A stretch of DNA of 35,230 bases, taken from assembly GCA_018700895.1 (NCBI GenBank), contig JABIUV010000055.1, positions 1 to 35,230 of the forward strand. The letters are read 5' to 3'. The position numbers were made by a program, and so were the translations under genes. Shown here piece after piece: positions 1-35,230 of the stretch (its first letter is position 1; every line of letters starts with the position of its first letter). Origin of the DNA: Bacteroidota bacterium. GTDB taxonomy: Bacteria > Bacteroidota > Bacteroidia > NS11-12g > UBA9320. The notes under the pieces are model-generated. The model saw only the letters and a list, made by a program, of their open reading frames with translations. It was not told the DNA's origin and searched no databases.

Positions 1-468
1 ACGGGGTGTAATATTGGTGTGAACACCTGCATCGAGGCTGGAGAACAATTTCCAGATATGTTAGAGAACTATATGGATTACTCTAGTGATGCATGTCAAA
101 ATGTATTTACCAATGATCAAGTAGCTCAAATGCGTCTGAATTTACGTTTATTTAGAAGCGAGATATATACCGAAGAGGTAGCAGAAGAGCCTGAACCAGA
201 TATAGAATGGTTTACGGAAGCTACAGGCGTGTTCCCTAATCCTCTGCTAAATGCAGATCTCAATGTTTACCTGCACGAGGTAGATGAAAATGCTACTTAC
301 TCCTTGCAACTTTTCAACTTGCTGGGGCAGCTGGTAGCTGCTATTGAGTTGGATGCTGTTTCCAAGCAACAAGTGGTTATCTCGGGTGGATTGCAAGGAG
401 CTTATATTTATAGAATCAATAAAGGCAATGAGGAGCTAGTCTCGAGCAAACTTTTAGTCAGTCAGTAG
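1..468 (+). CDS. Secreted M43-type zinc metalloprotease, C-terminal part with T9SS sorting domain (5' partial)
   Basis: The reading frame is open from base 1, so the start lies outside the window and only about 155 C-terminal residues are visible. The text GEQFPDMLENYMDYSSDAC followed by a phenylalanine-threonine segment is the Met-turn region typical of M43 (pappalysin-like/cytophagalysin) metallopeptidases; the HExxH zinc site would lie upstream, out of view. After a short acidic linker the last ~75 residues form a T9SS type A sorting domain: a PNP-like start (FPNPLLNADLNVYL), then LFNLLGQLV, GAYIYRI and a final SSKLLVSQ. By family knowledge such proteins are exported by Sec, passed through the T9SS and either released or anchored on the surface. 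The PorW/SprE gene later in this window belongs to that machinery. Family call good; catalytic competence cannot be judged. Confidence 0.85.
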   Translation, partial: TGCNIGVNTCIEAGEQFPDMLENYMDYSSDACQNVFTNDQVAQMRLNLRLFRSEIYTEEVAEEPEPDIEWFTEATGVFPNPLLNADLNVYLHEVDENATYSLQLFNLLGQLVAAIELDAVSKQQVVISGGLQGAYIYRINKGNEELVSSKLLVSQ

Positions 469-469
469 G

Positions 470-490
470 GCTCAAAAAAGCTCTTTTTGT
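470..490 (+). terminator. Possible weak terminator after the metalloprotease gene
   Basis: AAAAAGCTCTTTTT just after the stop is a short near-palindrome ending in a T-run. The stem is A/T only apart from the centre, so it is weak evidence. Confidence 0.3.
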
Positions 491-516
491 CATTAGGCAA
501 ATAGGCTGATTTAGAT

Positions 517-524
517 TATTTTTG
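517..524 (+). promoter_or_regulatory. -7 box of the aconitase promoter
   Basis: TATTTTTG matches the Bacteroidota -7 consensus TAnnTTTG. The aconitase ATG begins only 8 bases after its last G, so the predicted leader is a few bases at most. No convincing TTTG -33 element is seen at the usual distance. Confidence 0.55.
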
Positions 525-532
525 CCAGCCTA

Positions 533-2809
533 ATGTCACAAGAAGTATTCGATTTAGATTTAATTAAAAAAACGTATCAGAACCTTGATGCCAAAGTGAA
601 AGCAGCTAGACAGGTGGTGGGGAAGCCACTTACACTTGCTGAAAAAATATTATACAGTCACCTATGGGATGGTAGTGCCTCTACGGCATTCGCGAGAGGT
701 ACAGATTACGTAGATTTTGCCCCAGATAGGGTTGCTTGTCAAGATGCAACAGCTCAAATGGCTCTGCTGCAATTTATGCAAGCGGGTAAGCCTAAGGTAG
801 CAGTGCCTACTACTGTGCATTGCGATCATCTTATACAAGCTAAAATAGGAGCCGACGAAGACTTACAAAACGCCATTAATACGTCGAATGAGGTTTTTAA
901 TTTCTTGGAATCGGTGTCTGATAAATATGGCATTGGTTTTTGGAAACCAGGAGCTGGTATTATACACCAAGTGGTATTAGAAAATTACGCATTCCCAGGT
1001 GGAATGATGATAGGTACCGATTCACATACTGTAAATGCGGGAGGGCTTGGAATGGTTGCCATAGGAGTAGGTGGAGCAGATGCTGTAGACGTAATGGCAG
1101 GGATGCCGTGGGAGCTGAAATTTCCTAAACTTATTGGCGTAAAACTTACAGGTAAACTAAGCGGATGGTCTGCACCTAAGGATGTAATTCTTAAAGTGGC
1201 TGGTATACTCACCGTAAAAGGTGGTACTGGAGCTATCGTTGAATACTTTGGCGAAGGAGCTAAGTCTATGAGCTGTACAGGTAAAGGTACAATCTGTAAT
1301 ATGGGTGCTGAGATAGGTGCTACTACTTCCACCTTCGGGTATGATGAGAGTATGGAGCGTTATCTTAGAGCTACGGGAAGAGCAGAGGTTGCTGATTTGG
1401 CAAATGAAGTTGCAGCTCACCTTACAGGAGACGATGAGGTATATGCTAACCCCGAACAATACTTTGATCAAGTAATAGAAATAAATCTTGACGAGCTTAA
1501 GCCTCATATGAACGGACCGTTTACTCCAGACCTAGATACCAAGGTAGGGAAGATGAAAGAGAAAGCAGAAGCAAACGGATGGCCACTTGAAGTAGAGTGG
1601 GGATTGATAGGTTCCTGTACCAACTCTTCTTACGAAGATTTGAGTAGAGCAGCATCTGTTGCTAAACAAGCAGTAGATAAAGGAATCACCATGAAGGCTC
1701 AATTGGGTATAAACCCAGGTTCTGAGACGGTAAGATATACCTCTGAACGGGATGGCCTGTTCGAAATTTTCGAAGATCTAAACGCGACAATATTTACTAA
1801 TGCATGTGGTCCTTGTATCGGTCAATGGGCAAGATACAGCGACCCGAAAAATGCACCTAAGAACAGCATCATTCATTCGTTTAATAGAAACTTTAGCAAG
1901 CGAGCAGATGGTAACCCAAATACGCATGCATTTGTGGCTAGCCCTGAGATTGTAGCAGCAATAGCTATATCGGGTAGGTTAGATTTTAACCCTGCTACAG
2001 ATACTTTGATTAATGATAAGGGCGAAGAGGTAATGCTAGATGAGCCTACTGGTTTTGAGTTGCCGCCAAAGGGATTTGGCGTAGAGGACAACGGGTACCT
2101 TGCTCCATCCGAAGATGGTAGCGGCGTGGAAGTAGCGGTAAGTCCAGACTCTAAGCGTTTGCAGTTACTCACTCCGTTTACCCCTAATGCTGAGGGAGAC
2201 TTACACGGATTGAAACTTCTGATTAAAACTAAAGGAAAATGTACTACTGACCATATCAGTATGGCAGGGCCTTGGTTAACGTATAGAGGTCACTTGGACA
2301 ACATATCTAATAACTGTTTGATAGGAGCAGTAAATGCTTTTAACGACAAAACAGACACCATTTTAAATCCTTATACCGGTCAGTACGAAGGTGTACCTAA
2401 GGTAGCACGTGCTATAAAAGCCAGTGGCGATAGATCCATCGTATTTGGTGAAGAAAATTATGGAGAGGGAAGTAGTAGAGAGCATGCAGCAATGGAGCCT
2501 CGCCACCTTGGTGTAATGGCAGTAATTGTAAAGTCCTTTGCACGTATACACGAGACCAACTTAAAAAAACAAGGTATGCTCGGTTTGACATTTGCCAACC
2601 CAGTAGATTACGATAAAATACAGGAGCAAGATACGATTGATATTCTGGGCTTAGATACCTTTGCTTCAGGTACTCCACTTCAGATCAGATTGAACCACGC
2701 TGATGGCTCTAAAGATGTCTTTGATGTAAATCATAGCTACAACGACGCTCAGATAGACTGGTACAAGGCTGGAAGTGCATTGAACTTGATTAAGCAACAA
2801 AACGCATAA
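533..2809 (+). CDS. Aconitate hydratase (aconitase, mitochondrial type)
   Basis: A complete 758-residue aconitase, which interconverts citrate and isocitrate through cis-aconitate in the cytoplasmic TCA cycle. The three [4Fe-4S] ligands are visible: Cys362 in [12 protein letters not shown] and Cys425/Cys428 in ACGPCIGQW. The swivel domain carries the substrate-binding stretch [17 protein letters not shown] around residues 641-657, with Ser648 and Arg649. Length and the N-terminal [12 protein letters not shown] segment fit the mitochondrial/AcnA-like form common in Bacteroidota rather than AcnB, which has a different domain order. The ATG follows directly on a TAnnTTTG box and the gene is closed by a strong hairpin terminator, so it appears monocistronic. 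It is an obvious client of the iron-sulfur operon 12 kb downstream. No truncation seen. Confidence 0.97.
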
Positions 2810-2833
2810 CTAAGAGTTAATAATATATAATAT

Positions 2834-2865
2834 AAGCGAGGCTTTTTATAATTGCCTCGCTTTTA
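2834..2865 (+). terminator. Rho-independent terminator after aconitase
   Basis: A perfect 9-bp stem (arms 2834-2842 and 2854-2862, core GCGAGGC/GCCTCGC) with an 11-base loop runs into TTTTATT. It lies 24 bases after the aconitase stop and ends 31 bases before the next gene's ATG. Confidence 0.9.
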
Positions 2866-2896
2866 TTACTCACCACCAAAAAAAAATAAAATTATT

Positions 2897-3820
2897 ATGA
2901 CGGAAGAAATGAAAGATAAAAGGAGTAAACGATTACTGTTTATAATGATAGCGGCCTTACTATTAATCAATATAGGGCTTTTTTATGTGATCATTAATGA
3001 AAAGAATAAAACTGAGAAATTGCAGCAAGAGTTTGTAGACACCACAGCTGAGCTAGACGAACTCAAAGAAGTAGAGGAGGAGTTACGATTAAATCTGTCA
3101 GAAAAAATCGGGCAAAATGCACAACTTGATAGTATTATTCAACTGCGTGATGAGGAAATTCAGCGTAAGGTTTCTCAATTACGAAGAAGCTTAAGCAGTG
3201 GTAAAATTACCAAAGCGGAATTAGCCAAGGCCAAAGATGAGTTGAGTGGACTAAAAGCTCAGGTTGCCGCTCTAAAAGCAGAAGTGGAAGAGTTGAGTAA
3301 AGAAAACCAATACTTGAAGGATGAAAACTATGTAATGCAAAGACAGGTAGAGGCTGAGAAAGAGAGAGTAGCCGAGATGGTTGTAGTTAATACCGAATTG
3401 ACCGAGCAAGTCGGGGTAGGCTCTCGCATTTTCCTTAAAGGATTAGATGTTAAACCTATGCGAGATGCCATTATTGGTGATTTTAAAACGACGGATAGGC
3501 TGAGTAAGCTTTACAAGATAGAAGTAAGCTACACACTAGCCAATAATGATTTGGCGAGTAAAGGCGAAAAAGTGTTGTTCTTCCAGATTGTAAAACCGGG
3601 TGGTGCAGTATTGGTAAACAAAGATGCTGGGTCAGGCGTAGGTAGTTTTGACGGTGGAAAGAAACAATACTCTGTGAAAAAAGTAGTGAATTTCCAGAAT
3701 TCAAATGAAACTGGGAGTTTCGCCGTCCCCAAAACGGAAGGAATGGCTGCAGGTAAGTATGTTGTAAATGTGTACGGCGAAGACCATAAGATGGGTACAT
3801 CTTCGTTTACGCTGAGGTAA
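2897..3820 (+). CDS. Membrane-anchored coiled-coil protein of unknown function
   Basis: 307 residues from the ATG at 2897. An in-frame TTG at 2852 was rejected because it falls inside the upstream terminator. The layout is a short basic cytoplasmic tail, one hydrophobic segment at about residues 13-34, then a long charged heptad region (about 40-165, rich in E, K, L and A) that should form a coiled coil, and a C-terminal globular part of about 125 residues (about 180-307) with beta-rich text such as KLYKIEVSYTLANNDLA and VVNVYGEDHK. I do not recognise the globular domain. Topology suggests a single-pass protein with its C-terminus in the periplasm. The stop codon overlaps the next start (TAATG), so it is translationally coupled to rbfA and heads a run ending at pth. 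Automated pipelines might label it SMC-like because of the coiled coil; nothing supports an SMC ATPase. Confidence 0.8.
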   Translation: MTEEMKDKRSKRLLFIMIAALLLINIGLFYVIINEKNKTEKLQQEFVDTTAELDELKEVEEELRLNLSEKIGQNAQLDSIIQLRDEEIQRKVSQLRRSLSSGKITKAELAKAKDELSGLKAQVAALKAEVEELSKENQYLKDENYVMQRQVEAEKERVAEMVVVNTELTEQVGVGSRIFLKGLDVKPMRDAIIGDFKTTDRLSKLYKIEVSYTLANNDLASKGEKVLFFQIVKPGGAVLVNKDAGSGVGSFDGGKKQYSVKKVVNFQNSNETGSFAVPKTEGMAAGKYVVNVYGEDHKMGTSSFTLR

Positions 3821-4158
3821 TGAGCATACGCACCGAAAAAATATCGCGAGCAGTTCAACGTGATTTAGCACCTTTACTCTCTCGATTTTGCCAGCGAATA
3901 CTGCCAGGTCAATTAGTAACTGTGGTAGAGGTAAAAGCGACTGCAGATCTTGGACTAGCGAAGATATATGTCAGTGTACTGAATAGTAAAGACAAACAAA
4001 AGAGTTTGGATACTATTGGGTTTCACAACAAGGAAATACGACAAGAGCTAGCTCAGGTAATAGGTAAGCGTATACGCAAAATACCTGAGCTAAACTTTTA
4101 CCTAGATGAAACGATGGATCACGCTGAACGAATTAATAGCCTTCTAGATAATCTTTAA
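3820..4158 (+). CDS. rbfA: Ribosome-binding factor A
   Basis: 112 residues, normal length for RbfA, a small KH-fold protein that binds the 30S subunit and helps 16S rRNA 5'-end maturation and cold adaptation. The family pattern is visible: an N-terminal helix with RTEKISRAVQRDLAPLL, a central strand pair with VEVKATADLGLAKIYVSVL, and a C-terminal RKIPELNFYLDETMDHAERI, where the LxFxxDxxxxxxxRI pattern is diagnostic. The ATG shares one base with the preceding TAA. The following permease gene starts 9 bases after its stop. In this genome rbfA is apparently not beside infB or truB, at least not within the window. Confidence 0.93.
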   Translation: MSIRTEKISRAVQRDLAPLLSRFCQRILPGQLVTVVEVKATADLGLAKIYVSVLNSKDKQKSLDTIGFHNKEIRQELAQVIGKRIRKIPELNFYLDETMDHAERINSLLDNL

Positions 4159-4167
4159 CCACACAGA

Positions 4168-5382
4168 GTGAGACTTCCACTCTTTATAGCATATCGCTAC
4201 CTTTTTTCTAAAAAAAAGATTAATGCCATAAATATCATTACAGGCATTGCTATGCTTGGATTTGGGGTAGGAGCATTTGCTATGATTGTAGTCCTCTCTA
4301 CCTTTAATGGGTTAGAACACTTGGTGGATGGGCAGCTAAATAATTACGACCCGGAGATAAGAATTACTTCGAAGGGTAATAAGGTATTTACCTATACTGA
4401 TGATATAAAAACCAAAATTACGGCCTTGGAAGAAGTGGCTGTGGTTTCTCAATCGCTAGAGGAGAAGGTAGTTATCAAATATGATAACCATCAAGAGATT
4501 GCTCGTGTAAGAGGAGTAGACGAGGCCATAGATTCTGCCAAGTATGATTCATTGATAGTTTTGGGAGAGTTCAACCTGGGAGATACATCAAGACACTACG
4601 CTATTTTTGGAGGTGGATTGAGCAATAAGCTCAGTATTTTCCCTGGAAGTCCAGAGTTGATTACGGTTTTTGTACCTCGTAGAGATGTGGAGTATAATTC
4701 ATTGAATCCAATGGCGGCCCTAAGTACAAAGTACCTGAGAGCTAGTGGAATATTCTTGGTTCATGAAGAGGTCGATAATGAGGTGTTTATCACCTCCTTA
4801 GATTTTGCTCAAGATTTACTGTCGTACCCTAATTCCATAAGTTCGTTGGATATAACATTGTATCATCCCGACGAAGCAGATAAGGTTAAAAATGTATTAG
4901 AAGAAAGATTAGGCTCTGCGTGGGATGTGAAAACTCGAAGAGAACTTAATGAGCTGATTTATAAGATATTTAGCAGTGAGAAATGGTTCACCTTTGCCAT
5001 ACTGGTGTTGGTACTTATTATCTCGTCGTTTAATATTTTTGGCTCGCTCATTATGCTGGTTTTGGATAAGAAGAAAGATATTGGTATTCTGAAAAGTATG
5101 GGAACTGCCGAAGGGGCTATTCATAAGGTATTTGTATGGCAAGGGAGTTATATTGCTATCATAGGTGGGGCAGTGGGGATATTGATTGCCGCATTGGTGG
5201 TCTTTTCTCAGCAATACTATGGCTGGCTGCATTTAGACAATGGGATTGTAGATGAATATCCGGTAAAGCTCTTGTTCCGAGATGTGGTACTAACCTTTGC
5301 CACTGTAAGTATATTGGGCTATCTCATATCCATTTTCCCAGCGTACAAAGCAAGTAAGACAGATATTTCAAATATTAACTAA
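4168..5382 (+). CDS. FtsX/LolC-E family ABC transporter permease
   Basis: 404 residues starting at GTG 4168, which places RLPLFIAYRYLFSKKK at the N-terminus as expected for LolC/LolE-type permeases. One hydrophobic segment at about 21-45 is followed by a large periplasmic domain of about 225 residues, then three C-terminal membrane segments near 273-300, 325-347 and 372-393. The conserved cytoplasmic coupling stretch KKDIGILKSMGTAEGAI sits between the second and third segments. By family knowledge such proteins pair with a LolD-type ATPase to extract lipoproteins from the inner membrane, or act as other MacB/FtsX-like mechanotransmitters. No ATPase gene lies in this window, so the partner is encoded elsewhere. 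Probably in one operon with rbfA and pth. The family is certain, the LolC/E assignment likely. Confidence 0.87.
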   Translation: MRLPLFIAYRYLFSKKKINAINIITGIAMLGFGVGAFAMIVVLSTFNGLEHLVDGQLNNYDPEIRITSKGNKVFTYTDDIKTKITALEEVAVVSQSLEEKVVIKYDNHQEIARVRGVDEAIDSAKYDSLIVLGEFNLGDTSRHYAIFGGGLSNKLSIFPGSPELITVFVPRRDVEYNSLNPMAALSTKYLRASGIFLVHEEVDNEVFITSLDFAQDLLSYPNSISSLDITLYHPDEADKVKNVLEERLGSAWDVKTRRELNELIYKIFSSEKWFTFAILVLVLIISSFNIFGSLIMLVLDKKKDIGILKSMGTAEGAIHKVFVWQGSYIAIIGGAVGILIAALVVFSQQYYGWLHLDNGIVDEYPVKLLFRDVVLTFATVSILGYLISIFPAYKASKTDISNIN

Positions 5383-5383
5383 G

Positions 5384-5992
5384 ATGTGGAATTGGCTCAC
5401 ACAATTATTTAAAGCAGAAGAACCCGATCCGATGAAATTTTTAATAGTAGGACTAGGAAATATTGGTCCTGAGTACGATAATACCCGACATAATATTGGC
5501 TTTGAAGTTTTGGACCAATGGGCTAAACAACATAATGCAGAGTGGGATACCGGTAGATTGGCCAAAGTAGCTAAGTTTAAATTCAGAGGTAAACAGATTG
5601 TATGCATAAAACCTACTACCTATATGAATCTGAGTGGTAAGGCTGTGAAGCACTGGATGAGTGCGGAGCGTATTTTGCCAAAAAATATGCTGGTAATTAC
5701 AGATGATATAGCCATTGACGTAGGTAAATTACGCATACGTGGTAAGGGTAGCCCGGGAGGGCACAATGGGTTAAAGGATATACAAGCTCAGCTAGGAAGT
5801 GATAAGTATGATCGCATTCGATTCGGAGCTGGAGGAAATTTCCCGAGAGGCAGACAAGTAGAGTTTGTGCTCGGTCAGTGGGATAAGGATGAAGAAATAG
5901 AAGTTGCTCAGCAAAAAGACAGAGCGTGTAAGGCTATAGAGTCATGGATAATAAAAGGACTCAGTGGAGCGATGAATGAGTTTAGCGGTTGA
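5384..5992 (+). CDS. pth: Peptidyl-tRNA hydrolase
   Basis: Pth hydrolyses the ester bond of peptidyl-tRNA released from stalled ribosomes. The core starts at MKFLIVGLGNIGPEYDNTRHNIGF; it contains the catalytic His in NTRHNIGF, and the substrate Asn residues in GLGN, MNLSG and GGHNGL, all at family spacing. The ATG at 5384, one base after the permease stop, adds a 16-residue N-terminal extension (MWNWLTQLFKAEEPDP) before the usual Met at 5432. Short extensions of this type occur in other Bacteroidota Pth proteins as far as I recall, so I kept the longer start (202 residues), but the shorter one (186) is possible. The product is cytoplasmic, and the gene is last in the coiled-coil protein-rbfA-permease-pth run. 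Confidence 0.95.
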   Translation: MWNWLTQLFKAEEPDPMKFLIVGLGNIGPEYDNTRHNIGFEVLDQWAKQHNAEWDTGRLAKVAKFKFRGKQIVCIKPTTYMNLSGKAVKHWMSAERILPKNMLVITDDIAIDVGKLRIRGKGSPGGHNGLKDIQAQLGSDKYDRIRFGAGGNFPRGRQVEFVLGQWDKDEEIEVAQQKDRACKAIESWIIKGLSGAMNEFSG

Positions 5993-6031
5993 TCAAGTGA
6001 CGTTTCAGCTATTGAATCTTTAGAAAAAACT

Positions 6032-6081
6032 AAATAATATACGAGGGAATGCCTAATTGGGCTTTTTCTAGTATATTATTT
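6032..6081. repeat. Inverted repeat between pth and the pseudogene, possible two-way terminator
   Basis: Perfect 11-bp arms (AAATAATATAC at 6032-6042, complement at 6071-6081) enclose 28 bases. That interior also holds a small GCCT/GGGC hairpin followed by TTTTT. It lies between converging genes, so a bidirectional terminator is plausible. A competing pair TAGAAAAA (6021-6028)/TTTTTCTA (6063-6070) overlaps it. Confidence 0.5.
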
Positions 6082-6090
6082 GGAATCCCA

Positions 6091-6986
6091 CTACCTGCTA
6101 AACATATTCCGCTGGTGCTTCTTAATCTTTCGTTTAGACCGTGAGGGTACATCGTCATAGAAACAGCTCGTTGCTTTCTTGCCAAGTATCCGCTCGAACT
6201 TGAGGTCGATCAAGAAATGGTTGTCCTTTACTGCAGAATTGCCACGTTGTGTGCCTTCCGTACAGGAAAGACCCGACCTATCCGCCAATGCCGCAGCTAT
6301 CGTGCCGCTAGTTTCTGCAAGAGCAGCATCATCTGTGTATACGGAACTTACATCATCTAGGTGGTCATTAAATGGTTTTTGAATCCCAATGTCCAAGTTT
6401 AGTGTAGACAATTCACCTACTCTGAATTGGTATCCGACACCGTAAGGTAATACAAATAAATATTTACCGTAGGAGTTTCCGCCATCTAGAAGTTGACCCT
6501 AGGTGCCCCAAAGCCATAATTTTACCCACCCGTCATTATAGTTTGCTTTTGGTCGGTAGAAGATTCCTCCGATACCTGCCGTGAAGTAGATGCCCTTAAT
6601 TACAGGAGTATATGTAAACGAAACGGTCTGAATTCGCTTACGAGGTTTAGTTCTGCGATATCTGTCCGTACACTTAGATTTCTAACCTCCCTAGAAGTAT
6701 ATTCACTAAATGCGTCATTACCTGCCAATCGTGCATAGGTGAATTTGGGAGATAACGAGAAGCGATGCATATGGTAGCTAGCACTTATTCCTACGGCCGG
6801 TCTAGTTGCCTTTAGGTCTATATCTTTGATAAAAATGGTGCTTTCTGATGGTCCTCCTACGAGGTCGCCCAGCATACTACTGCCACCCACCATTACACTA
6901 TAAGACCAGTAATTTTGATTTGCTACCTGGCCCATACTCATACTTACTACTGCTTTGGTCAAACTTAAAATTGCTAATCTTTTCAT
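6091..6986 (-). pseudogene. Broken paralogue of the adjacent DUF6089-like outer-membrane protein gene
   Basis: On the minus strand the ATG at 6986 opens a frame with signal-peptide-like text, then a SMLGDLVGGPSES segment and NDAFSEYTSREVRNLSVRTD, matching SNMMGDLGG and NDAFSKQAFQVERNLSVRTD of the intact neighbour. After EFRPF the homology moves to another frame near 6618-6624; a missing single base would explain it. The new frame reads GIYFTAGIGGIFYRPKAN and runs on until an in-frame TAG at 6499-6501, where the paralogue has Glu (GTEGQYL against GT-stop-GQLL). It then continues to the shared C-terminal tail ending in NMFSR at 6091. Two independent disabling changes with otherwise continuous homology mark a fairly recent pseudogene from a tandem duplication. 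Confidence 0.88.
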
Positions 6987-7127
6987 AACGTGTTACTTTC
7001 AAGTGTAATGTTTGAGTATAAGATTTACCTATGTTTTCCCTTCGCTGAAGGCTAACACATTGAGGGAAAACGTAAAATTGTGTCACCAAATGATATTAGG
7101 CTTGTGGAGATTGAGAGATTATATATC

Positions 7128-8030
7128 TTAACGGGTGAACATTTTTCGTTGATTTATCCGTGTGCTTCTTGTCTTGGGTGGATTACGGTTGTAATAGCAT
7201 CCATCACCACTTTTGCCTCCGAATATGTACTCAAATTTGAGGGATAGAATATGATAGCTATCAGTCTTATCGGGGTTGCCGCGTTCAAAACCTGGCGAGT
7301 ATCCATTGATACTTCTGTCCGACAAGTCAGATGCAATAGGTGGCGTATTACTGCTAAGTTGCAATTCTATAGGGTCGGGATATACAGTACTCACATCATC
7401 TAGATAGTCTGTAAATGTTTTTCGGAATCCTAAATCTAGTATAAGTGAGGTACTTTTGGCTAATCTAAATTTATATCCGAGACCATAGGGTATTACAATA
7501 GCTAGCTCACTATAGGGTCCGTTTCCGTAGTGTAAGTACTGCCCTTCAGTACCCAGCTCTCTGAGCTTGTACCATTCGTCATTGAGCTCCGCTTTGGGTT
7601 GGTAATACATGCCCCCCAATCCGCTGTATACATAGAATCTATTAAACCCCTTGCTTCGGCTAAAAGGTCTGTACTCCAATAGTAAATCAGCCTCTACTAA
7701 GTCAGTACGCACGCTAAGATTTCGTTCTACTTGAAAAGCTTGTTTAGAGAATGCGTCGTTGGCATATAATCGTGTAGCTAACACATTTAATCCAAAACTA
7801 AAACTGCCACTCGTATGAAGGTTGATACCTACTCCACCTGCTAGCCTGTTAGAGCGGAAATCGTAATCAAATATCCCGCGACTCCCGATGAAATTACTCC
7901 CGCCAAGATCACCCATCATATTACTTGCTCCCAAGTACATGTTCCCCGACCAATTGCTGCTCTTAAAAGTTTGAGCAGAGGAGAGACTACTACTGAAAAT
8001 AAATACGACTACTAAAATTCTGTTTATCAT
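7128..8030 (-). CDS. DUF6089-like outer-membrane beta-barrel protein
   Basis: 300 residues from the ATG at 8030, chosen because it gives a clean signal peptide (MINRILVVVFIFSSSLSSAQ); the longer frame to 8099 adds an unlikely 23-residue leader. The mature protein starts SSNWSGNMYLGASNMMGDLGG, a pattern I associate with the Bacteroidota DUF6089 family of predicted small outer-membrane barrels. The rest alternates polar and aromatic residues (RFYVYSGLGGMYYQ, YGLGYKFRLAKSTSLILDLGFRKTFTDYLDD), as in beta-barrel strands. The C-terminus is basic (KTRSTRINQRKMFTR), a tail shared with the neighbouring pseudogene. Function is unknown; members are often found near peptidoglycan or secretion genes, but nothing here defines a role. 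Outer-membrane location is inferred, and the family name is from memory. Confidence 0.75.
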   Translation of the reverse strand: MINRILVVVFIFSSSLSSAQTFKSSNWSGNMYLGASNMMGDLGGSNFIGSRGIFDYDFRSNRLAGGVGINLHTSGSFSFGLNVLATRLYANDAFSKQAFQVERNLSVRTDLVEADLLLEYRPFSRSKGFNRFYVYSGLGGMYYQPKAELNDEWYKLRELGTEGQYLHYGNGPYSELAIVIPYGLGYKFRLAKSTSLILDLGFRKTFTDYLDDVSTVYPDPIELQLSSNTPPIASDLSDRSINGYSPGFERGNPDKTDSYHILSLKFEYIFGGKSGDGCYYNRNPPKTRSTRINQRKMFTR

Positions 8031-8048
8031 CAAGACTAAAAACGGTGG

Positions 8049-8078
8049 GCAATATACCACATATATATATTGAACAAA
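8049..8078 (-). promoter_or_regulatory. Possible promoter for the DUF6089-like gene
   Basis: On the minus strand TTTG (8075-8078) is followed after 18 bases by TATATTGC (8049-8056), one or two bases off the TAnnTTTG consensus. This -33/-7 spacing is close to the Bacteroidota norm, and the ATG follows 18 bases later. Confidence 0.35.
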
Positions 8079-8116
8079 AGAAGCAGCTATGTTATTCACT
8101 TTTGTGAAATGTTCGT

Positions 8117-8124
8117 TAATTTTG
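8117..8124 (+). promoter_or_regulatory. -7 box of the secreted hydrolase promoter
   Basis: TAATTTTG fits TAnnTTTG exactly. Only 4 bases separate it from the ATG at 8129, so transcription should begin at or next to the start codon. A TTTG at 8101-8104 is too close to serve as a standard -33 box. Confidence 0.55.
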
Positions 8125-8128
8125 AAAA

Positions 8129-9334
8129 ATGCGATTCAGTATGTTTTTAATCCTTAGCCTTATAATCATAAGTGCGACTGCTCAAGATCATCCAACATGT
8201 AATACGCAACGGTATAGAGTTGATGTTTTTGAGAATGTAACGGTGACTAAGGACGTAATGTATAGCATAGATAATACTATCGGCGGGAATGAGGTAGAGC
8301 TATATATGGATATATATGAACCAGAAGGTGATGCCGAGGTTGAGCGACCAGTAATAGTTTTAGCCTTTGGAGGGAGTTTTATAAATGGTATGCGAGGAGA
8401 CATCAGTGGCCTATGTACACGCTTTGCCCGCAAAGGGTACGTTGCCGTCTCTATAGATTATAGGCTTTATGACAAAGCACTTATTCCGTTACCCACCGAA
8501 CGAGAAATGCAAGATGTAGTAATACGGGCTATTAAGGATATGAAAACAGCTATTCGTTTTTTGGATGATGACGCAAGAGCCGAAAATACCTACGGTGTTG
8601 ATATGGACTGGCTGTATCTAGGGGGTGTTTCTTCTGGAGGTATCACTGCTGCTCATTGTGCTATGCTAGATTCTACCGATGCCTTTAGTGAATCTTTGCA
8701 GGGTTATATCAACCAGCACGCACCCATTTACGGAATTACAGATACGGATGAAAGTATAAAAATACGCGGAGTCCTGAACTATAGTGGAGGTTTACGTCAA
8801 GTAGACTGGATAGATGCCGGAGATCCTCCTTTCATAAGTTTTCACGATGATGGAGACCCTACGGTTCCTTACAAAGGGGGGTACGCACAAATATTTGGGC
8901 AGAATATCATTTACCTCAACGGAAGTTTTGCATTAGACAGTGTAGCACAGCAGGTAGGCGTCCGCAGTCAGCTGATTACCTTTCCTCGGGATGCACACGT
9001 GTCTTACTTTTTTGATGAAGAAGAAATAGTAGACGTAGTTAATCAAAGTGCATTTTTTATGTATGAGATGATCTGTAGCGAAACTGCAGATGTGAAGAAT
9101 ATGATAGATGGAACTCCATATACCTTCGGTCCAAATCCTACTCAAAATAATATAGTATTGTCTACAAAAGGAAATGCCAAAGTGGAGCTGTATGACTTGG
9201 CCGGAAAACAATTGCATTCACAATCTATCGTGAATGAGGTTGTATTAGACTTGAAGGGATTAGTCGTAGGAAACTATTTGCTGAAAATCACTGTAAATGG
9301 GAAAACTTATACCGAAAGGGTAGTAAAGGATTAG
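8129..9334 (+). CDS. Secreted alpha/beta hydrolase (carboxylesterase-like) with T9SS sorting domain
   Basis: 401 residues. A signal peptide (MRFSMFLILSLIIISATAQ) is followed by an esterase/lipase-type alpha/beta hydrolase domain. The strand before the oxyanion hole reads VIVLAFGGSFINGMRGD. The nucleophile elbow GVSSG puts Ser168 in place, with probable partners Asp243 (DDGDPTVPY) and His290 (RDAHVSYFF), spaced as in BD-FAE/carboxylesterase enzymes. From about residue 335 a T9SS type A domain begins (FGPNPTQNNIVLS) and ends with GNYLLKITVNGKTYTERVVKD. Expected to be a cell-surface or released ester hydrolase; the substrate is unknown. Monocistronic, converging on the AI-2E-type gene 26 bases away. 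The triad assignment is by motif only. Confidence 0.88.
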   Translation: MRFSMFLILSLIIISATAQDHPTCNTQRYRVDVFENVTVTKDVMYSIDNTIGGNEVELYMDIYEPEGDAEVERPVIVLAFGGSFINGMRGDISGLCTRFARKGYVAVSIDYRLYDKALIPLPTEREMQDVVIRAIKDMKTAIRFLDDDARAENTYGVDMDWLYLGGVSSGGITAAHCAMLDSTDAFSESLQGYINQHAPIYGITDTDESIKIRGVLNYSGGLRQVDWIDAGDPPFISFHDDGDPTVPYKGGYAQIFGQNIIYLNGSFALDSVAQQVGVRSQLITFPRDAHVSYFFDEEEIVDVVNQSAFFMYEMICSETADVKNMIDGTPYTFGPNPTQNNIVLSTKGNAKVELYDLAGKQLHSQSIVNEVVLDLKGLVVGNYLLKITVNGKTYTERVVKD

Positions 9335-9360
9335 AAAGTAAAGACGAATCTCTCTTCTAC

Positions 9361-10455
9361 TTACAAATCTTTGGTTAGCCCTTGCACCACCTTGTATCCA
9401 TTGAAAAATTCTTTGGCAACTATACGGATAAACGAGTAAGCAGGAACAGCTACTATCATCCCTAATACCCCAGCTAATGAACCTGCTGCCAGTATTACCA
9501 TAAATATTTCTAGTGGATGAGCCTTCACACTTTTGCTAAATATGAGAGGTTGTAGTACAAAATTATCAAGCACCTGTGCCACTACAAAGGGAATCATTGC
9601 AGTAAGTATGAAGGTGGTAATATTAACATCGGGATCTATCTCTAGTTGTGAGGTTGCCGCTAGACTGAGGCCTATAAGTGCTCCGAATATGGGTCCTACG
9701 TATGGGATGATGTTAAACACACCAGCAAGTAACCCGATAAGCAGTGCATTCTTTACTCCGAGAATAGTTAGTCCCAATGTGATTACTATCATTACAATGG
9801 ATATTTGAATCACCACACCTACAAAATAGCGAGTGAGCAAATCTTTGGTTTCATTAAAGATCGTTTTTATCTTGTCTGCGTAATTGTCGGGAGTTAGACT
9901 TTGCACTACATTGTCCACGATTTTACCATCCTTCAATAAGAAAAAACTAATAAAAAGTATAGAGAATAATGCCACCAGCGAATTGGATATGCCACCCAAA
10001 AATCCTTTGATATAAACACCGATATCGCCTATGCTAAAAACTTGACTTAGTTCATTTTTTAAGGTGTTTTGTAATTCGGCTTGATCTACATCTACCTTCT
10101 CCATCCAGTCGGTAAGGTTACGTATTCCAGGTTCTATGCGGCCCACTACTTTGTCGGTGTCTATCTCGGATATAATGGTAGCTTGGTGCACCACCGTAGG
10201 TATCATATAGGAGAGTAAGCCTATTACCAATCCGAAAAAGGCAACGAGTACAATAGCTGATTTAAGCCAATCGGGTAGTGTCCAATGCTTAATCTTTACC
10301 TTACCAAGCATACGCATAAGTGGTCGAGCCAAAAAAGCAATGATAGCCGCAGCAAAAAAGTAATAGATAATAGAACGCACGTTCCAAAGCACATATCCAA
10401 GTACAATAACTCCCAGTATACCTAAGATCAGGCGTATATTTTTATTCTGTAACAT
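9361..10455 (-). CDS. AI-2E family (PerM-like) transporter
   Basis: 364 residues from the ATG at 10455. An upstream extension to 10563 exists in frame but lies wholly inside the epimerase gene and lacks family character. The protein is polytopic, with about 7-8 hydrophobic segments starting at RLILGILGVIVLGYVLW. A soluble stretch rich in TDWMEKVDVDQAELQ sits between segments, and the C-terminal half has the family signatures GVKNALLIGLLAGVFNIIPYVGPIFGA and VDNFVLQPLIFSKSVKAHPLEIF. Members have been called AI-2 exporters or Na+/H+ antiporters; the substrate here cannot be told. Its start overlaps the end of mce by 14 bases, so the two are co-transcribed and probably translationally coupled. 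Confidence 0.88.
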   Translation of the reverse strand: MLQNKNIRLILGILGVIVLGYVLWNVRSIIYYFFAAAIIAFLARPLMRMLGKVKIKHWTLPDWLKSAIVLVAFFGLVIGLLSYMIPTVVHQATIISEIDTDKVVGRIEPGIRNLTDWMEKVDVDQAELQNTLKNELSQVFSIGDIGVYIKGFLGGISNSLVALFSILFISFFLLKDGKIVDNVVQSLTPDNYADKIKTIFNETKDLLTRYFVGVVIQISIVMIVITLGLTILGVKNALLIGLLAGVFNIIPYVGPIFGALIGLSLAATSQLEIDPDVNITTFILTAMIPFVVAQVLDNFVLQPLIFSKSVKAHPLEIFMVILAAGSLAGVLGMIVAVPAYSFIRIVAKEFFNGYKVVQGLTKDL

Positions 10456-10852
10456 ATTTATCGCTGCATATTTCGGTGAGAACTCTATTGGTACTTTTAG
10501 GGTGTAAAAATGCAATGACTTTGCCATCTGCACCATCTTTAGCCTCTTGGTGTATCGCATCAAAACCCTCCGTTTTTAGTCGCTCCAGTTCTGTATTTAC
10601 ATCTTGTACTGCGAATGCAATATGGTGAACCCCTTCACCTTTTTTCTCTACAAAAGAGTGAATGGCACTGCTTTCTTTGGTGGCTTGTAAGAGTTCTATT
10701 TTGACCTCACCTACCTGAAAAAAAGAGGTAACTACACCCTCGCTTTCTACCGCCTCCATTTTGTAATGCTCTGTATTGAGCAGCTTAGCAAAGAGCTTGT
10801 TACTCTCTTCAATATTTTTTACCGCTATACCAATATGCTCTATCTTTTGCAT
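10442..10852 (-). CDS. mce: Methylmalonyl-CoA epimerase
   Basis: 136 residues, a single vicinal-oxygen-chelate (glyoxalase-like) protein of normal length. It interconverts (R)- and (S)-methylmalonyl-CoA between propionyl-CoA carboxylase and methylmalonyl-CoA mutase. Family text is clear: IEHIGIAVKNIEES at the start, VKIELLQ around residue 53, GVHHIAFAV at 75-82 and NRVLTEICSDK near the end. Metal-ligand candidates are His6, Glu53, the His76/His77 pair and Glu127. No mutase or carboxylase genes are present in the window. The ATG lies 5 bases after TAAACTTG (10858-10865 on the minus strand), a one-mismatch -7 box, again suggesting a very short leader. It overlaps the AI-2E-type gene downstream. 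Confidence 0.93.
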   Translation of the reverse strand: MQKIEHIGIAVKNIEESNKLFAKLLNTEHYKMEAVESEGVVTSFFQVGEVKIELLQATKESSAIHSFVEKKGEGVHHIAFAVQDVNTELERLKTEGFDAIHQEAKDGADGKVIAFLHPKSTNRVLTEICSDKYVTE

Positions 10853-10996
10853 AGGTACAAGTTTAGCTATTCACGGTTAGTTATTTATCAAGTGGTGTTA
10901 GTTTTTAATTTATCTTGATGGATTTTGCGTTTTGGGTGCTATTGTAGTAGCGTCAATATTGCTTTGAGTCTTATTGCTAGTAAGCCACCATAAGTC

Positions 10997-13162
10997 CTAT
11001 TGTTTGATTAATTTGGAGCTTGCTATTACTGTTCCGTTATCTACTATATTGCAGAAGTATATGCCTGACGTTAAGTTGTTTACTTGTATTTTTTCAACAG
11101 AATGGTTTACGTTTTGTGTTAATACTAACTTGCCCATCATATTGTGTACTTGTACGGTTACTCCTTGATAATTATCGACTTCAGTATCGAGGTAGAAATA
11201 ATCATTTACGGGATTGGGATAAATACCGACAGGATTGTACACTTTGGTAGGCGTTTCAACGCTTACTAGATTGCAATCTCCCAGCATATTGTCGTCCATC
11301 CACTCCAGTCTGGTGGTAAGCCATGATTTCAAAAAGCCTATTTCTTCCTCGTACGTGTCTCCTACGAAATCATTTGGCCATACGTATTGACCTAGGGTAG
11401 GCCATCTGTTGAAGTTTCGTTCTGGAGCATCTCCCATTTCGGCAAGTTTATCATCTAAAAACTGCATCAGACTATCCGTATGAAGTGGCCCGTTGCGTAG
11501 GTCGTTCCATCGGCAGTTCATCTTATGCGATACGTTGGGGATATTGGTCATTTTCTTCACCCAAAAAGGATGTGAGTTATCACAAGTTCCCTGAAATTCA
11601 TACGTCCAGCCTTCAGGATCTGGTGGGCACGCAAAGTCAAAATTGCCAAACCCAAGGTTGAAATCCCACAGTGGGCCAAAGTTTATCTTGCCACCATAAG
11701 TGCTTTTTTTCTTGTGCATGTAGAAACTTAACTTGAATGCATCGATATGCTTCCCTATCTCGGTCACTAAAAAATAGTCGACCCACGAGTCTTCATCTAC
11801 AAAGTCTTTGTATCTATATAGATATGTGTTCGACCCGATAACATTTTCAAAATCAGTTACGTACTGACGTAAATATTGTTTCTGAACGGGTTGTAATTCG
11901 TCTAAATCGGGGTCGTGATATGCGTAAAATTTGCTGGGTGATGAGCTAGAACGCCACCCATCTTCGTTGGTGCTGTTATCATCCCGATCTATTTGAAATA
12001 TATAACCGCCAGTGAGTTCTTCTCCCTCTATGTCTTCCTCTTTTAGGTTGCTGATATCTACTCTGTTTTTATCTCTTTTGATACGCTCCGTCATCATATA
12101 TACACCACGATAATCATCGTTGACGTATAACTCGCAAAGCTGTGTTCTTGGCGTGTATCTCCCTGTGGTAGTTCCCATATGATATGCGAGCACATTTCGA
12201 AGTAAGCTCTTGTCGGCATAAGGACCATGCAGCACCCAGTCATTCTCCTCTGGCATTCCGAGTATAGAGAAGTTGTTATTGGTGCCATCTTCGAGTCTCG
12301 TTTCGAAACCATAATTTTTCTTAGGGAAGCTTTGAGAAGAGGCTCCACGTATTTCTATGCCTATGAAACCATCATAACCATTGTAGGTGTCTCCCAGATT
12401 GTTCATTCCGTTGTTATCAATAATGCCCATATGGGCGGTCACTTTAGGTTCGTCTTGTATGGTAGCTCCTCCGTTGGTCGTAATGACCACAAGCGGCAAG
12501 GTGCTACCTAATTTAGGTGGTATAAACCAAGGTGGCGTAGCTCTGTAATTGCTAGAGTTGTCACTAATTCCCAGTGTTATGAAAAAATTACTGCTCAAAT
12601 CGCTCGAGGTAGCGGTATGATTATGTACTTGTATAGCGAGTACATTATTTCCTTGTTTTATCAAATCCCGAAAAACAGTTGGGTTGAAATTATAGTACTC
12701 TGGTTGATCCCCGGTGTACAAGTTAGCTTCCTTATAAGTGCTAGCTAATGCATTATAAGGTGGAGGTGAGCCCACTGTTCCTATGTTGTTGCGGGCAATC
12801 TCGGTTCCGTTTAGGTAGGCTACAAATGCATCGTCATAATCTGCTTGTAGAATAAGGTGCTTGATTACGGAGGTGTCTGCCAAGTTAAAATCAGTACGAA
12901 TGTATACCGAGGTAGTAGCCGGAATAATGGTGTTGTCATCACCATCATCATACCCGAATCCGCCTTGTCCTGTGGTCCATGAAGTAGCATCAAAATTAGG
13001 CTGCATCCAGTTGGTCATAGGTTCGCTGGTACCTACATAGTAGCTCCATTGGTCTGTGTTGTACACCGCAGTTTCCCAATGGTCTATGCCTTGGGCCGTT
13101 GCGAGTATACAGTACGTGGTACTGAGGGAAAGTGCGGCAATTTTTTTGATAAAGTTATACAT
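10997..13162 (-). CDS. Secreted CotH-type kinase-fold protein with T9SS sorting domain
   Basis: 721 residues. A signal peptide (to ATAQ at about 24) precedes a ~190-residue N-terminal beta module (SWTTGQGGFGYDDGDDNTI, SVYIRTDFNLAD, LILQADYDDAFVAYLNG) resembling the lectin/jelly-roll module often found before CotH. The CotH domain spans about 225-630: RGASSQSFPKKNYGFE (272-287), NDWVLHGPYADKSLLRN (307-323), ELYVNDDYRGVYMMTERIKRDKNRVDI (344-370) and FGPLWDFNLGFGN (495-507). CotH proteins are atypical kinases, and the WDFN version has Asn502 where many have Asp. The last ~75 residues form a T9SS type A domain (YPNPVNDYFYL onward). Likely surface-exposed; substrate unknown. It lies 89 bases after the next minus-strand gene and has only a weak box upstream (TACTTTTA). 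Confidence 0.9.
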   Translation of the reverse strand: MYNFIKKIAALSLSTTYCILATAQGIDHWETAVYNTDQWSYYVGTSEPMTNWMQPNFDATSWTTGQGGFGYDDGDDNTIIPATTSVYIRTDFNLADTSVIKHLILQADYDDAFVAYLNGTEIARNNIGTVGSPPPYNALASTYKEANLYTGDQPEYYNFNPTVFRDLIKQGNNVLAIQVHNHTATSSDLSSNFFITLGISDNSSNYRATPPWFIPPKLGSTLPLVVITTNGGATIQDEPKVTAHMGIIDNNGMNNLGDTYNGYDGFIGIEIRGASSQSFPKKNYGFETRLEDGTNNNFSILGMPEENDWVLHGPYADKSLLRNVLAYHMGTTTGRYTPRTQLCELYVNDDYRGVYMMTERIKRDKNRVDISNLKEEDIEGEELTGGYIFQIDRDDNSTNEDGWRSSSSPSKFYAYHDPDLDELQPVQKQYLRQYVTDFENVIGSNTYLYRYKDFVDEDSWVDYFLVTEIGKHIDAFKLSFYMHKKKSTYGGKINFGPLWDFNLGFGNFDFACPPDPEGWTYEFQGTCDNSHPFWVKKMTNIPNVSHKMNCRWNDLRNGPLHTDSLMQFLDDKLAEMGDAPERNFNRWPTLGQYVWPNDFVGDTYEEEIGFLKSWLTTRLEWMDDNMLGDCNLVSVETPTKVYNPVGIYPNPVNDYFYLDTEVDNYQGVTVQVHNMMGKLVLTQNVNHSVEKIQVNNLTSGIYFCNIVDNGTVIASSKLIKQ

Positions 13163-13251
13163 CGGATTTGCGGTGGTAAAAGTAAGAATATCTTATGTTC
13201 TATTGAGTGTAGGTATTATAATATTACACATCAAGCATTTGCAAAGCCCAT

Positions 13252-14271
13252 TTAGTGTACTGTGAAATGAGTGAGTTCTCGATAGTTCTGTTCGTCTCGT
13301 ATAGTAGAAGGTGCAATGCGGATGATTTGTTGTACCCACGTGGATATAAGCGAGCGTACTGGAAACACGCGGCCAAGTTGCCAAGTGGCTGAGTAGTAAT
13401 AGTAACCTTTGTCATTTTTAAAAATCATTGAGCGATAAGTATATGTGGGTAGCGAGGCGAGTATAGCCTCGGGCGGTGGTGATACCCAAGGAATATTGCG
13501 ATGTGGCTCAAGCCAATTATTGTCGGTGTTACTGCGACCTATTTTGGATGAGTAGTCTGTTTGCTTGGATATTAACTGACGTAAGGTATTCCACTTATTT
13601 TTATCAATAGCAGAGCAAATGGCACAATTGGCGGGGCAAGCCTTTGTCGGTATCCATTGTGGAGGTGTTGCTGTATCGGAGATAGTAAGGGTGAGATAAT
13701 TGCTATGAATGGCTTGAGGTAAGTATATTCTGTCGGAGCGAAAATCATCTTCACTATGACCAAAGGGGTCTAATTGCTCAAAAGCGTACTCAGCCATAGG
13801 CTCAGCCCACGGCTCATACCATACGAGTACTTGGTAGGTTCCCGCAGGTAGGTCTGGCAATTTGTGATAGGCCACATTGTGATTTCGGTAGTTTCTGTTG
13901 TCGTTTATAAAAATAGGAATAGACGTAGACGCACCACTATCGAGGTTAGCCCAGCCTGTATAGCCAGGTTTTGAGGTGTCCATTTCTATAACTCTACTCT
14001 CGGTGTGTACGTTGGTGTAGAAATTAGTACTGTCAACAGAGTAATAGGATAGGTATAGAATTCGTTTGCCCTTGTTTTTGGTGCCAGGAAGAATAATTCC
14101 TTTCTGTGTTGATGTGTGATTAGTGAAGCTAACTTGTAGTTGAATGACTTCATTACGACTATAGATCTCTCGGCTGCTGGATAAGTTCATCGAAAGGTCA
14201 GGAGGACGGAGGTCTGCGCGAGAGGAGAGGCTTGTAAGGATTAAAAGTATGAGAAGTAATTTTCGAATCAT
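13252..14271 (-). CDS. Exported protein of unknown function with a CxxxCxxC motif
   Basis: 339 residues that I do not recognise. A signal peptide (MIRKLLLILLILTSLSSRA) precedes a beta-rich region of about 180 residues with text such as EVIQLQVSFTNHTSTQKG and LPAGTYQVLVWYEPW, which looks like an immunoglobulin-like or transglutaminase-accessory sandwich. A cysteine motif follows, CPANCAIC (Cys212, Cys216, Cys219), in a linker before a C-terminal alpha/mixed region ending in RELTHFTVH. There is no T9SS domain. Tight CxxxCxxC in an exported protein suggests a disulfide or metal site; radical-SAM function is not supported because the fold and location are wrong. The ATG overlaps the stop of the 55-codon gene by ATGA, which fixes this start and points to coupled translation. 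Confidence 0.75.
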   Translation of the reverse strand: MIRKLLLILLILTSLSSRADLRPPDLSMNLSSSREIYSRNEVIQLQVSFTNHTSTQKGIILPGTKNKGKRILYLSYYSVDSTNFYTNVHTESRVIEMDTSKPGYTGWANLDSGASTSIPIFINDNRNYRNHNVAYHKLPDLPAGTYQVLVWYEPWAEPMAEYAFEQLDPFGHSEDDFRSDRIYLPQAIHSNYLTLTISDTATPPQWIPTKACPANCAICSAIDKNKWNTLRQLISKQTDYSSKIGRSNTDNNWLEPHRNIPWVSPPPEAILASLPTYTYRSMIFKNDKGYYYYSATWQLGRVFPVRSLISTWVQQIIRIAPSTIRDEQNYRELTHFTVH

Positions 14272-14435
14272 TGAATCAAGCGGCGTTTATCTTTTCCTAA
14301 AAGGTTATCAGCATCTTTCAGTTGTTTCGTGAACTCAATTGCTCCTTTTTGATTGTTACTTTTTAGTATACTCGAATTGAAAGACAAAGATGCCTTTACA
14401 GTAAGGACGGGTATAGATTTTATTGGGATTGCCAT
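14268..14435 (-). CDS. Small 55-residue protein, coupled to the exported protein gene
   Basis: This short frame runs from ATG 14435 to TGA 14268 on the minus strand. Three observations support it: a perfect -7 box (TATTTTTG, 14440-14447) lies 4 bases before the ATG; its TGA overlaps the ATG of the next gene as ATGA; and the protein has normal composition with amphipathic, charged text (begins MAIPIKSIPVLTVKAS, later KGAIEFTKQLKDADNLLGK, ends RRLIQ). The IPxLTxKA...F...EFTKQ...A..L pattern recalls short Bacteroidota proteins sometimes found next to toxin or acetyltransferase genes; that likeness is from memory and unproven. No signal peptide or membrane segment. It should head a two-gene operon. 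Confidence 0.7.
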   Translation of the reverse strand: MAIPIKSIPVLTVKASLSFNSSILKSNNQKGAIEFTKQLKDADNLLGKDKRRLIQ

Positions 14436-14439
14436 TATT

Positions 14440-14447
14440 CAAAAATA
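14440..14447 (-). promoter_or_regulatory. -7 box for the small gene and the exported protein gene
   Basis: Read on the minus strand, TATTTTTG matches TAnnTTTG and ends 4 bases before the small gene's ATG, predicting a leaderless transcript. A TTG further upstream is at non-standard spacing. Confidence 0.55.
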
Positions 14448-14565
14448 GAGAATTTAGAGACAAGCTATTTGATTATTATTCCCTTATAGTTTGACAATTT
14501 AGCCCACCTTATCACCCTATCAAAAAAACCAATCAAAACACTAAACGTTCTAAGAGCTTAACCGT

Positions 14566-14573
14566 TATATTTG
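14566..14573 (+). promoter_or_regulatory. -7 box of the isc operon promoter
   Basis: TATATTTG is an exact TAnnTTTG match, 36 bases before the iscS ATG. The expected transcription start falls at about 14577-14580, inside or at the edge of the adjacent palindrome. No TTTG -33 box is seen at the expected place, which would suit a promoter that is controlled by a regulator. Confidence 0.65.
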
Positions 14574-14577
14574 CACA

Positions 14578-14590
14578 TAGACTAAGTCTA
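14578..14590. promoter_or_regulatory. Perfect palindrome, candidate operator of the isc operon
   Basis: TAGACTAAGTCTA is a 13-base perfect inverted repeat with a single central base, beginning 4 bases after the -7 box, over the predicted +1. A protein bound here would block RNA polymerase. The GACT..AGTC core resembles half-sites of Rrf2/IscR-type iron-sulfur regulators, but Fur- or DtxR-type control is also possible. The regulator gene is not in the window. Site seen; function inferred. Confidence 0.5.
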
Positions 14591-14609
14591 AATAAAAATA
14601 AGACAACAG

Positions 14610-15821
14610 ATGAATTTTCCGATATACTTAGATAATAACAGTACCACACCAATGGACCCTAGAGTGCTAGAGTCAATGCTTCCTTTTTTCAATGAGAAAT
14701 TTGGTAACGCAGCAAGCAGAAATCACAGTTTTGGTTGGTCTGCAGAAGAAGCAGTAGACTACGCTCGTGAGCAAGTAGGAAGATTGATAGGTTCTACTAG
14801 CAAAGAGATTATCTTTACTTCTGGAGCAACTGAGGCAAATAACTTGGCTATAAAAGGCGTTTACGAAATGTACGGCTCACAAGGGAATCACATGATTACC
14901 GTTACTACAGAGCATAAGGCTGTATTGGATGCGTGTAAAAAAGTAGAGAAGATGGGTGGTGAAGTAACCTACCTTTCTCCAAATGAAGATGGCCTTATCA
15001 ATCTTGCCGATTTAGAAGGTGCGATTACAGATAAAACTATCCTTATTACTGTTATGTACGGTAACAATGAGATAGGCGTATTACAAGATATCAAAGCTAT
15101 CTCGGCTATCGCTAAGAAAAATGGAATTCTCTTTCATACCGATGCTACACAAGCTGTAGGGAAAATACCTGTAGATGTAATAGCTGACGGAATAGATTTA
15201 TTGAGTTTTACCGCTCACAAAATGTACGGACCAAAAGGTGTAGGTGCATTATACGTGAGACGAAAAAATCCAAGAGTAAAGGTTACTAGTCAAATGGATG
15301 GCGGTGGACACGAGAGAGGAATGCGTAGTGGTACACTCAACGTTCCTGGTATTGTAGGTTTTGGGAAAGCATGTGAACTCTGTCAAAATGAAATGGCCGA
15401 TGAAGCAGCTCGCCTAAGTACTATGAGAGATAGACTAGAAAAAGAGTTACTTACCATTGAGGAGGCTTATGTGAATGGTAATCCAGCACACCGCTTGCCA
15501 CACGTTGCCAATATTTCATTTAAATTTGTGGAAGGAGAAGGTCTAATGATGGGTACCAAAGATATTGCTGTGAGCAGTGGTAGTGCGTGTACGAGTGCCT
15601 CGTTAGAGCCTAGTTATGTATTAAAGAGCCTCGGCTTAGATGATGAGTTAGCTCATTCATCATTACGTTTTGGCTTGGGAAGATTTACTACGGACGAGGA
15701 AATAGATTTTGCTATTGACCACGTGAAAACAGCGGTTAACAAGTTGAGAGATATGAGTCCGCTTTGGGAAATGTTCAAAGACGGTATAGACCTCAAAACG
15801 ATAGAGTGGGCAGAGCACTAG
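14610..15821 (+). CDS. iscS: Cysteine desulfurase IscS
   Basis: 403 residues, the normal IscS length. A PLP enzyme that takes sulfur from cysteine as an active-site persulfide and passes it to IscU. Visible features: N-terminal YLDNNSTTPMDPRV, the internal-aldimine Lys204 in SFTAHKMYGPKG, and the mobile-loop Cys327 in SSGSACTSASLEPSYVL, which is the long-loop group I (IscS/NifS) form rather than the SufS form. The C-terminus keeps the IscU-docking type of tail (SPLWEMFKDGIDLKTIEW). The ATG at 14610 has no Shine-Dalgarno but an A-rich leader. First gene of iscS-iscU-iscA, controlled from the promoter and palindrome just upstream. IscS rather than NifS is well supported by the adjacent iscU. 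Confidence 0.97.
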   Translation: MNFPIYLDNNSTTPMDPRVLESMLPFFNEKFGNAASRNHSFGWSAEEAVDYAREQVGRLIGSTSKEIIFTSGATEANNLAIKGVYEMYGSQGNHMITVTTEHKAVLDACKKVEKMGGEVTYLSPNEDGLINLADLEGAITDKTILITVMYGNNEIGVLQDIKAISAIAKKNGILFHTDATQAVGKIPVDVIADGIDLLSFTAHKMYGPKGVGALYVRRKNPRVKVTSQMDGGGHERGMRSGTLNVPGIVGFGKACELCQNEMADEAARLSTMRDRLEKELLTIEEAYVNGNPAHRLPHVANISFKFVEGEGLMMGTKDIAVSSGSACTSASLEPSYVLKSLGLDDELAHSSLRFGLGRFTTDEEIDFAIDHVKTAVNKLRDMSPLWEMFKDGIDLKTIEWAEH

Positions 15822-15928
15822 TCGCAGTTTAGAATTGAGAGTTTAAAAGTATAAGTTAAAAAAAAGAAGAAATGGACGAGACGAAGGGTCTAAATCCTAA
15901 GTCAATCGTCATAAATTGATAAAAAAAT

Positions 15929-16345
15929 ATGGCATATTCAGAAAAAGTAATTGATCACTACCAAAACCCAAGAAACATTGGAACCCTAGACAAAGAGTCT
16001 AAAGCGGTAGGAACAGGACTAGTAGGAGCTCCAGAGTGTGGCGATGTTATGCGTCTACAAATAGAAGTGGATGATGCTACAGGAATCATCAAAGATGCAA
16101 AGTTCAAAACCTTTGGTTGTGGATCGGCTATCGCTTCTTCATCATTGGCTACAGAGTGGCTCAAAGGTAAAAGCGTAGATGCGGCAATGGAAATAGATAA
16201 CATGGAGATCGTAGAAGAACTTGCTCTACCGCCGGTGAAAATCCACTGTTCGGTATTGGCAGAAGACGCTATCAAAATGGCTATCAACGACTACCGCGTG
16301 AAGCAAGGTTTAGAGCCCATAGAAGACGACAAAAAGCACTATTAA
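15929..16345 (+). CDS. iscU: Iron-sulfur cluster scaffold IscU
   Basis: 138 residues, slightly longer than the E. coli protein because of a charged C-terminal tail (IEDDKKHY). IscU assembles [2Fe-2S] and [4Fe-4S] clusters using sulfur from IscS. The three ligand cysteines are present: Cys37 (GAPECGDVM), Cys64 (TFGCGSAIASSS) and Cys107 (KIHCSVLAEDA), together with Asp39 next to the first. The LPPVK motif (100-104), known as the HscA chaperone recognition site, is intact. It follows iscS after a 107-base gap that holds a 15-codon frame, and precedes a hairpin and iscA. Confidence 0.96.
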   Translation: MAYSEKVIDHYQNPRNIGTLDKESKAVGTGLVGAPECGDVMRLQIEVDDATGIIKDAKFKTFGCGSAIASSSLATEWLKGKSVDAAMEIDNMEIVEELALPPVKIHCSVLAEDAIKMAINDYRVKQGLEPIEDDKKHY

Positions 16346-16369
16346 TGCAGTTTAGAGTCTTGAATTTTC

Positions 16370-16411
16370 AATTATGAATGAATTTTATAGAGCAAAATTT
16401 CATTCATAATT
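16370..16411. repeat. Long hairpin between iscU and iscA
   Basis: Perfect 13-bp arms (16370-16382 and 16399-16411, AATTATGAATGAA and its complement) are continued inward by TTTT/AAAA after a one-base bulge, leaving a loop of about 8 bases. No T-run follows, so it is not a standard terminator; an RNA-stability or processing element within the isc mRNA is more likely. Confidence 0.6.
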
Positions 16412-16440
16412 ATTAACTCAAAATATAAATCTATTAAAAT

Positions 16441-16767
16441 ATGATAACAGTATCAGAAAGAGCAGCAAGCCAAGTAGGTAACCTGATGACATCAGAAGGT
16501 TTAGATAGCGGATATTTTATTCGTGTATCTGTAGTAGGAGGTGGTTGTTCTGGTCTTAGTTACAAAATGGATTTTGATAACGAAGAGCAAGAGAACGACC
16601 AAGTATTTGAGAGCAATGGACATAAGGTTGTGTGTGATATGAAGAGTTTCTTGTACTTATGTGGTACAGAGCTTGATTTTACAGATGGTCTAAATGGGAA
16701 AGGTTTCCAGTTTAATAATCCAAATGCGAGCAGGTCGTGTGGTTGTGGAGAGAGTTTCTCTGTATAA
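16441..16767 (+). CDS. iscA: A-type iron-sulfur carrier IscA
   Basis: 108 residues, standard for the HesB/IscA family, which carries clusters or iron from the scaffold to client enzymes. The three conserved cysteines are Cys36 (GGGCSGLSY) and Cys100/Cys102 (RSCGCGESFSV). The N-terminus MITVSERAASQV and the segment FNNPNASRSC are typical. It is the last gene of the short isc operon and is followed 24 bases later by a strong terminator. The family also includes ErpA and SufA; position beside iscU favours IscA. There is no hscB, hscA or fdx gene after it, unlike the proteobacterial operon. Confidence 0.94.
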   Translation: MITVSERAASQVGNLMTSEGLDSGYFIRVSVVGGGCSGLSYKMDFDNEEQENDQVFESNGHKVVCDMKSFLYLCGTELDFTDGLNGKGFQFNNPNASRSCGCGESFSV

Positions 16768-16791
16768 CCCATATCTAAAATAACAGTTGAG

Positions 16792-16819
16792 AGGAGTACC
16801 AAGAGGTACTCCTTTTTTT
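16792..16819 (+). terminator. Rho-independent terminator of the isc operon
   Basis: A perfect 9-bp stem (AGGAGTACC, 16792-16800; complement 16805-16813) with loop AAGA is followed by a run of seven T. It closes the iscSUA unit 24 bases after the iscA stop. Confidence 0.93.
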
Positions 16820-16992
16820 GTGCTTTATGGAGCCTCGAATTAGAGGCTGAGAGAAGTTTGAGCTGCATCATACAGTTGTTTGTCTAAAGCGTACAGCGGG
16901 TTAAAGGTCTCCGTGAATAGACTTACGTTATTGCTGAAGTTCGGATAAAACTTTTTGCCAAATAAGCATATCGTGAAATAGCAGCATTTATC

Positions 16993-17000
16993 TATCTTTG
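16993..17000 (+). promoter_or_regulatory. -7 box before the membrane protein/NTPase pair
   Basis: TATCTTTG matches TAnnTTTG and ends 5 bases before the GTG at 17006, supporting both that start codon and a leaderless transcript. No standard -33 box was found. Confidence 0.5.
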
Positions 17001-17005
17001 ACCAC

Positions 17006-18016
17006 GTGCAACGAAACTCCAAGATAATAACGAGGCTTACCGCTCTGTGGGCACTTAGTGAGGCAGGGCTAGGTGGTGTATTGCACGCCATTCAATCGCC
17101 TTTTACGGGACTGTTTGTTGGTGGGTTTGCAATTGTACTCGTAAGTCTTATTGCTTACTTTTCTGATAATAAATGGGAGAGTATTGTCCGCTCTCTACTT
17201 ATTGTACTTATCATAAAACTAGCAGTAAGTCCACATTCTCCTCCTACATCGTACTTGGCAGTTAGTTTTCAAGCGGCGATGGCGGGGTTGATATATAGCA
17301 AACTCAGCTTGAGTAAGTGGAGTGCAATGCTACTTGGTGTTGTAACGCTTATAGAGTCGGCGATTCAAAAACTGCTTGTGCTGACACTCATATATGGCCG
17401 CAGTATTTGGGATGCTCTTAACTCATTCAGTGGTTATGTGGTAGAAAAGATGGGCTTCTTAGGGAATGTGTTTTCAGCTAGTGCGTTGATTACCATTTAT
17501 TTGTGGTTATACGCAATCTTAGGTTTAATCGTAGGGTACATCATTTATGATATAGTTAGATACTTGGATATAAATCAAGGGAATGTGAAATACCAAATTC
17601 AGGCGATAGAGTTTGATAATGAAGTAGGAGTAGCCAAAAAACGAAGAGGTAGATGGAGAATTTGGGTGATTTTTGGAATTTTTTTCGCATTCATTGCAGC
17701 ATACTACTTCATTGTCAGTGATGGAGATGCAGTTTGGAAAAACTGGTTGTATATCTTCTTGCGAAGTACGGGTATCTTATTATTATGGTATTATGCTTTA
17801 GTTCCTTTGTTTAAATGGCTTTTTGGTAATTTTTTAGCATCGAAAAAGCACAAAGTACAAACAGAGATTGACGAGACATTGACCTTGTTGCCCTACCTTA
17901 GGAAAGTGACTAAGCTCGCGTGGCAAGAGAATAAGGACGAAAAAGGCCTTAATAGACTGCGTAACTTTATGGGCGATGCAATACTTTATAGTATTCATCT
18001 GAAAATTGAGGAATAA
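17006..18016 (+). CDS. Polytopic membrane protein, ECF-S-like N-terminal half
   Basis: 336 residues from GTG 17006. The N-terminal half has about six hydrophobic segments (near 8-28, 34-52, 60-77, 83-100, 106-130 and 152-185). Its text TALWALSEAGLGGVLHAIQ and SPFTGLFVGG, then a KLAVSPHSPP loop, recalls small substrate-binding (S) components of energy-coupling-factor transporters and related Bacteroidota proteins; this is by eye, not by search. A basic linker (KKRRGRWRIW, 211-220) leads to two further segments (about 216-236 and 247-275) and a cytoplasmic tail of about 60 residues. The stop overlaps the start of the NTPase gene (TAATG), so the two are made together. Function unknown; a substrate-uptake role is a hypothesis. 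Confidence 0.75.
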   Translation: MQRNSKIITRLTALWALSEAGLGGVLHAIQSPFTGLFVGGFAIVLVSLIAYFSDNKWESIVRSLLIVLIIKLAVSPHSPPTSYLAVSFQAAMAGLIYSKLSLSKWSAMLLGVVTLIESAIQKLLVLTLIYGRSIWDALNSFSGYVVEKMGFLGNVFSASALITIYLWLYAILGLIVGYIIYDIVRYLDINQGNVKYQIQAIEFDNEVGVAKKRRGRWRIWVIFGIFFAFIAAYYFIVSDGDAVWKNWLYIFLRSTGILLLWYYALVPLFKWLFGNFLASKKHKVQTEIDETLTLLPYLRKVTKLAWQENKDEKGLNRLRNFMGDAILYSIHLKIEE

Positions 18017-18492
18017 TGATTTACATCTTAGCAGGTGACATACGCACTGGCAAAACCAGTGCATTGATGGATTGGGTGCCTACTTGGGATAATGTGAAAG
18101 GAATCCTTTGTCCTGACGACGAGAATGAATGCAAGTATCTGTACAACATTGCTACTGAAGAAAAATTCCCGCTAGAAATTTCAGAAAAGATTGAGAATAC
18201 TATCTCAGTGGGTAATTTTCATTTTTTAGAGGATACATTTAAAATAGCTAACTTCTTGCTTGTCAGAACATTCGATGAATATGACTTTGAGTTTTTGGTG
18301 TTAGATGAGCTAGGTAAATTGGAACTGAAAAACGAAGGAATTCACTTAGCAGCAAAGTACATTATCGATAACTATCAGTCCAACGATTTGAAAAATATTC
18401 TACTCGTAGTTCGTACTCATTTGGTTAAAGACATCATCGCTCATTACGGTATACGGAGTTTTCAGATAGTGGCGAGTGAGAGTTTGCCGTAG
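18016..18492 (+). CDS. Small P-loop NTPase, THEP1/NTPase_1-like
   Basis: 158 residues. Walker A is GDIRTGKTS (7-15) and Walker B is LVLDELGKLEL (about 94-104), the acidic DELGKLEL block being the hallmark of THEP1-type (NTPase_1) nucleoside-triphosphatases. The middle VGNFHFLEDTFKIANFLL also fits that family's GxFxF...F..A pattern. The usual later AAKYI and VVRTH segments are present, so the fold looks complete. It is soluble with no signal. It starts on the stop codon of the membrane protein gene, suggesting a membrane/NTPase pair. It lacks the ABC signature LSGGQ, so it is not an EcfA-type ATPase. Family confident, role unknown. Confidence 0.8.
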   Translation: MIYILAGDIRTGKTSALMDWVPTWDNVKGILCPDDENECKYLYNIATEEKFPLEISEKIENTISVGNFHFLEDTFKIANFLLVRTFDEYDFEFLVLDELGKLELKNEGIHLAAKYIIDNYQSNDLKNILLVVRTHLVKDIIAHYGIRSFQIVASESLP

Positions 18493-18857
18493 GCAAGCTT
18501 AAATTTAAGTTTAAATGAGAAGTAGTCAACTTTGGCCTCATACAACATAAAAACGTATGCTAATAAAGAAGATTATCCAATGTAAAAATGGGCGGATGGT
18601 TTTTATATCTACTGTCTGCAAATGGCGACTAAAATTCTTTTTGGCTAATTAGAGTGAAAGAAAGTGAGTTGGCAGTGGGATTTGGAGCAAGTTGGGAATT
18701 GTAGTACGTTTGGATCCTCTTTGGTGGGATATTAATTGAAAAAACAATGACAGGGATATCCTAGTCTTGAGAAGTAGTAAGGACTTTCAGGATCCATTTC
18801 CTCGGGCTGAAGTCAGTCTTTAGTATCAATTTAATCCATACTTTTGTCGTCTACAAA
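18493..18857. other. Intergenic region with palindromic pieces and a promoter
   Basis: 365 bases without a convincing gene. Contents: a 12-base palindrome CTTAAATTTAAG (18498-18509) just after the NTPase stop; an imperfect hairpin GACTTTCAG/CTGAAGTC (18782-18790/18807-18814) around CTCGGG; and a -7 box at 18839-18846. Short frames on either strand (31 codons from 18557 on plus, about 20 codons on minus) have no promoter or coupling and are not called. Confidence 0.6.
18839..18846 (+). promoter_or_regulatory. -7 box of the CNNM/CorC-type gene
   Basis: TACTTTTG matches TAnnTTTG, ending 11 bases before the ATG at 18858. A CTTTAG about 18 bases upstream is a weak -33 candidate. Confidence 0.5.
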
Positions 18858-20111
18858 ATGTCACCAATAGTACAGGTACTACTTATGCTGGTCTTATCGG
18901 CTTTCTTCTCAGGATTAGAAATAGCCTTTATTTCGGCCAACAAACTTCGTATAGAACTCAAGAGCAATCAAGGGAAGCATTGGGCCAAAATGTGCTCTAG
19001 TTATATCAAGTCGCCTAGTAAGTTCATAAGCACCATCCTAGTAGGGAATAATATCGCACTGGTTGTATATGGTATTACGATGGAAGAGTTGGTGCGTCCG
19101 TGGTTCGAAAGCCACGGATTTGCCGCATTCCCCGCATTGTTATTAGCTACCTTGATATCTACAATCGTGGTATTGATAACGGCGGAGTTTTTACCCAAGG
19201 CACTTTTTAGGTTAAATCCAAGCGGGATTTTGAGTGTGTTAATTTATCCTTTTCAGGTATTTTATGTACTGCTTTGGCCTATCGTACAATTTGTAATATG
19301 GTTAAGTAACAAAATGCTAAACCTAATGTTGCCGGGAGATTTTACCGAAGAAACACCAGCCTTCGGCAAAGTAGATTTGGACCATTTTATATCACAAAGT
19401 GCCCAAAGTACAGGAGATGGTGATGAGCCAGAAGTGGATACAGAGATATTAAAAAATGCTTTGGATTTTGGCAATGTAAAAGTGCGAGATTGTCTCGTGC
19501 CTCGTACTGAGATTACAGCCATCGATATTGAATGCACCGTGCAAGAATTAGAGCAGCTATTCATCGAATCTCAACACTCCAAGATATTGGTGTACAAAGA
19601 GAATGTAGATAACATCATAGGCTATACACATCACCTAGACTTACATAAGAAGCCTAAGACAATCAACTCTATATTAATTCCTATTCTCATAACTAATGAA
19701 AGTAAGAGTGCCAATGACTTGCTCAATGAGTTCAGCCGCACCCAAAAAAGTATAGCATTAGTGGTAGATGAATATGGTGGGACTGCTGGTATCATGACCG
19801 TGGAGGACATTATGGAAGAGATCTTCGGTGAGATAGAAGATGAACATGACGAGGTGGAGGAGGAAAATGAAGTAGTGGGTGAGGATGGCGTTTATCAGCT
19901 TAATGCTAAGCTAGAAGTTGATTATATTAATGAAAAATATGAGCTCAATATTCCAAATGGTGATTATGAAACCTTGGGTGGTTTTGTAGTAGCCAACCTA
20001 GAAGATATTCCCCAGGCGGATGAATTATTTGTGATTGATAATTTTGAGATTAAAATCTTAGAAGCATCTGAACAAAAGATAGAGCGAATTCAGCTCCACC
20101 GTATCGAATAG
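18858..20111 (+). CDS. CNNM/CorC-type transporter-associated protein (DUF21-CBS-CorC_HlyC)
   Basis: 417 residues with the full three-part layout of the hemolysin-like/CorC family. First comes a membrane DUF21/CNNM domain (about 1-165; starts VLLMLVLSAFFSGLEIAFISANK, with VGNNIALVVYG and ITAEFLPKALFR). Next is a CBS pair (about 205-325; VRDCLVPRTEITAIDIE and SIALVVDEYGGTAGIMTVEDI). The C-terminal CorC_HlyC domain ends in DNFEIKILEASEQKIERIQLHRI. Family roles include Mg2+ homeostasis or efflux; in Bacteroidota one paralogue is GldE, tied to gliding motility. The usual gldE neighbours are absent here, so I do not assign that name. The gene converges on rarA with only 6 bases between stops and no terminator. 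Confidence 0.92.
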   Translation: MSPIVQVLLMLVLSAFFSGLEIAFISANKLRIELKSNQGKHWAKMCSSYIKSPSKFISTILVGNNIALVVYGITMEELVRPWFESHGFAAFPALLLATLISTIVVLITAEFLPKALFRLNPSGILSVLIYPFQVFYVLLWPIVQFVIWLSNKMLNLMLPGDFTEETPAFGKVDLDHFISQSAQSTGDGDEPEVDTEILKNALDFGNVKVRDCLVPRTEITAIDIECTVQELEQLFIESQHSKILVYKENVDNIIGYTHHLDLHKKPKTINSILIPILITNESKSANDLLNEFSRTQKSIALVVDEYGGTAGIMTVEDIMEEIFGEIEDEHDEVEEENEVVGEDGVYQLNAKLEVDYINEKYELNIPNGDYETLGGFVVANLEDIPQADELFVIDNFEIKILEASEQKIERIQLHRIE

Positions 20112-20117
20112 ATAATA

Positions 20118-21359
20118 TCAATACCCATACTTATCCTGCCAAAGAGCTTTTAGTCGTTCGCGTATTTTTATCTCAGCGGCATTCTTACTTGGTTGATAGA
20201 GCGTTCTGTCGCTAATTTCTTCAGGTAAAAATTCTTGATGAGCAAAATTGCAGGGATAGTCGTGAGAATATTTATACCCTTTGCCATAGTCTAGTTTTTT
20301 CATAAGCTGTGTGGGTGCATTACGCAGACTCAGTGGTATGGGCAAATCTCCCGTCTCTTTTACCAGTGCTTGTGCTTGGTTAATAGCTACATAGCTTGCG
20401 TTGCTTTTGGCACTCGTTGCGAGGTATATGGCCACTTGTGAGAGAATAATCCTGCACTCGGGATAGCCCACTGCGGCTACGGCCTCAAAACAAGTGTTGG
20501 CCAGCAGGAGAGCATTTGGATTAGCCATGCCGATATCTTCGCTTGCCGAAATAATGAGCCGTCTCGCAATGAACTTAGGATCCTCTCCGCCTGCTATCAT
20601 CCTAGCAAGGTAGTAAACCGCCGCATTGGGGTCGCTGCCTCGTATAGATTTTATAAAAGCAGATATAATATCATAATGCTGCTCACCTCCTTTATCAAAC
20701 ATGGCAAGCTTTTGCTGTACGGCCTCTTCTACCAATTTATTGGTAATCGTTATGCTTTTCCCCCCTTTGAAATTAACAATAATCTCTAAGGCATTGAGTA
20801 GTTTACGTCCATCTCCACCGCTCATGCGTAGCAGAGCATCCCACTCTTTTATGGTGATTTTCTTATTTTTTAGTATCTCATCCTTACTACAGGCTTGTTT
20901 TACCAAGTCCTTCAGGTCGTCTAGCTCCAGAGGTTTGAGTACAAATACTTCACAGCGTGATAGTAGTGCTGCATTCACCTCAAAACTAGGATTCTCGGTA
21001 GTAGCACCTATCAAAGTGATAACACCTTGTTCTACCGCACCTAATAAGGCATCTTGTTGACTTTTATTAAATCGGTGAATCTCATCTATGAATAGCACCG
21101 CACTGCCACCACTACCCATAAATTTGGTCTTTTTAGCTTTTTCTATGGTTTCTCGAATATCTTTTACCCCAGCATTGATAGCACTGAGTTGAAAGAATGG
21201 TTTATTCAGGGTGTGGCTTATGATTTGAGCAATGGTAGTTTTACCCACTCCCGGAGGTCCCCAAAATATACACGAGTAAATCCCCCCGGACTCTAGTGCT
21301 CTTCGAAGTGGCTTGTTGGTGCCAATAATGTGTTGCTGCCCCACAAGTTCGTCTAGCAA
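20118..21359 (-). CDS. rarA: Replication-associated recombination protein RarA (MgsA), N-terminus probably longer
   Basis: A 413-residue AAA+ ATPase of the RarA/MgsA/WRNIP1 family, acting at stalled or damaged replication forks. Walker A GPPGVGKTT (34-42), Walker B VLFIDEIHRFNKSQQDALL (from 88), sensor GATTENPSFEV (118-128), an Arg-finger type stretch NAALLSRCEVFVL, and a C-terminal MgsA domain (FIKSIRGSDPNAAVYYLARM, YPCNFAHQEFLPEEI). The start given is the first standard codon in frame, TTG at 21359. However, the same frame upstream encodes PLAERVRPTL, the conserved RarA N-terminal motif, back to a stop at 21420-21422 with no ATG, GTG or TTG. The true start may be a rare codon (ATC 21404 or ATA 21398). 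Confidence 0.93.
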   Translation of the reverse strand: MLDELVGQQHIIGTNKPLRRALESGGIYSCIFWGPPGVGKTTIAQIISHTLNKPFFQLSAINAGVKDIRETIEKAKKTKFMGSGGSAVLFIDEIHRFNKSQQDALLGAVEQGVITLIGATTENPSFEVNAALLSRCEVFVLKPLELDDLKDLVKQACSKDEILKNKKITIKEWDALLRMSGGDGRKLLNALEIIVNFKGGKSITITNKLVEEAVQQKLAMFDKGGEQHYDIISAFIKSIRGSDPNAAVYYLARMIAGGEDPKFIARRLIISASEDIGMANPNALLLANTCFEAVAAVGYPECRIILSQVAIYLATSAKSNASYVAINQAQALVKETGDLPIPLSLRNAPTQLMKKLDYGKGYKYSHDYPCNFAHQEFLPEEISDRTLYQPSKNAAEIKIRERLKALWQDKYGY

Positions 21360-21512
21360 GGTAGGCCTTACTCGCTCAGCGAGCGGTTGGTGTGGTATGC
21401 TGATAGTGGAGTCGATAGGCTACAAAGATGCTGTTTTTTATTGGAGAATAAATAGGGTTAAATGACGGTTTGTATGTGAGCGTTAATGTGAGTGAGCCAT
21501 ACGCGTTAGTCG

Positions 21513-21520
21513 TATATTTG
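21513..21520 (+). promoter_or_regulatory. -7 box of rdgB
   Basis: TATATTTG matches TAnnTTTG and ends 5 bases before the ATG at 21526. It overlaps an in-frame GTG at 21520, which argues against that codon as start. Confidence 0.6.
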
Positions 21521-21525
21521 TGGTC

Positions 21526-22101
21526 ATGAAAATCATTTTCGCTTCTCAAAATCCAAATAAAATTACCGAGATAAGAGCTAAACTACCTGATTTCACCATA
21601 GAGGGGTTAGATCCTAAGGTGTTCCCGAATGAATTGCTGGAAACCGGTGATACCTTAGAGGATAATGCCTTGCAAAAAGTAAGACAGGTGTTTGAGAAAA
21701 CACAAGCAAGTTGTTTTGCAGACGATACGGGGTTGGAAGTAGATGCTTTGGATGGTAAGCCAGGTGTTTACTCCGCACGATACGCTGGAGAGCAAAGATC
21801 CAGTGAGGATAATATGCAACTATTGTTAACCAATTTGGATGGGGAAGACAACAGAAAAGCCCGTTTCAGAACGGTGATAGCCTTAATCTTAGAGGGAAAT
21901 GAATACACCTTTGAGGGTATATGTAATGGAAGAATAACCACACAAAAAAGTGGAGCAGAAGGCTTTGGTTATGATCCCATATTTGTGCCAGAGGGGGAAG
22001 AGCGAACATTTGCAGAAATGAGTATGGATGAGAAATCTATTATTAGTCATAGAGGTAGAGCGGTAGATATGCTAGTTAACTTTTTAAAAGAACTAAAATG
22101 A
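21526..22101 (+). CDS. rdgB: RdgB/HAM1 non-canonical purine NTP pyrophosphatase
   Basis: 191 residues from ATG 21526; the in-frame GTG two codons earlier overlaps the promoter box and is rejected. The enzyme removes dITP, ITP and XTP from the nucleotide pool by hydrolysis to the monophosphate and pyrophosphate. Family motifs: N-terminal IIFASQNPNKITEI (the S/T-x-N-x-x-K nucleotide loop), ADDTGLEVDALDGKPGVYSARYAG (the acidic catalytic region), GFGYDPIFVPEG, and the C-terminal SHRGRAVDML. All the usual residues are present. Its TGA overlaps the next ATG (ATGA), coupling it to a second NTP pyrophosphatase. Divergent from rarA, so replication-fork and nucleotide-quality genes share this intergenic region. 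Confidence 0.96.
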   Translation: MKIIFASQNPNKITEIRAKLPDFTIEGLDPKVFPNELLETGDTLEDNALQKVRQVFEKTQASCFADDTGLEVDALDGKPGVYSARYAGEQRSSEDNMQLLLTNLDGEDNRKARFRTVIALILEGNEYTFEGICNGRITTQKSGAEGFGYDPIFVPEGEERTFAEMSMDEKSIISHRGRAVDMLVNFLKELK

Positions 22102-22460
22102 TAAATCATCTTACAAAATGCATTCATCAAAATGCGGTAGATAAAGGATTCTATGATAATCCGCGTAATACAGGTGAAATGCTTTGTCTCATTCATAGTG
22201 AAGTGAGCGAAGCCCTAGAGGCCGATAGAGAAAATCGCTATGCTTCAAATAACGTAGCCAAGTTAGATGGTTTGTCGGACGAAGAATTTAAGTCAACATT
22301 TGATTCATCAGTCAAGAACACCTTTGAAGATGAGTTGGCTGATATTTTAATTAGGGTAATGGATTTAGCAGGATATAAAGGAATAGACTTAGAAAAGCAT
22401 ATTAATTTCAAAATGCGATACAATGCAATGCGTGAGAGTAAGCACGGCAAAAAGTATTAG
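22098..22460 (+). CDS. MazG-like NTP pyrophosphohydrolase
   Basis: 120 residues with an all-alpha MazG/dUTPase-superfamily pattern. Metal-binding ExxE is Glu35-Glu38 in HSEVSEALEADREN, and ExxD is Glu79-Asp82 in FEDELADILIRVMDLAGYKGIDL. The order and the DILIRVMDLAG segment match single-domain MazG-like enzymes (iMazG or dCTPase-like), which hydrolyse dNTPs or damaged nucleotides to monophosphates. The exact substrate cannot be predicted. It is shorter than two-domain E. coli MazG. It overlaps rdgB by 4 bases and ends near the terminator shared with the ATP synthase operon. Confidence 0.85.
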   Translation: MINHLTKCIHQNAVDKGFYDNPRNTGEMLCLIHSEVSEALEADRENRYASNNVAKLDGLSDEEFKSTFDSSVKNTFEDELADILIRVMDLAGYKGIDLEKHINFKMRYNAMRESKHGKKY

Positions 22461-22482
22461 AAGAGTCCCCAAATTTTAGGTC

Positions 22483-22512
22483 AAAAAAAACCCCTACCAA
22501 TGGCAGAGGTTT
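22483..22512 (-). terminator. Terminator of the ATP synthase operon, possibly two-way
   Basis: Read on the minus strand, a stem pairs AAACC..CT..CC with GG..AG..GGTTT (two internal mismatches, 3-base loop) and is followed by eight T. It lies about 20 bases after the atpG stop and about 22 after the MazG-like stop, so it may serve both converging genes. Confidence 0.8.
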
Positions 22513-22532
22513 CTGTATTTCTAAGGTTTCTA

Positions 22533-23420
22533 CTAGCTGTCTAATGCTGCTGCACCACCTACTATTTCTAGAATCTCAGTGGTAATCGCTGCTTGTCGTG
22601 CTTGGTTATACTGTAATTTTAAGTCATAAATAAGTTCACCTGCATTTTCAGTAGCCTTGTCCATGGCAACCATTCGGCTACCGTGTTCAGAGGCTTGAGA
22701 ATCTAACATCGTACGATAAATTTGTGTCTTTACTGCACGTGGTATGAGTGTTTCTAGTAACTGAGTTTTGCTTGGTTCAAAAGAAAAATCCGCATTATAC
22801 GTAGTCTCTTTTTCACTCACCGCATCAAAAGCTTCTAACTCTACAGGAAGAACTTTTTCAGCAGTTACAATTTGAGTTGCTGCATTCTTAAACTTGTTGT
22901 AAACTACCCGCACTTCGTCATATTTACCCGCTAAGAACTCAGATATTACAGTATCTCCTAGTTCAAATGCCGCTTCTGCATTTAAGTCTAAGAAAATCTG
23001 CATATCCTCTGTATCCTTGTTCAGGTCAGATCGTTTGAAGTATTCATAGGCTTTTTTACCTAAGAATTTTACTTCAACATTTACATCGCCTGTGTACTTA
23101 TTGGTCGTAAGATTACGAACTTCTTTTATAACGTTGGCATTAAAACCACCACATAATCCTCTATCACTAGAGTTTACGATAAGAAGTACGTTTTTTACTT
23201 CTCTATGCTCAAAGTAGCCTTGCAAGCTTTCTTCGCTCTTAGCTGTTTCTGCTAGGTTACGAAGTATTCCGTTTAGCTTATCAGCATAGGGCCTCATTTG
23301 TGTAATAGCATTTTGAGCTTTACGTAGCTTAGTAGCCGAAACCATTTTCATGGCTTTGGTGATTTGCTGCGTAGATTGCGTGCTCGCTATACGTGTTCTT
23401 ACTTCTTTGAGATTTGCCAT
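22533..23420 (-). CDS. atpG: ATP synthase F1 gamma subunit
   Basis: 295 residues, normal for the gamma subunit, the rotor shaft linking F1 to the c-ring. The N-terminal coiled-coil start MANLKEVRTRIASTQSTQQITKAMKMVSATKLRKAQ and the C-terminal helix LIYDLKLQYNQARQAAITTEILEIVGGAAAL are diagnostic. The middle has SSDRGLCGGFNANVIKEV, also typical. It follows atpA by 6 bases and is the last gene of the operon, with the terminator right after. The beta and epsilon genes that follow gamma in many bacteria are not here. Confidence 0.97.
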   Translation of the reverse strand: MANLKEVRTRIASTQSTQQITKAMKMVSATKLRKAQNAITQMRPYADKLNGILRNLAETAKSEESLQGYFEHREVKNVLLIVNSSDRGLCGGFNANVIKEVRNLTTNKYTGDVNVEVKFLGKKAYEYFKRSDLNKDTEDMQIFLDLNAEAAFELGDTVISEFLAGKYDEVRVVYNKFKNAATQIVTAEKVLPVELEAFDAVSEKETTYNADFSFEPSKTQLLETLIPRAVKTQIYRTMLDSQASEHGSRMVAMDKATENAGELIYDLKLQYNQARQAAITTEILEIVGGAAALDS

Positions 23421-23426
23421 TGATTA

Positions 23427-25007
23427 TTAGGCTTTATAGTTTTTGGCTACTTCTGCTGCCACTGTTTCTAATGTTCCAGTAAGCTCATCGGTATATTTAC
23501 CTGCAGTAAGTGCATCTAATACATCGCTGTGATCAGCTTCCATCTTCATCAAGAACTCCTCCTCAAATTTTCTAACCTCATTTACTGGTACAGACTTAAG
23601 TAGACCTTTCGTACCCAAGTATATAATAGCTACTTGCTTACCAACAGATAACGGAGAGAATTGTGCTTGCTTTAGTATTTCCACGTTTCTTGAACCTTTG
23701 TCAAGTACACCTTTCGTAGCTGCATCTAGGTCTGAACCAAATTTGGCAAATGCCTCGAGCTCTCTATACTGAGCTTGATCTAGTTTCAACGTACCTGAAG
23801 TTTTCTTCATTGATTTTTTCTGAGCTGCACCACCCACACGCGATACCGAGATACCTACGTTAATAGCTGGACGAACACCAGAGTTAAATAAATCTGACTC
23901 CAAGAATATCTGACCATCCGTAATCGAGATTACGTTAGTTGGAATATAAGCTGATACGTCACCTGCTTGTGTCTCAATAATAGGCAGTGCAGTTAATGAA
24001 CCACCACCTTTTACCATATGCTTGATAGATGGAGGAAGGTCATTCATGCTTTGAGCAATTTCATCTGAACCATTCACCTTAGCAGCTCGCTCTAACAAAC
24101 GAGAGTGTAGGTAAAATACGTCACCTGGATATGCCTCACGTCCTGGAGGACGCTTAAGAAGCAATGATACCTCGCGGTATGCTACTGCTTGCTTACTCAA
24201 ATCATCAAATACGATAAGTGCTGGTCTTCCTGTATCACGGAAAAACTCACCAATAGCAGCACCAGCCATAGGAGCATAAAACTGCATAGGTGCAGGATCT
24301 GCTGCCGAAGCTGAAACAACAACGGTGTACGCCATAGCTCCTTTTTGCTCAAGAGCAGAAACTACTTGCTTTACGGTAGAGGCTTTCTGTCCACACGCTA
24401 CGTAAATACAAAATACAGGCTCACCTTTATCGTAAAATTCTTTTTGATTTATAATGGTGTCAATAGCAACGGCAGTTTTACCTGTTTGTCTGTCACCAAT
24501 GATAAGCTCTCTCTGACCTCTACCAATAGGAATCATCGCATCTACTGCTTTCAATCCTGTTTGCATAGGCTCAGAAACGGGTTCTCTGTATATTACTCCT
24601 GGTGCTTTACGCTCTAGAGGCATCTCATACGTATCACCAGTTATTTCTCCTTTACCATCTATTGGTTTACCGAGCGTATTTACCACTCTGCCTAGCATAC
24701 CGTCACCTACATTGATAGAGGCAATTCTATTAGTACGCTTTACAGTATCGCCTTCGCTTATACCTACCGAGCTACCCAGAAGTACGGCACCTACGTTGTC
24801 TTCCTCCAAGTTTAGTACAATACCTTGCACTCCATTATCAAACTCTATGAGCTCTCCTGATTTTACTTGAGTAAGTCCGTAAATACGAGCAATACCGTCA
24901 CCTACTTGGAGTACAGTACCTACTTCTTCTAATTGAGCATCGGTTTTTACACCGGCTAATTGCTCTTTTATTATGCTAGAAACTTCGTCTGGTCTTATTG
25001 CAGCCAT
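23427..25007 (-). CDS. atpA: ATP synthase F1 alpha subunit
   Basis: 526 residues, complete. The alpha subunit forms the hexamer with beta and holds non-catalytic nucleotides. P-loop GDRQTGKTA (171-179), with the strand [15 protein letters not shown] later; the alpha-subunit signature [17 protein letters not shown] includes the Arg that completes the catalytic site on beta. Gln in the P-loop rather than Ala distinguishes alpha from beta. The N-terminal [13 protein letters not shown] helix docks with delta. It starts 8 bases after atpH and is separated from atpG by 6 bases. No anomalies seen. Confidence 0.98.
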
Positions 25008-25015
25008 TCTATTAT

Positions 25016-25555
25016 CTAATTATAAATTAATTTTTTTCTTATTTCTCTGAGTTCTTTTGACACACTCTTATCCAGAAGTCTGTCTTCGTGCTTGATGATA
25101 ACACCACCTATGATAAATGGGTCTACCTCATTGCTAAGTTCTATGTCTTTTTTGCCAAGTAAACCACTAACGTAGTTTTTCATGTTAGCCATAGCATCTT
25201 TAGATAATGCCTCAGCAGAAACTACTGTTGCATTAGCTATACCTTTCATTTTATTGTAAGCCAATACGTAATGTTCAGCTACGTTAGGCAATTCACTTTC
25301 TCTTTTTTTGTCGGCCAAATAACCTATAAACTCCTGTGTGGTTTCATTGGTATTTGCAAATACTTTGGTAAGCACAGCTTTTTTGTCCTCCGCATTTACA
25401 ATTGGATTTTTTAAGAGATTGATCAATTCCTTAGATTCTGAACATATGGCAGAAACGGCTTCCATATCGCTTTTTACAGCGTCAAGTTTACCACTAGCAT
25501 TTGCTATCTCTATGAGTGACTTTGAATATCTTGAGGCGATTCTACTTGTTGACAT
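25016..25555 (-). CDS. atpH: ATP synthase F1 delta subunit
   Basis: 179 residues, standard for delta (OSCP-like), which connects the b-subunit stalk to the top of F1. N-terminal [22 protein letters not shown] is the usual six-helix bundle start, and the C-terminal [30 protein letters not shown] contains the family signature GGxxIxxxDxxxDxSxxxxL (with Glu replacing the first Asp). It follows atpF by 14 bases and precedes atpA by 8. Confidence 0.95.
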
Positions 25556-25569
25556 AAGTTACACTAATT

Positions 25570-26064
25570 TTAGTTGCTTTGAGCTGCACTAAGGTGTTTT
25601 TCCACCAATGCTTCTTGTGCACCCTTGTCGCTAAGTTCTTTTTTGATAACTCTTTCAGCTATTTCAAGCGAAATTTCACCAACCTGCTTTTTGATATCAG
25701 ATAGAGCTTGATTCTTCTCTTTTTCTATCTCACCTCTAGCGGCAGCAATCATTCGATTACCTTCTTCAGATGCAGTCAATTTTGCGTCAGCTAAGATTTT
25801 TTCTTTCATTTCTTTGGCTTCTTTCAAAATTGCCTCTCTTTCAGCTCTAGCTTCAGCGAGTAGGTTTTCGTTTTCAGCCTTAAGCGAGCTCATTAGAGCT
25901 TTAGCTTCTTCAGCCGATTTCAAAGACCTTTCGATAAAATCTTCTCTCTCCTTTAGTGCACTAATTATTCCTGACCATGCGAACTTGCGTAATACAAATA
26001 GCACGACTAAGAATGCCAATGACATCCAAAATACGAGACCAATGTTGGGTGTTAGTAATTCCAT
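25570..26064 (-). CDS. atpF: ATP synthase F0 b subunit
   Basis: 164 residues. One N-terminal membrane segment (LTPNIGLVFWMSLAFLVVLFVLRKFAW) is followed by a long charged helix (AEEAKALMSSLKAENENLLAEARAEREAILKEA...) that forms the peripheral stalk dimer. The TPNIGLVFWM start is typical of Bacteroidota AtpF. It lies 60 bases after atpE and 14 before atpH. It is a single b gene; no b' is seen. Confidence 0.96.
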   Translation of the reverse strand: MELLTPNIGLVFWMSLAFLVVLFVLRKFAWSGIISALKEREDFIERSLKSAEEAKALMSSLKAENENLLAEARAEREAILKEAKEMKEKILADAKLTASEEGNRMIAAARGEIEKEKNQALSDIKKQVGEISLEIAERVIKKELSDKGAQEALVEKHLSAAQSN

Positions 26065-26124
26065 AATTTTTAGAAAATATATGAAGTGGGTAAGCTAAGC
26101 CTACCCACGATTATATTTTTCTTA

Positions 26125-26370
26125 TTACCCAGCAAGAGCAATCAATAGACAAACGATGATTCCGAAGAATGCTGCACCCTCTACAAGAGCTGCTGCTACA
26201 ATCATGTTTGCACGAATGTCTCCAGAAACCTCAGGTTGACGAGCCATAGACTCTAACGCAGACCCACCGATACGACCGATACCAAGACCAGCACCGATAA
26301 CTGCGATACCTGCTCCGATTCCTGCACCCATTTGTGCGATTCCGTCTAATAAAATTGTTAAAAGTTCCAT
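26125..26370 (-). CDS. atpE: ATP synthase F0 c subunit (proton type)
   Basis: 81 residues, two membrane helices in a hairpin with polar loop ARQPEV (43-48). The ion-carrying carboxylate is Glu64 (AAALVEGAAFF). The residue after it is Gly and the first helix lacks the Gln/Ser pattern of Na+-binding c subunits, so proton coupling is expected. The glycine-rich first helix (GAGIGAGIAVIGAGLGIG) packs the ring. Gaps of about 60 bases on both sides are larger than elsewhere in the operon and may allow higher expression of c. Confidence 0.97.
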   Translation of the reverse strand: MELLTILLDGIAQMGAGIGAGIAVIGAGLGIGRIGGSALESMARQPEVSGDIRANMIVAAALVEGAAFFGIIVCLLIALAG

Positions 26371-26429
26371 TACTTTAAATTGTTACTTGTTTTGATTTAT
26401 ATTTATTTAAAAAAATTCTTGGTTCTAAT

Positions 26430-27515
26430 TTAATGCTCGTGAGCATGTTCTTCTACCGCACTGCCAAAGTAGAGGGCCGATAACAATGTGAATACATAGG
26501 CCTGTAAAAATGCCACTAATAACTCTATACAGAACATAAATATAGAGAATATAACAGAAACTAATGATACCCCAAATCCTCCGCCTGCACCGTACATATT
26601 ATTAAAAATAAAAATTAAACTTACGAATGATAATATTATGATATGACCAGCAGTGATATTTGCAAACAGACGCAATGTTAATACAATTGGTTTGGACACA
26701 AATCCAATAAATTCTATAAGGATCATTAAACCGGTAGCCTTCAACCATACAGGCACGCCTGGCGTCCAGAATATGTGCAGCCAATAATCTTTATTGCCGC
26801 TAAAAGCTGTAATCAGGAAAGTTATAAAAGCCAAAACTAAGGCTACCGCAATATTACCCGTGACATTAAATCCGCCTATGAATGGTATAAGACCTAACAA
26901 GTTTGCTATCCATATGAAGAAGAATACTGTAAGTAAATATGGCATGAACTTCTCATACTTCTTGCCGATAGACGGCTTAGCTACTTCATCTCTAACAAAA
27001 ACAATCAATGGCTCTAAGGCAGATTGTATTCCTTTGGGAGCCTGACCTGCTCTTTTCTTATACCCTTTTGATACGGCAAAAAACATCAAGAGCATTAATA
27101 TTGATGTAATAAATATTCCTACTACAGATTTAGTTATCGAAAAATCGAGTGGCTTAGAATGTATAGGTTCCTTTGTCTTTTCGTCATAACCAAGAATAAC
27201 TTTGCTGCCAGTTTCGTCAGCATAATAAATTTTTTCGTGATCCATCACGTAGCCTAAGTAAGAGTTTCCGTGAGACAAATTACTTGAACTAAACGGTCCC
27301 ACTAATTTGCCGTTATCCCAAAGGATGATGGGTAATGGAATGTGAAAGTTGCCAATATGTATTTCGTGATTGTCGAGTACGTGATGGATGATAACATCAC
27401 CAGGTACAAATTTCTCTGCTTCTCCGTGATTGTCGTGTCCGCCAGAAGCGAATGACGAAAAAGACGTCAAAATTACAAGTGCAAGAGCCAAAAAAGTGGC
27501 TTTCGTATTGTTCAT
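26430..27515 (-). CDS. atpB: ATP synthase F0 a subunit with N-terminal extension
   Basis: 361 residues from ATG 27515; a longer frame to 27548 would overlap the preceding gene and is less likely. The first ~25 residues form a signal-like hydrophobic segment (NNTKATFLALALVILTSFSSFASG). A His-rich periplasmic extension follows (HDNHGEAEKF, IIHHVLDNHEIHIGNFHIPLPIILW), seen also in other Bacteroidota AtpB proteins. The conserved core begins near residue 110. The essential Arg282 lies in LRLFANITAGH, and the C-terminal FLQAYVFTLLSALYFGSAV is standard. It ends in another His-containing tail (EEHAHEH). It forms the proton half-channels beside the c-ring. Confidence 0.96.
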   Translation of the reverse strand: MNNTKATFLALALVILTSFSSFASGGHDNHGEAEKFVPGDVIIHHVLDNHEIHIGNFHIPLPIILWDNGKLVGPFSSSNLSHGNSYLGYVMDHEKIYYADETGSKVILGYDEKTKEPIHSKPLDFSITKSVVGIFITSILMLLMFFAVSKGYKKRAGQAPKGIQSALEPLIVFVRDEVAKPSIGKKYEKFMPYLLTVFFFIWIANLLGLIPFIGGFNVTGNIAVALVLAFITFLITAFSGNKDYWLHIFWTPGVPVWLKATGLMILIEFIGFVSKPIVLTLRLFANITAGHIIILSFVSLIFIFNNMYGAGGGFGVSLVSVIFSIFMFCIELLVAFLQAYVFTLLSALYFGSAVEEHAHEH

Positions 27516-27528
27516 AAAATTCTGATAA

Positions 27529-27933
27529 TTAGCTGGTTGTGTTATCAAGGCTGCTGCTTTTTTCGGGTCGCAATTTAGACACTAATTGAGAAATTTCAAA
27601 TATTGTGTAAAATAAATATAGGAATAGATAAAAGACGATAAACTCTTTTTGTTTTAACTCGCTTACCATTAAGTAAATAGCTAAGAAAATAATGCATAGT
27701 AGCATTCGTATTCCGATAGCTCCCATTACTCCTGTGAAAAATTGAGAATTAGACTCGCTTAATACGGCTCGTTGTGTTCGTAAACCTATAATAGAACCTA
27801 CGGCGAAATAGAAAATCAATGCTCCCCAATACCACCATTGCTCAGCGGGTTGAGCAATGTATATGAACGCAAAGGTTAGAACGGCCAAAATAGCTGTGAT
27901 AACAGATAATTTGGATATGAATTTTAACTTCAT
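27529..27933 (-). CDS. Four-helix membrane protein in the AtpI position
   Basis: 134 residues with four hydrophobic segments (about 8-28, 33-51, 65-87 and 98-118) and a short hydrophilic tail. Placement between the AtpZ-like gene and atpB, size and topology match AtpI-type proteins, which assist c-ring assembly, but the sequence has no motif that proves this. It starts one base after the AtpZ-like stop. In automated annotation this slot is usually left hypothetical in Bacteroidota. Called AtpI-like by context. Confidence 0.65.
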   Translation of the reverse strand: MKLKFISKLSVITAILAVLTFAFIYIAQPAEQWWYWGALIFYFAVGSIIGLRTQRAVLSESNSQFFTGVMGAIGIRMLLCIIFLAIYLMVSELKQKEFIVFYLFLYLFYTIFEISQLVSKLRPEKSSSLDNTTS

Positions 27934-27934
27934 G

Positions 27935-28132
27935 TTAGGTCAACTTTTTGATGAGTACGTATATCACTGCAAATACAGCTATAAAAATAGCAACGAGCAA
28001 GAAAACAGATTCTAAATTAAGGTATTGGTCCAGGGCTCTTCCAGCAAATACCAATGCCAAGCAAATAGCCACAAGTTGAAAGCCTAAGCCAGCATACTTC
28101 ATAGCATTGTTTTGCTTGGGTTTAATGTCCAC
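27935..28132 (-). CDS. AtpZ/AtpI family small membrane protein
   Basis: 65 residues with two membrane segments. The text MKYAGLGFQLVAICLALVFAGRALDQYL is the AtpZ-type pattern (YaGlgfqla...G..LD), a family proposed to bring Mg2+ or Ca2+ to the ATP synthase or help assemble it. A second segment (VFLLVAIFIAVFAVIYVLIKK) completes the hairpin. The gene lies 2 bases after the bactofilin stop and 1 base before the AtpI-like gene, so it is firmly in the operon. An internal Met at residue 11 is an alternative start. Confidence 0.8.
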   Translation of the reverse strand: MDIKPKQNNAMKYAGLGFQLVAICLALVFAGRALDQYLNLESVFLLVAIFIAVFAVIYVLIKKLT

Positions 28133-28134
28133 GT

Positions 28135-28506
28135 TTATGTTTTAGTAGAAGCTGAACCCATCGTACACGCCCCGTTAAATTTGCTTCCGTTCTCTAGGAC
28201 TAGACGTTGCGTTTTGATATCACCATTTACCACACCTGAGCTTTTTATTAGAAGCAACTCTTGAATGTATATGTGTCCATCTACTTTCCCACTGATGTCG
28301 GCGTTCTTTGCTTTAATGTCACCCGTTATTTTGCCACTTGCTCCTAGTACGCATTTTCCGCTAGTGTTGACGTTGCCTTCTATCTTACCGTCTATACGCA
28401 GATCCCCGTTGGAAGTTAAATCCCCCTTAATCTCAGAACCCTCGCCTATTACGTTTATTGCTCCCGTACTGGGGTTTGAGTCGTTTTTTTCTTTTTGGCC
28501 TAGCAT
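28135..28506 (-). CDS. Bactofilin
   Basis: 123 residues, mostly a right-handed beta-helix of short repeats: INVIGEGSEIKGDL, LRIDGKIEGNV, CVLGASGKITGDI, ADISGKVDGHI, LLIKSSGVVNGDI. This is the bactofilin (DUF583/CcmA) pattern, with flexible polar N- and C-terminal tails. Bactofilins self-assemble into nucleotide-free filaments at the membrane and often direct cell-wall hydrolases that set cell shape. The M23 peptidase gene 30 bases upstream is just such a partner, as in Helicobacter CcmA-Csd1 arrangements. It is followed by AtpZ-like after 2 bases. Family certain. Confidence 0.95.
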   Translation of the reverse strand: MLGQKEKNDSNPSTGAINVIGEGSEIKGDLTSNGDLRIDGKIEGNVNTSGKCVLGASGKITGDIKAKNADISGKVDGHIYIQELLLIKSSGVVNGDIKTQRLVLENGSKFNGACTMGSASTKT

Positions 28507-28536
28507 AATGGTTGAATATATATGATTAGTAATTTT

Positions 28537-29358
28537 TTAGAAGTTGATATAAGACAGTGGGTTTACTGCTGCGCCGCTTTTCCATAGTTCGAAATGTAGG
28601 TGAGGCCCTGATGTGAGTTCTCCTGTATTGCCTACTAAGGCTATGGCATCTCCTGCTTTTACAAAAGCTCCTTGTTTTTTAAGCAATACTGCATTGTGTT
28701 TGTACACGGAGATAAAACTGTTCGGGTGTTGTATAATGAGTGTATGCCCTCCACTTGGTGTCCAGGATGCTAAAATTATAGTCCCTTTCTGTATGCTTTT
28801 TATCACGTCTTTGCTATTGGCTGCTACATCCACACCTAAGTGGTTCCGATCCACATTAAAGGTGTCGCTTATTACTCCCTTGAGTGGAACAAAAAAGCTA
28901 TAATCAATAGAACTACTCGTAGCAGGACGTATAACTGTAGTTCGCATAGGGGTGGTACTATTAGGTGCAGCAGCAGATGGCTGAGCTTCTAAAGCTATAT
29001 CTACTACGTTATTATCCATGGCGATATTTTCACCAGCCAGTATTTTCCCTAGTACTTCTGACTGGAGGTTGAGTTGAGATAGCCTCACTTCTAGTGAGTC
29101 AATCTTTTGCAACATTGCATACTGCTCCATATTACTGTATTTGGCACTTTGGGTAGGGAATAGATAGTTGAGCGGAGTGTATGCTAAGAGTAAATAAATA
29201 ATAGTCCCAAAGAGGAAAACACCCGTGCAGAGTGCTATTAAAATGTTCCAAATGGAGAGCGTAACCGATATTTTTTCTTCTAAATTTTCGTCTTGACGTA
29301 GGATAACTCTGTACCTATTTTTAAACTTAGTTGATATTTTTTTTCGGTATGATGCCAT
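28537..29358 (-). CDS. Membrane-anchored M23 (LytM) peptidoglycan endopeptidase
   Basis: 273 residues. A basic cytoplasmic tail and one membrane segment (about 36-60) lead to a short coiled region (about 76-110), a proline/serine/threonine linker and a C-terminal M23 domain (about 160-270). Zinc ligands and catalytic residues are all present: His173 and Asp177 (HLGVD), His221 (YKHN), and His253/His255 (GPHLHFEL), so it should be an active cross-link-cutting enzyme in the periplasm. First gene of the long operon ending at atpG and 30 bases ahead of bactofilin. Its promoter would lie in the 83-base divergent gap with porW. Confidence 0.94.
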   Translation of the reverse strand: MASYRKKISTKFKNRYRVILRQDENLEEKISVTLSIWNILIALCTGVFLFGTIIYLLLAYTPLNYLFPTQSAKYSNMEQYAMLQKIDSLEVRLSQLNLQSEVLGKILAGENIAMDNNVVDIALEAQPSAAAPNSTTPMRTTVIRPATSSSIDYSFFVPLKGVISDTFNVDRNHLGVDVAANSKDVIKSIQKGTIILASWTPSGGHTLIIQHPNSFISVYKHNAVLLKKQGAFVKAGDAIALVGNTGELTSGPHLHFELWKSGAAVNPLSYINF

Positions 29359-29387
29359 TTTTATTAATGTTTACGGCGTATTTAAAA

Positions 29388-29395
29388 TATTTTTG
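29388..29395 (+). promoter_or_regulatory. -7 box of the porW-pbp1A unit
   Basis: TATTTTTG matches TAnnTTTG, 46 bases before the TTG start of porW. It sits in the short divergent gap opposite the M23 promoter. Confidence 0.5.
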
Positions 29396-29418
29396 TCCTC
29401 TTTTGAGTTAAAAGATTG

Positions 29419-29426
29419 CAAAGTTA
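29419..29426 (-). promoter_or_regulatory. -7 box of the M23-bactofilin-atp operon
   Basis: On the minus strand TAACTTTG matches TAnnTTTG, 60 bases before the M23 gene ATG. This promoter and the porW box cross over, so the two units may interfere with each other. Confidence 0.5.
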
Positions 29427-29441
29427 ACTGTAATATCAAAT

Positions 29442-32021
29442 TTGAAGATAACGAAATCTATTCTATTACTCTGTGTGCTATTTATAGCCTTGCCTTCCAT
29501 AGCACAGGAGAATCAAGACCCGTGGCTTAAACGCAGCTGGGGCAATATGATTGCTCGGTTTAATATTTACTTTAATGCTACTCAAAAGATGGAGGTTGCT
29601 TTAGATGGGTTAGCCAAAAAGCAGAAAGATGATTTCGCCAAAATCATTGATGTGTATCCTTATGGCACCGAAGAAGATGCTAAAGGAATGCGAGAATCTA
29701 TGGAGGAGGTTATGAAAAAAGCCTCCAAGGTGATTCAGAACAAGCCGCGAAGCAAATGGGCTGATGACGCTTATTTTTTGATTGGTCAAACTCAGTTTTT
29801 TGGTGGTGATTATTTTGCAGCAATTGAGACGTTCCAATTTGTAAACTCCAGCTATACAGACCCAGATATTCAGGCTATGAGCCAATTGTGGCTCATGAAA
29901 AGCTATATACAGCAAGGTAAATTAGATGATGCTGAGGCTATATTGGGCTTATTGCAGCAGAATAAGAGTAAATCCAGAGAATTTATATCACACCTCAACC
30001 TAAGTGGGGGTGACCTGCTCGTAAAACAAAACAAACACAAAGAAGCAGCCGAACTGCTCCAAAAAGGCTTGCCGAAACTCAAAGATAGAACTTTGAAGTT
30101 TAGAACGCATTTTGTATTGGGGCAGTTATATCTGGATCAGCAGCAATATGACCAGGCAAATAGTAATTTCATAAAAGTACTGAAAATGAATGCTCCGTAT
30201 GAGTATGTATTTCAAGCCAACTTAGGGATGGCTAAATCAAGTGCACAAAACGGAGGTCAAGGCATCCAAAAAACAAAGAAATATTTGAAACGAATGCTGG
30301 ATGATGATAAGAACCTAGAGTATTACGATCAGATTTATTACGAACTTGCTAAGCTAGAGTTTGCCTCCGACAATGAGGAACAAGGGCTGGAGTACATGCG
30401 AATGTCGGCTAGTAATTCGTCTAATAATAAAACGCAACGTACAAAGACTTATCTTTACTTGGCGGATTATTTCTTTGAGAATAAAAACTATCCTGCTGCA
30501 CAGGCTTATTATGATAGTACAGTGGCGGTTATCCCAGATGATTTCGTAGATGCGGATAAAATAAAAGCGAAGCACAGTGTACTGTCTAAACTGATAGAGA
30601 GCATTGAGGTTATTTATGTGCAAGATAGTCTGCTCGCACTCAGTTATTTGGAAATGGATGTGCTGGATAGGCAAATTGGTAAGCTCATAGAGGGAGAAGA
30701 GGAACGAAAGCGTGAAGCTGCTGAGGAAGCTAAGATAAGACAGGAACAAGCATTGATAATTGCAAGGAACTCTCGTGCTCCGGTAAACAATACACCTGCT
30801 GCTGGCAACATCTGGTATTTTTACAATGCCGCCGCTGTAGGTAGGGGCACAAATGATTTTAAACGAACTTGGGCTAGTAGGCCCTATGGTGATTTTTGGC
30901 GATTTGCCAACAAGAACGCTATGGACGAAGTGCTAGCAGGCGACGAAGAAAAAGATAGCGATGAGGACAATACAGACCCCGATAATTATGTAAGTAGTCA
31001 AGATGAAGAACAGTCACAAGTATTGAAGGACATAGATGCCTCAAAACGTAAATATTATGAAAATATACCGTTTAGTGCTACGGCTAAGCTAGTTGCCAAA
31101 AGACAAATACAAGGGGCTTACCTAGCAATTGGGAAAATATACTTTGATGACCTACGTGAGTATGAAAAGTCAGGAGTAAATCTTTCGACATTGTTGGAGA
31201 GGTTCCCAAGTACACTATATAAGCCTGAGGCTCTATTTTACTTGAGTAAATCAAGTGCAGAGATGGGTGATAGTGCCAAGGCTGCTGCATATGCCAAGCA
31301 AATAGCGGAGGAGTATCCCGAAACCCTGTATAACAGTGTGCTGAATAAGAAAGAAATTGAAGAAGATAGAGGAGATAAGGAGGTGCTAGCCTTGTACCAA
31401 ACTATGTACGAAGCGTATAACAACGATGATTTTACGCAGGTAAAAGGCATTAAAGATAAAATAGACCAAGACTTCGCAGGGAATAGTATTCAAGCTAAAA
31501 TAGACTACCTCTATGCCTTGGCACTAGGCAAAAAAGGCGGTAAAGAGCAGTACATCAAAGAACTAGAAATTGTGAAAGAAGCTTATCCGGGGACGGATGT
31601 AGGAGATATGGCTGCGTATACACTAAAGCTGCTTACTCAAGACGAGAAAGTGATTTCTTCGGACCTATATAGTGCTGAGGATGGAAGAACGTTTTATTAT
31701 ATAGTTACGGGGATTACAACTAGAGAAACAGATGTAGAAATACAACTTAACAGCTATAACCAAAAGTTTTTTGGAGGTGTAACTCTCCAAATCAAGAGTC
31801 TGGTTTTCGGAGATAAACACCTCTTTTACGTAAAGCAATTTGAAAGTAAAGAAACTGCAGCTAGGTATCATACAGATATGAATTCAAGTCAAGATTTTTT
31901 GGAGGCTGCAGGGTTAAGTATGATTAATAGCTATTATATTTCTGTCGAAAATTTTAGAACGTTAGTTAAATCAAAAGAAGAGAAAGAGTATGTTACTTTT
32001 TTTAATCAAAAATATAAGTAA
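29442..32021 (+). CDS. porW: PorW/SprE-type T9SS-associated TPR protein
   Basis: 859 residues from TTG 29442; upstream the frame closes at 29409 with no other standard start. A signal peptide (MKITKSILLLCVLFIALPSIAQ) is followed by RSWGNMIARFNIYFNATQKMEVALDGL, the PorW/SprE opening. TPR repeats follow over about 90-420 (WADDAYFLIGQTQFFGGDYFAAIETF and others). A coiled ERKREAAEEAK segment leads to IWYFYNAAAVGRGTNDF, RTWASRPYGDFWR, a highly characteristic block. More TPRs and a SPOR-like end (FYYIVTGI...VKQFESKETAARYHTDM) complete it. Family members are needed for T9SS secretion and gliding. Known relatives are lipoproteins; here no Cys sits at the cleavage point. It is 3 bases from the PBP gene. 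Confidence 0.88.
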   Translation: MKITKSILLLCVLFIALPSIAQENQDPWLKRSWGNMIARFNIYFNATQKMEVALDGLAKKQKDDFAKIIDVYPYGTEEDAKGMRESMEEVMKKASKVIQNKPRSKWADDAYFLIGQTQFFGGDYFAAIETFQFVNSSYTDPDIQAMSQLWLMKSYIQQGKLDDAEAILGLLQQNKSKSREFISHLNLSGGDLLVKQNKHKEAAELLQKGLPKLKDRTLKFRTHFVLGQLYLDQQQYDQANSNFIKVLKMNAPYEYVFQANLGMAKSSAQNGGQGIQKTKKYLKRMLDDDKNLEYYDQIYYELAKLEFASDNEEQGLEYMRMSASNSSNNKTQRTKTYLYLADYFFENKNYPAAQAYYDSTVAVIPDDFVDADKIKAKHSVLSKLIESIEVIYVQDSLLALSYLEMDVLDRQIGKLIEGEEERKREAAEEAKIRQEQALIIARNSRAPVNNTPAAGNIWYFYNAAAVGRGTNDFKRTWASRPYGDFWRFANKNAMDEVLAGDEEKDSDEDNTDPDNYVSSQDEEQSQVLKDIDASKRKYYENIPFSATAKLVAKRQIQGAYLAIGKIYFDDLREYEKSGVNLSTLLERFPSTLYKPEALFYLSKSSAEMGDSAKAAAYAKQIAEEYPETLYNSVLNKKEIEEDRGDKEVLALYQTMYEAYNNDDFTQVKGIKDKIDQDFAGNSIQAKIDYLYALALGKKGGKEQYIKELEIVKEAYPGTDVGDMAAYTLKLLTQDEKVISSDLYSAEDGRTFYYIVTGITTRETDVEIQLNSYNQKFFGGVTLQIKSLVFGDKHLFYVKQFESKETAARYHTDMNSSQDFLEAAGLSMINSYYISVENFRTLVKSKEEKEYVTFFNQKYK

Positions 32022-32024
32022 GCC

Positions 32025-34319
32025 ATGAGCAAAACCGAATCGAAAACGAGCTTGACTACTGTCTGGATAAAACGTCTCTGGAAACTATTCGTACTTGCAT
32101 TTTTGTTAGGAATTGCCTTTTTGGCAAGTGTTCGTTATGGTTTGTTTGGCAAATTGCCAGATACAGCCGAGTTAGAAAATCCCAAGACAAAACTTGCGAG
32201 TGAGGTATATGCCGGCGATGGGGAGCTTTTGGGTAAAATGTTTTACCAGGAAGACCGCACCAATAGTGAGTACGCTGATTTGCCTGAACATTTGCGAGTA
32301 GCACTTGTGGCTACGGAAGATGAACGTTTTTATGGTCATAGTGGTATAGATGGTAGAGCATTACTTAGAGCAGTGGCTAAACTTGGTCGCGATGGTGGAG
32401 GAAGTACCATCACACAACAGTTGGCTAAGAACATGTTTCACGACAGGTACGATGCAAATTTTATAGAAAAGCTAATTCAAAAACTAAAAGAATGGTTCTT
32501 GGCCGTTCAAATAGAGAAACGCTATACCAAAGAAGAAATCATTTTGATGTATTTCAATACGGTGCCTTACGGCAATAGCTTTGGTATAAAATCTGCATCC
32601 AAACGTTTTTTTAATAAGCAAACGAAGGATTTAACCATAGAGGAATCTGCAGTGTTGGTCGGGATGCTACGTGCCAATACCAAGTATAATCCTATAAGAA
32701 ACCCTAATAACGCCAAGTGGGTGCGTAACGTCGTTTTTGGTCAGTTAGAGAACTATGGCTATATCACTCTTGAGGAAAGAGATAGCTTAAGGCAACTTCC
32801 ATTGGTCACTAACGAACATTATACCGACCATAATACGGGTTTGGCTACGTACTTCCGTTCATACTTAGCAGGCTGGATGAAAAATTGGACTGCAAAGTAT
32901 GCTGCTGAGACTGGAGTAAAATATAACATATACGATGACGGCTTGCGTGTATACACCACGCTCGATACCGAACTTCAAGGCTATGCCGAAAAAGCTGTAG
33001 CCGACCATATGGCAAAGTTGCAAAAGCAATTTTATAAGGAAACCAAACGGCGTAAGCGAGACCCTTGGTATACGGAAGATAGACGTGGTGATATGATAGC
33101 CGACCCAGATTACCCAGAGCGTATGATGAAGCGGACACCGCGATACAGAGGTTTGAAAAAGCGATTCAAAGGCCAACAGGACTCGATAGACTATTATCTG
33201 AATAAGCCAGTGAGAATGAAACTATTCTCTTGGCAAGGCGATATAGATACGGTACTAAGCCCTATGGACTCCCTCAAGTATATAAAACAGATATTACATA
33301 CTGGTTTTATGAGTTTCGAACCACAAACAGGCCATATCAAAGCGTGGGTAGGCGGTATCAATCATAAACATTTCCAATATGATCATGTAAATAAGAAAAG
33401 TACTCGTCAAGTAGGTTCTACCTTTAAGCCATTGGTGTACGCACGTGGGTTAGACGATGAAAAGTTGCAACCGTGTGAGGTAGAAAGTACTGGTCCGGTG
33501 ATTGTAGAATATGGTAATGGTAAGCAATGGTCTCCGAGTAACTCTAGTAAAGTGCCTGAAGAGGTGACTTTTTATGAAGGTTTGCAAAAGTCGATAAACA
33601 CAATAACTGCCCGAGTAATGAAACGCCTCGGTCCTAACAGTGCTGAGGTCGTAAAACAAACGGCCGGGAATATGGGCATAGACGAGAGCAAGTTTGAGCC
33701 TTATCCATCTATTTGCCTCGGAACTATGGACATATCTGTATTTGAGATGGTAGGAGCATACGGTACATTTGTAAATGAAGGAACATTTGTAGAGCCAATT
33801 TTTATCACGCGTATAGAAGATAAAAATGGTAATATTTTAGAAGAATTTACACCCAAGCGAAATGAGGCTATTCGCAAGCAATCGGCATATATCATTTGTA
33901 AAATGCTAGAGCGAGTGACGATGAGCGGCGGTACCGCCGCACGACTAAGAGGCAGCAGATTCCGAATTCCCGGTGGTGCATCTATAGGGGGTAAAACAGG
34001 TACTACACAAAACAACTCAGACGGCTGGTTTATGGGAATAACGCCAAATCTGGTAAGTGGCTGCTGGGTAGGTGCTGAGGAGCGAAATGTTCACTTCCGC
34101 AATACGGCTTACGGACAAGGAGCTAATATGGCTCTTCCGATTTTTGGGAAGTACATGGAGCAAGTGTATGCCAACTCAGAAATGAATTACGGTCGCGGTG
34201 ATTTCAAAAAGCCGGATATAGAAATGACCATCGAACTGGATTGTGATGCCGTGGAAGGCGAAGAATCCGAAGAGGGTGTGCTAGAGGAAGAGGAGATAGA
34301 CGACGAGGATTTATATTAG
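32025..34319 (+). CDS. Class A penicillin-binding protein 1A (transglycosylase/transpeptidase)
   Basis: 764 residues. A short cytoplasmic part and one membrane segment (about 18-38) precede a GT51 glycosyltransferase domain with catalytic Glu98 in ATEDERFYGHSGID and GGSTITQQLAKNMF. The transpeptidase domain has Ser465-Lys468 (VGSTFK), Ser523-x-Asn525 (SIN) and Lys657-Thr-Gly (GGKTGTTQNNSDGWFMG). All active-site motifs are intact, so it should both polymerise glycan and cross-link peptides. The C-terminus is a strongly acidic tail (DCDAVEGEESEEG and EEEEIDDEDLY). It starts 3 bases after porW, so they are co-transcribed. The PBP1A name fits size and motif pattern; PBP1C is excluded by the KTG context and lack of its C-terminal domain. 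Confidence 0.95.
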   Translation: MSKTESKTSLTTVWIKRLWKLFVLAFLLGIAFLASVRYGLFGKLPDTAELENPKTKLASEVYAGDGELLGKMFYQEDRTNSEYADLPEHLRVALVATEDERFYGHSGIDGRALLRAVAKLGRDGGGSTITQQLAKNMFHDRYDANFIEKLIQKLKEWFLAVQIEKRYTKEEIILMYFNTVPYGNSFGIKSASKRFFNKQTKDLTIEESAVLVGMLRANTKYNPIRNPNNAKWVRNVVFGQLENYGYITLEERDSLRQLPLVTNEHYTDHNTGLATYFRSYLAGWMKNWTAKYAAETGVKYNIYDDGLRVYTTLDTELQGYAEKAVADHMAKLQKQFYKETKRRKRDPWYTEDRRGDMIADPDYPERMMKRTPRYRGLKKRFKGQQDSIDYYLNKPVRMKLFSWQGDIDTVLSPMDSLKYIKQILHTGFMSFEPQTGHIKAWVGGINHKHFQYDHVNKKSTRQVGSTFKPLVYARGLDDEKLQPCEVESTGPVIVEYGNGKQWSPSNSSKVPEEVTFYEGLQKSINTITARVMKRLGPNSAEVVKQTAGNMGIDESKFEPYPSICLGTMDISVFEMVGAYGTFVNEGTFVEPIFITRIEDKNGNILEEFTPKRNEAIRKQSAYIICKMLERVTMSGGTAARLRGSRFRIPGGASIGGKTGTTQNNSDGWFMGITPNLVSGCWVGAEERNVHFRNTAYGQGANMALPIFGKYMEQVYANSEMNYGRGDFKKPDIEMTIELDCDAVEGEESEEGVLEEEEIDDEDLY

Positions 34320-34361
34320 TGCCTTGGTTTAATTAACCGCTCATTTTATACCAAATGAATG

Positions 34362-34529
34362 ATAGAATGTCGTATATATATCTTGGAATATTTTCTAAGA
34401 TTACAAGGCAGAAAAAATTAGCATAGCCTTCCGCGTATCGCTGAAGCTTTAGCGGAGGCACAAGTTACGGTGATTTTTTCTAACGATGTAAGATTTGGAA
34501 AGAAACGAGATATATATACGACATTCTAT
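34362..34529. mobile_element. MITE-like inverted-repeat element
   Basis: Perfect 22-bp terminal inverted repeats (34362-34383 and 34508-34529) enclose 124 bases that continue the symmetry imperfectly: GCAGAAAAAATTAGC on the left against GATTTTTTCTAAC on the right, and a central GC-richer hairpin around GCTGAAGCTTTAGCGGAGGC. Each repeat has TA near its outer end, which would suit a TA-targeting (IS630/Tc1-type) transposase. There is no coding capacity. Only one copy is in the window. Alternatively it is a large RNA-structured element ending the porW-PBP transcript. Confidence 0.65.
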
Positions 34530-34545
34530 TGTTTAATTGTTATTA

Positions 34546-35230
34546 TTACCCATTTACACCGCCTAGGTGTGGGCAATTAGCCAATTGTGCCAATGAAGTG
34601 TACGGAACTTCTGACTTACTATAACCATACGTAGCTTCCAACGATTTCATCTGCTGTGCATCATCCGTAGTTGCTTCTACATCATCCATCGTATACTGGC
34701 AGGGGTGTTCATACCCACTCGCATGAGTCAGTTCTAGTAGTTCTTTTCTAAAATATTTCACGTAGTTATAAAACCGTTCAGACTTTAGGGTGGGGTCTAT
34801 ACCTGCTTGTAGCCACTTGCTTTGAGTTGCTACTCCAGCAGGACATCTGTTGGTATGACAGAGTTGAGCCTGAATACAGCCTATACTCATCATTGCTTCA
34901 CGAGCTACATTTATCACATCTGCACCCATCGCAAATGCACGAGCAGCGTTAGCCGGTAATCCTAGTTTTCCACTGGCTACGAATACTATCTTGTCACTTA
35001 GTTGATGCTTTTGAAAAATCTTATAAATCAGTGCAAATCCATTGAAAAAAGGAAGTGCCACGTGGTCGGCAAAGCTTGGAGGGGCAGCTCCCGTTCCACC
35101 TTCACCACCATCTATGGTGATGAAATCAGGACCTGTGCCATTTTGAGCGATTTTGGTTGCGAGTTCTTCCCACATTTGGGTTTTGCCTATGGCAGACTTG
35201 ATGCCGACAGGTAATCCTGTGCGTCCGGCT
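34546..35230 (-). CDS. FMN-binding glutamate-synthase-like protein, C-terminal part (5' partial)
   Basis: The frame stays open to the right edge (reading GRTGLPVGIKSAIGKTQ before the internal Met at 35175), so about 227 C-terminal residues are visible. The GltB-type FMN barrel is clear: PDFITIDGGEGGTGAAPPSF, KIVFVASGKLGLPANAARAFAMGADVINVAREAM, and the 3Fe-4S-type cysteine set in CIQAQLCHTNRCPAGVATQ. It ends soon after the barrel without the GltB beta-helix (GXGXG) domain, which fits the shorter single-domain family related to archaeal glutamate synthases rather than full GltB. The reaction may be glutamate synthesis or another FMN/Fe-S oxidoreduction; the substrate is unproven. It is separated from the PBP gene by the inverted-repeat element. 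Confidence 0.9.
   Translation of the reverse strand, partial: AGRTGLPVGIKSAIGKTQMWEELATKIAQNGTGPDFITIDGGEGGTGAAPPSFADHVALPFFNGFALIYKIFQKHQLSDKIVFVASGKLGLPANAARAFAMGADVINVAREAMMSIGCIQAQLCHTNRCPAGVATQSKWLQAGIDPTLKSERFYNYVKYFRKELLELTHASGYEHPCQYTMDDVEATTDDAQQMKSLEATYGYSKSEVPYTSLAQLANCPHLGGVNG

Follow-up and report, generated by a model that had tools for sequence, protein, structure and literature searches.

What would a membrane protein and a small NTPase, encoded by two overlapping genes behind the isc genes of a Bacteroidota bacterium, accomplish together? The pair lies in a stretch of 35,230 nucleotides (the window), a single contig in a 2.4-Mb genome with a completeness rating of 100%. An initial annotation had described it as a unit of an S-component-like membrane protein and a THEP1-like NTPase, and this core idea was upheld by the S fold and by pairing in 68 of 76 loci. 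We propose that the two genes, A and B, encode an ECF-like importer that takes up preformed molybdenum cofactor (Moco) and has a THEP1-like motor, a reading to which we give a probability of about 65%; transport as such, its direction, the exact substrate and NTP hydrolysis as the driving force are what we infer.

The gene pair and its surroundings

The features of the locus are as follows.

16789-16816, + strand: terminator-like hairpin of the upstream isc genes, 12 pairs and a T tail (about one such site is expected by chance in the region)
16993-17000, + strand: TAtcTTTG, which may be the -7 box of a Bacteroidota promoter with leaderless start (read from the sequence)
17006-18016, + strand: gene A, GTG start, 336 aa
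17006-17578, + strand: S-component domain of gene A (residues 1-191), predicted to bind the substrate (AlphaFold model against PDB; conservation)
17579-17650, + strand: basic linker of gene A (residues 192-215), modeled with low confidence (sequence, AlphaFold model)
17651-18016, + strand: rest of gene A (residues 216-336, stop codon), resembling a reduced T component, with two membrane helices plus amphipathic helices (profile match to stand-alone T)
18016-18492, + strand: gene B, ATG start, 158 aa, THEP1-type P-loop NTPase, proposed motor (sequence, NTPase_1 profile, alignment, pairing)
18493-18857, no strand: space where relatives in the genus carry mobA, fdhF, fdhD and DUF7009, absent here with no trace

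Both reading frames run as initially annotated, overlapping by one base (TAATG), 3' of the isc genes and beyond the terminator-like hairpin. Elsewhere in the genus, intact homologues of A and B stand behind the same isc genes, and 182 related stretches were found in named genomes. The pN value is about 0.12 against a saturated pS, and stop codons are absent. The arrangement is therefore more than chance: A-B is a real, intact unit under purifying selection, conserved as a pair. Divergence of A is somewhat faster here than among the sister genomes, a speed-up not seen in iscU and iscS.

The unit had also been credited with its own leaderless-type promoter behind the isc terminator. The hairpin is present, as is a TAnnTTTG box immediately 5' of the GTG start, but no exact TTTG is found upstream of this box at the usual -33 spacing; a leaderless promoter for A-B is plausible, if unproven. 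A riboswitch search of the window found none.

An S-component fold, a T-like part and a THEP1-type NTPase

Gene A encodes a polytopic protein that includes the basic linker KKRRGR and has a helical tail. We modeled it with AlphaFold on an alignment of 112 homologues (pLDDT 87.7, pTM 0.82) and compared residues 1-197 with PDB folds: nine S components matched at Z 12.2 to 9.7, the next row being at 7.1. The best matches were 5edl, 4huq_S and FolT (4z7f) at Z 12.2 and RibU (5kbw) at 11.8; Foldseek also ranked 4huq_S at the top, yet with a weak E-value of 0.43. As modeled, residues 1-197 fold as a six-helix ECF S component. The resemblance initially noticed in the N-terminal half of A, for which structure prediction had been named as the check, is thus borne out.

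Further features of the domain can be read against known S components, whose AxxxA motif has been linked to docking on the ECF module (PMC11109136). Helix 1 of the window's A carries A16-xxx-A20; the strict motif is found in 27 of the 112 homologues and a small-xxx-small pattern in 88. Within the membrane domain, the polar or charged residues E19, H27, K71, Q89 and Q121 rank with the most strongly conserved, as would be required of the predicted binding site. The sole Pfam match to A, to DUF6773, is weak and under cutoff, and was set aside. When A, B, S and T were compared by sequence with PDB chains, no ECF or THEP1 protein was matched; the ECF likeness of S and T is seen by fold comparison only, which counts against the importer reading.

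The C-terminal part of A is best understood from five nitrate reductase clusters (L195-L198 and L224), in which S has a gene to itself, about 200 aa long and matching A by profile (E=6e-19), and the gene after it encodes a membrane protein of about 182 aa. The C-terminus of A, although shorter, matches the profile of these stand-alone T proteins (E=1.3e-5, probability 81), with Arg and Pro in common. A model of the 182-aa protein of L224 (pLDDT 81) reached Foldseek probabilities of up to 1.00 against EcfT/CbiQ, and nine EcfT/CbiQ VIA rows stood at Z 8.7 to 7.2, followed by 3.7. Modeling thus shows an EcfT/CbiQ fold in the stand-alone homologue. Because the C-terminal part of A aligns with this protein, we read it, by homology, as a probable shortened T component. 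The basic linker, the two further membrane helices and the tail had been correctly described beforehand; the correspondence to a T component had been missed. The EcfT Ala-Arg-Gly motif occurs neither in the C-terminal part of the 112 A homologues nor in the five stand-alone T proteins, another point against the importer.

Gene B carries a Walker A motif (GDIRTGKT) and the sequence VLDELGKLE; an ABC signature was looked for and is absent. The NTPase_1 profile (PF03266) matches the window's B at E=5e-5 and 23.7 bits, with a curated cutoff of 23.9, and matches its relatives clearly over cutoff, with E down to 8e-26. G12, K13, D97, E98, G100 and E103, which make up Walker A and a Walker B with DExGxxE, are invariant among 19 homologues. 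MobB (PF03205) gave no match to the window's B at E up to 10, and 0.06-0.09 in two relatives. By its motifs and the clear profile matches of its relatives, B belongs to the P-loop NTPases of THEP1/NTPase_1 type and is not an ABC ATPase, in agreement with the initial annotation.

In 68 of the 76 loci with room downstream, B adjoins A or forms one chain with it (five in which B overlaps the end of A were counted as adjacent). These loci come from Bacteroidota, Ignavibacteria and others, and the adjacency proposed earlier as a check therefore holds across genomes. Single-chain fusions take the form S-T-NTPase (L199 and L201), NTPase-S-T (L200) and A-B (L088). Furthermore, the distance tree of A closely resembles that of B in a mirror-tree comparison (r=0.79 against at most 0.12 in shuffles, uncorrected for species phylogeny). 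The other eight loci, with room downstream and no adjoining B, speak against the importer. Examples of A homologues with no adjoining B are found at L209 7396-8472, L210 8597-9610 and L215 8568-9644. The NTPase-S-T chain at L200 5518-6921 lies beside PTS-type genes, with no molybdoenzyme in view, and may have another substrate.

These fusions bear on an alternative division of labor, in which S-T would import Moco and B would be a MobB-like partner passing the cofactor to MobA, the import being powered by another ATPase or by none, like solitary BioY. Many relatives do fuse B to MobA, as in known MobB-MobA fusions, and some A homologues have no nearby B. However, NTPase and S-T are directly fused in both orders with no MobA involved, and B also occurs where MobA is separate or absent. 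We regard this division of labor as unlikely, and retain B as the candidate motor.

Molybdenum in the neighborhood and in the genomes

In relatives, MobA is often joined to B in one chain or encoded after it, and next come FdhD, DUF7009 and an FdhF/YdeP oxidoreductase. Other loci include xanthine dehydrogenase, NapA-like, PhsA-like or NarG enzymes or a sulfite-oxidase-type enzyme, and the neighboring molybdoenzymes cover all three large families. A ModE-like HTH gene is found at L090, L099 and L142. Outside the genus, 52 of 71 loci have at least one such molybdenum-related gene. The common denominator of these contexts, as annotated, is the molybdenum cofactor. Purines, formate and nitrate were considered as substrates and dropped, molybdenum being all that the contexts have in common.

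In each of the five S-T-TonB operons the S gene is immediately preceded by a Moco riboswitch (RF01055), and another stands upstream of the TonB receptor-A-B operon of L134, the only positive in a scan of 40 loci. The TonB receptors of both operon types are BtuB-like and resemble receptors for B12 and heme. The earlier suggestion that linked riboswitches or biosynthetic genes might name the substrate proved fruitful: RF01055 in relatives, MobA, FdhD and the molybdoenzymes, together with gene content, point to the molybdenum cofactor.

A-B might instead be a sensor in the membrane, or a scaffold on which the cofactor is inserted, and not a transporter. S-component folds are known also from receptors and MreD (PMC11109136), and NTPase-MobA fusions would suit a role in maturation. 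Against this stand the separate EcfT-fold subunit, the union of TonB receptor and riboswitch in one operon, and the occurrence of A-B in genomes unable to make Moco; we consider a sensor or scaffold very improbable.

Two further associations were observed. DUF7009 (PF22668) stands beside FdhD and FdhF/YdeP in many A-B loci (for example L045 17954-18319 and L047 7378-7746), suggesting a role with the neighboring FdhF/YdeP molybdoenzymes. Close to A, genes for YeeE/YedE-like membrane proteins and one of MerR type are found repeatedly (L207 4625-6339, L208 7221-9048 and L132 15449-17275); the L208 and L132 sites also have a PhsA-like molybdoenzyme.

Among 392 genomes of the phylum, MoaA was found in 8 of 34 A-positive and 207 of 358 A-negative genomes (p=2e-4). 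We examined gene content in 80 chosen genomes, 51 of them A-positive; the A-negative ones were selected by MoaA status, with molybdoenzymes unseen. The argument is carried by MoaC and MoeA, since G510 and G781, two genomes with both, were missed when MoaA (PF06463) was used by itself. PF01568 matches in ORFs of about 1000 aa were left out, by judgment, as ActB-like and devoid of cofactor, and the true FdhF of G069, which PF01568 missed, was added by hand.

MoaC is lacking in 39 of the 51 A-positive genomes, and both MoaC and MoeA in 37. A molybdoenzyme is nevertheless present in 32 of the 39 A-positive, MoaC-negative genomes, against one (G481) of 14 A-negative, MoaC-negative ones (p=1e-6). 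Read the other way, 32 of 33 MoaC-negative genomes with a molybdoenzyme have A (Fisher p=8e-6 and 1e-6), all these counts and tests ignoring phylogeny. Two single-contig genomes, G568 and G574, hold A and several molybdoenzymes with no MoaA, MoaC or MoeA. Cells of this type must obtain Moco externally, and A-B is a candidate route. Two groups count against the importer: the 12 A-positive genomes that do have MoaC and MoeA, and the seven A-positive, MoaC-negative genomes, including that of the window, in which no molybdoenzyme was detected.

Individual genomes depart from the main pattern. In G481 (L206 5638-12409), an ABC permease and ATPase just upstream of xanthine dehydrogenase are possibly another uptake route for Mo or Moco. 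G757 and G794 are A-positive with MoeA and no MoaC, a pattern that could reflect import of metal-free molybdopterin with subsequent insertion of the metal.

The same counts bear on the possibility that the pair is an ECF-like importer of molybdate or tungstate and not of the finished cofactor. Moco riboswitches and ModE-type genes also accompany and control molybdate transport (PMC2408646), which weighs against Moco as substrate, and a ModE-like gene is present in the three loci named above. Furthermore, no A-positive genome tested has a ModA match over cutoff, the 12 Moco makers included; this says little, as many A-negative Moco makers also lack ModA. Molybdate would be useless to the majority of A-positive genomes, which lack MoaC or both MoaC and MoeA, and receptors of B12/heme type fit a large, rare substrate. 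Molybdate or tungstate thus seems a doubtful substrate.

As for the window's own genome, profile searches found no match to MoaA, MoaC, MoeA, the xanthine dehydrogenase family, PF01568 or the sulfite-oxidase family, which does not prove that a molybdoenzyme is absent, since PF01568 missed a real FdhF in G069. The A-B pair here is an intact orphan, left by natural loss of the mobA-fdhF-fdhD-DUF7009 block; it could be a remnant of recent date, or work for a Mo protein that escaped recognition.

A proposed cofactor importer and known systems

In the importer that we propose, the N-terminal S domain of A would bind Moco (Mo-molybdopterin or a derivative) in the inner membrane and the T-like part would couple it to B, which would replace the EcfA/EcfA' ABC ATPases and drive release of the cofactor into the cytoplasm. 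There MobA, often fused to B, would add GMP, and FdhD would sulfurate the cofactor for the adjoining molybdoenzyme. In some relatives, a TonB receptor may carry the cofactor over the outer membrane, with the operon under control of a Moco riboswitch. Free Moco is unstable, which makes its source a further difficulty for this reading.

We think it rather probable that this is the first bacterial Moco uptake system, through which Moco-auxotrophic Bacteroidota and relatives use the cofactor of others by an ECF-type S-T unit with a new, THEP1-type motor. Our literature search, mostly outside subscription journals, found no bacterial Moco importer and no link between THEP1 and ECF. According to a 2022 paper, bringing in Moco from outside had been neither examined nor observed except in Caenorhabditis elegans (PMC9793310), and a 2024 survey of the S-component fold makes no mention of THEP1, NTPase or molybdenum (PMC11109136). 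If the proposal is true, Moco joins folate, B12 and thiamine among the cofactors that bacteria acquire from others, and the existence of Moco auxotrophs with formate dehydrogenase-like, xanthine dehydrogenase and nitrate reductase molybdoenzymes is explained. Bacterial THEP1-type NTPases would gain a physiological role, and an ECF-type S-T pair would operate without an ABC ATPase. Since cultured strains such as Taibaiella lutea and Winogradskyella pelagia have the pair, the passage of Moco across the membrane becomes testable.

B shares with the THEP1/NTPase_1 family (PF03266; PRK13695) Walker A and Walker B with DExGxxE, and its relatives share the profile match, which in the window's B falls just under the cutoff; B differs in being paired with a membrane S-T protein or MobA and in being shorter than the archaeal members. 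To our knowledge, no transport role has been assigned to members of this family. MobB-MobA fusion proteins (PRK14490) likewise have a P-loop NTPase at the N-terminus of MobA, as do B relatives, but the B-type NTPase matches NTPase_1 and not MobB. With the ModABC molybdate ABC transporter the pair shares a molybdenum context, in which a Moco riboswitch and a ModE-type gene can lie upstream; unlike ModABC, it has no periplasmic binding protein or ABC ATPase, and most genomes that have it lack Moco synthesis. Exogenous Moco is also used by C. elegans, which takes it up with the diet (PMC9793310), although here the user is an animal.

The closest comparison is with ECF transporters, in which S components such as FolT and RibU work with EcfT/CbiQ and EcfA/EcfA'. 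We do not file A-B as a canonical member, because the ABC ATPases and the Ala-Arg-Gly motif, two defining features, are missing at this locus; its NTPase is of THEP1 type, A joins S to a probable shortened T in one chain, and the predicted substrate is Moco. What the two have in common is an S fold with AxxxA in helix 1, a T fold as modeled in the stand-alone homologue, a cofactor-type substrate, predicted here, and a P-loop NTPase gene in the same operon, here encoding a putative motor.
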